From a virus: a stretch of 44,166 nt of DNA. The stretch spans positions 1 through 44,166 of the IMG/VR virus record IMGVR_UViG_3300025112_000035. One strand, given 5' to 3'. This document shows, piece by piece, positions 1 through 44,166 of the stretch. The notes under the pieces were generated by a model, which was not told the origin of the DNA, ran no database searches, and saw only the letters and a program-made list of their open reading frames with translations. A program made the position numbers and the translations under genes. How positions within the stretch are numbered: the first letter of the stretch is position 1; each line of letters begins with the position of its first letter.

Positions 1-3000
1 TCTGCTCTCGAGCGTTGCGGTCGCGGTCTTGTCGAGCGTGACTTCGCGATCGGATGACGCTGTGTGCTCGGTCAGGATCTTGTAGTAGCCCGAGTCGCGG
101 TGCGCCGTGCGCACCTCCTTGGTGGTGACCTTCGCCGAGAAGTCCGCATGCCCGTTGCGGTCGCGGATGTACGGTCGGGAGAGCTCCATGTCCATGGTGT
201 ACTTGCGACCAACATAAGAAGTGCCGCCGTTGATCACGGTGCCGGTCAGGGTTGCCACGCCGCCCGTGGTGGTGACATCGTAGATCAGGCCGGGCGTTGT
301 TTCGCTTATGCCTGCGACCACCACATCGATGGTGTCGTCGTCGACGCTGTCGGGCAGGGTGAACGTGGTATTGGACGAGCTCTGCACGCCGGTGATCAAC
401 ATCTGCCGGTCGGCGTGCACCACGTACGGCATGGACGTGTCGGCCACCTCTCGCGACAGGCTGACCTTCTCGATGATGTGCTGCGTGCTGTCGTCGACCA
501 GCATGTACAGGTCGTCATTGATGATCGCCACGTCCTGAATGATGTAGGACGAATCGAACTGGTACTTCGCCCACGCACTCTGCTCCTTCTTGTTGTCGGT
601 CCAGAAGTACGTGTATACGAAGAAGTGGTCTTCGTCGGTGGGCATGGCGACCACGGTGTTGTTGTTCGTCGATACCTGGATCGTCTTGAGTGACGTCGGG
701 ATGAGGTTAAACGTGTGCGCCGTGATCTGTGCGGCGGTGTTCGTGATGCGGGTGTCGTCGTAGAAGTACTCGTAGACGGATCCCACATCCTGCTGGTCGG
801 CGGCGAAGTAGACGAACTGGTTGGTGACCTGCGGCCTGACGCTGATCGTGTCGTATGTCGTACTCAGCGTCACGGTGGCGGTGAGCGGGGTCAGCGTCTC
901 GGGTGCGTTCAGTTCGAACTGCTGGCCCGCCTTGGTGAAGACCAGCAGTGCCCGGTTGAATGGCACGATGAAGTCCACCAGCGTCACGGCGTTGGAGCTC
1001 AGGGTGATGTCGATCGGATCCGAGGCGGCGAGGTTGTCGTCCTCTTCAATGTAGAAGTCGAAGAACTCACCGGCCCGGCTGAACACTATGTTCTCGTCAC
1101 CGGCCAGAACCAGCCGGTTCCGATGGAAGCTAATGTCCGAAATCTTATGCTCATCAAGCCAGAGCGAAGGTACGGGGTTGGTGTCGTCGTCTCCGGTCCA
1201 TCGGAAACCCCATGTGGGTTGATCAATGTCGAAGAAGTACTGGTTGGACCCGGCTTTGTGGTGTCGTTCCGCGTCCTTGGCCGTGAGTTGCTTTGCATAG
1301 ATCGCCACCTCGTCGATGGTGCCGTCGAAGTAGTTTGCCGGTGTCCCCCCGCCTCGCGCCCCGATGGCGAAGTCTTCGGTGAAGTCGCTCATCGCGGAGA
1401 TGGACCCGGTGGTGATGTCGGTGACACTCAGCGCCACGCCGTCGACGTAGATCTCCCACGTTTCGTCGGTGGGGTTCCACGTTGCCATGATGTGGTGCGC
1501 CGAGTTGTCGTTGACGTCCGCTGCGGCTTGCCCGTCGGCTGTGGTGCCCGAGGTTCCGTCCTTGATGCGCACGTAGATGTCACCGTCGACGTAGCTTGAC
1601 CCGTCGTTAGTGTTCACCATCAACTCGATGACGTCGGCGGTGCTTGAGTCGAGAATTCCCATCACGCACATCGCATTGGACGTGTCGGATGTCTTGATCC
1701 ATGCCTCGAGTGTGATGCCATTGTCGTCCGAGTCCGATCCGAACGAACCCAGCGTGCCGCAGTCGGTGCGATCACTGGACGCAGCCACGTACAGGCAGGA
1801 CAGGTCCGCATCGCCGGTCAGCAGGGAGGTCTGCGCGGAGATGGTCGCATCGGTGTGCGTGCCGTCCGATTGGCTGGTTTCATCGTTGGCCGCGGTGCCG
1901 CTCGCGTCACCGAGCCGCCAGTACGACCTCGGCCCACTGGCCTTGATGATCGTTTCGGTGCCGGCGTTGTGTCGTACGATCTGCACCGGCATGGTGGTTT
2001 CGTCGAGTTCGGCGCTCGGCTGGTCGGACGGCGCCACGCGCGACCAGCGGTCGTTGATCGTGGAGTTGTCGTCGTCGGGCAGTGCCGCCCCGGTGCCCAC
2101 GGTGTAGACCGCAGCGGTGGAGTGGTCGAAGGATCGCGTGCCGATGGTCCAGTTGTATCCCGAGTCCGGTGCGATCAGCACGGTGTTGCTCGCATCTTCC
2201 TCGGAGAACCTGCCGTTCGGCCCGCGGTACGGGCTGGTGAACAGGAAGTGCCCCTTGGTGGCCGAATCCCAGATCCACGTACACAGCGCGTTGCGTGCGC
2301 CCGCGGCCTGCATGGTGTCCTGCACGATGGCGGCGACCTCGTTCATGTCGGTCGGCTGCCGCTGCGCCATGTCCCACACGACGTTGTACGACACGCCGAT
2401 CCCGTCGATGTCGATGTCGCTCTTGTTTGCCCCTGACAGTGCGCTGCCCCCGTCGTTCAGCCCAAGTTCGATCTGGTGGTCGCTGAACTTGGACACGATC
2501 GGGTAGTGATCTGCAGTGCCGCCCCCGCCGGTGATGTTGACGTAGTCACCGTCGGTCCATGTGTAGTCGGCGAAGTTCCCGCCCGCAGCATCGCCGAGGT
2601 AACCACCCACGCCTTCGCTTTCGTCGTAGTCCTGGTCGTCAACCGAGATCCATGTGTGGTTGAACATGATCCTGAACCCGCCGGGGTTCCTGCCTGCAAC
2701 CGTGTAGTCGGTGACCAGGTCGTCATTGCCGGCGGCGCGCGGCTGGATCGTCGAATACGTGCCCTCGCCCGAGTCGTACTTCCAGTACCCCTTGGTGTGC
2801 AGGGCATCGCTCTCGTTGGTCTTGTGGTACGACTCGTTGGTTGCCGGTGTGCGAGCCGTCATGACGCTGTAGTTGTCATGGTGGGCGTCAATGTCGTACT
2901 GGGTGCTGGCCTTGCCCTTCGCATCCACCGTGGTGTTCAGAACGAATGTGAAGTCCTTGATCGTTGCCAGTCGCAACTGGTCGGGCGTCGGCGTGTTCAG

Positions 3001-3336
3001 GTTGAGGTAGGTCTGGGCCTCGGTCGAGATCACCTGGTTGATGACTGTTCCGGCCTCGTCGGTGATGATGAACGTGGCTGTGCCGCTCACCTGCCCGTAG
3101 ATGATCAGGTACTTTTCGTCGCCGTCACGCACGATCGGGTGCATGCGGTAGGTGCCGCCGAGCGTCAGTTCGGTCACGGTCTTGACGTACACTGACCCGG
3201 GCCTCTTCATTGCGCCTTCGACAACGCTGAACTTCACGTTGTCCGCGACCTCCACCTGGTTCGGGTGTCGCAGGTGCGGCGCCTGTTTCGAGATGCCGCC
3301 GTAGATCGACGGAATGCGAATCGTTGCTTCAGGCAT
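1..3336 (-). CDS. Tail tubular protein B-like (T7 gp12 family) with LamG lectin insertion; continues across the contig ends
   Basis: The N-terminus reads like T7 gp12: a short strand, then GGISKQAPHLRHPNQ and, soon after, KRPG. Tail tube protein B forms the nozzle of the short tail. Around residues 470-690 a laminin-G/concanavalin-type domain interrupts the gp12 fold (YWRLGD near its start, LEAWIKT, ATWNPTDETWEIYVDG, FDGTIDEVAIY near its end). LamG domains commonly bind sugars, so a receptor role is plausible but inferred. The start ATG (3336-3334) overlaps the stop of the gp11-like gene as TGATG. The frame is open to the left edge and, through the 126-bp end repeat, continues in register to the stop at 43900. 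The joined protein would be about 1157 residues, against about 790 for T7 gp12; the insertion explains much of the excess. Bases 1-3 do not match the other end. Confidence 0.85.
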   Translation of the reverse strand, partial: MPEATIRIPSIYGGISKQAPHLRHPNQVEVADNVKFSVVEGAMKRPGSVYVKTVTELTLGGTYRMHPIVRDGDEKYLIIYGQVSGTATFIITDEAGTVINQVISTEAQTYLNLNTPTPDQLRLATIKDFTFVLNTTVDAKGKASTQYDIDAHHDNYSVMTARTPATNESYHKTNESDALHTKGYWKYDSGEGTYSTIQPRAAGNDDLVTDYTVAGRNPGGFRIMFNHTWISVDDQDYDESEGVGGYLGDAAGGNFADYTWTDGDYVNITGGGGTADHYPIVSKFSDHQIELGLNDGGSALSGANKSDIDIDGIGVSYNVVWDMAQRQPTDMNEVAAIVQDTMQAAGARNALCTWIWDSATKGHFLFTSPYRGPNGRFSEEDASNTVLIAPDSGYNWTIGTRSFDHSTAAVYTVGTGAALPDDDNSTINDRWSRVAPSDQPSAELDETTMPVQIVRHNAGTETIIKASGPRSYWRLGDASGTAANDETSQSDGTHTDATISAQTSLLTGDADLSCLYVAASSDRTDCGTLGSFGSDSDDNGITLEAWIKTSDTSNAMCVMGILDSSTADVIELMVNTNDGSSYVDGDIYVRIKDGTSGTTADGQAAADVNDNSAHHIMATWNPTDETWEIYVDGVALSVTDITTGSISAMSDFTEDFAIGARGGGTPANYFDGTIDEVAIYAKQLTAKDAERHHKAGSNQYFFDIDQPTWGFRWTGDDDTNPVPSLWLDEHKISDISFHRNRLVLAGDENIVFSRAGEFFDFYIEEDDNLAASDPIDITLSSNAVTLVDFIVPFNRALLVFTKAGQQFELNAPETLTPLTATVTLSTTYDTISVRPQVTNQFVYFAADQQDVGSVYEYFYDDTRITNTAAQITAHTFNLIPTSLKTIQVSTNNNTVVAMPTDEDHFFVYTYFWTDNKKEQSAWAKYQFDSSYIIQDVAIINDDLYMLVDDSTQHIIEKVSLSREVADTSMPYVVHADRQMLITGVQSSSNTTFTLPDSVDDDTIDVVVAGISETTPGLIYDVTTTGGVATLTGTVINGGTSYVGRKYTMDMELSRPYIRDRNGHADFSAKVTTKEVRTAHRDSGYYKILTEHTASSDREVTLDKTATATLESR
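4..129. repeat. Left copy of a 126-bp direct repeat at the contig ends
   Basis: Positions 4-129 are identical to 44041-44166. The repeat lies inside the gp12-like gene and preserves its reading frame. A real T7-type terminal repeat usually lies in non-coding DNA beside the early region, so an assembly overlap of a circularised or permuted genome is the likelier explanation. Confidence 0.95.
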
Positions 3337-4238
3337 CAGGGATTCCAACTCACGCCGGTGCTTCGTGCCAGTGCGGCGTTACGCACGCCCCTGACTCGTT
3401 GTGCATCGGAGGTGTCGAAGATGTTGACGCGCCGGTATTCCATGTCTTCTGCTTCGAACGCGGTCTTGGCCGTGAGCAGCTGGTCGCGCGCGAAACTGTC
3501 GTCCTTCTCGCCTCGCTTCTCCGCACGCTGAAACTCGACTGCTGCCGCGGCGACGATGTAGTCGCGCATGGCGTCGGTCATCTCGTCCAGCGTGAGCTCG
3601 ATGACCACGTCGAGGACCATGTCGCTGTCGAAGGTGTAGTCGTTGTCCTTGAGGTCGAACACCTTGTCATTGCGTTTGGTGACCCGGCCTCGCCAGTGGG
3701 AGCTCGCCATCACGGGTGTGATCTTGAGGACGTTGGATGCGAGATCGATTTCGCTGTCGCCGGAGTCGGGTGTGTAGCTCTGCTCCTTGAGCGTGTTCTG
3801 TCCCCAGCCCCGCATCTGGATGAGCTCGAGGTGTTCGTCGAGGATGGTTTCGGCGCGGGCACGCAGCGAGGTTCCGCCGGTGTCCAGCGCCGTGGCCGGT
3901 GGTTCGCCGAGGATCCGCAGCATCTTGTTGACGGCGTCGAGCGTGGCGGACGTGCCGGAACCCTGCGAGATGAAGTTGAAGAAGTAGACGACCGTGTTGT
4001 AGACCGCTTCAACCCACCACTCGTAGGTCAGGCCGCTGGCCGGGTCCGGGTCGATGGTGTAGGTGTAGATGCCGGTCGACTGCGCCGTCATGGCGGTGTC
4101 GTCGGCGACCACCGTGGCATTGGTGTCGGTGCGGCGCACGCCATAGGTGGCGGTGGATTCAGACAGTGTTGGCGCGGCGTCGAGGTCAGTGAGTACGCCG
4201 TCAACCTTGTGTTCAAACGTCAGCGTGGTGGTGCTCAT
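3336..4238 (-). CDS. Tail tubular protein A-like (T7 gp11 family) with an extra N-terminal beta domain
   Basis: The 300-residue protein has two parts. Residues from about 95 to the end match the T7 gp11 pattern: LDAVNKMLRILGEPP, an alternating helical stretch with ILDEHLELIQMRGW, then a beta-rich core. This protein adapts portal to tail tube. Residues 1-90 form an Ig-like beta domain (VDGVLTDLDAAPTL, YGVRRTDT, TGIYTYT, YEWWVEAVY) that T7 gp11 (about 196 residues) lacks. AGAGGA lies 9 bases before the ATG. The start overlaps the upstream stop as ATGA and the stop overlaps the gp12-like start as TGATG, so the three genes are translationally coupled. The role of the added domain is unknown; surface exposure is an inference. 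Confidence 0.8.
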   Translation of the reverse strand: MSTTTLTFEHKVDGVLTDLDAAPTLSESTATYGVRRTDTNATVVADDTAMTAQSTGIYTYTIDPDPASGLTYEWWVEAVYNTVVYFFNFISQGSGTSATLDAVNKMLRILGEPPATALDTGGTSLRARAETILDEHLELIQMRGWGQNTLKEQSYTPDSGDSEIDLASNVLKITPVMASSHWRGRVTKRNDKVFDLKDNDYTFDSDMVLDVVIELTLDEMTDAMRDYIVAAAAVEFQRAEKRGEKDDSFARDQLLTAKTAFEAEDMEYRRVNIFDTSDAQRVRGVRNAALARSTGVSWNP

Positions 4239-5083
4239 GTGCCTGATCCTCTGACTGCGGTGGCGTTCACGGTGATGTCACGGCCCTGCCGGTCGGGGAT
4301 GATGGTGGCCTTGTCGGTCGCCGCCATGGTGAAGATGCCCGGGTCGGACACAAGCGTGATGGTCTTGCTCGCGCCGGTGTAGTCCTTGATAACCCCGAGC
4401 GCCTTCTGCACTGCGGTGGACACATCCTCGATGATGATGGTGCATCCGTTGTAGGCGTCGTCGTCGGCGGATCCGGCGGTGAGTGTGAACGAGGTTTGTG
4501 ATGCCAGCGTGGCGATGGTGGTCTTGAGTATCGTTCCGCCCGCTTCGATGTCGTCGATGTTGGCGTTCATCGCATCGAGGTCCAGCCCGCCGGCATCGGA
4601 GATGGGCAGACCGCCGCCGGCATCGGCTGCGGCTGCGGGCAGGGCTGTGCCGGTGAGTCCTCGCGTGGCACTGTAGTTGTCGCACGCGGATTCCAGGTTG
4701 TCGGCTGCGGTGGTGTCCTCGGATACGGCCTTCACGTTCACGTCCATGTAGCCGGTATCCTTGACGGCGTACAGCGAATCCCACGCCGCCTCGGCCATGA
4801 CGTTGTATTCGTGTCGCACGGGCAGAGCGCCCGATTCGTGGACAATCAGGACGAGTTGGCCCTCGGTGTTGGTATCGGTGGCGTTGAGTTCGCAGTTGTA
4901 GTAGCCGTCGTCATCGAACTCGGCAGGCGTATCGTCGCTCTTTTGTGCGAGGTCTTGCCCGTTCTTTGACAGTTTGATGTCCGCCTGCGATAGCGTCAGG
5001 CCGTCCTCGGTCGTATTCCCGTCCGTTGAGTCAACGAATGGGCCGATTAGCACATCAACGACGGTGTTTGCTTTCAGGTCCAT
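4235..5083 (-). CDS. Probable virion or tail-associated protein, 282 aa
   Basis: The N-terminal 90 residues are beta-rich (VVDVLIGPFVDSTDG, LSKNGQDLAQKSDD, VLIVHESGALPVRHEYNV) and resemble the N-terminal domain shared by many uncharacterised marine phage structural proteins. Residues 125-185 are a low-complexity Ala/Gly/Asp linker, followed by another beta-rich segment to the end. The stop overlaps the gp11-like start by four bases, which places it in the tail operon. GAGG lies six bases before the ATG. The exact role is not recognised; a baseplate-like or fibre-like decoration is possible. Confidence 0.6.
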   Translation of the reverse strand: MDLKANTVVDVLIGPFVDSTDGNTTEDGLTLSQADIKLSKNGQDLAQKSDDTPAEFDDDGYYNCELNATDTNTEGQLVLIVHESGALPVRHEYNVMAEAAWDSLYAVKDTGYMDVNVKAVSEDTTAADNLESACDNYSATRGLTGTALPAAAADAGGGLPISDAGGLDLDAMNANIDDIEAGGTILKTTIATLASQTSFTLTAGSADDDAYNGCTIIIEDVSTAVQKALGVIKDYTGASKTITLVSDPGIFTMAATDKATIIPDRQGRDITVNATAVRGSGT

Positions 5084-5086
5084 CAG

Positions 5087-5665
5087 TTACCTCGCGCCGA
5101 TGTTCTTGGTGTAGTGGTGCGACATGACGGGGACAGCACCCGCCACCGCATAGTCCACGGTGATCTTGACGTAATCGACCATGTACGTTCCGGGCGACCC
5201 CGCCGTGTTGTAGAAGTCGAAGATGAACCCGAAGTTTGAGTTCGTGACCTGTGCGATGCTGTACATGGCATCAGGAGCCAGGTCGTATTCGTACACCACG
5301 TCGCTGGTCGTCCACGTATCGCCGCTGGCCTTGTTCGTCGCATTTTTGGTTGCGGCTGCCTGAGCGTTTGAACTGGCGTCACTGCAAAAGTGAACGAAGT
5401 AGTCCATCGACCCGGTGGGGCCGGAAGCATTCAGCTTCCGCTCCATGTACATCTTGATCGAGTTGATGCCGGTTGCGCCGGTGAGGGCAAACCCGAAGTT
5501 GTACCCTCGAAGTGCCCTCGACTTTTGGCCGACGTTCAGGTTGCCCTGTGCATACGACCCGTCGTCGGCTTCAACCTCAGTCGGCCCGACAGCCCATGCG
5601 GTCCAGCCGTGCCAGCCGTTGTAGAACGCCGTCGTACCGGGATATTGTGTTTCCGGGCTGGCCAT
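5087..5665 (-). CDS. Beta-rich probable structural protein, 192 aa
   Basis: No family is recognised. The sequence is rich in aromatic residues and predicted strands (YNGWHGWTAWAVGP near the N-terminus, DYFVHFCSD and FGFIFDFYNTAGSPGTYM later), as in jelly-roll or carbohydrate-binding-like folds. There is no signal peptide or membrane segment. Its stop lies just before the next start, inside the run of virion genes between capsid and tail tube. A virion surface or adhesin role is inferred from position and composition only. Confidence 0.55.
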   Translation of the reverse strand: MASPETQYPGTTAFYNGWHGWTAWAVGPTEVEADDGSYAQGNLNVGQKSRALRGYNFGFALTGATGINSIKMYMERKLNASGPTGSMDYFVHFCSDASSNAQAAATKNATNKASGDTWTTSDVVYEYDLAPDAMYSIAQVTNSNFGFIFDFYNTAGSPGTYMVDYVKITVDYAVAGAVPVMSHHYTKNIGAR

Positions 5666-5667
5666 GA

Positions 5668-6120
5668 TTAATCCAATGCGTCAATCGCGTCGGCCATTGC
5701 GGTGAGTTTGGCCTGCAACGCCGCTGTTGCCCAGCTGGCGAACACCGAGTCCACCACCTGGCTCACCTTGCCGCCGGCGTTGCGTTGCAGGTTCAGCGTG
5801 ACCCACGCATCGCCGCCGAACAGGTTGGCGATCTCATCCATCGCGTCGTCCATGAGCGCCCCGACGGTGCCGATGGCGGCCCCCAGTGTGGGCAGGTCCA
5901 CGGTGGTTTCCTCTGGCAGCCGGGCGACGACCAGCGGGTCGGCCATAGCGGTCGTGCCGATACTGCGATTGGCGATAATGAAGTTCGTCACATCACGCAA
6001 CTGCATCGCGGTGACGTTGCCGGTGGACATGACGTTCACGGATGACCGACACATGCCGACGATGCTGTCAGCCTGCTGCCGGAACGCGATGATCTTTTCG
6101 GATGTGGTTGGTGTGACCAT
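5668..6120 (-). CDS. Unknown helical protein, 150 aa
   Basis: A mainly helical, alanine-rich soluble protein with no motif I recognise. The ATG follows AGGACACACCC, one of the recurrent late-gene initiation leaders of this phage. It sits between two beta-rich structural-type genes with only a few bases on either side, so it is probably co-expressed with the virion set. It could be a chaperone or a minor virion component; neither is shown by the sequence. Confidence 0.55.
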   Translation of the reverse strand: MVTPTTSEKIIAFRQQADSIVGMCRSSVNVMSTGNVTAMQLRDVTNFIIANRSIGTTAMADPLVVARLPEETTVDLPTLGAAIGTVGALMDDAMDEIANLFGGDAWVTLNLQRNAGGKVSQVVDSVFASWATAALQAKLTAMADAIDALD

Positions 6121-6129
6121 GGGTGTGTC

Positions 6130-6450
6130 CTATTCGTTGATGATCTGGTATTCGGCCACATCACCAACGTTGAGGCCCGTGACGTAGACCTTGGATGCGT
6201 CGTCGATCTCGATCTCGAAGCCTGCGTAGTTGGTGTCCAGCAGCGTGCGCCCGCCGGACGCGTTGTCGTTGACGGAGTCGATACCGATGATCAGTGCTCC
6301 ATCGTTGGTGGCCCCGATGGTGTGGTCCGCGGTCGGCGCGCCGAACCACACGGCCACGCAGGGCGTCTTGACGGCGGTGAGTTGCACGGTGGTGTCGCTA
6401 ACGGCGAGCTCGCCCTGCGCGCTCACGAATCTGCGTGATCTTTCAGACAT
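6130..6450 (-). CDS. Small beta-rich protein, paralogue of the upstream gene, 106 aa
   Basis: The protein shares its framework with the adjacent 111-residue gene: ERSR and QGE at the N-terminus, TPC followed by a V.F or V.F-like strand, IGI, GGR, IDDA.K.Y and YQII at the C-terminus. Small virion proteins of this pattern, with TPC near the start and an IDD..K strand near the end, are common in phages and usually form small beta barrels or sandwiches. GGAG lies 8 bases before the ATG, overlapping the upstream stop. A decoration role is inferred. Confidence 0.6.
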   Translation of the reverse strand: MSERSRRFVSAQGELAVSDTTVQLTAVKTPCVAVWFGAPTADHTIGATNDGALIIGIDSVNDNASGGRTLLDTNYAGFEIEIDDASKVYVTGLNVGDVAEYQIINE

Positions 6451-6452
6451 GG

Positions 6453-6788
6453 TTAGAGCTCCGCGTCACCGATGATCTGGTACTGGACCGAGTCACCGGC
6501 GTTGACTGCTGAACAGTAGATTTTGTTGGCGTCGTCGATGGGGATCTCGACGGCGAGGTTCGTGCTAACGCCGACGTGCCTGCCTCCGGAGCGGTTTGCC
6601 GCCTCGGTGGTGCCGATCCCGACAATCACGTCATCGTTGGCGGTGTTCACCTCACTGGTGTGATGGGCGAACGACACGAAGAATCGCACGCTGGTACACG
6701 GGGTGGATGCGGAAACAAGCTGTACGTTTCCATCACCGACGATGCGCTCACCTTGGGAGATGATGGTTTGTCTTGAGCGTTCAGCCAT
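6453..6788 (-). CDS. Small beta-rich protein, tandem paralogue, 111 aa
   Basis: This is the upstream member of a tandem pair. MAERSR, QGER, QLVSASTPC, GGRHVG, IPIDDANKIY and VQYQIIG line up with the downstream gene without large gaps. The spacer between the two is only two bases. AGGA lies eight bases before the ATG and overlaps the stop of the lipoprotein gene. Divergence is high while key positions are kept, which suggests an old duplication with both copies still needed, perhaps as a heteromer or as alternative surface proteins. Confidence 0.6.
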   Translation of the reverse strand: MAERSRQTIISQGERIVGDGNVQLVSASTPCTSVRFFVSFAHHTSEVNTANDDVIVGIGTTEAANRSGGRHVGVSTNLAVEIPIDDANKIYCSAVNAGDSVQYQIIGDAEL

Positions 6789-6790
6789 GG

Positions 6791-7363
6791 TTATGGTCCT
6801 GCCGGTAGGGTGGGAACGAAACTCTTGAGTAGCATCTCGGCGACCTCGGGTGCGATGTCAGCCGCCTTGATCCACACTTCGGCTTGCGCTTGCGTCATGC
6901 CCTTGGTGCCCTCGATCGTGTTGGCGACCTGCTCGTTGAATGCGGCGATCGGATCGCTGACGTTGAACTGGAAGTCGGCGATCTTGAGCATGGGCTGGCC
7001 CGGCTCGGGTTGCGGGGTGAACTCCACCCCTGTCATCGAGCCGTCACGGGGACTCCAGACGGTGGCCACACCCGCCGATTGATTGAACGTAACAATAGCG
7101 CCCACACCTGGGGTGGTATACCACGCACCCCCCTCGTCCTGCATCCCCTGCGTGATAGGGAGAGTCCCGCTGGTAGCGGAGATCTTCCCCTCTCCGTCCA
7201 TGTGGGCGGTGTGCCCGGCTTGGTTGTGCAGTCGCCCTGCGTCGATGGTGGACGAGCCGCGGCCGCCGGTGTCACAGCCGGCAATGGCGAACGCGAGGTA
7301 CAGCGACAATGCAAGTACGCCGATCAGGATGAGCATCTGTTTCAAGGTTTGGTCGATAGCCAT
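6791..7363 (-). CDS. Predicted lipoprotein, 190 aa
   Basis: Translation from the ATG at 7363, preceded by GGATAACACCC, gives an N-terminal hydrophobic segment (LILIGVLALSLYLAFAIAGC) with a lipobox-like IAGC at about residue 30. After the cysteine comes a Gly/Ser stretch (DTGGRGSS) and a soluble domain of about 155 residues with a helical C-terminus. An in-frame start further upstream would add nine residues but lacks a ribosome site. The neighbours are two small membrane proteins, so this may be part of the lysis cassette, for example an outer-membrane spanin subunit, although it is longer than usual. Lipoprotein status is visible; lysis is inferred. Confidence 0.55.
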   Translation of the reverse strand: MAIDQTLKQMLILIGVLALSLYLAFAIAGCDTGGRGSSTIDAGRLHNQAGHTAHMDGEGKISATSGTLPITQGMQDEGGAWYTTPGVGAIVTFNQSAGVATVWSPRDGSMTGVEFTPQPEPGQPMLKIADFQFNVSDPIAAFNEQVANTIEGTKGMTQAQAEVWIKAADIAPEVAEMLLKSFVPTLPAGP

Positions 7364-7368
7364 GGGTG

Positions 7369-7536
7369 TTATCCTTTGCGTTTGACCCACGAACGTCCGC
7401 CGGTGTACAGGCCGGCGAGTCCGAGGATCGAGATGGTGACCTCCGTGGGTGCATCGGTGAACAGTTCAAGTGCCGTCACGCCGAGTACTGACAGTATGTT
7501 GAACAGGAACTCTGTCGATTTGATTCCGGGCTTCAT
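7369..7536 (-). CDS. Small holin-like membrane protein, 55 aa
   Basis: The short frame begins MKPGIKSTEFLFNILSVLG and ends GGRSWVKRKG, with two hydrophobic stretches (about residues 10-27 and 33-47) and a basic tail, the layout of small phage holins. It fits exactly between the 79-residue membrane protein and the lipoprotein, with five bases before the next start. The stop codon lies within the ribosome-site region of the next gene. A holin role is inferred from size, topology and neighbours. Confidence 0.6.
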   Translation of the reverse strand: MKPGIKSTEFLFNILSVLGVTALELFTDAPTEVTISILGLAGLYTGGRSWVKRKG

Positions 7537-7540
7537 GGGA

Positions 7541-7780
7541 TTACTCCGATTGTTTAAGGAGGATCATCAGGATGGCGATGCTGCCCGGCACCGCTCCGGC
7601 GAGCGCCCCCCACAGCCCGGCCTTTACCTTGAGGATCGTGATGTCGCCTCGCAGTTCGTTGATTTCTCTGGATATTCTATCCAGCTTGGCTTCGTGCCGC
7701 TGTAATGTGTCTAGCACCAGTCGCTGATCTCGGATGTACTCGCCGTTACCCCTCGGTGCTTCTGAAATACCGTCAGTCAT
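7541..7780 (-). CDS. Coiled-coil protein with C-terminal membrane segment, 79 aa
   Basis: Residues 15-50 are charged and heptad-like (LVLDTLQRHEAKLDRISREI) and residues 55-75 are one hydrophobic segment (GALAGAVPGSIAILMILL), followed by KQSE. The order, coiled coil then membrane anchor, is that of XhlA-like and other phage lysis-accessory proteins. The start overlaps the cupin stop as ATGA, and the holin-like gene follows after four bases. A lysis role is inferred. It could also be an unrelated membrane adaptor. Confidence 0.6.
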   Translation of the reverse strand: MTDGISEAPRGNGEYIRDQRLVLDTLQRHEAKLDRISREINELRGDITILKVKAGLWGALAGAVPGSIAILMILLKQSE

Positions 7781-8166
7781 GGTGCTGGCCCCGTAAAAAG
7801 AATGACTGCCCCGTAGGAATCTTGCCTATAAATACCGCTGTGCGGCTTGTCGGCTTCGATAATCATGGAGTCGCCAGTTTTCAGGGCCAGCTTCTCTCCG
7901 TCGCCCATCTCAACGTCAACGTGGCCCGAGAGCAGGCATGTGATCTCCCGCCACGGGTGGCTGTGCTGCTCAATGACGGTGCCCTCGGCGCAGTAAAACA
8001 CTCTGATGTGGCCGGGGCATTTCCATGACAGTTCATATGCGTCGATATGCCCTGTTTTCGGGCCCGCCTTGATTTGGACGACGGTGGGATTCCCATTGAT
8101 TGCCTTCTGCGCCTGTTTCAGGAGCTTGAGTGTCTGCTCGGTCGACGTGTCAGGCGTGATGGGCAT
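7777..8166 (-). CDS. Cupin-domain protein, 129 aa
   Basis: Residues 55-125 have the double cupin motif: EQHSHPWREITCLLSG (the H-x-H and E metal ligands) and, later, GDSMIIEADKPHSGI with the final histidine. The whole is a single conserved beta-barrel domain with a short helical N-terminus. Cupins bind a metal and may be enzymes or sugar/small-molecule binders. Its substrate cannot be read from the sequence. It is coupled by ATGA to the coiled-coil membrane protein and is preceded by a terminator-like hairpin. A cupin in a lysis-type cluster of a T7-like phage is unusual. Confidence 0.8.
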   Translation of the reverse strand: MPITPDTSTEQTLKLLKQAQKAINGNPTVVQIKAGPKTGHIDAYELSWKCPGHIRVFYCAEGTVIEQHSHPWREITCLLSGHVDVEMGDGEKLALKTGDSMIIEADKPHSGIYRQDSYGAVILFTGPAP

Positions 8167-8183
8167 GGGCCAAAGCCTCGGTT

Positions 8184-8215
8184 AAAACCCCTCACCACGT
8201 TTCCGCAATGAGGGA
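8184..8215 (-). terminator. Probable intrinsic terminator between the 248-aa gene and the cupin gene
   Basis: On the minus strand CCCTCA pairs with TGAGGG around a roughly 14-base loop and is followed by GTTTTAACC. It lies just after the stop of the 248-residue gene. The stem is short, so it may only attenuate transcription into the cupin and lysis genes. Confidence 0.55.
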
Positions 8216-8233
8216 TTGGAGCATGACATCGAA

Positions 8234-8980
8234 TCAGCGTTCCTGGATGACTTCGACCCAGTCGACGAACGAGTTCACCTGGGCCACACCTTCGTGTGCC
8301 TTGGCGCCCATGACAACGTGCATCTCTTCAAGACCGGAGATGGTGATGTCGATCGCGTCGGCCATCTTGCCATCCACGATCGGAACGATCTTGCCGGTCG
8401 TGCCGTCGTTGGGATGGTAGAAGAACTCGATGGTGTGGTCGGACGCTTCGGTGAAGTCGCCGACGAACGACGTGGTGTCGATCGTCTGGGTCGCAGCGTT
8501 CGACACGGTGACGATCCAGTCGTCGTCTTCCGTGGTGCCTTCGGGCTTCAGGAACAGACAGCCGTCGAAGGTGGTGACAACCGTACCGCCGCCGTCGACG
8601 ATGGTGTCGGCAGCGGCCACGCTGGACAGACCGGCGCAGAAGCTGGACACGCCCGTCGTCGAGGTCGACGCGACGTTGCACTTCAGGGCGAAGTACACAT
8701 GCCGGGTGGTGTCGAAGATGAAGTCCTCGCCGATACTCGAGGCGTAGACCTCGTTGTTGTCGCTGTTGCCGGTGACGAGGGATGCCCATCCGCCGAGCGC
8801 ATCACGGTTGACCGCCGTGCCTGCGCCGGTTCCGGCCAGCGCCCACGATGCACCGGCATCCCAGTTGTGGAAGTCGTCCCAGAACCGGATGTAACTCTGG
8901 GGATTGAGGATCGCACGCTCGCGCATCAGGTCAACTTTGTGCTCGCCGAGGATGCGATTGCCTTGATTGGCATTAGCCAT
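8234..8980 (-). CDS. Beta-rich probable capsid decoration or virion protein, 248 aa
   Basis: The protein starts with a short helical arm (MANANQGNRILGEHKVDLMR) and continues as a beta-rich domain with DDFHNWD, DNNEVYAS, RHVYFALKCNV, GCLFLKPEG, HTIEFFYHPNDGTTGKIV and FVDWVEV. This jelly-roll-like pattern is common in phage proteins encoded directly after major capsid genes. GGAGG lies eight bases before the ATG, a strong ribosome site. A terminator follows the capsid gene just upstream, so this gene may be read at a lower level. Decoration is inferred from position. Confidence 0.6.
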   Translation of the reverse strand: MANANQGNRILGEHKVDLMRERAILNPQSYIRFWDDFHNWDAGASWALAGTGAGTAVNRDALGGWASLVTGNSDNNEVYASSIGEDFIFDTTRHVYFALKCNVASTSTTGVSSFCAGLSSVAAADTIVDGGGTVVTTFDGCLFLKPEGTTEDDDWIVTVSNAATQTIDTTSFVGDFTEASDHTIEFFYHPNDGTTGKIVPIVDGKMADAIDITISGLEEMHVVMGAKAHEGVAQVNSFVDWVEVIQER

Positions 8981-9006
8981 TGGTATGGCCTCCGTAATTG
9001 ATTGTC

Positions 9007-9047
9007 AGAAAAACAGGGTCCGGTAGACACTGCCCACCGGACCCTGT
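9007..9047 (-). terminator. Intrinsic terminator after the major capsid gene
   Basis: A perfect 12-bp stem (ACAGGGTCCGGT with ACCGGACCCTGT) around an 11-base loop is followed on the minus strand by TTTTTC. It is the strongest terminator in the late region and its position right after the capsid gene mirrors T-phi after gene 10 of T7. Confidence 0.9.
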
Positions 9048-9096
9048 GTACCAAAAGGATACACCCGCCGGTGGCGAGGTTGCCTTTCACAGTGGG

Positions 9097-10173
9097 TCAG
9101 GCAGAGTCAACGTGAATCACGCCCGCGCAGTACGGGCCGAGCACGCCGGCGCCCACCATCATCTGTCCCTTGGTGAACCACGTATTACGCCGCTCGTCGA
9201 ATCCCATGTACGAGTAGATGGGACCGAGTTCGGGGTTGGACGCGGCAACGTAGCCGATGGCCGAGTTGCCTTCGTCCGCACCGCAGAGCGCGAGCGCAAC
9301 GGGTTGACCTTCATCGGACCCGGCGGCAGTGAAGTCCTGCCGATACTTCGTCGGGCCGGTCTGAACGTCGGTCGAGGGCAGCAGGTTCGTCGGCGGAAGG
9401 ATGTCGAATCCCTGAACGTGGCCGATGATGCGGCGGTTCAGGTCGTTCGAACGCTGCGCCGAGTACGCCTGGTCGAAGATGGTCAGATCCATGCCGAGCA
9501 CGCGCCGCAGGTACGGGGTGATCATGAGGAACCGGCCAGCTTCGGGAACATTGTCGACGTCCATCGCATACGCGAGGGCGCCGATGTCGTTGATCATGTT
9601 CTGGGCGCCGGTCGTGGTCACCGGCCACGCAGCGGCCTCGGTCGCGGCCACGCGCTCGACGGCGTTGCCGCCGTTGTGCATCGTGATCGTTCCCTTGGTG
9701 CTGGCGGCGGTGTACGCGGCCTTCAGCCCGGTGATGATCAGTTTCTTCTCGAAGTCGGTGGCAAGCTTGCGACCGATCTTGCGAGCAGCGGGACGGAGGA
9801 TGTCGAAGTGAGCCAGCTGGATCTGGTCGACGGGCAGATCGTAGTGACCTACGAGGATGCCGTCGATGGTGATCGAGCCTTCGTCGACCTCGAGGGTCTG
9901 ACCGAGCAACTCGGTGCCCGGCGTGTGGTACTCGGGGTCGCCGTCTTCCAGCGACATCTGGATGAACTGTTCGGACTTCCCGCTGGTGACGATCTTGGAT
10001 GACACGACAGCGCCGTCGAGGGATTCGGATCCCACGCCTTCGGGGCCGACGGTGTTCCACAGGAATGTCTTGTCGTGAAACGCCTCGGCGATCCAGCCCG
10101 AGAACATCTCGAGGGCGAGTTCGTCATCCACGCCGTTCTTGGCGAGGAATCTTTGTGCGTCAGATGCGGCCAT
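9097..10173 (-). CDS. Major capsid protein (T7 gp10 / HK97-fold type)
   Basis: The 358-residue protein is about the length of T7 gp10A. It carries features of that family: an N-terminal helix with LALEMFSGWIAEAF, then TSGKSEQFIQM in the E-loop region, GTELLGQTLEVDEGSITIDG, VGHYDLPVDQIQLAHFDI, a spine helix with ARKIGRKLATDFEKKLI, and a P-domain strand after AGRFLMITPYLRRVL. It has the best ribosome site in the window (AGGAGGT, eight bases before ATG), as expected for the most abundant protein. It lies between scaffold and a strong terminator. The C-terminus is complete. Confidence 0.9.
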   Translation of the reverse strand: MAASDAQRFLAKNGVDDELALEMFSGWIAEAFHDKTFLWNTVGPEGVGSESLDGAVVSSKIVTSGKSEQFIQMSLEDGDPEYHTPGTELLGQTLEVDEGSITIDGILVGHYDLPVDQIQLAHFDILRPAARKIGRKLATDFEKKLIITGLKAAYTAASTKGTITMHNGGNAVERVAATEAAAWPVTTTGAQNMINDIGALAYAMDVDNVPEAGRFLMITPYLRRVLGMDLTIFDQAYSAQRSNDLNRRIIGHVQGFDILPPTNLLPSTDVQTGPTKYRQDFTAAGSDEGQPVALALCGADEGNSAIGYVAASNPELGPIYSYMGFDERRNTWFTKGQMMVGAGVLGPYCAGVIHVDSA

Positions 10174-10401
10174 GTGAATGACCTCCTACAAATGAAGCGA
10201 TAGTGAAACCAGTAGCACAATGCTTCGGCTGCTACGTTCCAGTTATCCGCGTCTTTCGTGGGCCTTGGAGGTTATCCACTGGCTGCGGGCTGAGATGTCG
10301 AGCCCGGGATGCGATGGCAGGTGCGGTACGAATTCGGCCTTACCATTTCGCTGCCCGTAAAACTCCGACCGGGCGTTAACCCAGTCAGAGTAAGTGTAGC
10401 A
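10174..10401 (-). promoter_or_regulatory. Leader region of the capsid gene with a stem-loop
   Basis: About 230 bases without a gene. On the minus strand GTAGCA (10230-10235) pairs with TGCTAC (10212-10217) around a 12-base loop, shortly before the AGGAGG site. This could stabilise or process the 5' end of the capsid mRNA, as stem-loops do in T7 late transcripts. A T7-like RNA polymerase promoter is expected here but I could not identify one with certainty; TTCACTATC at about 10200-10208 is the only weak resemblance. Confidence 0.4.
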
Positions 10402-10974
10402 TCACGATTGCTTGCCGGCGACCTCCGTGGCCTGATCGATGGCCATGATTTTCTGAACCACCTCCTCTCGCCACGCCTTGTTGCGCCGGTCGCCGGTCGG
10501 CACAGGCTCGCCGTGGCCTGCCAGCAAGCCGGCCAGTTCACTGGTCGACATGTTGTGGTAGGGGGAGTCTTCGACGTCCAGTGGAGGGGCGGGCGGTTCA
10601 CCGGGTTGGACACTCTGTTGGTCAACTGGGCCTGTTAGGGTGTTATCAATGTCCTCGCCGGTGAGTTCCGCCAGCTTCCTGCGCAGTTCGATGTTCTCGG
10701 CTGCGATCTCGCCCACGTCGCGGGGTTTGGCCATCGGGTTGGCCGAGTTCAGCGCCGCATCGAGCGACAGTCGGGTGCCGTCGTCGCCCAATGCCTCGAC
10801 TTCCTCGGTGTGCCACTTTTCGCCGGTCAGGCGGGACACCAGCGAGCATTGCGTGTACTCGGTGAAGTGGGCCTGCGGCACATTGGGGTTTTCCGACCGT
10901 CGTGCGGTGGTAAACGCCGCATTGGACTGAAGTGCGTCGAGTTGCTCTGTCTGTTCGGGTGTGAATTGAATCAT
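10402..10974 (-). CDS. Unknown protein with a C-terminal HeH/SAP-like helical motif, 190 aa
   Basis: The N-terminal part is a helical, polar region. Residues 80-105 could form a coiled coil (ENIELRRKLAELTGEDI), residues 118-135 are proline-rich, and the C-terminal 45 residues (STSELAGLLAGHGEPVP, NKAWREEVVQKIM) look like a helix-extended-helix domain of the kind found in many phage structural proteins. It lies between scaffold and capsid. TAAGGAACACCC precedes the ATG. It may be an assembly factor; no specific family is recognised. Confidence 0.55.
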   Translation of the reverse strand: MIQFTPEQTEQLDALQSNAAFTTARRSENPNVPQAHFTEYTQCSLVSRLTGEKWHTEEVEALGDDGTRLSLDAALNSANPMAKPRDVGEIAAENIELRRKLAELTGEDIDNTLTGPVDQQSVQPGEPPAPPLDVEDSPYHNMSTSELAGLLAGHGEPVPTGDRRNKAWREEVVQKIMAIDQATEVAGKQS

Positions 10975-10983
10975 GGGTGTTCC

Positions 10984-11883
10984 TTAGAGTATCGGGTTGC
11001 CTTTGCGTGCCGCACGGTGGCTCCGCAGCCGCTCCTGTGCCGCGGCATCGCCCTTTGCGGCGTCATTGATGGTCTTCTTGTACTCCGCAACGTCGGCAAT
11101 ATAGCCGGATCCGCCGGTTGACGGCGTTCGGTCGCCCTCGGCCAGCGGCTGGACGTTGCCCGCCTCAACCGCCTGGGCGTGAAATGCCTGAAGGTCACGC
11201 ATGGCGCCCTTGTAGGACGATTCCCTGCTGAGCCGCTCGTTGAGGTCGGCGAACTCTTCCGCCGGCACGGTGACCGAGGCGCTCTGGAGCAGGACGTTGA
11301 GCTGCTGCTCGCCGCCGACCATGGCAACGGCGTCGGCCTTGATGTGTGCCTGCCTCTGGGCCTCGGTCTGACGCTTCATGGCGATGCCGTCGATCACCGC
11401 ATCGACCACGTTCTTGCCGTATGCGGCGTTGACGCTGGCAATACGGGCGTAGGTCTGCTCGGTGAGTTGGTTGTTGTTGTCGTTCCACTCCTGAGCGATC
11501 GCTTCGGGCGTGGAGCCGATGGCGGTGAGCACCTGCTCGATGGTGGCATCACCCTCGACGACCTGCGGGGTGATTGAAAGAGCCTGCCCGCTGTCCGGTT
11601 GGGTCGGGGAGGCCTCATCCGGTTTAGCAACGGGCGGCTGGGCCGGTTCTGGCGGTGGATCCGCCGGTTTTACAGCGTTCATGCGGCTCTGGATGCGTTC
11701 CATGGCCTTGTACTGCACGACTGCCTCGTCGATGGTGCGTGCCTGCCCGTCGATACCCACGATGTCACGGGTGTCGGGGACCGGCATTCCCACGGCGAGG
11801 GCAATGTTGCGGAATCCTGTTTCGAAGGACGCCTGATTGTCGAACTTGCCGACAATCTTGTCTTGTACGTCACCTTCAGGCAT
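10984..11883 (-). CDS. Scaffolding protein-like (T7 gp9 position and type)
   Basis: The 299-residue protein is acidic in its first half, has a Pro-rich linker (PADPPPEPAQPPVAKP), then long amphipathic helices (AIAQEWNDNNNQLTEQTYAR, GEQQLNVLLQSASV, EEFADLNERLSRES) and a basic C-terminal helix (AQERLRSHRAARKGN). Helical composition, a charged C-terminus that can contact capsid protein, and the place between portal and capsid all fit an internal scaffold. Sequence identity to T7 gp9 is not visible by eye. Its stop overlaps the ribosome site of the next gene. Confidence 0.7.
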   Translation of the reverse strand: MPEGDVQDKIVGKFDNQASFETGFRNIALAVGMPVPDTRDIVGIDGQARTIDEAVVQYKAMERIQSRMNAVKPADPPPEPAQPPVAKPDEASPTQPDSGQALSITPQVVEGDATIEQVLTAIGSTPEAIAQEWNDNNNQLTEQTYARIASVNAAYGKNVVDAVIDGIAMKRQTEAQRQAHIKADAVAMVGGEQQLNVLLQSASVTVPAEEFADLNERLSRESSYKGAMRDLQAFHAQAVEAGNVQPLAEGDRTPSTGGSGYIADVAEYKKTINDAAKGDAAAQERLRSHRAARKGNPIL

Positions 11884-11900
11884 GGGTGTACCCTTTCAGT

Positions 11901-12107
11901 TCAGAGGTTGTCGTGGCGGACGGTGTCGTCAGCTAGATCGCTGTCCGTGTTGGTGTTCGACAGCCGATACAGGACGGTTTTGAGTTTGTCGAGTCCGCCG
12001 CCCCGGCCAAGCGCCATGACATCTTCGAGATCTGCCAGTAGCGCCGCTTTGGTGGCGTACACAGGGTATAGGGTGGTGTCGGTCAGTGCTGTGTTGGTTT
12101 GGGCCAT
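11901..12107 (-). CDS. Small protein of unknown role, 68 aa
   Basis: A 68-residue soluble protein with TTLYPVYATKAALLADLEDV near its N-terminus and a polar, acidic tail. Its start overlaps the portal stop as TGATG, so it is translationally coupled to the portal. No family is recognised; a head assembly accessory is possible. Confidence 0.5.
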   Translation of the reverse strand: MAQTNTALTDTTLYPVYATKAALLADLEDVMALGRGGGLDKLKTVLYRLSNTNTDSDLADDTVRHDNL

Positions 12108-13705
12108 CAGGCCGCTCCTTGTTCTTGTGTTGCCTGAGTTTCTGTGATGTTGCCTATGACGTCAATGCCCTTGGCTGTCGCTTCCTGTGCCATCGCAGCC
12201 TGTTCAGCGGCGACCGCTTCCTGATCCATCTGTTCCTTACTCTTGATCAGGCCGCGTTCGGAGATGTTGTAGACCCGCACGAGGATGTCGGTGAACACGT
12301 TCCAGTCGATCTTGGCTGCGACCTGCGGCGGCAGTTGGGTGATGATCTGGGCGAAGGTGAGCATGTCGTTCGCCTTCGACTGGCTTGATAGTGCGGCCAG
12401 GCCCGTCTTGGCGTTCATCTCCACCGCCCCGTCCTGCACCGGCAGGATCAGCTGGTCACGCTGAAGCTGCCACATCAGGCGTCTGAGCATGGGGATCTGC
12501 TGTTCGTCAGCGATCGGGGCATACACGCCGCCCAGTGCGCCGTCGAGTTCCTGTGCCACCCTCTGCACCTGCATGGCGGTGACCCGCTCGCCGGTCGGGG
12601 TGATCTCCGACTCGATCAGCATGGCCTTGGACAGGTCCGAATGCACCGCTGTGTGTGCGGCACCCACGACCTGGAAGCTTTGTGCGTTGTTGGCCTGCAA
12701 GATCGCCGCATCCTGCACGGCGCCGCCCGAGACACGGGCCTGAATCACCTCGCCCGATGGCTTGGCGAAGTCCACGTCACGAATGTTCGACGAGTAGTCC
12801 TTGGCCCACAGGATCTTGGAGTGAACGGCGGCGAAGTCGAGGATCCGCAGCGACAGTTCGTTGAGGCTGCGTGCGTCACCCAGGTTGAGCTCGATGAATC
12901 CCCGCCCGTAATGCTCTTCAGGTGCCAGTTCGAATGCCGTGCTGAAGAACGGGCTCACCGGCTCGGTCGACTCGGCGATGATGTTGTCGTTGACTTCCTG
13001 CTCGATCAACCACATCTTCGACAGTGGCTGCCACTGGCACCGGGTGTAGATGTCGACGACCCGCTTGCCCGGATCGGTGTTCGGATCCGTCTGTTCGGGC
13101 TCGAGGCCGGCACGATCGAGCATTTCGGTGGTCATGGACAGCGAATCGAGCTTCTGGCGGGTGATGTGGTAGAGCACTTCGCCGGGACTGTTGCGCCGGG
13201 TGACGTACATGTCACGGCGGAACTGCTTGAGCCGGTAATCGGAGGTCATCATCTCCAGCGAGTCGCCGGTGGCGAGGATCTGGTCCAGCACGGCACGCTT
13301 GTGTGTCCTGAACCCGGTTCCCCTGCGTCCCCGGCGTGTGAGTCTGGACGTCGAGTCCAGCTTGGAGTTGGCGACCACCTCGTCCAGCCACAGTTTCTGC
13401 TTGCCGGCCTGAATGGCGGTGGCCTCGGTGTTCGGGTTGAACTCGAACTCGGGTGCGAGCTCCAGACTGAACCAGCTGAAGCCTGCGGGGTACAGCGCCA
13501 TGAGCATCTTGCCCGATAGGTTGGCAAGTCCCCGGCTGCACAGCGACTGGTACTTCTCGGGCAGCCGCTCGTTCGCCTTCTGGCCCGATGGCGGCAGAAT
13601 GTTGGGCTTGGACAGCGAGGCGCAGAGCGAGGCGGTTTCCAGAATCTCCCGTCGTTCGGTGTGATCCTGGTCGAACTGTGCCTTGAGGGTAGGTTTATCT
13701 GGCAT
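12107..13705 (-). CDS. Portal (head-to-tail connector) protein, T7 gp8 family
   Basis: The 532-residue protein matches T7 gp8 in length (536) and layout: an N-terminal arm with ERREILETASLC and LPEKYQSLCSRGLANLSGKM, the wing region, and a C-terminal signature that includes GERVTAMQVQRVAQELDGAL followed by YAPIADEQQIPMLRRLM. The C-terminus is a glutamine- and alanine-rich helix. The portal forms the ring through which DNA is packaged and ejected. It precedes the small 68-residue gene and scaffold in T7 order. Confidence 0.9.
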   Translation of the reverse strand: MPDKPTLKAQFDQDHTERREILETASLCASLSKPNILPPSGQKANERLPEKYQSLCSRGLANLSGKMLMALYPAGFSWFSLELAPEFEFNPNTEATAIQAGKQKLWLDEVVANSKLDSTSRLTRRGRRGTGFRTHKRAVLDQILATGDSLEMMTSDYRLKQFRRDMYVTRRNSPGEVLYHITRQKLDSLSMTTEMLDRAGLEPEQTDPNTDPGKRVVDIYTRCQWQPLSKMWLIEQEVNDNIIAESTEPVSPFFSTAFELAPEEHYGRGFIELNLGDARSLNELSLRILDFAAVHSKILWAKDYSSNIRDVDFAKPSGEVIQARVSGGAVQDAAILQANNAQSFQVVGAAHTAVHSDLSKAMLIESEITPTGERVTAMQVQRVAQELDGALGGVYAPIADEQQIPMLRRLMWQLQRDQLILPVQDGAVEMNAKTGLAALSSQSKANDMLTFAQIITQLPPQVAAKIDWNVFTDILVRVYNISERGLIKSKEQMDQEAVAAEQAAMAQEATAKGIDVIGNITETQATQEQGAA

Positions 13706-13706
13706 G

Positions 13707-13922
13707 TTACACCGGGATGCTTAGTCCTGTTTCGGAGGGCAGGGGCGATCGTGATGCGGTGTTGCCCAAGGCGACGGCGGTCCCCGGCTCGATGCGGAAG
13801 CTGCTCTGCCTCGCACGCTGCTTGATGCTGCGTGCCTGCTGCCGCCGCAGGTCGTTGTCGTCGTCAGGGTTTGGCGCCGGCGGCAGTTGCAGCGGAGGTG
13901 CGTCCGGTATGTCCGGTCCCAT
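13707..13922 (-). CDS. Small proline-rich protein upstream of portal, 71 aa
   Basis: The N-terminus is proline-rich (IPDAPPLQLPPAPNPDDDND), followed by a basic patch (LRRQQARSIKQRARQSSF) and a short C-terminal SPLPSETGLSIP. Small proteins with this order often lie next to portal genes in podophages. AAGGAG stands eight bases before the ATG. The start overlaps the end of the preceding gene by about 60 bases. The function is unknown. Confidence 0.6.
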   Translation of the reverse strand: MGPDIPDAPPLQLPPAPNPDDDNDLRRQQARSIKQRARQSSFRIEPGTAVALGNTASRSPLPSETGLSIPV

Positions 13923-14130
13923 CGCTTGACTCCTTGGTTTGTCTGTCCCAGTAGAATAGCAGGTCGTTGACGAACCCGCGCACGGCGGCGACCGCGGCGA
14001 GCTGCGTTCGGATCTCGGGATCGTTGACGTCCATCCCCGGTGTGACTTCAGCGCTTGGCGTGTGCTTGTCCAATTGCTTTAGCAACTGGCTCGTACCACT
14101 CGGCATGACGTCGTGGTCGAATTGAGGCAT
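13864..14130 (-). CDS. Small acidic protein, 88 aa
   Basis: From the ATG at 14130, preceded by AAAAGGGATACCCGC, the protein is polar with one amphipathic helix (AAVAAVRGFVNDLLFYWDRQ) and a Ser/Thr/Ala-rich tail. It overlaps the end of the preceding 188-residue gene by about 80 bases and the next gene by about 60, an unusually dense arrangement. A TTG start seven codons upstream is possible but less likely. No family is recognised. Confidence 0.5.
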   Translation of the reverse strand: MPQFDHDVMPSGTSQLLKQLDKHTPSAEVTPGMDVNDPEIRTQLAAVAAVRGFVNDLLFYWDRQTKESSDGTGHTGRTSAATAAGAKP

Positions 14131-14614
14131 GCGGGTATCCCTTTTGTTCAAGCCAGCGGTACAGGCCGGCAGGACTTATAACATTCTTAGGGACATCATG
14201 CCCTGCGTCAACCAGAATCTGTCGAGTCACGCACAGGCAGTCCCGCGAACGGGTATTGCCGCGCGTCAGTGTCTTATACAGGGTGGGCCACACCTTTTTG
14301 GCTCGCGCACCGCCGTACTGGTCAAGGGTTACAGGCTTTCCGTGTACCAGAAATGCGTCAACCAGCGTGGGGTGGAACTGCATGTACGCCTCGTGTGCGT
14401 AGTACAGGTCGCCCTTGAGCGAGACGTCCAGCACGATCTCCATGTCGCTGATCGAGCAGTGCACGAGCTTCGACCGGGAGAGTCTGCAGATCAGGAACCC
14501 CAGAAACTGCTGCATCGCCGCCCGGGGCCGACGCCTCATCGCCCGGATGTGCCGGAACCGGAATCTGCGTTTGCGAACTCGAGGTCTGGCGATGAACAGG
14601 ACGAGCAGTGTCAT
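14048..14614 (-). CDS. Putative permuted NlpC/P60-like (papain-fold) protein, 188 aa
   Basis: The N-terminus is hydrophobic then strongly basic (MTLLVLFIARPRVRKRRFRF). The core has HCSISDMEIVLDVS, which may carry the catalytic histidine, and later RDCLCVTRQILVDAGHDVP with a candidate nucleophile cysteine, followed by SPAGLYRWLEQKGY. His before Cys is the order of permuted NlpC/P60 proteins. Such proteins are peptidases or amidases; if the call is right this could cut cell wall, lipid or a host protein. It starts right after the RNA polymerase stop, with one base between. The family call is by pattern only. Confidence 0.45.
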   Translation of the reverse strand: MTLLVLFIARPRVRKRRFRFRHIRAMRRRPRAAMQQFLGFLICRLSRSKLVHCSISDMEIVLDVSLKGDLYYAHEAYMQFHPTLVDAFLVHGKPVTLDQYGGARAKKVWPTLYKTLTRGNTRSRDCLCVTRQILVDAGHDVPKNVISPAGLYRWLEQKGYPHASIRPRRHAEWYEPVAKAIGQAHAKR

Positions 14615-14615
14615 A

Positions 14616-17039
14616 TCAATGGAAGAAGTAGGGCGAGTCGAGTACCTGCGTGATGTCGAAGTCGCCCCTGGCCGGCGGATTGGGCAGGTCGACCTGCGGG
14701 TAGAGCTGCGACCACTCCCGGTGCTGGGCGCTGGCCAGGTCCGTCGAGTGCAGCTCAACGAACTTCTGTCTCAGGATCCCGGCGAGGCGGGGCAGGTCGC
14801 AGGCGTGACACCAGAAGCAGTCATGCACACCGGCGAATGTTATGTTCTGCTTTGCACACTCGATGGCGGTCATCATCATATGTGACGCATCTAAGGAATG
14901 GATCCAGTTAGGTGCGATGCCGTTGGAATGTTCATTAGATCGGGGCGGCGGCTGATGGCCGTGCAACCTGCGAAGTCTTGCGGTGATGGTGGCCGTCTCG
15001 TACCAGTCCCCCCGTGCTTCATAAGGCTGCAGTGCGATCATGCCCATGGGTGTGGTCCACTGGATGTACGCCTTGGCCTTGCCTGCGACCAGCCGGGCAC
15101 ACCGCTGGAGCCAGTCCATGCACAGGTTAGCCGACGTGAACACCTCATCGATCGATTCCATGACAACCTTGGCGAGGTAGTACGATCCATGTCGCAGCGA
15201 TTCCCGATCGGTGACACCCGCGGCTTCCAGTTCCGCCCGGATCTGCCGGTTGGCCCCGATGAACGTCACGCCGTACACGGTGGTCATGACCGGGCGCTTA
15301 ACGACCTGCCTCGTAACAAAGCCTGTAGCGGCACGCGCACCGGGATGCCCATCACCTGCATCAATCTCACATTGAACAGCAACCTTTTCGGCAATGTGCG
15401 AGTATAGGTCAGATGGCGCATCGCTCGGGGTAAGATTGACCCAACCTGCTGATGTACTGTCACGTAGAATAGCGGCGTAATGTTGAAGCCCATTACAGGT
15501 GCCGTCCACCTGAACCGGCAGACATGAATCCGAGTCAGGGGTGGCGTCGTGTACCTCCATGCAGGCAGCGAGGAACTGGAACGGCTTGTCGGCCTGATGC
15601 CACCAGTCGAAGTCGACGGGTCGTGCCGCCGTCTCACGAATCGCTTCGATGTTCTCGCCGAACCATAGGACTCTCTCATCATAAGTCGCCTTGTCATACC
15701 CAAACATGTTGGCGGTGTGAATCTTAAGTTGACGCAGCCCCTCGTCGCCCAATGGCCTGGCCTCGGCGAACTGGAGCAGCCCCCGTGCGTGGTCGTTGCC
15801 CTGATGGTTCAGGTGCAGGGGCACGGGGTACATGCGTGACCGAAAGTCCAACTGATGCGGGAACCAGATCCGTTCCGCATCCACCAGTTGGTTGGCGATG
15901 TCGAGCTTGGACAGCAGGGCCAGCCTCGCCGTACCCTCGGCCTTGTTACGTTTGAATATGCGTGCCGCTTCGAACTTCCACTTCTTAAGTTCGTCGACAC
16001 CGTCGGGTTGGGGCGGGAACGGCAGGTCGTCGGCACGGGGCACGCCGGCGGCGCCACCGCCCGTGTCCCAGATCCTGCGCATCACCGTCCATACGTCGTG
16101 GTTGACCCGCCATGGCGTGGCGTTCACCGCATTGAGCGCGTCGTGGATCCTGTCGAGGCTGGCATCCGACATCGCATCGGTCTGCCTGGGGTTGGACCGG
16201 GTGATGAATGGTGTGCGGATGGACGTGTAGCCGCCCTCGGCGTCCGCCGACCACGGGTAGGGCTTGACCACCATGGGATAGTAGCGTGGCCGCAGGTACT
16301 GGCGGTACTCATGGCCCTTGTTGATGGCGTTCGTGATCCGGTCGTCGAGGTGGAGGTACGCCTTGCTCCTCTTGTTCTTGCGGTCGACGGTGTGGTGGAA
16401 AGCGAGGACAAACTCATCGTTGTCGTAGTCCACGGCGCTGGCGCACCCGATGAGCAGCCACAGCAGGCAGTTGCCGACGAGCATGGTGACCTTGCGTGAC
16501 ACGATCGGATCGTCGAGCTCCTGCTTGGCCCACCAGTTGACCTTGGTGGCGTTGAGGTTGCGCACCCGTAGCGTGAGTTGGGCCAGCGGTTTCTCGTCGT
16601 ACTTCTTGCCGACGCCCTTGTCGTGCAGCAGGTCGTAGTTCGCCTCGGCGATGATGGCACGACCCACTGCGTACGCCACCTTCTTGAACTCGCAGTCATC
16701 CTCAAGGCACATGGACAGGGTTTCGTGGATGGTGGCGAGTGCGATGCGTGCCGACGGCAGCAGTGCCAGGAGCGGGCCATAGATGGATCGGTGCAACCTG
16801 TCGCCGAACTGGTTCTTGGCGTACAGTCGCTTCTCGTTGGCGATGGCCTCGAGCATGGGATTCATCCAGTGGTGGATGAACTGCTCCGCGGGCTTGAGCG
16901 ATGCACCCTCACCACGGCGGATGGTGGCCTGCACCTGTCGGCGGTAGCGTATGGCGCCATCACGCAGGGCAGATTTCTCGAGTACGAGTTGCCTCTCCAT
17001 GTCAGTACCGGCGAGGAGTGGTTCAGTGGCCTTGCTCAT
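14616..17039 (-). CDS. Single-subunit DNA-directed RNA polymerase, T7 gp1 family
   Basis: At 807 residues it is a little shorter than T7 RNA polymerase (883). The catalytic motifs are intact: motif A as VQVDGTCNGLQHYAAILRDS with the metal-binding Asp, motif B region RQVVKRPVMTTVYGVTF with Arg/Lys/Tyr, the NWIHSLDASHMMM block, and motif C as FAGVHDCFWCHACD with the second metal Asp. The C-terminus ends SPYFFH, a counterpart of the aromatic FAFA end of T7. It should transcribe the late genes. The ATG overlaps the upstream stop as ATGA. A 28-bp stretch inside it (16261-16288) recurs in the gp14-like gene. Confidence 0.95.
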   Translation of the reverse strand: MSKATEPLLAGTDMERQLVLEKSALRDGAIRYRRQVQATIRRGEGASLKPAEQFIHHWMNPMLEAIANEKRLYAKNQFGDRLHRSIYGPLLALLPSARIALATIHETLSMCLEDDCEFKKVAYAVGRAIIAEANYDLLHDKGVGKKYDEKPLAQLTLRVRNLNATKVNWWAKQELDDPIVSRKVTMLVGNCLLWLLIGCASAVDYDNDEFVLAFHHTVDRKNKRSKAYLHLDDRITNAINKGHEYRQYLRPRYYPMVVKPYPWSADAEGGYTSIRTPFITRSNPRQTDAMSDASLDRIHDALNAVNATPWRVNHDVWTVMRRIWDTGGGAAGVPRADDLPFPPQPDGVDELKKWKFEAARIFKRNKAEGTARLALLSKLDIANQLVDAERIWFPHQLDFRSRMYPVPLHLNHQGNDHARGLLQFAEARPLGDEGLRQLKIHTANMFGYDKATYDERVLWFGENIEAIRETAARPVDFDWWHQADKPFQFLAACMEVHDATPDSDSCLPVQVDGTCNGLQHYAAILRDSTSAGWVNLTPSDAPSDLYSHIAEKVAVQCEIDAGDGHPGARAATGFVTRQVVKRPVMTTVYGVTFIGANRQIRAELEAAGVTDRESLRHGSYYLAKVVMESIDEVFTSANLCMDWLQRCARLVAGKAKAYIQWTTPMGMIALQPYEARGDWYETATITARLRRLHGHQPPPRSNEHSNGIAPNWIHSLDASHMMMTAIECAKQNITFAGVHDCFWCHACDLPRLAGILRQKFVELHSTDLASAQHREWSQLYPQVDLPNPPARGDFDITQVLDSPYFFH

Positions 17040-17257
17040 TGGCCCTCCAACTCGTCGGCCATGCGGTCGAGTTCTTCCACCACCCAGTCATCGGCTTCGG
17101 GGAAGTCAGCGATGTGCTTCGCCGCCTTCCGCAGTATCGCTGCATTGTGTCGGCGGAGGTCGAGAATCACCTCGGTCGGTGGATTGTCCCACCGGAACGT
17201 CACCCGGTCATGGAAGTAGGTTGCTTCGGCAGGTGGGTCCACGCAAATATCACTCAT
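17036..17257 (-). CDS. Small protein just upstream of RNA polymerase, 73 aa
   Basis: A soluble 73-residue protein with TFRWDNPPTEVILDLRR followed by a helical, acidic C-terminus (ADDWVVEELDRMADELEG). It is coupled to the RNA polymerase gene by an ATGA overlap and overlaps the preceding gene by eight bases. No family is recognised. Confidence 0.6.
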   Translation of the reverse strand: MSDICVDPPAEATYFHDRVTFRWDNPPTEVILDLRRHNAAILRKAAKHIADFPEADDWVVEELDRMADELEGQ

Positions 17258-17513
17258 TGGTGTGCTCCTGTACCTTTTTCAGTGCGGCGTCGATTGCGTC
17301 GGCGTCGTACCACCATGTGGGTTCACCAGTCTTTGACTGAGAGTGGGTTGACGCCGCCCCCTCCACGTCCCTGACGAACTGTTCGTGGGCGGTGATGTAG
17401 TCGAGCATCGCCACGGCTTCGTCTTGGTCAAATATGGGCGGTGTCGGATAGGATGTAGAGATAAAGTCGCGTAGGCAGCCCGCGAGGTCATCTATTGTTA
17501 TGGTTCGACTCAT
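17250..17513 (-). CDS. Small protein, 87 aa
   Basis: The start at 17513 is chosen because AAAGGA lies seven bases before it; an upstream in-frame start lacks a site. The protein has TIDDLAGCLRDFISTSY, then a helical region (DEAVAMLDYITAHEQFVRDV) and an aromatic EPTWWYDADAIDAALKKV near the end. It overlaps the next gene by eight bases. The function is unknown. Confidence 0.55.
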   Translation of the reverse strand: MSRTITIDDLAGCLRDFISTSYPTPPIFDQDEAVAMLDYITAHEQFVRDVEGAASTHSQSKTGEPTWWYDADAIDAALKKVQEHTNE

Positions 17514-17609
17514 CGTCTGTCCTTTCAAAACCCCGCCCGCTGGGCCGCTGCCCCACCGCTCCGTGGAGCCGTGTCTGTGTGAAGGGCAGGAAGCCACAGC
17601 GGGGAGGGG

Positions 17610-17693
17610 TCATGTCACAATCTCGCAGACGGCAATCACAATCACCATGATTATGAGAACACCGACGACGATGTAGTTGAGCAGGTTGTCCAT
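17610..17693 (-). CDS. Single-pass membrane micropeptide, 27 aa
   Basis: The frame reads MDNLLNYIVVGVLIIMVIVI and then AVCEIVT: a short polar start and one continuous hydrophobic helix. GGGAGGTGACGTG places a strong ribosome site seven bases before the ATG, and the ATG overlaps the stop of the zinc-ribbon gene as TGATG. These two facts argue for real translation despite the size. The role is unknown; an early membrane effector, such as an inhibitor of a host membrane process, is one option. Confidence 0.55.
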   Translation of the reverse strand: MDNLLNYIVVGVLIIMVIVIAVCEIVT

Positions 17694-18058
17694 CACGTCA
17701 CCTCCCGCACACGTCCGCCGCAGCTAGTTGGGCGTATACAGTTCAGTGGTACGCCTGATTTGATTAGTGCGGGTTCAAGGTTGTACTTCATCCCGCACTT
17801 CTCGCACTCGTACCAAGGCGGCTCGCTGGCGTCGGGCGTGTGGCTGATGCCTATGTCTGATTTTCGCACCCACCCCGCCTCCACGAACATCGCGGTGATG
17901 CGGTCGGCTTCATCCATCCAGTGCTTTAACCCTTCCGGGCGAATCTTCTCCCACGGTGGCGGGTCACAGTCTCGGTCTAGCCACCACAAGCCGTGGGCAT
18001 ACTCAGCCAGCTTCGTCCGCAGTTCAGTGGCAATCTCATCCGGCGTGGGGGTGGTCAT
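17693..18058 (-). CDS. Zinc-ribbon protein, 121 aa
   Basis: Starting at the ATG after AAAGGATATGAC (18058), the N-terminal 75 residues are helical and acidic with WWLDRDCDPPPWEKIRP, and the C-terminal 45 form a zinc ribbon: YECEKCGMKY, then LNCIRPTSCGG. A longer upstream frame lacks a ribosome site. It is coupled at its end to the 27-residue membrane peptide. Zinc ribbons of this kind usually bind nucleic acid or protein; no specific function is recognised. Confidence 0.6.
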   Translation of the reverse strand: MTTPTPDEIATELRTKLAEYAHGLWWLDRDCDPPPWEKIRPEGLKHWMDEADRITAMFVEAGWVRKSDIGISHTPDASEPPWYECEKCGMKYNLEPALIKSGVPLNCIRPTSCGGRVREVT

Positions 18059-18396
18059 GTCATATCCTTTGGTGGTACGGTGGTGACTCGCCATGCGAAC
18101 GCAGACAGATCCTCGGCTCGCACGGTGACCAGCCACTCACCTCGGTTGCGGCGGTGTGCGACATAAGGAATGAGATCGCCCGCATCACTCACCGCCTGGT
18201 CCATCGCACTGTGAATGTTCAGCTTCTCGACACGCTTGACTTCAGGGTGGGTGCCGGGGATGCCGTCGATCACATCGGACTGATCCAGACCCGACCGCTG
18301 CTGCCCCCTTCGTGCAGCAACGGCCAGACCGTGATCGTTCAGCCAGTGAGCCCACTCCCGCTCGCCGGCGGCGCCCTTCTGGCGTGAGTTAGGCAT
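18055..18396 (-). CDS. PDDEXK-type endonuclease, Holliday-junction-resolvase-like, 113 aa
   Basis: The sequence follows the pattern of small phage resolvase-like nucleases: KGAAGERE with a conserved Glu at about residue 13, a basic strand (VAARRGQQRSG), SDVIDGIPGTHPEVKR holding the Asp and the E-x-K core, then PYVAHRRNRGEWLVTVRAED. This fold cleaves branched DNA. In T7 the corresponding job (gp3) clears replication intermediates before packaging. It overlaps the genes on both sides by a few bases. Confidence 0.75.
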   Translation of the reverse strand: MPNSRQKGAAGEREWAHWLNDHGLAVAARRGQQRSGLDQSDVIDGIPGTHPEVKRVEKLNIHSAMDQAVSDAGDLIPYVAHRRNRGEWLVTVRAEDLSAFAWRVTTVPPKDMT

Positions 18397-18601
18397 GCTT
18401 CACCTCGACCAGGGTGCGGACAGTCTTGGGCATAGGCTTGACGGCTCGCACATACGATGCTGTGCGGTAAACCTCATCGGCCAAGCCGTGGTCCCTGATC
18501 CACTTGTCACCGGTAGTGGTGTCCGCCACCTGCTGCTGGTCAACCCAGCATGACTCGATCTCGGGGTGTTCCATCTGCACAACGTACGTTTTCCTTGCCA
18601 T
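18389..18601 (-). CDS. Small protein, 70 aa
   Basis: A 70-residue protein beginning MARKTYVVQMEHPEIESCWV, with a helical middle (GDKWIRDHGLADEVYRTASY) and a basic end. AAAGGATCACACCC precedes the ATG, the late-type leader of this phage. Its stop overlaps the nuclease start by eight bases. No family is recognised. Confidence 0.55.
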   Translation of the reverse strand: MARKTYVVQMEHPEIESCWVDQQQVADTTTGDKWIRDHGLADEVYRTASYVRAVKPMPKTVRTLVEVKHA

Positions 18602-18619
18602 GGGTGTGATCCTTTCGTA

Positions 18620-19348
18620 TTACATGCGGCAGATGCGACACGCACCGGCCTCGTCTTCGTCTTCTTCAAACATGGGTAACTGTATCTTCGCTGTCCTCGG
18701 GTGTTGCTCGTCTTCAAACTTGATCCGCATCTCCTTCAGTGCGGCAGGCCACGTATCCCTGCTGTCCGATCGCAGCGTATGTCCGGTGCGGTCCTCGAGC
18801 GCCTCGGCCTCGGCGTACATCTCGGGCCGGTCACGCCACAGGTCATACCACTCACCGAGCCGCTGTGCGTAGCACCACATGCAGTCGGTACGCTTGGGAA
18901 CCTGCACGCCGGCATCGTCCAGATACCTGCGCACATCGTGGATGCTCCAGCCCCACTCACGCATCGGATATCGATAGGTGGCGTAGTCACCGTACAGTCC
19001 CTGCCGCTCCTCCTCGTCACCACGCAGGCCGACGCACAGCGTGGATCCAGGGTGACGCTTGAGGTGTACGATGCACGGCTCGATCTTGATGCGGCGTGTA
19101 CACCACCGCATGCGTGCGTTGGGCATGGCATTGAACTCATCGATGAGCTCACGCAGTGTCGGCGCATCCGGCACAACCAGCGGCCACTGCACGTAGTCAC
19201 GTATGGACTCGATGTGTGACTGAAGTTCAGGTGGTTCGTTGCCCGCTGGCGTGAACCACAACACACCACGCTCACCGAGCTCGGCCATGCGCAGCACCAT
19301 GGCGGTTGAGTCCTTGCCACCACTGAATGCAACGAGCAGGTCAGACAT
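18620..19348 (-). CDS. PP-loop ATPase, PAPS-reductase/DndC-like family, 242 aa
   Basis: The N-terminus is the PP-loop: LLVAFSGGKDSTAMVLRMAE. Further on come RWCTRRIKIEP, LCVGLRGDEEER and a cysteine motif in TDCMWCYAQRLGEWYDLW followed by an acidic helix (MYAEAEALEDRTG). These are features of the phosphoadenosine-phosphosulfate reductase superfamily, whose members adenylate or transfer sulfur, including the DndC proteins of DNA phosphorothioation. Many phages carry such genes with unknown substrates. The start ATG at 19348 overlaps the end of a second, shortened PP-loop gene. No other Dnd genes are present, so DNA phosphorothioation is not supported. Confidence 0.75.
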   Translation of the reverse strand: MSDLLVAFSGGKDSTAMVLRMAELGERGVLWFTPAGNEPPELQSHIESIRDYVQWPLVVPDAPTLRELIDEFNAMPNARMRWCTRRIKIEPCIVHLKRHPGSTLCVGLRGDEEERQGLYGDYATYRYPMREWGWSIHDVRRYLDDAGVQVPKRTDCMWCYAQRLGEWYDLWRDRPEMYAEAEALEDRTGHTLRSDSRDTWPAALKEMRIKFEDEQHPRTAKIQLPMFEEDEDEAGACRICRM

Positions 19349-19640
19349 CCCAACCCTCCAAGTCATCTTCAGTCTCACCGTCGAAGCACATGCAGGGTAT
19401 CTCTGGTGCATCGGGGATGAGCTTCAGTTGATCTTCATCTGCCTTGACTACATCCGACCACTTCCAGTGCCTGCCCAGACCGGCGATCACATTCAGGTTG
19501 CCGGCGTTAGCGGCCACCTCTTCCATGTGGATGGCACGATCGATCAGGTCGGGTGTGATCTCACGCTGGTGCATGCCGATCAGCATCGCCGTCGAGTTCG
19601 TGCCGCCGCCATACGCTATGACCAGAGGTGTGTCAGACAT
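19341..19640 (-). CDS. Short PP-loop protein, apparently internally deleted, 99 aa
   Basis: The N-terminus (LVIAYGGGTNSTAMLIGMHQ) is the PP-loop of a phage PAPS-reductase-like family, in which the strand is normally followed by a full alpha/beta domain of roughly 200 residues. Here the sequence goes from ITPDLI directly to DRAIHMEEVAANAGNL, GLGRHWKWSDVV and IPCMCFDG, which resembles the C-terminal part of full-length relatives. The middle seems to be missing in frame. It overlaps both neighbours by eight bases, so expression is coupled. It may be a partner subunit of the full PP-loop protein, or a decaying copy. Confidence 0.55.
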   Translation of the reverse strand: MSDTPLVIAYGGGTNSTAMLIGMHQREITPDLIDRAIHMEEVAANAGNLNVIAGLGRHWKWSDVVKADEDQLKLIPDAPEIPCMCFDGETEDDLEGWDV

Positions 19641-20433
19641 TGATCAGCCTTTCTACATCGTCGTGCGTGGCGCCTTCGTTCAGCCACTGACGAAGGTCTT
19701 TGACTGGTGGTGTTATGGTCTTTACGGATTTGCTCTGCGGTGCGATCTTTTCCGCAAGCGAGCGAGCTCCATCCTGCCCCGGCCCGTCACGGTCGGCGAC
19801 GATGATCACGTCACGCTTGTGATGTTGCAGGAACCGTTCGATGAACTTCACTCCGCCACGACAGTCGGGCCTGCCGATGGCGAAGTAACCCAGGTCGAAC
19901 GCCGCTGCGGTGTCGGTCGGGCCTTCACAGATAAGCAGGCGTGTCGACCTGTCCTTACCTGCGGATTGAATGAACAGCCCTGACCTGCTGCCCCGTACGC
20001 AGAACTTGTTGCCGTCCGCCGCACGCAACCTGATGCCGATCACCTTCAGTGCGTGGCTGCGCATCGGGAATGCCAGAGCGTGATGGCGTGGCGACCATCC
20101 GATGTCGATCACGTTGAGCGCCATCATGGACAGGCCGGTGTCACGCGCAAACTGTTGCATGTGTTCGGTCGTGATCCAGTTGACATGTCGATCGTGCAGT
20201 TCGGCGCAGTTGATCTTCGGTGGCTCGGGTATGCGCAGGTCATCCTTCCGATGCGCCACCACCCTGTCACCGTCCAGCCGGTGCAGGTGACCGGCCTCGC
20301 CGACCACCCGTTCGGATCCTTCTGAGATGCGTGAGCAGATCACTGCTTCACCGTCCCTTGCAATCAGGCACCAGTCAGGCTTGCCGCATATCGGACACCG
20401 CTGCATCCTCGTTACTCTGATCCACTTGTTCAT
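19633..20433 (-). CDS. DNA primase with zinc ribbon and TOPRIM domain, 266 aa
   Basis: An N-terminal zinc ribbon (CPICGKPDWC, then VICSRISEG) is followed by a linker and a TOPRIM domain with its acidic residues: LLICEGPTDTAAAFDLG gives the first Glu, and VADRDGPGQDGARSLAEKI gives the D-x-D pair. The layout is that of phage DnaG-like primases without a helicase domain. The start at 20433 follows GCAATGGAGAACTCGC. The separate SF2 helicase lies just upstream. T7 instead fuses primase to a hexameric helicase in gp4. Confidence 0.8.
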   Translation of the reverse strand: MNKWIRVTRMQRCPICGKPDWCLIARDGEAVICSRISEGSERVVGEAGHLHRLDGDRVVAHRKDDLRIPEPPKINCAELHDRHVNWITTEHMQQFARDTGLSMMALNVIDIGWSPRHHALAFPMRSHALKVIGIRLRAADGNKFCVRGSRSGLFIQSAGKDRSTRLLICEGPTDTAAAFDLGYFAIGRPDCRGGVKFIERFLQHHKRDVIIVADRDGPGQDGARSLAEKIAPQSKSVKTITPPVKDLRQWLNEGATHDDVERLINV

Positions 20434-20537
20434 TGCGAGTTCTCCATTGCGTCAGCCAGCAGCAGCGTGAAAGCAACTGCTGCCTGTAGAGTGCAAACCC
20501 CATTACCGGTGAATCGATGATGGTACGTGTGTCCATG

Positions 20538-22232
20538 TCACCACGGCACCCCCACGGTGGCCGACTCAAAGTCGGGCAGTGGTTGCCAGTTGTTTCGGGC
20601 GAGGCGATCGATCATCCCGCTCGCCTCTTCGAACGACACGTTGGTGTCGTACCCGTACCGAGCCAGCACCTTGGCCTGCTTGTACGTGCACAATCCCTTC
20701 TTGCGTCGGCCCAGCACTTCGCCGACCAGCTGGTGCGTCTCGGTGAATGTCATGCCGTCGGCATCCACACCCATGCGGCGCAGCAGTTCGAGCTGCTTGT
20801 CGCTGGGCTGCCTGCCCTTGTCCCATCCACGCTCACGCACGGGGCGCAGGTCGAGCACGTCGAACGGGTTGACATCGACGGAACGGTAGTTCGTCTTCGC
20901 CGCACGCACCCGTGCTTCGTTCGCCCTGCGCTTGCGCTCGTCTTCCTCTATTTCATGCGCCGCCTTCTCCAGTTCCTCAAGCATGTCCTCGTCACGCCCG
21001 CTGTCACGCAGGTTCTTCGTGGCCCTGATCAACACCTCGTCGTCGTATTGTCCGCCGAGTATGTCCGCGGTGTTGACCAACTTGTGCCGACCGCAGTTGC
21101 CCACGAAATCAATGACACGCAGGCTGGGCTTGCCGGACTTCTCGATGGCCGCTCGCCGGTAGTCCGCATCGGGGATGCCCCGTGTTTCAAACAGGTTGGC
21201 CGGTACGTCTACGATTCCCGGCAGAGCTCTTGTTCCTCGACCAACCATCTGAGCGTAGAGTGAGCGTGACTTAGTGGGCCGGGCGATAGCGACAACCTGA
21301 ATGGACGGCTCGTCAAATCCTTCCGTATAGATACCACAGTTACAGAGAATCTGGCATCGTCCGTCGGAGAACTCTCGCAGAGTATGCGCACGCTCTTCTT
21401 TAGGTGTTTTTGCGTGCGTGCACCTGGCTGCGTCTGGAACATGGCGGTTGAAGATGTCCGTGAGTCGTTCAGCATGACTAACAGAGGCACAAAAGACGAG
21501 GGTTCGTCGTCCATCAGCGATCTCCATAATGGGGCCGGCGATTTCGTGAAGGTTGCGTTCGTACTCCATTATGGCGGCGAGGTCGGCGCCGTTCAGGTCG
21601 CCCGCCGTCGTGCGTACCGACGACAGATCAAGACCATCAACTTCGATGGCCTGCTGGCGTACGGGTACGAGCCAGCCATCCCTGATTGCATCTGGGATTT
21701 CGTAACAATAAGCGACACTACCAAAGATCTGCCCAAGAGCCGCCTCATCGTGCCTATCAGGTGTCGCTGTGACGCCAAGAGTTTTGAGTGCGGGATTCTG
21801 CTGGTAGTGGTCGATGACCTGCTTGTACGTTGAGCTCGTTGCATGATGCGCCTCGTCGATAACCAATAGCCCAAATTCGTTGGGTTTGAATCGTGACATG
21901 CGACCGTCGCCGCCGAGGCCGCTGACCTGGGTCTGGATGGTGGACACCACGCACTCGGCGTTGCCGTGCATGCCGCCCTCGGATGCCCACTGACTGGCCA
22001 TCTCGATCTCGGGCTGCACGCCGGTGACCCGGTTGATCTTGTCCTGTGCCTGATAGATCAGTTCCTTGCGATGGGCCACGACCATCGCCCTCATGTGTTC
22101 ATTGTGGATGGCATGAGCGAAGACGTGTGTCTTGCCCGTGCCCGTGGGAAGGACCAGCAGCGTGGCCGGGTGGTCCTTCCATTCAGTGTGGATAGCGTCG
22201 AGCGCTTCGGACTGGTACGGCCTCATCTCCAT
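20538..22232 (-). CDS. Superfamily 2 DEAD/DEAH-box helicase, 564 aa
   Basis: The helicase core is complete: RPYQSEALDAIH, Walker A in LLVLPTGTGKTHVFAHAI, the DEAH box in LLVIDEAHHATSS, VTATPDR, and motifs V-VI in YTEGFDEPSIQVV and YAQMVGRGTRALPG. After about residue 390 there is a charged helical region and a C-terminal domain with PSDKQLELLRRMGVDADG and a related later stretch with YKQAKVLARYGYD, as in other phage and prophage helicases. The ATG at 22232 is followed by MEMRPYQ and overlaps the 32-residue peptide gene. After the TGA stop the frame stays open for about 34 more codons. Confidence 0.9.
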   Translation of the reverse strand: MEMRPYQSEALDAIHTEWKDHPATLLVLPTGTGKTHVFAHAIHNEHMRAMVVAHRKELIYQAQDKINRVTGVQPEIEMASQWASEGGMHGNAECVVSTIQTQVSGLGGDGRMSRFKPNEFGLLVIDEAHHATSSTYKQVIDHYQQNPALKTLGVTATPDRHDEAALGQIFGSVAYCYEIPDAIRDGWLVPVRQQAIEVDGLDLSSVRTTAGDLNGADLAAIMEYERNLHEIAGPIMEIADGRRTLVFCASVSHAERLTDIFNRHVPDAARCTHAKTPKEERAHTLREFSDGRCQILCNCGIYTEGFDEPSIQVVAIARPTKSRSLYAQMVGRGTRALPGIVDVPANLFETRGIPDADYRRAAIEKSGKPSLRVIDFVGNCGRHKLVNTADILGGQYDDEVLIRATKNLRDSGRDEDMLEELEKAAHEIEEDERKRRANEARVRAAKTNYRSVDVNPFDVLDLRPVRERGWDKGRQPSDKQLELLRRMGVDADGMTFTETHQLVGEVLGRRKKGLCTYKQAKVLARYGYDTNVSFEEASGMIDRLARNNWQPLPDFESATVGVPW

Positions 22233-22321
22233 GGGTATGTCACCCCCATGTGGTGGCCGAGCCAGATGGCAACGGCGCAGAGTGCCATGCCTACGATCCA
22301 TCCGATGATGAAGTCTCTCAT
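22223..22321 (-). CDS. Membrane micropeptide, 32 aa
   Basis: The frame reads MRDFIIGWIVGMALCAVAIW followed by LGHHMGVTYPWR, one hydrophobic helix with a charged N-terminus. GGAGACACTGAC precedes the ATG, one of the standard leaders of the early genes. It overlaps the helicase start by ten bases, so it may serve both as a peptide and as a translational lead-in. The function is unknown. Confidence 0.55.
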   Translation of the reverse strand: MRDFIIGWIVGMALCAVAIWLGHHMGVTYPWR

Positions 22322-22334
22322 GTCAGTGTCTCCG

Positions 22335-23252
22335 TTAGCGTTGGTCTTCGGGCAGTCGTTCGTACATATCCTTGGTGATGTATCCCACGTTCCTCCACTT
22401 GCGTGACTTCTCAGCGGCCTTGGGTGGGGTCAGTGCATACGGCGGCGCCGCCACGGCGGCACGCACCACGTTCTTAAGATCGATCACCGCCTGCTGACCG
22501 GTGAAGTGTGCGGCCCACGGCTGAACGTCGAGCTGCTTCACACGAGCGATGAGCTCTCGTGCCATGGTGGCCACCGACTTGAACTCGTTCTCATGCAGGA
22601 AGTTCTCGATCATCGCATCGTCTTCGATGATGCGACCGACGGCATCGACCGGCTTGTTGTCACTTGGCGTGCCGCCGCCGTCGGCCAGGTGCTCGTCTGC
22701 ATCGACCACCACCTTGCCCTTGTCCGGATCCGTCATGACCATGGGGTCACCACCCTTGTCGGCAACGTCGGCCCAGTCCTCACGCAGGTCGTGCGGCACG
22801 TCAGGCGGTGCATCCTCTGCGACCTGCCGCTTCTCCCGCACTGCCTTCACGAACGGGGCGGACACGCAGCACTGCTGCGAGATCTGCCAGTCGTTGCGCT
22901 TGCCCCACTCTTGGTCGTCGAGCATGCGCATCACTGCGGCACGCTTGTCGGCGATGGTGCGGGGCAGGCCATGGTCGGCGTTGGCTCCGACGGCGTGGAG
23001 GATGGCGGACCTGCGGTCACCGGCACGCACATCGCAGTCGAGCTCGGGCAGGTCGATCATGATCGCCGCCTTCGCCCGATGAAATCCATCGGCCACGTAC
23101 ATGTTGTCGTTCTCATCCCTGAAGACGACGAGGGGCGGGAACTGTGCCCCGCCCTCCATCGCCTCGGCGTACTCACGCACGGTGTCCATGTTGAGCATGG
23201 CCCGTGCCTGCGTCCCCGACTCGGTGTCGAGTAGTTCAATCGGTATCTTCAT
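22335..23252 (-). CDS. ParB-like nuclease/partition-domain protein, 305 aa
   Basis: Residues 1-75 are a ParB N-terminal domain: LDTESGTQARAMLNMDTVRE, FPPLVVFRDENDNMYVADGF and then HRAKAA, which is the conserved G-x-H-R loop that binds nucleotide. A helix-turn-helix-like region may follow (WQISQQCCVSAPFVKAVRE). The C-terminal half is acidic then helical. Phage ParB-like proteins act in partition, DNA binding or nicking; no ParA gene is present, so plasmid-style partition is unlikely. It is coupled by ATGA to the upstream 62-residue gene. Confidence 0.75.
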   Translation of the reverse strand: MKIPIELLDTESGTQARAMLNMDTVREYAEAMEGGAQFPPLVVFRDENDNMYVADGFHRAKAAIMIDLPELDCDVRAGDRRSAILHAVGANADHGLPRTIADKRAAVMRMLDDQEWGKRNDWQISQQCCVSAPFVKAVREKRQVAEDAPPDVPHDLREDWADVADKGGDPMVMTDPDKGKVVVDADEHLADGGGTPSDNKPVDAVGRIIEDDAMIENFLHENEFKSVATMARELIARVKQLDVQPWAAHFTGQQAVIDLKNVVRAAVAAPPYALTPPKAAEKSRKWRNVGYITKDMYERLPEDQR

Positions 23253-23437
23253 GTGAACCGTCCCTTCAGGTCGATGCGGTCTTGTGCTTCGCCGGCAATG
23301 CGCTCGACCAGGTCAAGCAACTGCTTGCCGTCGAGTTCGTCGGTGTACCCGTTGTTCGACAACACCGCCTTCAGCACGTTGATGTAGAGGAACTCACCCT
23401 TGGTGATCCCTGCGAGTGGTTCGTGTGGATCGAACAT
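23249..23437 (-). CDS. Small protein, 62 aa
   Basis: The start at 23437 (MFDPHEPLAGITKGEFLYIN) is chosen because GGAGTGTGAC stands before it. The rest is a single helical segment (ELDGKQLLDLVERIAGEAQD). It overlaps the ParB-like start by four bases and follows the 170-residue gene by one base. No family is recognised. Confidence 0.55.
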   Translation of the reverse strand: MFDPHEPLAGITKGEFLYINVLKAVLSNNGYTDELDGKQLLDLVERIAGEAQDRIDLKGRFT

Positions 23438-23438
23438 G

Positions 23439-23951
23439 TCACACTCCATCGACCGGCAGGTTCTTGACCACCTTGCGAGGCGAGCCGGTCCTGATGTCCT
23501 CGACGGTGGTGATGTCGTAATGGGTTTCAAACACGGCGTCGTCATCGAACGTCGTCTTCACAGCACCGTGCTTGAATGCGGTGGCCGACAGGCAGTTGAT
23601 GATGGCGTCGAGGTCACCGCCGGTCTGATCCAGCAGAGCCTGAAGCAGGCGTGTCTTGTCACGCACGGTGTGCTTCTTGTCAGTGCCGATGTAGTACCGC
23701 TTGTCACCAACCACGAAGTCATTGATGCCCTGCTCGTTCATCGCCTCGATCCACCGGTCGATCACGGCACGCTTCCACTCGCTGGCCATCTTCGCCAGTT
23801 GCTTGGTCCACGACTCCAGTTCCCAGAACCGCACGAGTTCAGCTGACGCAGGGACGTTGGACAGGTGCGTCATGAACGCACTGTTCATCTCGTTCAAGGA
23901 CAGGTGAAACGCCGGGACCAATGGGTATCCGATATCTTGTGCTTCATCCAT
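23439..23951 (-). CDS. Unknown protein, 170 aa, in the recombination cluster
   Basis: From the ATG at 23951, after ACGGAGCTATCAGTT, the protein has a helical N-terminal half (ELVRFWELESWTKQLAKMA, then WKRAVIDRWIEAMNEQGIND), a small strand pair (VVGDKRYYIGTDKKHTV) and a C-terminal part ending GSPRKVVKNLPVDGV. Its place beside the ERF-type annealing protein suggests a role in recombination or replication. No motif identifies it. A longer frame upstream lacks a good site. Confidence 0.55.
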   Translation of the reverse strand: MDEAQDIGYPLVPAFHLSLNEMNSAFMTHLSNVPASAELVRFWELESWTKQLAKMASEWKRAVIDRWIEAMNEQGINDFVVGDKRYYIGTDKKHTVRDKTRLLQALLDQTGGDLDAIINCLSATAFKHGAVKTTFDDDAVFETHYDITTVEDIRTGSPRKVVKNLPVDGV

Positions 23952-24231
23952 AACTGATAGCTCCGTAATGTGAGCGCCACCAGGTCCAGCATGCAAGGTG
24001 AATGCGTTCCCAGTGACAGGGCAGTATCCAAACGTGGAATCCCATGGCGTGGCCGACACGACCATACGACACATACAGTTTCTGTTTGCGCAGACGTTCG
24101 ATCATCTTCTTGAGTCCCTCTGCACTGAGGCTCCACTCCTCCCTGATCAGGGACACGGGGTGGGCCATCGACTCACCCTTGGGGATGGAGCAGAGTACCT
24201 CCATGTCGAGGATGTCGTTGGGTATAACCAT
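23944..24231 (-). CDS. Small winged-helix-like protein, 95 aa
   Basis: The ATG at 24231 overlaps the ERF stop as TGATG; GGGAG lies eight bases before it, which decides against the ATG six bases upstream. Residues 10-65 have a helix-turn-helix look (PVSLIREEWSLSAEGLKKMI, RLRKQKLYVSYGRVG). The C-terminus is aromatic (LACWTWWRSHYGAISYG). DNA binding, for example as a regulator, is possible but not certain. Confidence 0.5.
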   Translation of the reverse strand: MVIPNDILDMEVLCSIPKGESMAHPVSLIREEWSLSAEGLKKMIERLRKQKLYVSYGRVGHAMGFHVWILPCHWERIHLACWTWWRSHYGAISYG

Positions 24232-25208
24232 CACCATGCTCCCTCGTCGGGCGTGACATGGGTAACCACGGCGTGACCGCTGCTGTTGTCCACCCGAAGG
24301 ATGGCCTTGCTGTTGGTTGCAGCCAGCGACTTGAGCTGCTCGCCGAGGTCGGCATCGAACGTACCGTACGTCACACCCTTGTCATCGGTCACGACGTGAG
24401 CGTCACCGTTGGGTGTGCCCTTCGTCACGTACGAGGCGATGGTGATCTCCACCGTGGCGGCGGGTGCGGGCTCGACGGGCGGCTCGGGTGCAGGTGCATC
24501 CGCCGGTTCGATCTCCTCAAGGTTGTTGGTGCGGTACTTCGCATCTACGCTGTACTTGATGCAAACGGGTGACTGCGTCTTGAAGGCATGGTCGGCGAGC
24601 GTGGCGTGGCTCTCACTGAACGTGTCGTATTGGCCCTTGTCGGTGGTGATGGTGTGCAACACCCATGTCTTGCCGCTGCCCTCGGGAGCCTTGCGCTTGA
24701 TGTCAACGGACTGGACGGTGTGAACGTCGTCCTGCCCTGCCGACGGAGCGTTGGGTGCTGGCGGCGGCGGACCCTGCGGCTGGGTTGTGGTGGTGGGTGG
24801 CGGGTTGGTGGTGTCGGTGTCCTGTTCGCCGCTCTCAGGCACGATGAATGTCTGAATCAGGAACCGCTTGTGTGCGTCAGTGAGTGCACCGGCGGTAGCC
24901 TTGTCGACGTTGCTCGATCCTTCACCGATGGCAGTGCCTTCGATGCTGGATCCGTCAGCGTGCAACAGGATGTAGCCGACGGTGACGATGCTGTGATACC
25001 ACAGTCCACCGTTGGTTTCACGGGTGAACCGTTCGATGCTCTTGACGTTGGGGATGCACACCACCTGTTGCTCGACGAACATCGTGTGCATCGCACGATA
25101 GATCGACTCCATCCCCCGGTAGTTCCACCCCTGCGGGTGTCGGTCGAGGGCGGGGATGTTGTCCACCCCCTTCATGATGTTGGACAACGCTTCGTGAATT
25201 CCGGCCAT
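24231..25208 (-). CDS. ERF-superfamily single-strand annealing protein, 325 aa
   Basis: Residues 1-135 have the ERF pattern: an N-terminal helix (GIHEALSNIMKGVDNI), WNYRGMESIYRAMHTMF, then YHSIVTVGYILLHADGSSIE, GTAIGEGSSNVDKATAGALT and DAHKRFLIQTF. ERF proteins anneal complementary single strands and help to circularise or recombine phage DNA. Residues 140-165 are a Pro/Thr linker (NPPPTTTTQPQGPPPPAPNA). The C-terminal part is beta-rich and may be an OB-like or other unclassified domain. The ATG at 25208 is seven bases from AAGGAG; the ATG six bases upstream is too close. Such proteins are typical of temperate-type phages rather than of T7. Confidence 0.8.
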   Translation of the reverse strand: MAGIHEALSNIMKGVDNIPALDRHPQGWNYRGMESIYRAMHTMFVEQQVVCIPNVKSIERFTRETNGGLWYHSIVTVGYILLHADGSSIEGTAIGEGSSNVDKATAGALTDAHKRFLIQTFIVPESGEQDTDTTNPPPTTTTQPQGPPPPAPNAPSAGQDDVHTVQSVDIKRKAPEGSGKTWVLHTITTDKGQYDTFSESHATLADHAFKTQSPVCIKYSVDAKYRTNNLEEIEPADAPAPEPPVEPAPAATVEITIASYVTKGTPNGDAHVVTDDKGVTYGTFDADLGEQLKSLAATNSKAILRVDNSSGHAVVTHVTPDEGAW

Positions 25209-25226
25209 GGTCATGCTCCTTGGGTG

Positions 25227-25451
25227 TTAGCTGTTGGATGTGGCTTTGTCGAGGGTGGCCTGAGTCACACGCTTGGGGATGAGCTTCTCCTTCCTGAGAT
25301 GGGCGAGCATCTCGAGATGGGAACAGATGATCGTCGTGGCGGTGCGAGCAAGGTTCTGCTTGCCCTTGAATCCGCGGCGAGCATGCTCCTCGGCGAGGAG
25401 TTGGGCGCAGTACTTGTCATTGATGGTCACGAATGGTGGTCCTTTGGGCAT
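25227..25451 (-). CDS. Small basic protein, 74 aa
   Basis: The start ATG lies within GTACCCAATGCC, one copy of an iterated motif, with AGGAG seven bases before it. The protein is helical and basic (LLAEEHARRGFKGKQNLART, MLAHLRKEKLIPKRVT). It could bind DNA and act on the repeats at its own start; that is a guess. It is followed closely by the ERF gene. Confidence 0.55.
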   Translation of the reverse strand: MPKGPPFVTINDKYCAQLLAEEHARRGFKGKQNLARTATTIICSHLEMLAHLRKEKLIPKRVTQATLDKATSNS

Positions 25452-25551
25452 TGGGTACTCCTGTTGGTAAGAGGCAGTGGGTACGGACAGTGTACGGCGT
25501 TGGGTTCTCGAGGGCCATGGGTTTATTGAAGTTTGCGAAGAAATTTTTCCC
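25447..25551 (-). promoter_or_regulatory. Regulatory region with four GGCNNTGGG motifs and an A/T block
   Basis: The plus strand has GGCATTGGG (25447), GGCAGTGGG (25473), GGCGTTGGG (25496) and GGCCATGGG (25513), then TTTGCGAAGAAATTTTTC (25532-25549). The same motif and a closely similar A/T block occur near 28.9 kb. On the minus strand this is upstream of the 74-residue gene and the ERF gene, so it is a likely control region for the recombination cluster. The whole gene-free interval is 25452-25647 apart from a possible 16-codon frame. Confidence 0.5.
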
Positions 25552-25600
25552 GGTGAAATCCAGGCGGCGCAGCACAACCCGCCGGCGATGGGGCCAGGCC

Positions 25601-25651
25601 TCACCACAGGCAGATCGTGATCCAGAATGTCAGCCAGATGATGCGGATCAC
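25601..25651 (-). CDS. Possible hydrophobic micropeptide, 16 aa
   Basis: A GTG overlapping the stop of the 74-residue gene at 25648 (GTGA) opens a frame MIRIIWLTFWITICLW. It resembles the two other coupled membrane micropeptides, but it is very short and its ribosome site is weak, so it may be chance. Confidence 0.25.
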   Translation of the reverse strand: MIRIIWLTFWITICLW

Positions 25652-25872
25652 GCCTTCCGCTGCACCTCGTTCTGGCGAAACGCAATGGCATTGCGCAGGT
25701 GGCAACAGGCGTTGATCGCCTGTCGGGTTTCATCGTCGGTCCATGACCTGCCATCCTTGACGTTGACAATCATCAGCAAATCATGTGCGTCCTGTGCAGC
25801 GCCCACGACAGCACTCCCCCCCACCTCGTGATACCTCTCCAGCAGTTGTTCCAGTGTTGCAACGTGGTCCAT
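25648..25872 (-). CDS. Small helical protein, 74 aa
   Basis: The ATG follows GGAGCATGAC, the recurrent early-gene leader. The protein is helical with VATLEQLLERYHEVGG and ETRQAINACCHLRNAIAF. It contains two adjacent cysteines but no metal motif. Nothing in it identifies a function. Confidence 0.55.
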   Translation of the reverse strand: MDHVATLEQLLERYHEVGGSAVVGAAQDAHDLLMIVNVKDGRSWTDDETRQAINACCHLRNAIAFRQNEVQRKA

Positions 25873-25897
25873 GTCATGCTCCAGTGTAGAGGGTGTC

Positions 25898-25936
25898 GAA
25901 ACAAAGCCACCCCGTCCCCGTCAAGGGGCAGGGTGG
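25898..25936 (-). terminator. Intrinsic terminator
   Basis: On the minus strand CCACCCTGCCCC pairs with GGGGACGGGGTGG with one bulge around TTGAC and is followed by CTTTGTTTC. It ends the unit of the 68-residue gene. Its core CCCTTGACGGGG is shared with two other terminators (27.6 and 30.1 kb). Confidence 0.8.
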
Positions 25937-25944
25937 TGGGTGCT

Positions 25945-26151
25945 TTACTCGGTCCAGTGGGGCTGGCCGTTGAACCACAGGATTCGACCGGCGTGTCCGG
26001 TCAGGGGATCGGAGTCCTGTTCGTCGGCCTCGTCGATGGCCTGACGCAGGGTGGAGGCCTCGCTCTCGGTCAGGTCGGCCAGCAACCTGTCGGGCAGCGG
26101 TTCGTTGAGGATGCGTCGGATCACTTCGTCTTCAGAGTGTGCGTCGGTCAT
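25945..26151 (-). CDS. Small acidic protein, 68 aa
   Basis: The ATG follows GGAGCATGAC. The protein is strongly acidic (SEDEVIRRILNEPLPDRLLA, IDEADEQDSDPLTG) with a C-terminal LWFNGQPHW. Small acidic early phage proteins often bind host enzymes or mimic DNA; there is no direct evidence for that here. A terminator follows. Confidence 0.55.
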   Translation of the reverse strand: MTDAHSEDEVIRRILNEPLPDRLLADLTESEASTLRQAIDEADEQDSDPLTGHAGRILWFNGQPHWTE

Positions 26152-26182
26152 GTCATGCTCCAGTAAGAGGGTGGGTGGTGGT

Positions 26183-26857
26183 TCAGGAGTGCCACTGCTT
26201 TTCGGTCATCAGCCAATGGGCCAGTTCGGCATGTTCATGGTCGGACAACTGAGTGGTTTCACTGGCTGAACCGTAGTACACACTCACCGTACCGTCATCA
26301 TCAATCTCGACACCAATGCACGGGCGGGACGGAGTCAGCACGTTGGCAACAAAGTGGGTGGTGTGATGCCGCATGGTTGCGCTATCCTTATCCCACTTGT
26401 GAATCTTCTGCTTGGCAAGCTTGATCAGCGTCGGGGCCAGATCGTAGCGTGTGTCCGGTTGCGGGATGCGGTCACCACACTGGGCGCAGGTGGGTCCACT
26501 GCTGGACGGGATGGTCGGGCCTGTCTTGCCGGTGCAGGTGCATGTCTCGATCAGCCCGGGGTGTTCGACCACCATGTCACGGATGGCCTCAAGCATGCGG
26601 TTGATCTGTTCGTACTGCACCACGCTGCCGATGCCAACCTCATCGTTGACTGAGTTCTGATCCATGTACTCCAGAATCTGGTGGATGGATTCCAGCCGGT
26701 TCTGAATGCCACGGTAGGCCACGCCGTGGCGTTGCTTCAGGTCCACGGCACTGGCGTGGTCGGCGTGAAGCCTTGAGTTGATGTCGCACAACGTGTTCGA
26801 TGCGTTGCCAAGGGTTGTGGCGAGGTCATCCAATGCACGTTTGTCTTGCGGGTTCAT
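26183..26857 (-). CDS. Unknown protein with a zinc-binding motif, 224 aa
   Basis: The N-terminal 100 residues are helical (RGIQNRLESIHQILEYMDQN, QINRMLEAIRDMVVEHPG). A cysteine cluster follows at about residues 110-135 (ETCTCTGKTG, then TCAQCGDRIP), likely one zinc site. The C-terminus is beta then helical with SVYYGSASETTQLSD. CCAATGGAGATTCGC precedes the ATG. No family is recognised. Confidence 0.6.
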   Translation of the reverse strand: MNPQDKRALDDLATTLGNASNTLCDINSRLHADHASAVDLKQRHGVAYRGIQNRLESIHQILEYMDQNSVNDEVGIGSVVQYEQINRMLEAIRDMVVEHPGLIETCTCTGKTGPTIPSSSGPTCAQCGDRIPQPDTRYDLAPTLIKLAKQKIHKWDKDSATMRHHTTHFVANVLTPSRPCIGVEIDDDGTVSVYYGSASETTQLSDHEHAELAHWLMTEKQWHS

Positions 26858-26883
26858 TGCGAATCTCCATTGGGTTGGGTGTG

Positions 26884-27282
26884 TCAGTTCTGTGCGAGTC
26901 GCATCTTGATGGTGTCGGTCGGGAACTTGTACGTCTTGCCGTCACTGCTGCGTTCAGCGAGGATGGGCAGTTTGCGAGCGCGCAGGTTTGCGCCGGTGAT
27001 GGTGAACGTGTCACCGTTGGACCTGAACGTGCGCCCCAGATCGGACGGGTCCAGACCCAGCAACTTGGCGGCATCCTTGAAGTCCTGCGCCTCTCGGCTC
27101 ACGACCGTGCCGTCCGCCCCGATGGCGGACAACAGCAACTTGAATGATCCGCTGCCGCCTTCACGATCAAACGATGCGTTGCCGCACTCGATGTGGATGT
27201 CGTGCTTGTTGCACACCTCGGCCAGTGCTTGGTTGATGTCGCCTCGCAACATCTTCAACAATTCTCTTGTGATCAATGCCAT
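26884..27282 (-). CDS. Conserved-looking unknown phage protein, 132 aa
   Basis: An alpha/beta protein with ELLKMLRGDINQALAEVCNK, IECGNASFDREGGSGSFKLL, a middle DFKDAAKLLGLDPSDLG and a beta-rich C-terminus (NGDTFTITGANLRAR, KTYKFPTDTIKMRLAQN). The ATG follows AGGAGCATGAC. The sequence is globular and well ordered, unlike many neighbours. A family with this pattern occurs in other phages but has no known role that I can name. Confidence 0.6.
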   Translation of the reverse strand: MALITRELLKMLRGDINQALAEVCNKHDIHIECGNASFDREGGSGSFKLLLSAIGADGTVVSREAQDFKDAAKLLGLDPSDLGRTFRSNGDTFTITGANLRARKLPILAERSSDGKTYKFPTDTIKMRLAQN

Positions 27283-27301
27283 GTCATGCTCCTGAAAGGG
27301 G

Positions 27302-27577
27302 TTACGCCAGTTCGGTCATGCTGTCAACTGCTTTGGCGATCACAGCGAGTGTTTTATCGTCATCGTCTTCGCCAACTCCGAGCCAATCCCCCATCGCCGC
27401 CTCCCACGGGTGATTGAATCGGCTCACGTCGGCGACCTGCCTGCCGTACGGATCGTTGAGCCATGGGTCATCATCCAGCCGCACCCAGATCGGGCTGGTC
27501 AAATCCGACCAGTCGGCGCGGACGCAGTACCGTTGGCCCCAGAACATGGCTTGGTAGGTCGTTTCGTTCGCTTGCAT
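27302..27577 (-). CDS. Small acidic protein, 91 aa
   Basis: The protein is aromatic and acidic (YQAMFWGQRYCVRADWSDLT, IWVRLDDDPWLNDPYG, WEAAMGDWLGVGEDDDDK). GGAGACTCCACC precedes the ATG. No family is recognised. It lies in the early cluster of small genes, and interaction with a host factor is one possibility. Confidence 0.55.
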   Translation of the reverse strand: MQANETTYQAMFWGQRYCVRADWSDLTSPIWVRLDDDPWLNDPYGRQVADVSRFNHPWEAAMGDWLGVGEDDDDKTLAVIAKAVDSMTELA

Positions 27578-27605
27578 GGTGGAGTCTCCAAAAGGGGTGT
27601 CGATT

Positions 27606-27642
27606 CAAAACCACGCCCACCCCGTCAAGGGTGGGCCGTGGT
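27606..27642 (-). terminator. Intrinsic terminator
   Basis: On the minus strand CCACGGCCCACCC pairs with GGGTGGGCGTGG through the loop TTGACG and is followed by TTTTGAATC. It stands directly after the stop of the 237-residue zinc-ribbon gene. Confidence 0.85.
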
Positions 27643-27648
27643 GGAGAT

Positions 27649-28362
27649 TCACTTATCCTTGAGGCCACCGAACGTGTGGGTTTCAACCACATGCCACTCA
27701 GCACCGCATGCATTGCAGTGCCGCTCGTTGAATTCGTCGGGCGAGGGTGTGCGCTCGGTGTCGGTGTCGCCGCACTTCGGGCAGGCGCGGATGTCATCGA
27801 TGACAGCACCGATCTGCGGGGGAACCTTGGCATGTGCGTCGGCATACCACTGGTCCACCAGTTGCATCGCATCCTTGCGTGTCATGCGCCTGCCGTGGCC
27901 GAACTCATGGTCGCTGTCACTGTCGGTGAACGTGCCGTTGCGGTCGATGCCAGCGAGGATGACAACGATCTGTTCGCGGGTGTACCTGCCGGAATGAACA
28001 TGAACATCATCCAGCAGGTCGGGCAGGGTGTTGGCATGCTTGGTCGGTTCAGCCCACCCGCAGTGGCGGCACGGTTTGGGTCCGACCGTCCTACAGTTGG
28101 GGCAGAACGTGTCGCCGTGGTTGACAGTGGGTGCGCCCATGTCCTCCAGTGTGGGATGCGTCAGGCCGATGGCGGCATTGCATTCACCCGATCCCACTGC
28201 GTCATCGTTGGCACGTTCATCGTACGCACACACCACATCCTCACCGATCAGCACGGTGATGCCATCGGTACGGTCGATGCGGTGCAACCAGATGCCACCA
28301 CCTGAATGCCATGCGTACCCGCCGAGGATCTCCGCCAGTTGTGTTGCTTGCTCTTCGGTCAT
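27649..28362 (-). CDS. Protein with two zinc ribbons, 237 aa
   Basis: Translation from the ATG at 28362, after GGAGACACTGAC, removes a non-conserved 58-codon upstream extension. Residues 1-65 form a small beta domain (GGYAWHSGGGIWLHRIDRTD). Residues 95-115 are a first zinc ribbon (CPNCRTVGPKPCRHCGW) and the C-terminus a second (CPKCGDTDTERT, HCNACGAEW). Between them is a helical part with REQIVVILAGIDRNG. Two metal ribbons suggest a nucleic-acid or transcription-related role; this is inferred. Confidence 0.6.
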   Translation of the reverse strand: MTEEQATQLAEILGGYAWHSGGGIWLHRIDRTDGITVLIGEDVVCAYDERANDDAVGSGECNAAIGLTHPTLEDMGAPTVNHGDTFCPNCRTVGPKPCRHCGWAEPTKHANTLPDLLDDVHVHSGRYTREQIVVILAGIDRNGTFTDSDSDHEFGHGRRMTRKDAMQLVDQWYADAHAKVPPQIGAVIDDIRACPKCGDTDTERTPSPDEFNERHCNACGAEWHVVETHTFGGLKDK

Positions 28363-28387
28363 GTCAGTGTCTCCGTTGGGTTGGGGG

Positions 28388-28570
28388 TTAACCGTGCCGG
28401 TGACCGTCAGCGTCGTACCATTCGCCCAACATGGGCATGCGATCAGTGACTGTCCACGCCGCCTCAAACGTGGACCTGCGCCATGTGGCAACAACGTAGT
28501 GCGGGTCACCCGACTCGCGCCTCGCCGTGCGTGCATTCTGTAGTGCCTCTTCTTTGGTTGCGAATGTCAT
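28388..28570 (-). CDS. Small protein, 60 aa
   Basis: The ATG at 28570 follows GGAGCATGAC; an in-frame ATG four codons upstream overlaps the ribosome site itself. The protein has KEEALQNARTARRESGDPHY, YVVATWRRSTFEAAWTV and a short polar end (WYDADGHRHG). No family is recognised. Confidence 0.55.
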   Translation of the reverse strand: MTFATKEEALQNARTARRESGDPHYVVATWRRSTFEAAWTVTDRMPMLGEWYDADGHRHG

Positions 28571-28582
28571 GTCATGCTCCAT

Positions 28583-28801
28583 TCAAAGGGGTGCGTTGTC
28601 ATCGGAGGGGCGGCGAGCCACGACGGTGTGGTCATCGTCCAACTGTGAGTAGAACAGCGCTTCGGGATCAACCCAGCCACACCATCGGCATGAGACATGG
28701 GCCGGATCGTACATGCCCCCGCATTGGCAGCACTGCACAAGTTCCGGCTCATCGAAGCAGTTATTCAGGTGATCTTCGTCAATCGTGTCAGCAGTCAGCA
28801 T
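28583..28801 (-). CDS. Small zinc-ribbon protein, 72 aa
   Basis: The ATG at 28801 follows CCAATGGAGACTGAC. An acidic N-terminus (TADTIDEDHLNNCFDEPEL) precedes a zinc ribbon (QCCQCGGMYDPAHVSCRWCG). The ribbon resembles that of the 237-residue protein nearby, which hints at a shared origin or target. The function is unknown. Confidence 0.55.
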   Translation of the reverse strand: MLTADTIDEDHLNNCFDEPELVQCCQCGGMYDPAHVSCRWCGWVDPEALFYSQLDDDHTVVARRPSDDNAPL

Positions 28802-28902
28802 GTCAGTCTCCATTGGGTTAGGTGTCACCACCGTACCATATATCTATCGACCAACGCAATGGGTTCCGCCACTTTTGTGAAGTATTTTTCATCCCCTTGC
28901 AG

Positions 28903-28974
28903 GGCAATGGGATGCGCGCGGGCGTTGGGTTTACGCGAGGCATTGGGTACTGATCGGGCATTGGGTACACGCAC
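28903..28974. repeat. Four tandem 18-bp repeats
   Basis: Units begin at 28903, 28921, 28939 and 28957, each with GGC(A/G)(A/T)TGGG followed by a less conserved nine bases. The period is exactly 18. On the minus strand the unit reads CCCAATGCC. Similar single motifs occur at 25447-25521. Confidence 0.85.
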
Positions 28975-29009
28975 GCGCGGCCAGCCTCATTGGTGATGCC
29001 GTGGGTATT

Positions 29010-29212
29010 GGGTAAACACGGACCCTCGAGCACCTGATTGCCGGCAACCAGGTCAGCTGGTACTTGTTTTACCTCTTACCCCCTGGTATCAGGTGCTCGA
29101 GGTACTCGATTTACCTGTTGCCGGCAATCAGGTAATGCCGGGACCACCTTTACCTATTGTTGCCGGCAATCATCAGCAGCAGCTCGAGATCCATTCAGGT
29201 AAATGTGGACCC
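29010..29212. repeat. Cluster of operator-like sites with consensus RGGTAAA-N3-RGNNCC
   Basis: Sites: 29010-29025 (+) GGGTAAACACGGACCC; 29059-29074 (-) AGGTAAAACAAGTACC; 29101-29116 (-) AGGTAAATCGAGTACC; 29140-29155 (-) AGGTAAAGGTGGTCCC; 29197-29212 (+) AGGTAAATGTGGACCC; a weaker one at 29130-29145 (+). Several are dyads, AGGTA-N7-TACCT, as in phage repressor operators. Two further copies lie at 30580 and 30612. Three TTGCCGGCAA palindromes alternate with them. Confidence 0.65.
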
Positions 29213-29234
29213 GATTACACCTGATACCAGGTGG

Positions 29235-29266
29235 CGCATAGAAAGGGCCGATCCCATGATCGGCCC
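29235..29266 (-). terminator. Probable intrinsic terminator after the GP88-family gene
   Basis: GGGCCGATC pairs with GATCGGCCC around a four-base loop, followed on the minus strand by TTTCTATG. It lies just downstream of the GP88-family stop. Confidence 0.75.
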
Positions 29267-29292
29267 AGTTGGGATCAGAATGTCACCACATG

Positions 29293-30087
29293 CTACGCGG
29301 AGCGGGTCGCTGTAATAACCCCCGACATCCACGACATATCGGACGCGCCGTAAACGTCCATCACACCGCCGCGCGTGCGCTGGATGAATCCATGGCGCAC
29401 ACCGTCGCGAACTACGGCCCGACCGCCCTTGCCACGCAAGCCTACGATCACGCCCGACCCATCGAACGCAGGTAAACGCAAGTCGTGAGTGTCCCCGTCA
29501 ATCACCCGATGTCCACGCCAGCGCTTGGGCAGCGGGCGAACGTCCGCGCGGGATGGATTGTAAATGGTATCGAACACGACGGCGCAATTTGTCCCACGCC
29601 TTAACATTGCCGACATGTCCGATGGGTCGGTAGTCTCATTGACCGAATATGTCAGGTGATAATTGTCGGGCGTGATCCGATTGGGCACTTTTGTGTAATC
29701 ATAATAGGTAGCATCCACATCCAACAGACTCGGTGCGATTCGTTCCCATTGCAAATCACTGGCGACATTGAGACGTATCGCACATTCCAGATTGCGCCGC
29801 TTGGCCGATCGCACTGCACGCCCGATGTCATCGGCCAATTGGGCAATGAACTGCGCCCGATCTTCAAACAGTAGCCTTGTCTTGCGATCGCGCGCCGCTT
29901 GCACACTCGGCATGCACGAACGGCCCGCGACACTTAGTACACATAAGCGGGCGCAATGCCCAGCATGCGAGCATACATTGTAGCCCGACAAATTAGACGG
30001 GCGGAGCGACAACCCAAAACACAAGAATCCCCGCCCGTCCGACTTCCGCAACTTAGTGTTGCTTGTCCCCGACGATAGTAGAATCAT
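29293..30087 (-). CDS. GP88-family protein (phage 'gene product 88' type), 264 aa
   Basis: The pattern matches a widespread phage family: LSSGTSNTKLRKSDGRG, then a cysteine-rich block (SGYNVCSHAGHCARLCVLSV), QAARDRKTRLLFEDRAQFIA, CAIRLNVASDLQWE, YYDYTKVPNRI, YHLTYSVNE, CAVVFDT, VIDGDTHDLRL and VIVGLRGKG. The cysteines suggest a metal or iron-sulfur site, and the conserved Asp/Glu/Arg residues an enzyme, but the reaction is unknown. GGAGATTCTGAC precedes the ATG. It lies between the two operator-like clusters, bounded by terminators, and so may be a separately controlled unit. Confidence 0.75.
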   Translation of the reverse strand: MILLSSGTSNTKLRKSDGRGFLCFGLSLRPSNLSGYNVCSHAGHCARLCVLSVAGRSCMPSVQAARDRKTRLLFEDRAQFIAQLADDIGRAVRSAKRRNLECAIRLNVASDLQWERIAPSLLDVDATYYDYTKVPNRITPDNYHLTYSVNETTDPSDMSAMLRRGTNCAVVFDTIYNPSRADVRPLPKRWRGHRVIDGDTHDLRLPAFDGSGVIVGLRGKGGRAVVRDGVRHGFIQRTRGGVMDVYGASDMSWMSGVITATRSA

Positions 30088-30113
30088 GTCAGAATCTCCG
30101 GCGCGTAATTGCG

Positions 30114-30149
30114 CAAAAAAAATCGCATCCCCGTCAAGGGATGCGATTT
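30114..30149 (-). terminator. Intrinsic terminator after the 74-residue gene
   Basis: AAATCGCATCCC pairs with GGGATGCGATTT around TTGACG and is followed on the minus strand by a run of eight T. The loop and base pairs around it (CCCTTGACGGGG) match the terminators at 25.9 and 27.6 kb. Confidence 0.9.
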
Positions 30150-30156
30150 GAATAGG

Positions 30157-30381
30157 TCAGTCGGTCGGTCCGATCCCATACTTGGCGATGCCAGCAAGTA
30201 ACCAGTCGCGATTGTACTGATCAGACATGCCAATCTCAGACGTTACCGCATCGACGAAGTCAAGCATATCGTGCGACTCGCCGCATACTGCCATAATCCG
30301 ATCCCGCGCCTCCTTATCCATGTCCCGATACAGATGCCATGCCGCAGTGATCCGCGCTACTTTAGTGGTGTGCGTTGCCAT
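30157..30381 (-). CDS. Small helical protein, 74 aa
   Basis: The ATG at 30381 follows GGAGCATAGGACA. The protein is all helical (VARITAAWHLYRDMDKEARD, MLDFVDAVTSEIGMSDQYN) with a C-terminal WLLAGIAKYGIGPTD. A candidate sigma70 promoter lies about 40 bases upstream and a strong terminator follows, so it may be a single-gene transcript. Because it is flanked by operator-like clusters it is a candidate regulator, though no clear helix-turn-helix is visible. Confidence 0.55.
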   Translation of the reverse strand: MATHTTKVARITAAWHLYRDMDKEARDRIMAVCGESHDMLDFVDAVTSEIGMSDQYNRDWLLAGIAKYGIGPTD

Positions 30382-30769
30382 TGTCCTATGCTCCAATCGC
30401 TAGGCGATATTGCCTACCACCATCATCGGCTATCTGCCCCGCCAAGTCAATAGATATATGGATGACGCAAAAGGCAAACCGTCGATGATATTGAGACTCA
30501 ATCTCAAAGGACATCGGTGGGCATGCGCCCAGCAATTCTATCGATCGGTCCCGGCATCCAGGTAGCATCCGGCAATCCAGGTACTCCTTTTACCGATTGA
30601 CCTCGAGCAACAGGTAAATGAAGTGCCGGCCACACCGATTAAAAATGGAAAGCAGCTCAAAAGGATCTCAGAAGACCTCTTTGTTGTTCGGCATTTGGTG
30701 GGGGGTAGGGGGGGTCTGGTGAGCCTTAACGCAGTTAACCAGCATCGCGCGAGTGATCTTTTCAGATTT
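30382..30769. promoter_or_regulatory. Gene-free region with promoter and operator-like sites
   Basis: It contains a candidate minus-strand promoter (30422-30450), the element GTCAATAGATATATGG (30446-30461), which is the inverted counterpart of 28836-28851, direct repeats CCGGCATCCAGGTA and CCGGCAATCCAGGTA, operator-like sites at 30580-30595 (-) CGGTAAAAGGAGTACC and 30612-30627 (+) AGGTAAATGAAGTGCC, and a G-rich plus-strand tract near 30692-30717. Plus-strand frames in this area conflict with minus-strand genes and lack ribosome sites. Confidence 0.5.
30422..30450 (-). promoter_or_regulatory. Candidate sigma70 promoter
   Basis: On the minus strand TTGACT (30450-30445), a 17-base spacer and GATGAT (30427-30422) resemble a host promoter with a good -35 and a weak -10. 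Transcription would start about 35-40 bases before the 74-residue gene. Confidence 0.45.
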
Positions 30770-30946
30770 TCAGCCGGCGATCAGCAGGGATGCGGCATGG
30801 GTAGGATGTCCGAAGTCTGGTTTCTCATCGGGGTAGGTTTTGACATGTCTGGCGTCCAGGAGGAGGTCGATGACCTTCGACAGCTTGTCTTCGGTCATCT
30901 TATCGAGACGTTGTTCCAGATCGATTGCGAGGTTGAGGTCTTGCAT
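30770..30946 (-). CDS. Small protein, 58 aa
   Basis: From the ATG at 30946, after AAAGGATCCACCC, the frame reads MQDLNLAIDLEQRLDKMTED and continues KLSKVIDLLLDARHVKTY to a short C-terminal tail. It is helical and acidic, with a clean ribosome site and stop. Only 12 bases separate it from the upstream gene. The function is unknown. Confidence 0.6.
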   Translation of the reverse strand: MQDLNLAIDLEQRLDKMTEDKLSKVIDLLLDARHVKTYPDEKPDFGHPTHAASLLIAG

Positions 30947-30958
30947 GGGTGGATCCTT

Positions 30959-31114
30959 TCAGAGATCGCATCTTTGTTCTTTCCGGATCTGGTTGACATC
31001 CAGATCCTGCATGAGTTGTCTTGATCGGATGGTATCCTGTTTATCTTCGGGAGTCTCCTGTTCCAGGAGTTCCCTCCAGGATCCTTTGGTTTTTCGCTTG
31101 CGCTTCTGTTTCAT
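30959..31114 (-). CDS. Small basic protein, 51 aa
   Basis: The ATG at 31114 has AAGGAG eight bases before it. The N-terminus is highly basic (MKQKRKRKTKGSWRELLEQE), followed by a charged helix (DTIRSRQLMQDLDVNQIRKE). It may bind nucleic acid. A possible upstream frame ends in an ATGA overlap with its start. Confidence 0.55.
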   Translation of the reverse strand: MKQKRKRKTKGSWRELLEQETPEDKQDTIRSRQLMQDLDVNQIRKEQRCDL

Positions 31115-31341
31115 GCTGCTGCTCCTTGGGTGGTGAGGGAAGCAGAGACACACCGCCCCTCCTGTGAGGAGCGGTGAGGTTGGATTTCCTTGGTATGGAG
31201 CCGGGTCGTCGCAACCGGCTGAATCGTTTTGTTCGTGCATTCAGCGACCCACACGCCAGTGGAGGGTTTATCGAGCGGAGGGGCAGAGTTCTCGGTTCCA
31301 CTGGATGGCGGTGCCCGGTGTTGTGCCGTGGTGTCCGTCAA
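31111..31341 (-). CDS. Doubtful frame with TTG start, 76 aa
   Basis: The frame starts at TTG after GAGGTCTG and ends with ATGA over the start of the basic 51-residue gene, the coupling used elsewhere in this phage. The sequence (PLDKPSTGVWVAECTNKTIQ) is low in helix and unlike known families. The TTG start and composition keep confidence low. If it is not real, 31115-31501 is non-coding and holds only a weak hairpin at 31152-31175. Confidence 0.3.
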   Translation of the reverse strand: MTDTTAQHRAPPSSGTENSAPPLDKPSTGVWVAECTNKTIQPVATTRLHTKEIQPHRSSQEGRCVSASLTTQGAAA

Positions 31342-31501
31342 CAGACCTCACGGTCAGACACTGCCATTGCATATCCTCTTGACAATTCGACATGCTGAAT
31401 CGGGGGGTATGTAGCATCCCCAGCGTGCACTCCCATGGGGTTGGCCGGCTGTGCTGCCGTTACGGGCCGCTGCCTTCGATTGTGAATTCCCGCTCGGGCT
31501 G

Positions 31502-31729
31502 TCAGGCCGGATCGGGAGCGTCCTGCTCGCCCACCCACGGGGGCGGGTCCATTTTCTTGATTGCTGCGTACGCGAGCTCGTCGGCGATGACCTCAGTGCT
31601 GGACATCAGATCCTGTGCGTCACCCGGTCGAAATCGTCTGAGGGCTTTGGTGTGCATGGCCCTTGCGCCTTCGATCCACCCTTGGCGGTGTCCTCGCTGG
31701 TAGTCCAGATATTCGGCCTGCTCTGGCAT
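31502..31729 (-). CDS. Small protein, 75 aa
   Basis: The ATG at 31729 overlaps the stop of the upstream gene as TAATG, so expression is coupled. The protein is helical (YLDYQRGHRQGWIEGARAMH, MSSTEVIADELAYAAIKKM) with a Pro/Asp-rich end. No family is recognised. Confidence 0.55.
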   Translation of the reverse strand: MPEQAEYLDYQRGHRQGWIEGARAMHTKALRRFRPGDAQDLMSSTEVIADELAYAAIKKMDPPPWVGEQDAPDPA

Positions 31730-32334
31730 TATCGTTCCGCCACGCTCCACGGTGAGTTATCTGTGTTGAAGGCCGGGCTGGTGAACATGATCAGGCCCAT
31801 GTAGATGTGTTTGTCGGGTCCGCTGTTGCTGCTGACGTCTGCATAGACATCGCCGACGAGCAGGCTGTCATGTGCGGTGTTGGCGATGTAGAGGTCGATG
31901 CCGCCACCGCCAGCTGGTGCGAAGGTGGCGATCTGGTAGTCTGCCCCGCCGGTGCCGGTGGCCCCGGCCCACTTGGCGTCAGGGGTGATGGCCACGCCGG
32001 CGGCGACCCGGGTGTGGAAGGTGGCCCAGTCAGCTGACGCGAACTGTTCTGCGTGGGTGACATCGAACATGTAGTTTCGACCTGCGACGTTGATACCGAG
32101 CCAGCCGTAGGAGAAGTCACCTTCGAAGTGGTAGATCTGGTTGACGACGCGCCCGCCGATCGCCGCGAGGTTGCGGAGGGTGAGCTCGTCTTCGCCGAGG
32201 TATCCGCCGTCGGCGGTGAGGTCGGAATCGTCGAGCGATTGGTCTGCGGACTGGGCCGCGAGGATGGCCAGCCTGGTAGCCCGGTCGACGCCGGGTACGG
32301 GAGCTCTGGTGTATATGGATCGTGCGTTACTCAT
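31729..32334 (-). CDS. Unknown beta-rich protein after the terminase, 201 aa
   Basis: The N-terminal 60 residues are helical with an Asp-rich turn (SLDDSDLTADGGYLGEDELT). The rest is beta-rich (FEGDFSYGWLGINVAGRNYM, IDLYIANTAHDSLLVGDVYA, HIYMGLIMFTSPAF), like a virion surface or lectin-like domain. It is the first gene after the 32.7 kb promoter and the terminator stack, where T7 has early genes, which does not fit a late structural protein well. The ribosome site is weak. The function is unknown. Confidence 0.55.
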   Translation of the reverse strand: MSNARSIYTRAPVPGVDRATRLAILAAQSADQSLDDSDLTADGGYLGEDELTLRNLAAIGGRVVNQIYHFEGDFSYGWLGINVAGRNYMFDVTHAEQFASADWATFHTRVAAGVAITPDAKWAGATGTGGADYQIATFAPAGGGGIDLYIANTAHDSLLVGDVYADVSSNSGPDKHIYMGLIMFTSPAFNTDNSPWSVAER

Positions 32335-32338
32335 GGCT

Positions 32339-32372
32339 GAAAACCCCTGACCGCTGTTGGGCGGGCAGAGGT
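32339..32372 (-). terminator. Terminator-like hairpin, weak
   Basis: On the minus strand CCTCTGCCCGC can pair with GCGGTCAGGGG with two mismatches around CAACA, followed by TTTTC. It stands directly before the start of the 201-residue gene. Confidence 0.4.
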
Positions 32373-32396
32373 TGGAGACTCGCTGACATGCGAGTG

Positions 32397-32430
32397 GAAA
32401 ACCCCACCACCGGTGTCCCGAGGATGGGGT
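32397..32430 (-). terminator. Terminator-like hairpin
   Basis: ACCCCA and TGGGGT can pair over an 18-base loop; TTTTCC follows on the minus strand. A second perfect small hairpin (ACTCGC, loop TGACAT, GCGAGT) lies at 32378-32395. Confidence 0.5.
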
Positions 32431-32493
32431 GATTCATGGGGAAGGCAAGTGAACCCCCAGCCGGGCATCCCTGCCGTGGCTGAGGATGAATCA

Positions 32494-32530
32494 GGAAAAC
32501 TCCCACAGCGGTGTGATCCGCGCGTGGGAG
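32494..32530 (-). terminator. Probable intrinsic terminator
   Basis: CTCCCAC pairs with GTGGGAG and, inside, GCGG with CCGC around six bases. TTTTCC follows on the minus strand. It is the second hairpin downstream of the 32.7 kb promoter. Confidence 0.65.
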
Positions 32531-32589
32531 CGGAGGAGGAGAGGAGAAAGAAAGGAGAAAAGCGACCCGCGGGTTCCCCCGCAGGTGCG

Positions 32590-32670
32590 CAAAAAAACAA
32601 CCCCGTACTGCTGGTGACAGAACACGGGGTTGCGTTATCCGTGGCGAGTTTTGTTCGTTCTGTCACCATG
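32590..32670 (-). ncRNA. Putative short leader RNA with H-type pseudoknot and terminator
   Basis: A transcript from the promoter at 32676-32703 would start near 32669 and meet a terminator after about 75 bases. Segment a (TGGTGACAGAAC, 32668-32657) is perfectly complementary to segment a' (GTTCTGTCACCA, 32623-32612). Segment b (CAACCCCGT, 32632-32624) pairs with b' (ACGGGGTTG, 32606-32598), followed by seven T. The order a-b-a'-b' is that of an H-type pseudoknot; alternatively a-a' and b-b' compete as antiterminator and terminator. It may be a regulatory RNA or an attenuator for the early genes. Confidence 0.5.
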
Positions 32671-32675
32671 ACCTA

Positions 32676-32703
32676 AGAATATCCCAGTCTTGTAGGATGT
32701 CAA
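32676..32703 (-). promoter_or_regulatory. Host sigma70-type early promoter
   Basis: On the minus strand TTGACA (32703-32698, perfect -35) is followed after 16 bases by TATTCT (32681-32676, four of six -10 bases). It is in an unusually A/T-rich gene-free stretch between terminase and the first early gene, the expected place for the early promoter of a T7-like phage. Confidence 0.75.
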
Positions 32704-32846
32704 GCCCTAATTTCAAAAAAGTCTCTCGCGGTGCGCACAAGAAAAAAACCTAAACGTTTAGATTTCGGCCTTCCTGATAGCGCCAAGGCCGCTTTTGATA
32801 AATCTATCCCCGAACAGATACACAACAAAGCACCTCAAAAAAACTT
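32704..32846. other. A/T-rich non-coding stretch downstream of terminase
   Basis: No gene is seen. Base composition is clearly A/T-richer than the rest of the window. It holds the 12-bp palindrome CTAAACGTTTAG near 32752-32763, beside an A run (T run on the minus strand). The interval lies upstream of the early promoter and could hold an UP element, a packaging site or the true genome end. Confidence 0.4.
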
Positions 32847-34553
32847 TCAAATTCTTTGCACCCAGCCCGATTTGGACGGGTTTTTGCCCCCTGACCACCT
32901 CTGAAACTCCTCGATCTGCTCGTCGATGTACCTCTGGCGGTTGTTCTCAGCGGCGACTTCGGGATCCTGATGCAGGACGTACTGCCACCTGCTGACGCAC
33001 ATGGCCAGCGCCTCGAGCTCGTCGTCGTGTTCCAGCGACTGCCGCTGACGGGTGATCCTGGTGAGCTGCCTCTGGAGGGCTTCGTTCTTGGCCACGCTCA
33101 GGTCGATGACCAGCCGGTGCTGGTTCATGACCGGCTCGAGGTTGTCGATGATCCGCACTTCCTTCTGCCCTGACACCCGGATGGTTTCGACTGACGCTCC
33201 CCACCCGTGGGGGTGGTCGTCGCAGGGGCCGGTGAACTTCTTGGTCAGCACCGGCTCGAAAAGCGGCTGGAACATGCCTTGGCCGAAATTGTCCTCCACG
33301 AAGACCTCACGTACGCCGTGACGCATGGCGAGGTCTGCGAGGGTGTCGAGGGTCGCCGGATCGTAGCCGCCCGTCAGGCCGCCCACAGCGAGCGTGTAGA
33401 GCCATCCGTTCAGGTGGGCCACGATCGCGTACCCGGTCTTGTCCTTGCCCTTGCCGGCGGGATCGATCCACATCTTGACCGCGGAGTAGTCCTCCCACTG
33501 CTCGTCGAACATGATCGGGGAGTAGAGCCCGTCACCCTGAAATCCGTAGTGGGAGAGGTCGGTCAGGCGGGTGGTCTGGTTGGAGTTGTTGGTCCTGCCC
33601 CACGCGATGGACAGGGGAGCCTTGGTCGGGTTGCAGGGGAAGACGATCAGGTCGGACAGTTGCAGCGGATACCGGGCGGTATCGCCCAGGTTGCAGATGA
33701 GCTGCTGCTGCATCGCGAAGTAGGTTCTGCCCCGCGCCAGCCGCTCATTGACGTATTCCTGATCGATCCGGTAGTCCGCGACGATATCCCCGGATCGGGC
33801 GCCCTCCTCCAGCTTCCTGACGATGGACGGGGCGAGGTTGAGTTGTTCGTCCTTGGGTGACGGGTAGACCAGCGGCCACGTCCTGAAGGCGACGTCCTTC
33901 TCGGACTCCTTGAGGTACAGGGATTCCTCGTGGTGGAACGTGCCGAAGTAGATCACCTCCCGGCCACCGAAGGTGGACATGGACGTGAACTCGTCGACGC
34001 GCGCCGCCAGATCCTCCCGGGCCTCGACGGTCTGGGTGTTCTCCCGAGTCTCGACGTCGTCGGCGATGACGATGTGCGCGCGACCGCCTTCAAGCTGGCT
34101 CTCGATCCCCAGTGCCGCCACCGACGGATCCTTGGTCGGGGTGATGCACCCGACGTCGAACTGGTCGACGTTGTCGGTCCATTGCAGGTCGGCGGTCGGC
34201 GTCCGGGGCCGCAGGTGACTCATGAACGGGGTGGTGTTGATCCACGTCCGGATCTGGGAAATGAATTCCCTGGCCTTGCCCCTCGACTTGGAGATGACGC
34301 GGATCCTCGTCTCGGGGTTCTCGAACAGCCGGTACGCCGTGTAGGCGCAGGTGCCGAAGGTCGTCTTGCCGAACCCCCGCGGGGCCAGCGCGCCACGCTG
34401 CTTGGGCCCGTTGATGATCCAGTCGATGATGTCCCTCTCGACCCAGCCGAGATCCGCATACTCGTCGAGCTTCTGAATCTTCCAGATCTGGTCGATGAAG
34501 AACATCGGATCGCTCTTCAGTCGTGTGAGGTATTTCGCGACGTGATCACTCAT
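32847..34553 (-). CDS. Terminase large subunit, T7 gp19 family
   Basis: The 568-residue protein has an ATPase domain with Walker A in LAPRGFGKTTFGTCAY, Walker B in AHIVIADDVETRENT and a coupling-motif region near IYFGTFHHEES. The nuclease domain contains MWIDPAGKGKDKTGYAIV and VREVFVEDNFGQG. T7 gp19 is about 586 residues. Together with the portal it packages DNA. It overlaps the small subunit gene by eight bases. The C-terminus is polar and ends in a short basic stretch. Confidence 0.92.
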   Translation of the reverse strand: MSDHVAKYLTRLKSDPMFFIDQIWKIQKLDEYADLGWVERDIIDWIINGPKQRGALAPRGFGKTTFGTCAYTAYRLFENPETRIRVISKSRGKAREFISQIRTWINTTPFMSHLRPRTPTADLQWTDNVDQFDVGCITPTKDPSVAALGIESQLEGGRAHIVIADDVETRENTQTVEAREDLAARVDEFTSMSTFGGREVIYFGTFHHEESLYLKESEKDVAFRTWPLVYPSPKDEQLNLAPSIVRKLEEGARSGDIVADYRIDQEYVNERLARGRTYFAMQQQLICNLGDTARYPLQLSDLIVFPCNPTKAPLSIAWGRTNNSNQTTRLTDLSHYGFQGDGLYSPIMFDEQWEDYSAVKMWIDPAGKGKDKTGYAIVAHLNGWLYTLAVGGLTGGYDPATLDTLADLAMRHGVREVFVEDNFGQGMFQPLFEPVLTKKFTGPCDDHPHGWGASVETIRVSGQKEVRIIDNLEPVMNQHRLVIDLSVAKNEALQRQLTRITRQRQSLEHDDELEALAMCVSRWQYVLHQDPEVAAENNRQRYIDEQIEEFQRWSGGKNPSKSGWVQRI

Positions 34554-34773
34554 CGCGGCCCACCTGGCTCAGGTCGATGTCGGGCAGTTGGCCACCGGAC
34601 TTCATCGCCGCCTCGATCGATTGCAGGTATCCGTCGTCGGGTCCGACCTGCTTGGCGGTCATCGCCATCCACCGGATAGCGGCGGACAGGATCGCCGGCT
34701 CGACGATTTCGGCTTCCAGCGCCTCGAGCAGCTTCTCGCCCAGTTTGTTCTCGATGTCTTCGCGAAGGCTCAT
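34546..34773 (-). CDS. Small terminase subunit-like, 75 aa
   Basis: The protein is short and helical (LREDIENKLGEKLLEALEAE, ILSAAIRWMAMTAKQVG) and ends in a polar tail. Size, helices and the eight-base overlap with the large subunit match T7 gp18 (89 residues). AGGACGCACCC precedes the ATG. Sequence similarity is low, so the call rests mainly on position. Confidence 0.65.
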   Translation of the reverse strand: MSLREDIENKLGEKLLEALEAEIVEPAILSAAIRWMAMTAKQVGPDDGYLQSIEAAMKSGGQLPDIDLSQVGRDE

Positions 34774-34815
34774 GGGTGCGTCCTATTTGCTGCTTGTTTG
34801 CGTCTTAATTGCGTC

Positions 34816-37800
34816 TTACGGTCTGACTTCGCGATTGCGTTGGAACTCTTCTCTCATGAACGCTTCGGGTGTGATGCGCAGGTCGCTGCCGGCCAGGCCG
34901 AGCAGTCGCTGCGCCGCTCGGATGTGCAGCAGGTTCTGTGCCCACCCGAGCTTCCAGGCGTTGAAGATGGTGTGTTTGTCCTGCTGACCGGACAGCAGGT
35001 CGATGCCGACCATGGCCAGCCTGCCCAGATCCGCAGGTAGCGGGCCTGCCAAGCCGAGGATGTTGTTCCCCGTGACGTGCCGTGCCGCCGAGGTGCCGGA
35101 CTGGTTCTCGAGCAGGTTGCTGGGTGCCGCGGGCAGACCGAGCATCGCCATGGCCGATGCCCATCGCGCCATCGGGCCCAGCAGGCCGGATCTTTCGGCT
35201 GCGGCGTACATCATGGCCATTGGGTTGCTGGCCCACAGGCGGGCGGTTTCACTGAGCGTGCGCCGACCCGACAGGTCATTCTGTGCTGCATCGGTCATCG
35301 CACCGAGTGTGACGTACGTCGCCATGTATGGCGCCTGCATCCAGAACGGCATCTGTGCCATCGGGCTGATCCGCTGGTTGGCGAATGCCATGCTGAACGA
35401 CTGGAACTGGTTGAACACCCGCCCCCACCCGGTGAGGTTCCACAGCGGCTTGTCGAACACGCCCGGGGTCACGACCAGGTGGCGGTGGACATGACCGGCG
35501 ATTTGGGAGGTGACGGTATTGACCATCGACTGATCCGAGTCCAGCCGCAGATCCCAACCCTCGAAGTCGGGGTGGAACACCGCCTTGGACTTGAGGTAAG
35601 CCTCTTCGCTCATGACGTCGATGATCTTCTCGCCCTTGGCGGTCTTGCCGTGAGCGTACATCATCTTGTGGAATCGCCGGGCACGGGTGGCATTCAGGCC
35701 CATGCGGTTGACTTCACCGGCATCGAAGAAGTCCTTGAATCCCGCTTTCCGCAGTGCCGCGCGCCGGGACATGCCGGATGTCATGAACTCGTCGGCCTTG
35801 ATCAGGCGTTTGCTGAGAGTGACTACCTTGTCGAGGACCAGGGCACTGGCGACTCGTTTCTGCTTGTCGTTGATCCATGTCATGCCGGTGAGGTTGGCAA
35901 ACTTCTCCGAGGCCCACTGGGTGCCCAGTTCGGTGGCGCGCAGGCCTCGCATGAACCTGCCGGTGTCGTACATCCCGATGCCTTCTTCGTGTGCGAGTTC
36001 GGATCCGATCTGGAACTTGCCGAACCCGTCGTCCAGTCCACCCACAAACGCGATGTCCCTGTTGCTGATGTCATCCATGTTCAGGATCGCGCTGCGAACC
36101 ACACTGAAGGTGTGCAGTGGTCGTACGGCCATGGCGATGGTGAGCGGGGCCAGGTCGTTCCACATGTTCAACGCCACCCCGCCGAGCTTGTTCATGAACG
36201 TGGTGTTCAGTCCGATGTTCAGCATCGACTTGCCGAATCGATTGTATGAGCCTTGGGTCGGCATTGCCGCTCGCCCCTCGAGTTGTCGCAGCGGTTTGGC
36301 AAACCAGTTGTCGATGATCGTTTCGAGGTTCTTCATGTCCTGCATGGCCTGGCGGTTGCCGGCCTTGGATGCGAACGCATGCGCTACTGTGGCGCCCTCT
36401 TTCAGGTACGTGATCATCGCCTCGCCGTCAGTGACCGGCGTGCCGTCCCTGAGTTTCACGCCTTCCCAGATGTGCGGGTTCTCGTCGATGGCGGTCTTCA
36501 CGGCTAGTCGCCCGCCCACGGCGTGGTGGTATCGCTCGTTGATTCGGTTCAGGTCGCGGATCAGGAAGTCGGCGATCGGGCTGTCGGGGATGTCCAGTAC
36601 GCGCTGCAACAGCGGATCCGCCTGTGCCAGTGCGGTGATGACACCGTGGTCTTCCTCGAGGTCGGTCAGCGTTCGTCGTGCGTGGTCCGCGATGTTCAGA
36701 TGGTTGCGGTCCAGCCACTCGCCGTAGATCCGTCGGAACTCCTCGGGCAGGTCGCCTTCGGTCAGACCTCTTGCCAGTTCGTCGGGGCTCAACAGATTGC
36801 CGTCCCATTCCTTGATCAAGCCCTGATGGAATCGGTTGAACATGTTCGGATCGTTCTTCTTAATGTCTGCGAGGACTGCGCTCATGATCGGCACGCGCCC
36901 GGGATTGTCGTAGCCCTGAGTGTGTGCCTGTCGCAACGCGAGTGCGATCCGGTTGATGAACCCGCCGCTGTATGTGGTTAGACCTTCGGGGCTGATGGAT
37001 TCAACGGAGAACCCGTCGGCCAGGTTGCCGGGATTGTTGTTGATCAGGTTCTTGTCGTAGACGCGATCGAGCATGTATTCCATGGCGCCCACGCGCCGCT
37101 CGACCGCAATTGCCGCATCGGTGGCGATCGCCGCCTGTCGTTCAGCTGCTCTCAGGTCGACGTCGATGTTCAGCAGACCGGTGCGTTCGGAGTCGTCGAA
37201 CAGTCCGAGCACCTGTGCCGCCCGGTACGCTGCGGGTGATGGGGCATCTTCGACGTTGCCGGCCAGCATCCGTTCCACGGTCAGTGCCCGGCGCTCGTCC
37301 TTGTTCAGCCGGAAGTCGTCGATCGCTTCGTTGTACTGATCTCGCCCGAGCACCTTCCTGGTTGCTGCGGCCTTGCGGTTGTCCCCGCCGCCGGCACCGC
37401 GCCGCCTGTACACTCGTTGCTGATCGGCATTGAACGATTCCCACTGCTTCTCGGTGAACCAGAACTTGCCTTCGTGGAGTGGCGAGTCACCTTCGGTGAG
37501 TGCGACGTCGTCCCTGAGTGTTTTGAGTGCCAGACCTCGGGGCCGCAATTCTTCGGTGTTCAGTGCGTCGATGCTTCGACTGGCGCTCGCCTTGGTCATC
37601 GCAGGCGTTCGCAGCTGCGCGATGCGTTCGTTCTCGGCGCCCAGCACGTTGGTGAGGATCTCCTTGCCCTCGTCGGAGTCGAACGCCACGCCGCGGTCTT
37701 CGATCGCACCGTCGACATCGTTGACGCGGTTGAGCAGGCGTGACCCGTCCATGTCCGATCCGACCTGCCACTCGTCGCCGTGGATGTCGGTGATGATCTG

Positions 37801-40548
37801 TCCGTTTTCCAGCGAGTCGCCGTACTCCTGCGGCGTGCGTGCGAAGCGTCCTTCGGCCAGATCGATTTGCCCTTCGACCTGCGTGGTGGCTGTCGGCGGC
37901 TCGGCATCCCGCAATCCCTTGAGTCGCTGCTTGGCTTCGAACGGAGATGCGTGAACCGAACCGTACTCGATCTTCAGCGCTTCCTGGTAGACGTCGGCAC
38001 CCTGACCGGCAGCTTCGTCGAGTTCGGTTGTGATGTCGTCGAGGGGGCGGGACGCGGGAGCGGCGTTTCCAAGATCTTCCTTCTTCTTTATTTTCCAAAA
38101 CCTGAACGATCCGGCTGTCTCATCGCCCGCCGAAAGATGTCGCCGCAGTTCGTCAATGTCGCCTTCTTCCAGCGCTTTGCGGATATTGGCTGCGATCACA
38201 CCGCCGCCAGAATCGACCATGTCGTTTTCGGCTTGCCGGGCGGCAGTTCTGTCTCCAGCCGCTTCTGCTGCGTCCCTTCGGGCGATTGCCGCAGCGTTGA
38301 AGTCCACCATCTCCTGCGCCATGGCGACAAGTTCGTCATCGGTTAGATCGTCGTCGGCTTTGGCAACGGCGCGGACGGCGGGGTCGGGGTCCGATTCCAG
38401 TGGGCGTGGGGTGCCCACATCGTCCGCTGCTTCCTCGATGGTTTGCCCCGCCATGATCCCTTCAGCCTTTTCCCTTGCTTCCGCTTCAGCCTTTTCGAAG
38501 TCCGCACGACGCTGCTGGACGTTCTTGTCGCCGACGATGTTCAGCATCGCATCGCGTTCGGTCTTGAGGTTCTTGACCAGCGCCTTTGCGTCGTCTGCCG
38601 CAGCCGCTGCTCGGACTACCGCTCGAGGTCCGATGGGAAGCATGTCATGCTTCTCCAGCAGATTCAGCATGTTCTTCTTGTATTCACTGATCAGTCGTGA
38701 CGCTTCAATGATCTCGTCCGGTACGTTCTCAGGCATGGGTACGTCGTAGCCCAGTGCCCGGTCTGCCTGTCGCCAGCGGTAGTCGCTGACGGCTCGGTCG
38801 AACCCGCGCCGTCCCGGGTTGAGTTCGCCGCCTTCACCAACCACCATTCCGGTCTGGATCTTCTGACTGCCGTACTGGATGATCCCATCTCTGCCGGTGG
38901 CTCTTCGTGCCTGGTTGTATTGCTCATCCACCTTTCGGTTCAGCGTCTTCATCCATGACTTCAGTTTGATCTGGACGTTTTCCGCTGCCGGTCCCTGTGC
39001 GTATATCGTGGGGTTCAGCACGTTGCCCTTGGTCAGTGACGGGACGTGAGCGATTGTCCGCAGCGCATCGGTGATCCGTCCGAGGATCATGTGCTCCATG
39101 CGCCCGCCCGGCGTGAAGACCTGCTGCATCCTCGCGTACATGCGTTCGCCGCGGTGTACCGCGCGACTGATCCAGCCTCGTTCGAAGTCGACGTCGTCGG
39201 CGACCATGCTCACATCCCTCGTGCCCAGGAAGTCGCTCGCCCTGACGTACATCTCGTAGTCGCCCTGTGACGAGTGAGTTGACTCGGGCAGGAACTTACC
39301 GGCCTTGTGCCACTTGTCTCGCAGCTTCTCGAGCTTGGCGTGGTTTTTGTCGCCGGGGATGTGTAGTACGGTCACGACCCTGCCGTCGGCCAGTTCCAGA
39401 TCATCGACCTCGAGCAATTCATCGAGCTCCCGACTGTTGCGTTCCAGTTCATCTCCGAGTCCTGACCTGACCGGCGTGTCGGGTGTGGCCGCACGCAGGG
39501 CGGACGGTGCAGGTCGAACGTAGAACTCATCGTTGTCGCCTGTGCCGTTGAAGAAGTCGTCCATCTCCTTGCGGACGCGCTTGACGTGCTTTCTGGACAT
39601 CAGTCTGCCTGCGCCGAACGGACCCTTGCCGGTAAACAACTTGCCCAACCCGAACCCGCCGCCTATGAGAACCCCGCCAAATGCCGCCGGCAGAATTGTC
39701 GCCATGAGCTCGTTGCTTGGCCCCTTCACTTCGCTGAGTGGCTGATACTGATTGAGCAACTCTTCATAGGCGAGGCCGAACGCCGCACCTGACCCGATGC
39801 CGCCTGCGATCTTCACGGAGCGGCGCATCTTCTCGATGTTTCTCACCATCGCCAGATCTTTGATCCGCAGGAAGCTGGCCGTGCCCCAGGTGGCCCCGAG
39901 CTCGAGGATGATCTGCGCAATCATGAGCGTGGCGAGTTGGCCGTTGCTTGCACGCTCCAGTGTCTCGACGTCGCGTAGGTACTGGAACCCCACTGCCATG
40001 TCGTGCTGGAAATCATTCTCGTCGAGGGCGTTGTCGAAGTGTCTCTTCTTGACGAGTTCCATCCAGTCGGGTCTTTCCATGTCCGACGGGCTGATCGAAT
40101 CGCGATACGGGTTGTATCGCGGCTTGACCTCCAGCTCTTGGGGCAGTGTCGATGTTGATGGCAGGTAGTGGTGGTCAATGGCGTTTACCGCGTTCATGTG
40201 ACCAATCAGGCTGGTTTGTGCCGTTGCCTCTTCAAAGCCGATGATGGCTTCGTTGAGTTCATCGTAGCCCAGTGGCGGTGGCGGGCTGAACCCCTCGGGT
40301 TCAATCTCTCGTCGCATCCTGTTCTTTTCCATGTTCATCATTAAAGAGAAGATTAGGCCGGTGCCGACCAATGCACCTTGGACTTCCCACAAGCTTGGTT
40401 TGTCTTCCTCCTCTTGCCCGATCGTCACGGCCATGTCACCGATCTCGGCCTGGCGGACGAGCTCCTGTATGAGCCGATCGGCAGACGTTGCAAACGCGAG
40501 ATTGTCGTCGACATTTGCCTGCGGAAATGGTGTGCTGATCAGTGGCAT
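34816..40548 (-). CDS. Very large internal virion (ejection) protein, T7 gp16-like
   Basis: At 1910 residues it exceeds T7 gp16 (1318). The C-terminal 500 residues have helices typical of gp16-type proteins (GRVFNQFQSFSMAFANQRIS, WMQAPYMATYVTLGAMTDAA), and the N-terminal part has two Gly-rich hydrophobic stretches near residues 245-305 (AFGGVLIGGGFGLGKLF). The middle is long, acidic and helical. I do not recognise the N-terminal transglycosylase motif of T7 gp16. Residues 82-106 (IEPEGFSPPPPLGY and on) nearly repeat the C-terminal tail of the gp15-like protein just upstream. It is ejected into the host with DNA by analogy. Confidence 0.75.
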   Translation of the reverse strand: MPLISTPFPQANVDDNLAFATSADRLIQELVRQAEIGDMAVTIGQEEEDKPSLWEVQGALVGTGLIFSLMMNMEKNRMRREIEPEGFSPPPPLGYDELNEAIIGFEEATAQTSLIGHMNAVNAIDHHYLPSTSTLPQELEVKPRYNPYRDSISPSDMERPDWMELVKKRHFDNALDENDFQHDMAVGFQYLRDVETLERASNGQLATLMIAQIILELGATWGTASFLRIKDLAMVRNIEKMRRSVKIAGGIGSGAAFGLAYEELLNQYQPLSEVKGPSNELMATILPAAFGGVLIGGGFGLGKLFTGKGPFGAGRLMSRKHVKRVRKEMDDFFNGTGDNDEFYVRPAPSALRAATPDTPVRSGLGDELERNSRELDELLEVDDLELADGRVVTVLHIPGDKNHAKLEKLRDKWHKAGKFLPESTHSSQGDYEMYVRASDFLGTRDVSMVADDVDFERGWISRAVHRGERMYARMQQVFTPGGRMEHMILGRITDALRTIAHVPSLTKGNVLNPTIYAQGPAAENVQIKLKSWMKTLNRKVDEQYNQARRATGRDGIIQYGSQKIQTGMVVGEGGELNPGRRGFDRAVSDYRWRQADRALGYDVPMPENVPDEIIEASRLISEYKKNMLNLLEKHDMLPIGPRAVVRAAAAADDAKALVKNLKTERDAMLNIVGDKNVQQRRADFEKAEAEAREKAEGIMAGQTIEEAADDVGTPRPLESDPDPAVRAVAKADDDLTDDELVAMAQEMVDFNAAAIARRDAAEAAGDRTAARQAENDMVDSGGGVIAANIRKALEEGDIDELRRHLSAGDETAGSFRFWKIKKKEDLGNAAPASRPLDDITTELDEAAGQGADVYQEALKIEYGSVHASPFEAKQRLKGLRDAEPPTATTQVEGQIDLAEGRFARTPQEYGDSLENGQIITDIHGDEWQVGSDMDGSRLLNRVNDVDGAIEDRGVAFDSDEGKEILTNVLGAENERIAQLRTPAMTKASASRSIDALNTEELRPRGLALKTLRDDVALTEGDSPLHEGKFWFTEKQWESFNADQQRVYRRRGAGGGDNRKAAATRKVLGRDQYNEAIDDFRLNKDERRALTVERMLAGNVEDAPSPAAYRAAQVLGLFDDSERTGLLNIDVDLRAAERQAAIATDAAIAVERRVGAMEYMLDRVYDKNLINNNPGNLADGFSVESISPEGLTTYSGGFINRIALALRQAHTQGYDNPGRVPIMSAVLADIKKNDPNMFNRFHQGLIKEWDGNLLSPDELARGLTEGDLPEEFRRIYGEWLDRNHLNIADHARRTLTDLEEDHGVITALAQADPLLQRVLDIPDSPIADFLIRDLNRINERYHHAVGGRLAVKTAIDENPHIWEGVKLRDGTPVTDGEAMITYLKEGATVAHAFASKAGNRQAMQDMKNLETIIDNWFAKPLRQLEGRAAMPTQGSYNRFGKSMLNIGLNTTFMNKLGGVALNMWNDLAPLTIAMAVRPLHTFSVVRSAILNMDDISNRDIAFVGGLDDGFGKFQIGSELAHEEGIGMYDTGRFMRGLRATELGTQWASEKFANLTGMTWINDKQKRVASALVLDKVVTLSKRLIKADEFMTSGMSRRAALRKAGFKDFFDAGEVNRMGLNATRARRFHKMMYAHGKTAKGEKIIDVMSEEAYLKSKAVFHPDFEGWDLRLDSDQSMVNTVTSQIAGHVHRHLVVTPGVFDKPLWNLTGWGRVFNQFQSFSMAFANQRISPMAQMPFWMQAPYMATYVTLGAMTDAAQNDLSGRRTLSETARLWASNPMAMMYAAAERSGLLGPMARWASAMAMLGLPAAPSNLLENQSGTSAARHVTGNNILGLAGPLPADLGRLAMVGIDLLSGQQDKHTIFNAWKLGWAQNLLHIRAAQRLLGLAGSDLRITPEAFMREEFQRNREVRP
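40231..40305. repeat. 75-bp direct repeat, copy in the gp16-like gene
   Basis: Positions 40231-40305 match 40575-40649 at 73 of 75 bases, with the same reading frame on the minus strand. It encodes EPEGFSPPPPLGY followed by DELNEAIIGFE. Confidence 0.95.
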
Positions 40549-40559
40549 ATTGTCTCCGG

Positions 40560-42992
40560 TCAGGGACTGTTGGATTCAAAGCTGATGATGGCTTCGTTGA
40601 GTTCATTGTAGCCCAGTGGCGGTGGCGGGCTGAACCCCTCGGGTTCAATGCCGTAGTTGTTGTAGTCGAACTCGGCGATCCTGTTTTTGAGCAGGGTGTG
40701 TCCGTCGAGAACCGCTTCCCGTACCGGTTCCGAGTTCTGGAACACCTGCACCTCTAAGAATGGCTCGCCGTCTTTGTTTGTCTTCTGCTTCGTCCACAGT
40801 GTCGGTCTGCCGCCGTCGCCCCTGATGATAAAGGCGTAGCCCTGCTTGTCGGCCAGCGTGTAGGGTTCGCCGGTGTCGGGGTTGATCTCCTTGGGATCGA
40901 ATGCCGGGTTCGTCCATGGCATCATTTCGATGAGCGAGTCGGACTCGAGGCCGTTCTCTTCCATGAGGACGACTATCTCTTCCATGCTCCCTGAGCCGAG
41001 TCGCCACCGGGGATCGAGCCCGGTGCTGAGTGACGGTTGCACTAGTTGCGATTTGGGTGTCCACTGGAAGTCGACGTTCTGGTTCATCCACGCCTGCGTG
41101 TGTCGCCGTGCGTAGGCGAGCTTGTCATCCTTGGGGACAATGCCGCTGTACGATGCCTGATTGTAGTATTCGGCGAACTTGGCCTGCATCGCCTCGAGCA
41201 CGTTTTCGTTCCAGTCGACCTCGGCGGGGGTGTCTGTTTCCCGTGAGAAGAAGTAACCAGTCAGTACACCGTCAAAAGTCTTTCGGTATTCGTTGGCCAG
41301 GTCAAACGTCTTTTGAGCGACGTCGACGTCATCGTTGTGAACCCACGTTTCCTCGTTGAACTCCGCGGGCTTGATGGGCATGCCTGCGGCGTGAATGGCG
41401 AGCAGGTCGAGTTCGCCATCCTTGATGGCGATGTTGCGATCGAGTTCGGTCCTGATGAACGCAATGCGATGCTTGGTTGCCCGATCGGCGCCGTCCATGA
41501 TGTCGTCGATCAGATGGCTGTCGCCGGATGCCCTGAGCTTGGAGAACAGTCCGACCACTTCCCTGAATGATTCGGGGTCGTCGTTGTTCATGTTGCCGCG
41601 GATCTGGTGTGCGGTGTCCCTTGACACGAAGTTGCTCTTGGCGAGGACATGCCACAGCGCGCTGGAGTTGGTGAGTTTGCCGAGCCCATCGAACACGCCG
41701 TGCGTTTCGTTGAGGTAGATCCTTTGCGACTCGGCGTGTGTGAGCGGGGACAGGGAACTCGGGTGCGTGCCCTCCACGGCGGCAGAGAAGATGGTGAGTT
41801 TGCGCTCCCGCTCGCTTTGCTGTGCAACCTTCCCCAGCAGCGCCTGCGCCACGCTCGGCGAGATGTAATCAGGGTGTTCCTTGTCTTCGATGTTCATCCG
41901 CCGCAGGATGGCTGACTCCCAGCCCTCGACATGGTTGCCGTCGGCGTCAACAGTATCCTGCCGCTCGATCGTCTTGCTGAGTATGCCGCGGTACAGTGTG
42001 TCAAGGCTTACTTGTTGAACCTCCTTGACGTGGAACTTGCGCCGCTGTTCGTTCTCATCGAGCATGTTCTGCTTATGCTCGTTGGAGATCTCGCCGCCCA
42101 TCCACGCGAACTCGATTGCCACCGCAGCGGAGGTGTAGTTATGGTCGTTCTGGAACCCGGCCACATCTTCGTTCACCTCCTCCGCCGCATCGTCACGCTC
42201 GCTTTGCATTGCACTTTTGAATACGGCTCTCGCCTGCTCAACCTGTTGCGGAAAGTTTTCTGCCAGTACCTCGGCCAGTGCATTGAACCGAGTGATGTGG
42301 TCCTCGTCATCTTTGCCGTTGGCGGCGAACCGGTTGAGCGTGTCGAGCATCATCCCCTGTGCCGCTTCACGGGACACGCTGTTGGTCACCATCAGGTCAT
42401 TGATGTGTTCGTTGAACTCTTCGGGCGTGTTCGCTCTCGACGCACTGGCGATGATGCGGGTGTTCTTGTCGGCGATGTCCGCGTCGTGAACGGCCAGTTG
42501 ACGCTGTGCGATGGCGGTGGCGATGCCAGGTGCGGCGATGCGGATCATCTGATCGATCGTTTCAGGCGATGCATCGGGGCCGGCGAGAGCTCCCGCCGCC
42601 TCGATCGACCATTCGTCGATCTGGTCTATCGGGATGTCATCGATGAATGCTTCGCCGAGGAGGATCCTCTGTGTGAGCGCCGGCCCCTCGGTCCCCCACT
42701 TCAATGCGGCCCACCCGTTGGCCTGACGCAGGGCGTAGTCCTGATCCGCCTCGGTGCGATGTCTGACGTTGGCGGCGAAGGCGCCGAATCGTGCGGCGGT
42801 CTGGCCCGCGAGCCCGAGCGCCTGCAACAGTTGCTGCGACTCCTGGTTGTTCGCGATCGGCTGTGCCACCGGCAGCGCCGGCGCGCTTGGCAATGCAAGC
42901 GGAGTCGGTGACGTCAGTGTCGTTGCACTGCCTGACGGGTTCCGCTTTCGTTGCGATGCGAACAGGGCGCTGCCCGATTCAAGTTGGCTCAT
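40560..42992 (-). CDS. Internal virion (ejection) protein, T7 gp15-like
   Basis: The 810-residue protein has about the length of T7 gp15 (747) and the same composition: a Pro/Ala-rich N-terminal tail, then long helical regions (QESQQLLQALGLAGQTAARF, AAPGIATAIAQRQLAVHDAD) and a mixed C-terminal third. It lies between gp14-like and gp16-like genes in T7 order. Its last 30 residues carry EPEGFSPPPPLGYNELNEAI, which recurs near the N-terminus of the gp16-like protein. The start overlaps the gp14-like stop by four bases. Assignment rests on order, size and composition. Confidence 0.7.
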   Translation of the reverse strand: MSQLESGSALFASQRKRNPSGSATTLTSPTPLALPSAPALPVAQPIANNQESQQLLQALGLAGQTAARFGAFAANVRHRTEADQDYALRQANGWAALKWGTEGPALTQRILLGEAFIDDIPIDQIDEWSIEAAGALAGPDASPETIDQMIRIAAPGIATAIAQRQLAVHDADIADKNTRIIASASRANTPEEFNEHINDLMVTNSVSREAAQGMMLDTLNRFAANGKDDEDHITRFNALAEVLAENFPQQVEQARAVFKSAMQSERDDAAEEVNEDVAGFQNDHNYTSAAVAIEFAWMGGEISNEHKQNMLDENEQRRKFHVKEVQQVSLDTLYRGILSKTIERQDTVDADGNHVEGWESAILRRMNIEDKEHPDYISPSVAQALLGKVAQQSERERKLTIFSAAVEGTHPSSLSPLTHAESQRIYLNETHGVFDGLGKLTNSSALWHVLAKSNFVSRDTAHQIRGNMNNDDPESFREVVGLFSKLRASGDSHLIDDIMDGADRATKHRIAFIRTELDRNIAIKDGELDLLAIHAAGMPIKPAEFNEETWVHNDDVDVAQKTFDLANEYRKTFDGVLTGYFFSRETDTPAEVDWNENVLEAMQAKFAEYYNQASYSGIVPKDDKLAYARRHTQAWMNQNVDFQWTPKSQLVQPSLSTGLDPRWRLGSGSMEEIVVLMEENGLESDSLIEMMPWTNPAFDPKEINPDTGEPYTLADKQGYAFIIRGDGGRPTLWTKQKTNKDGEPFLEVQVFQNSEPVREAVLDGHTLLKNRIAEFDYNNYGIEPEGFSPPPPLGYNELNEAIISFESNSP
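40575..40649. repeat. 75-bp direct repeat, copy at the end of the gp15-like gene
   Basis: This is the second copy of the repeat at 40231-40305, offset by 344 bases, with two substitutions. It encodes the C-terminal tail of the gp15-like protein. Confidence 0.95.
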
Positions 42993-43900
42993 GATTGTGA
43001 TCCAATCAGGGTGGTGGTGCGTGGACGCTTGAGCACTTCACCGACTCCGCTGCCGATCGCCAGCCCGGTGCTTGCCCCGGAGATCCCGCCGGATACGCCG
43101 GCCAGTGCCTGGTTAACGCGGCCCGAGCCGATTTGCGCGGCGCTTACGCCGAGCCCTGCGCGAATGGCCGACAGCTGGTTGAACAGATTCTTGTTGATGG
43201 TGGTCACGTCGGCGATTGCCTCACCCGCGAAGAATCGATTTCTCGCCTGTGCCGTGCCGCCGAACGTGCCGATACCCGACTCGCCTGCGAGCACTCGCGA
43301 TCGGGCCTGGACCTGGTGTGCTTGGCGCAGTCGGCTCCTTTTCGCGACGACAGCCTGTTGCTGGGCGCGTTGCGTGGCAACCTGCGAGGCGCGCGCCTGC
43401 GCGGCCTGCGCTTGCTGGATTGCCGCGTTCTGCTGCCGAGCGGCCTGCGCCGACTGCAACGCGGTGAACCCGGCGATGCCCGCGGATGCGGCGAGTTGGC
43501 CTGCTGCCAGTTGCGCGCCGGTAAGTCCGAGGAAGGTGGCGGGCGCTGCGACCGGCGCTACGACCGGCGCTATGACCGGTGCGGCACCGCCAATGGCGCC
43601 GCCCAGTCCGCCAAGTGAAATGGCTTGACCACCATGGGATAGTAGCGTGATGGCGCCGCCCATTTCGCCAAGTGAAATGACCGGTGCGGCACCGCCAATG
43701 GCGCCGCCCAGTCCGCCAAGTGAAAGGGCCGGTGCGGCACCGCCAATGGCGCCGCCCAGTCCGCCAAGTGAAAGGGCGGTCCCTGCCGCTGCGGCGGTCC
43801 CTGCCGCTGCGGCGGTCCCTGCCGCTGCGGCCCCTGCGCCAGCGGCGGCGGTGCTGGATGCGATGGCGCTTGCTGCAAGTACGGGTGTTACAGGATCCAT
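42989..43900 (-). CDS. Internal virion protein, T7 gp14-like, with repeats
   Basis: The 303-residue protein is rich in Ala, Gly and Gln. Residues 20-42 consist of AAAAGT repeats; residues 42-112 of a 16-residue unit (ISLGGLGGAIGGAAPV), present about four times, one of them interrupted. Then come a hydrophobic helix (TGAQLAAGQLAASAGIAGF), a Gln/Ala-rich helix and a C-terminal Gly-rich part. gp14 of T7 (196 residues) forms a channel in the outer membrane; the hydrophobic, helical nature here fits. The ATG overlaps the gp12-like stop as TGATG. Confidence 0.7.
   Translation of the reverse strand: MDPVTPVLAASAIASSTAAAGAGAAAAGTAAAAGTAAAAGTALSLGGLGGAIGGAAPALSLGGLGGAIGGAAPVISLGEMGGAITLLSHGGQAISLGGLGGAIGGAAPVIAPVVAPVAAPATFLGLTGAQLAAGQLAASAGIAGFTALQSAQAARQQNAAIQQAQAAQARASQVATQRAQQQAVVAKRSRLRQAHQVQARSRVLAGESGIGTFGGTAQARNRFFAGEAIADVTTINKNLFNQLSAIRAGLGVSAAQIGSGRVNQALAGVSGGISGASTGLAIGSGVGEVLKRPRTTTLIGSQS
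43575..43860. repeat. 48-bp and 18-bp tandem repeats in the gp14-like gene
   Basis: Four roughly 48-bp units encode ISLGGLGGAIGGAAPV; the units are nearly identical at DNA level, which suggests recent expansion. Upstream in the gene, 18-bp units encode AAAAGT three times. A 28-bp block at 43622-43649 that breaks one unit is identical to 16261-16288 in the RNA polymerase gene. Confidence 0.85.
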
Positions 43901-44166
43901 CAGCGACCTCCATCTCTTGTGTCATAACCGACTGCCCATTCGACCGACACGACAATGACCGGCATGGGACTGTCGGACTGGATTGAAACGACCTGACCTT
44001 CTTCGGTTGACCCGAGCCCGTAGGACACCAGGTGGCCGACGCTCTCGAGCGTTGCGGTCGCGGTCTTGTCGAGCGTGACTTCGCGATCGGATGACGCTGT
44101 GTGCTCGGTCAGGATCTTGTAGTAGCCCGAGTCGCGGTGCGCCGTGCGCACCTCCTTGGTGGTGAC
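43900..44166 (-). CDS. C-terminal part of the tail tubular protein B-like gene
   Basis: This is the end of the gene that starts at 3336. The frame runs in from the right edge through YYKILTEHTASSDREV and ends VEWAVGYDTRDGGR at a TGA overlapping the gp14-like start. The part at 44041-44166 duplicates 4-129 because of the contig end repeat. An ATG at 44151 only looks like a start; it is an internal codon of the longer gene. Confidence 0.85.
   Translation of the reverse strand, partial: VTTKEVRTAHRDSGYYKILTEHTASSDREVTLDKTATATLESVGHLVSYGLGSTEEGQVVSIQSDSPMPVIVVSVEWAVGYDTRDGGR
44041..44166. repeat. Right copy of the 126-bp direct repeat at the contig ends
   Basis: Identical to positions 4-129. 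The three bases before it (gac) differ from bases 1-3 (tct), so the match stops exactly at position 4. Confidence 0.95.

Follow-up and report, generated by a model that had tools for sequence, protein, structure and literature searches.

Descriptions of early transcription in T7-like phages usually assign its control to promoters, to an early terminator and to a switch of polymerase. In the fluoride riboswitch, a contest of upstream pairing or a pseudoknot with a terminator is established (PMC11077080). RydC is an Hfq-bound small RNA that combines a pseudoknot with a terminator, and its disrupted form consists of a short 5' stem-loop and a strong terminator hairpin (PMC4337610), while the put RNA of phage HK022 is made of two stem-loops that bind RNA polymerase (PMC9378689).

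Here we describe a leader on the minus strand of a viral contig of 44,166 nucleotides (IMG/VR record IMGVR_UViG_3300025112_000035, analysed over its whole length and referred to as the window), in which the predicted 5' end of the transcript is the perfect complement of the loop of its own terminator. The leader feature is real and its mechanism unproven. The pairing probably acts in RNA, either in an attenuator-like leader or in a RydC-like small RNA, and our tentative preference is for a 5' leader that the polymerase of the host would transcribe from a sigma70-type promoter and that would act as an attenuator-like conditional terminator. The conditional-termination leader was ranked first, the RydC-like pseudoknot small RNA second, followed by an accident within a terminator cluster and then by a site acting at the DNA level.

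Genomic context

The window belongs to a T7-like phage, as a single-subunit RNA polymerase, a T7-type terminase and a head-tail connector are all present, the set looked for in Autographiviridae-type phages. The minus strand carries nearly all recognised genes of the 44 kb, including the following:

32847..34553, minus strand: T7-type terminase large subunit gene, upstream of the leader
31729..32334, minus strand: next gene downstream of the leader, 201 aa, with a coding signal like that of the phage's known genes
17039-14616, minus strand: single-subunit RNA polymerase gene
13705-12107, minus strand: connector gene
10173-9097, minus strand: major head protein gene

An exact 126-bp repeat is found at both contig ends (4-129 and 44041-44166), so that the contig is probably complete, in a circularly permuted assembly. 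The promoter and leader lie on the minus strand between the terminase gene and the 201-aa gene. Because the gene order is alike (terminase, then the next transcription unit), this site probably corresponds to the late/early boundary of T7-like phages, the equivalent of the T7 genome ends.

Several other features of the genome were recorded. A strong terminator at 9047-9013 (12 bp or more, TTTTTC) stands directly 3' of the major head protein gene, where T7 has its late terminator, and three minus-strand terminator-like hairpins (25926-25910, 27636-27615 and 30149-30120) have the common core CCTTGACGGGG. This T7-like phage also carries a phosphoadenosine phosphosulfate reductase-like gene (19411-18620) and a GP88 gene (30087-29293). 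Between the latter and the next gene, at 29010-29230 (also at 30560-30620), the sequence is dense in direct and inverted repeats whose building blocks are GTACCTG, TTGCCGGCAA and CTCGAG; the inverted repeats of the 29010-29230 array are perfect up to 17 bp, and the array is possibly an origin or a protein-binding array.

Promoter, terminator and interleaved arms

The elements of the leader, in the order of transcription, are:

32698..32703, minus strand: -35 hexamer TTGACA (promoter match)
32676..32681, minus strand: -10 hexamer TATTCT, after a 16-bp spacer (promoter match)
32657..32668, minus strand: arm a, TGGTGACAGAAC, RNA nt 2-13, at the predicted 5' end of the transcript
32642..32647, minus strand: segment UCGCCA, nt 23-28, predicted to pair with UGGUGA of arm a as a 5' hairpin in the anti-antiterminator position (growing-chain MFE)
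32639..32643, minus strand: segment CACGG, nt 27-31, predicted to pair with CCGUG (nt 43-47, overlapping arm b) in the antiterminator fold
32624..32632, minus strand: arm b, CAACCCCGT, 5' side of the terminator stem
32612..32623, minus strand: arm a', terminator loop, perfect complement of arm a
32598..32606, minus strand: arm b', 3' side of the terminator stem
32591..32597, minus strand: seven-T tract, tail of the intrinsic terminator

A first-pass annotation had pointed to a consensus -35 with a fair -10, to a strong terminator and to two perfect complementary pairs of 12 and 9 bp interleaved as a-b-a'-b', and all of these hold on the minus strand. The sequence TTGACA-16-TATTCT scores 10/12 as a sigma70-type promoter, and no other site on the two strands of the whole window scores 10/12 or more; among shuffles of the 186-nt intergenic stretch, 25/2000 yield a promoter of this score by chance. 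The promoter call is supported by the similar promoter form carried by distant terminase relatives. Transcription is predicted to start at about 32669, which coincides with arm a, and the transcript would reach the end of the T tract, behind the b:b' stem, after about 78 nt. No phage RNA polymerase promoter motif emerged near the element. The loci L023/L024 contain a sequence that matches the promoter at 81%, which was set aside as chance because it is located inside coding sequence there.

The a:a' helix has 12 bp and the b:b' helix 9 bp, each 100% paired, the latter extending to 11 bp with two G-U pairs. Interleaved perfect helices of at least 12 and 9 bp within 110 nt occur at two places in the window, the leader and the repeat-rich stretch 29032-29204 inside the array described above; 200 dinucleotide shuffles of the whole window produced none. 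The longest complementarity between loop and upstream sequence among 248 terminators of other fetched loci (loops of at least 7 nt) is 9 nt, against 12 here. The interleaved pairing of the leader is not due to chance. A terminator of locus L092 with an 8-nt loop complementarity was considered and judged to be at chance level for 248 terminators.

Predicted folding of the leader RNA

Along the growing chain, three folds are predicted to compete: the 5' hairpin, the a:a' antiterminator and the terminator. Chains of 58-70 nt prefer a:a' together with the inner CACGG:CCGUG pairing that covers part of b (MFE -21.9 kcal/mol), while the full 78-nt RNA adopts the weak 5' hairpin (UGGUGA:UCGCCA) and the terminator (MFE -26.3 kcal/mol). 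The predicted probability of a:a' is about 0.9 at nt 58-66, and that of the terminator is 0.98 from nt 72. By thermodynamic prediction, a pairing incompatible with the terminator is thus favoured before the terminator emerges, as in an attenuator. When the terminator was kept fixed and the first 36 nt were shuffled, 9/2000 sequences matched the fold energy of the real leader over nt 1-66, and the modelled pre-terminator fold is, on this measure, not a product of chance. Its CACGG:CCGUG block could be one, as a 5-bp match is not significant alone.

In a coaxial H-type model, the loop that crosses the 12-bp a:a' helix would have to span about 45 A with 5 nt, which is too short for a pseudoknot with both full helices; the complete 12+9 form is therefore geometrically unreasonable and sterically unlikely. 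A partial pseudoknot with about 9-10 bp of a:a' alongside the 9 bp of b:b' is feasible in the model, at roughly -25.5 to -28.2 kcal/mol, the nested terminator fold being at -26.3 kcal/mol. The H-type pseudoknot suggested at first pass thus survives with no more than about 9-10 a:a' pairs out of 12 next to b:b', and not in its full form, where 5 nt would have to span 12 bp.

Folding was also simulated kinetically at the base-pair level on a growing chain (40 runs; nested structures only, time scale uncalibrated). With arm a free, these uncalibrated, nested runs gave the terminator stem in 18/40 cases and a:a' in 13/40, and with arm a masked the terminator appeared in 27/40, a weak shift in the expected direction. 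This mixed outcome suggests that the leader RNA can plausibly partition between folds and does not point to a default state.

In the conditional-terminator reading, arm a of the emerging RNA would first form the weak hairpin with UCGCCA and would then pair with a' over 12 bp, with CACGG occupying part of b, so that nucleation of the terminator would be hindered. If a ribosome, a protein or the 5' hairpin itself kept arm a away, b:b' would form and transcription would stop after about 78 nt. Read-through would produce a very structured leader of 335 nt, with further terminator-like hairpins, leading to the 201-aa gene. If this is true, the choice of termination within the first 80 nt would constitute an RNA-level gate at the entry of the genome, and pairing with the terminator loop would be a compact design for it. 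No Rfam family was found for the leader at the gathering threshold.

The same folds could belong to a separate small RNA, about 75-80 nt long, whose 5' region would pair with the terminator loop as a stabilising pseudoknot and whose U-rich tail, possibly together with AACAAAAC, would bind an Hfq-like chaperone. Its targets would be other RNAs, or it would simply accumulate to high levels. The nested fold, a short 5' stem-loop with a strong terminator hairpin, resembles disrupted RydC (PMC4337610), the U7 tail is present, the partial pseudoknot is feasible at an energy similar to that of the nested terminator fold, and the RydC model gives a weak match (16.9 bits, E 2.3). This score is, however, far below the gathering score of 48, and the RNA has no free 5' seed because arm a starts at +2. 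The candidate mRNA partners (16/17 at about 3.8 kb and 13/14 at about 38.2 kb) are unconvincing, since 4/49 control windows also reach 16/17, and a small RNA would leave the next gene with no other good host promoter in the genome. We regard this explanation as rather unlikely. Trans targets on phage mRNAs were rejected as candidates, the best match of 16/17 being unexceptional against real-sequence controls, and so was pairing at translation starts, which was only slightly better than with shuffled loops.

Downstream leader and terminator cluster

Between the T tract and the 201-aa gene, the leader contains further hairpins:

32565..32586, minus strand: second terminator-like hairpin, ACCTGCGGG-GGAA-CCCGCGGGT, then CGCTTTTCTCC
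32500..32530, minus strand: hairpin then TTTTCC, related to the units at 32402-32431 and 32344-32371
32454..32485, minus strand: hairpin CCTCAGCC...GGCTGGGGG
32402..32431, minus strand: hairpin then TTTTCC, a repeat with 81% identity over 21 nt to the 32500-32530 unit
32344..32371, minus strand: hairpin then TTTTCA, ending just before the next gene

The stretch 32340-32535 thus holds three sequence-related hairpins followed by TTTTC in non-coding leader, which form with their neighbours a tandem terminator-like array. The folding z of the 335-nt leader is -6.6, and no other 160-nt segment of the coding strand is as structured as its segment 32487-32646 (z -5.3, against a mean of -0.4 with sd 1.2). 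Promoter, leader and intrinsic terminator precede a coding gene on the same strand, as in an attenuator, and if the 201-aa gene uses the only good sigma70-type promoter of the genome some read-through must occur, because the terminator and the hairpins intervene. The proposal that the element gates entry into the early genes is only partly upheld, in that a gene with a strong coding signal lies downstream, but no family match was found for this gene; the structure prediction of its 201-aa product was uninformative (pLDDT 36). A leaderless leader peptide from ATG 32669 (a 112-aa ORF to 32331) was rejected for its negative in-frame coding score, based on codon usage.

It would be a bolder, quite improbable step to picture a phage-encoded RNA that acts in cis where a T7-like genome begins and decides whether the host polymerase gets past a tandem terminator array, with its own 5' end caught in the terminator loop, and whose terminated copies, exposing a', could feed back in trans on new transcripts.

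The hairpins also allow the leader to be taken as a common terminator of a transcription boundary, which would belong to a row of them behind the terminase gene and lie next to a sequence that resembles a promoter, with the 12-nt complementarity as an accident or by-product. At least two further terminator-like hairpins upstream and several downstream make up a cluster, and terminator-like sites in the area number 15 as compared with 5.0 in shuffles. Such an origin leaves unaccounted for an interleaved pair that appeared in 0/200 whole-window shuffles and a complementarity to which the 248 other terminators offer nothing comparable, and we consider it unlikely.

Distant relatives

Searches with the terminase, the 201-aa gene, the RNA polymerase and the arm DNA pattern returned at close distance only two contigs, identical to the window, which alone share the leader element; annotated phages have less than 60% identity to its phage. 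Promoters of the form TTGAC[A/C]-16-TA[T/C]A[G/C]T were found 1.1-1.3 kb after the terminase gene in the terminase relatives L009/L012, L014, L017 and L019 (42-46% identity), namely TTGACA-16-TATAGT, TATACT or TACACT in L009/L012, L014 and L019, and a similar promoter stands 2.1 kb after the terminase gene in L010. In all of these a strong hairpin, such as GGGTCC-GACGT-GGACCC or GGGCCC-GACGT-GGGCCC, follows at about +3 to +22, with a start codon within about 55 nt where read further (L009, L014, L017, L019). As judged from these sequences, structure right at the 5' end is common after the early promoters of distant relatives. Neither a terminator nor interleaved arms were found in the early-promoter regions of L009/L012, L010, L014, L017 and L019, which bears out, among the distant T7-like loci examined, the earlier remark that no such element was known from T7-like phages; literature searches, chiefly of open-access papers, returned no described counterpart in these phages either. 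The hairpins of the six loci are short GC-rich palindromes (GGGTCCGACGTGGACCC, GGGCCCGACGTGGGCCC, CGCCCGGCGTCGGGCG) right after the early promoter, whose arms co-vary with pairing kept; they may be a 5' RNA hairpin or an operator.

The last explanation places the signal in the DNA, where two inverted 12-bp copies of TGGTGACAGAAC, at the start site and 45 bp downstream, would be bound by a repressor or serve end processing or packaging, RNA pairing being incidental; the region corresponds to the genome ends of T7 (terminase, then the next transcription unit), the perfect identity of the arms fits a protein site, and the palindromes that relatives carry at +3 to +22 could serve as operators just as they could form RNA hairpins. 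It is improbable, given that the individual arms are not palindromic, that no further intergenic copies exist (up to 1 mismatch; two other matches lie inside genes) and that one arm falls exactly in the terminator loop, a placement that a DNA function does not require.

Comparison with known systems

The proposed conditional-terminator leader resembles trp-type leaders, riboswitch expression platforms and the fluoride riboswitch in being a 5' leader with competing pairings and an intrinsic terminator before a gene, where the order of folding matters. It differs from attenuators in that its antiterminator strand, a', lies in the loop of the terminator and not in the stem, and in being an orphan sequence for which no ligand, leader peptide or Rfam match is known. 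With the small RNA RydC (RF00505) it shares a short length, an intrinsic terminator at the end, interleaved helices forming a pseudoknot, of which the phage RNA would form part, and a U-rich tail, whereas it belongs to a phage, lacks the free 5' seed and reaches a covariance-model score of 16.9 against the gathering 48 bits. HK022 putL, compared by position and size only, is likewise a structured RNA of about 70 nt just downstream of an early phage promoter and followed by terminators (PMC9378689), but put consists of two RNA polymerase-binding stem-loops and the phage leader overlaps its own terminator. As in the early promoter region of T7 and LUZ100, a host-type promoter follows the terminase end of the map, while in the distant T7-like relatives the early promoters lead to a simple 5' hairpin and an ORF, with no terminator. 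Taken as analogies, RydC, the fluoride riboswitch and HK022 put provide precedents for every part of the proposed behaviour, and none of them is a demonstrated family for the leader.
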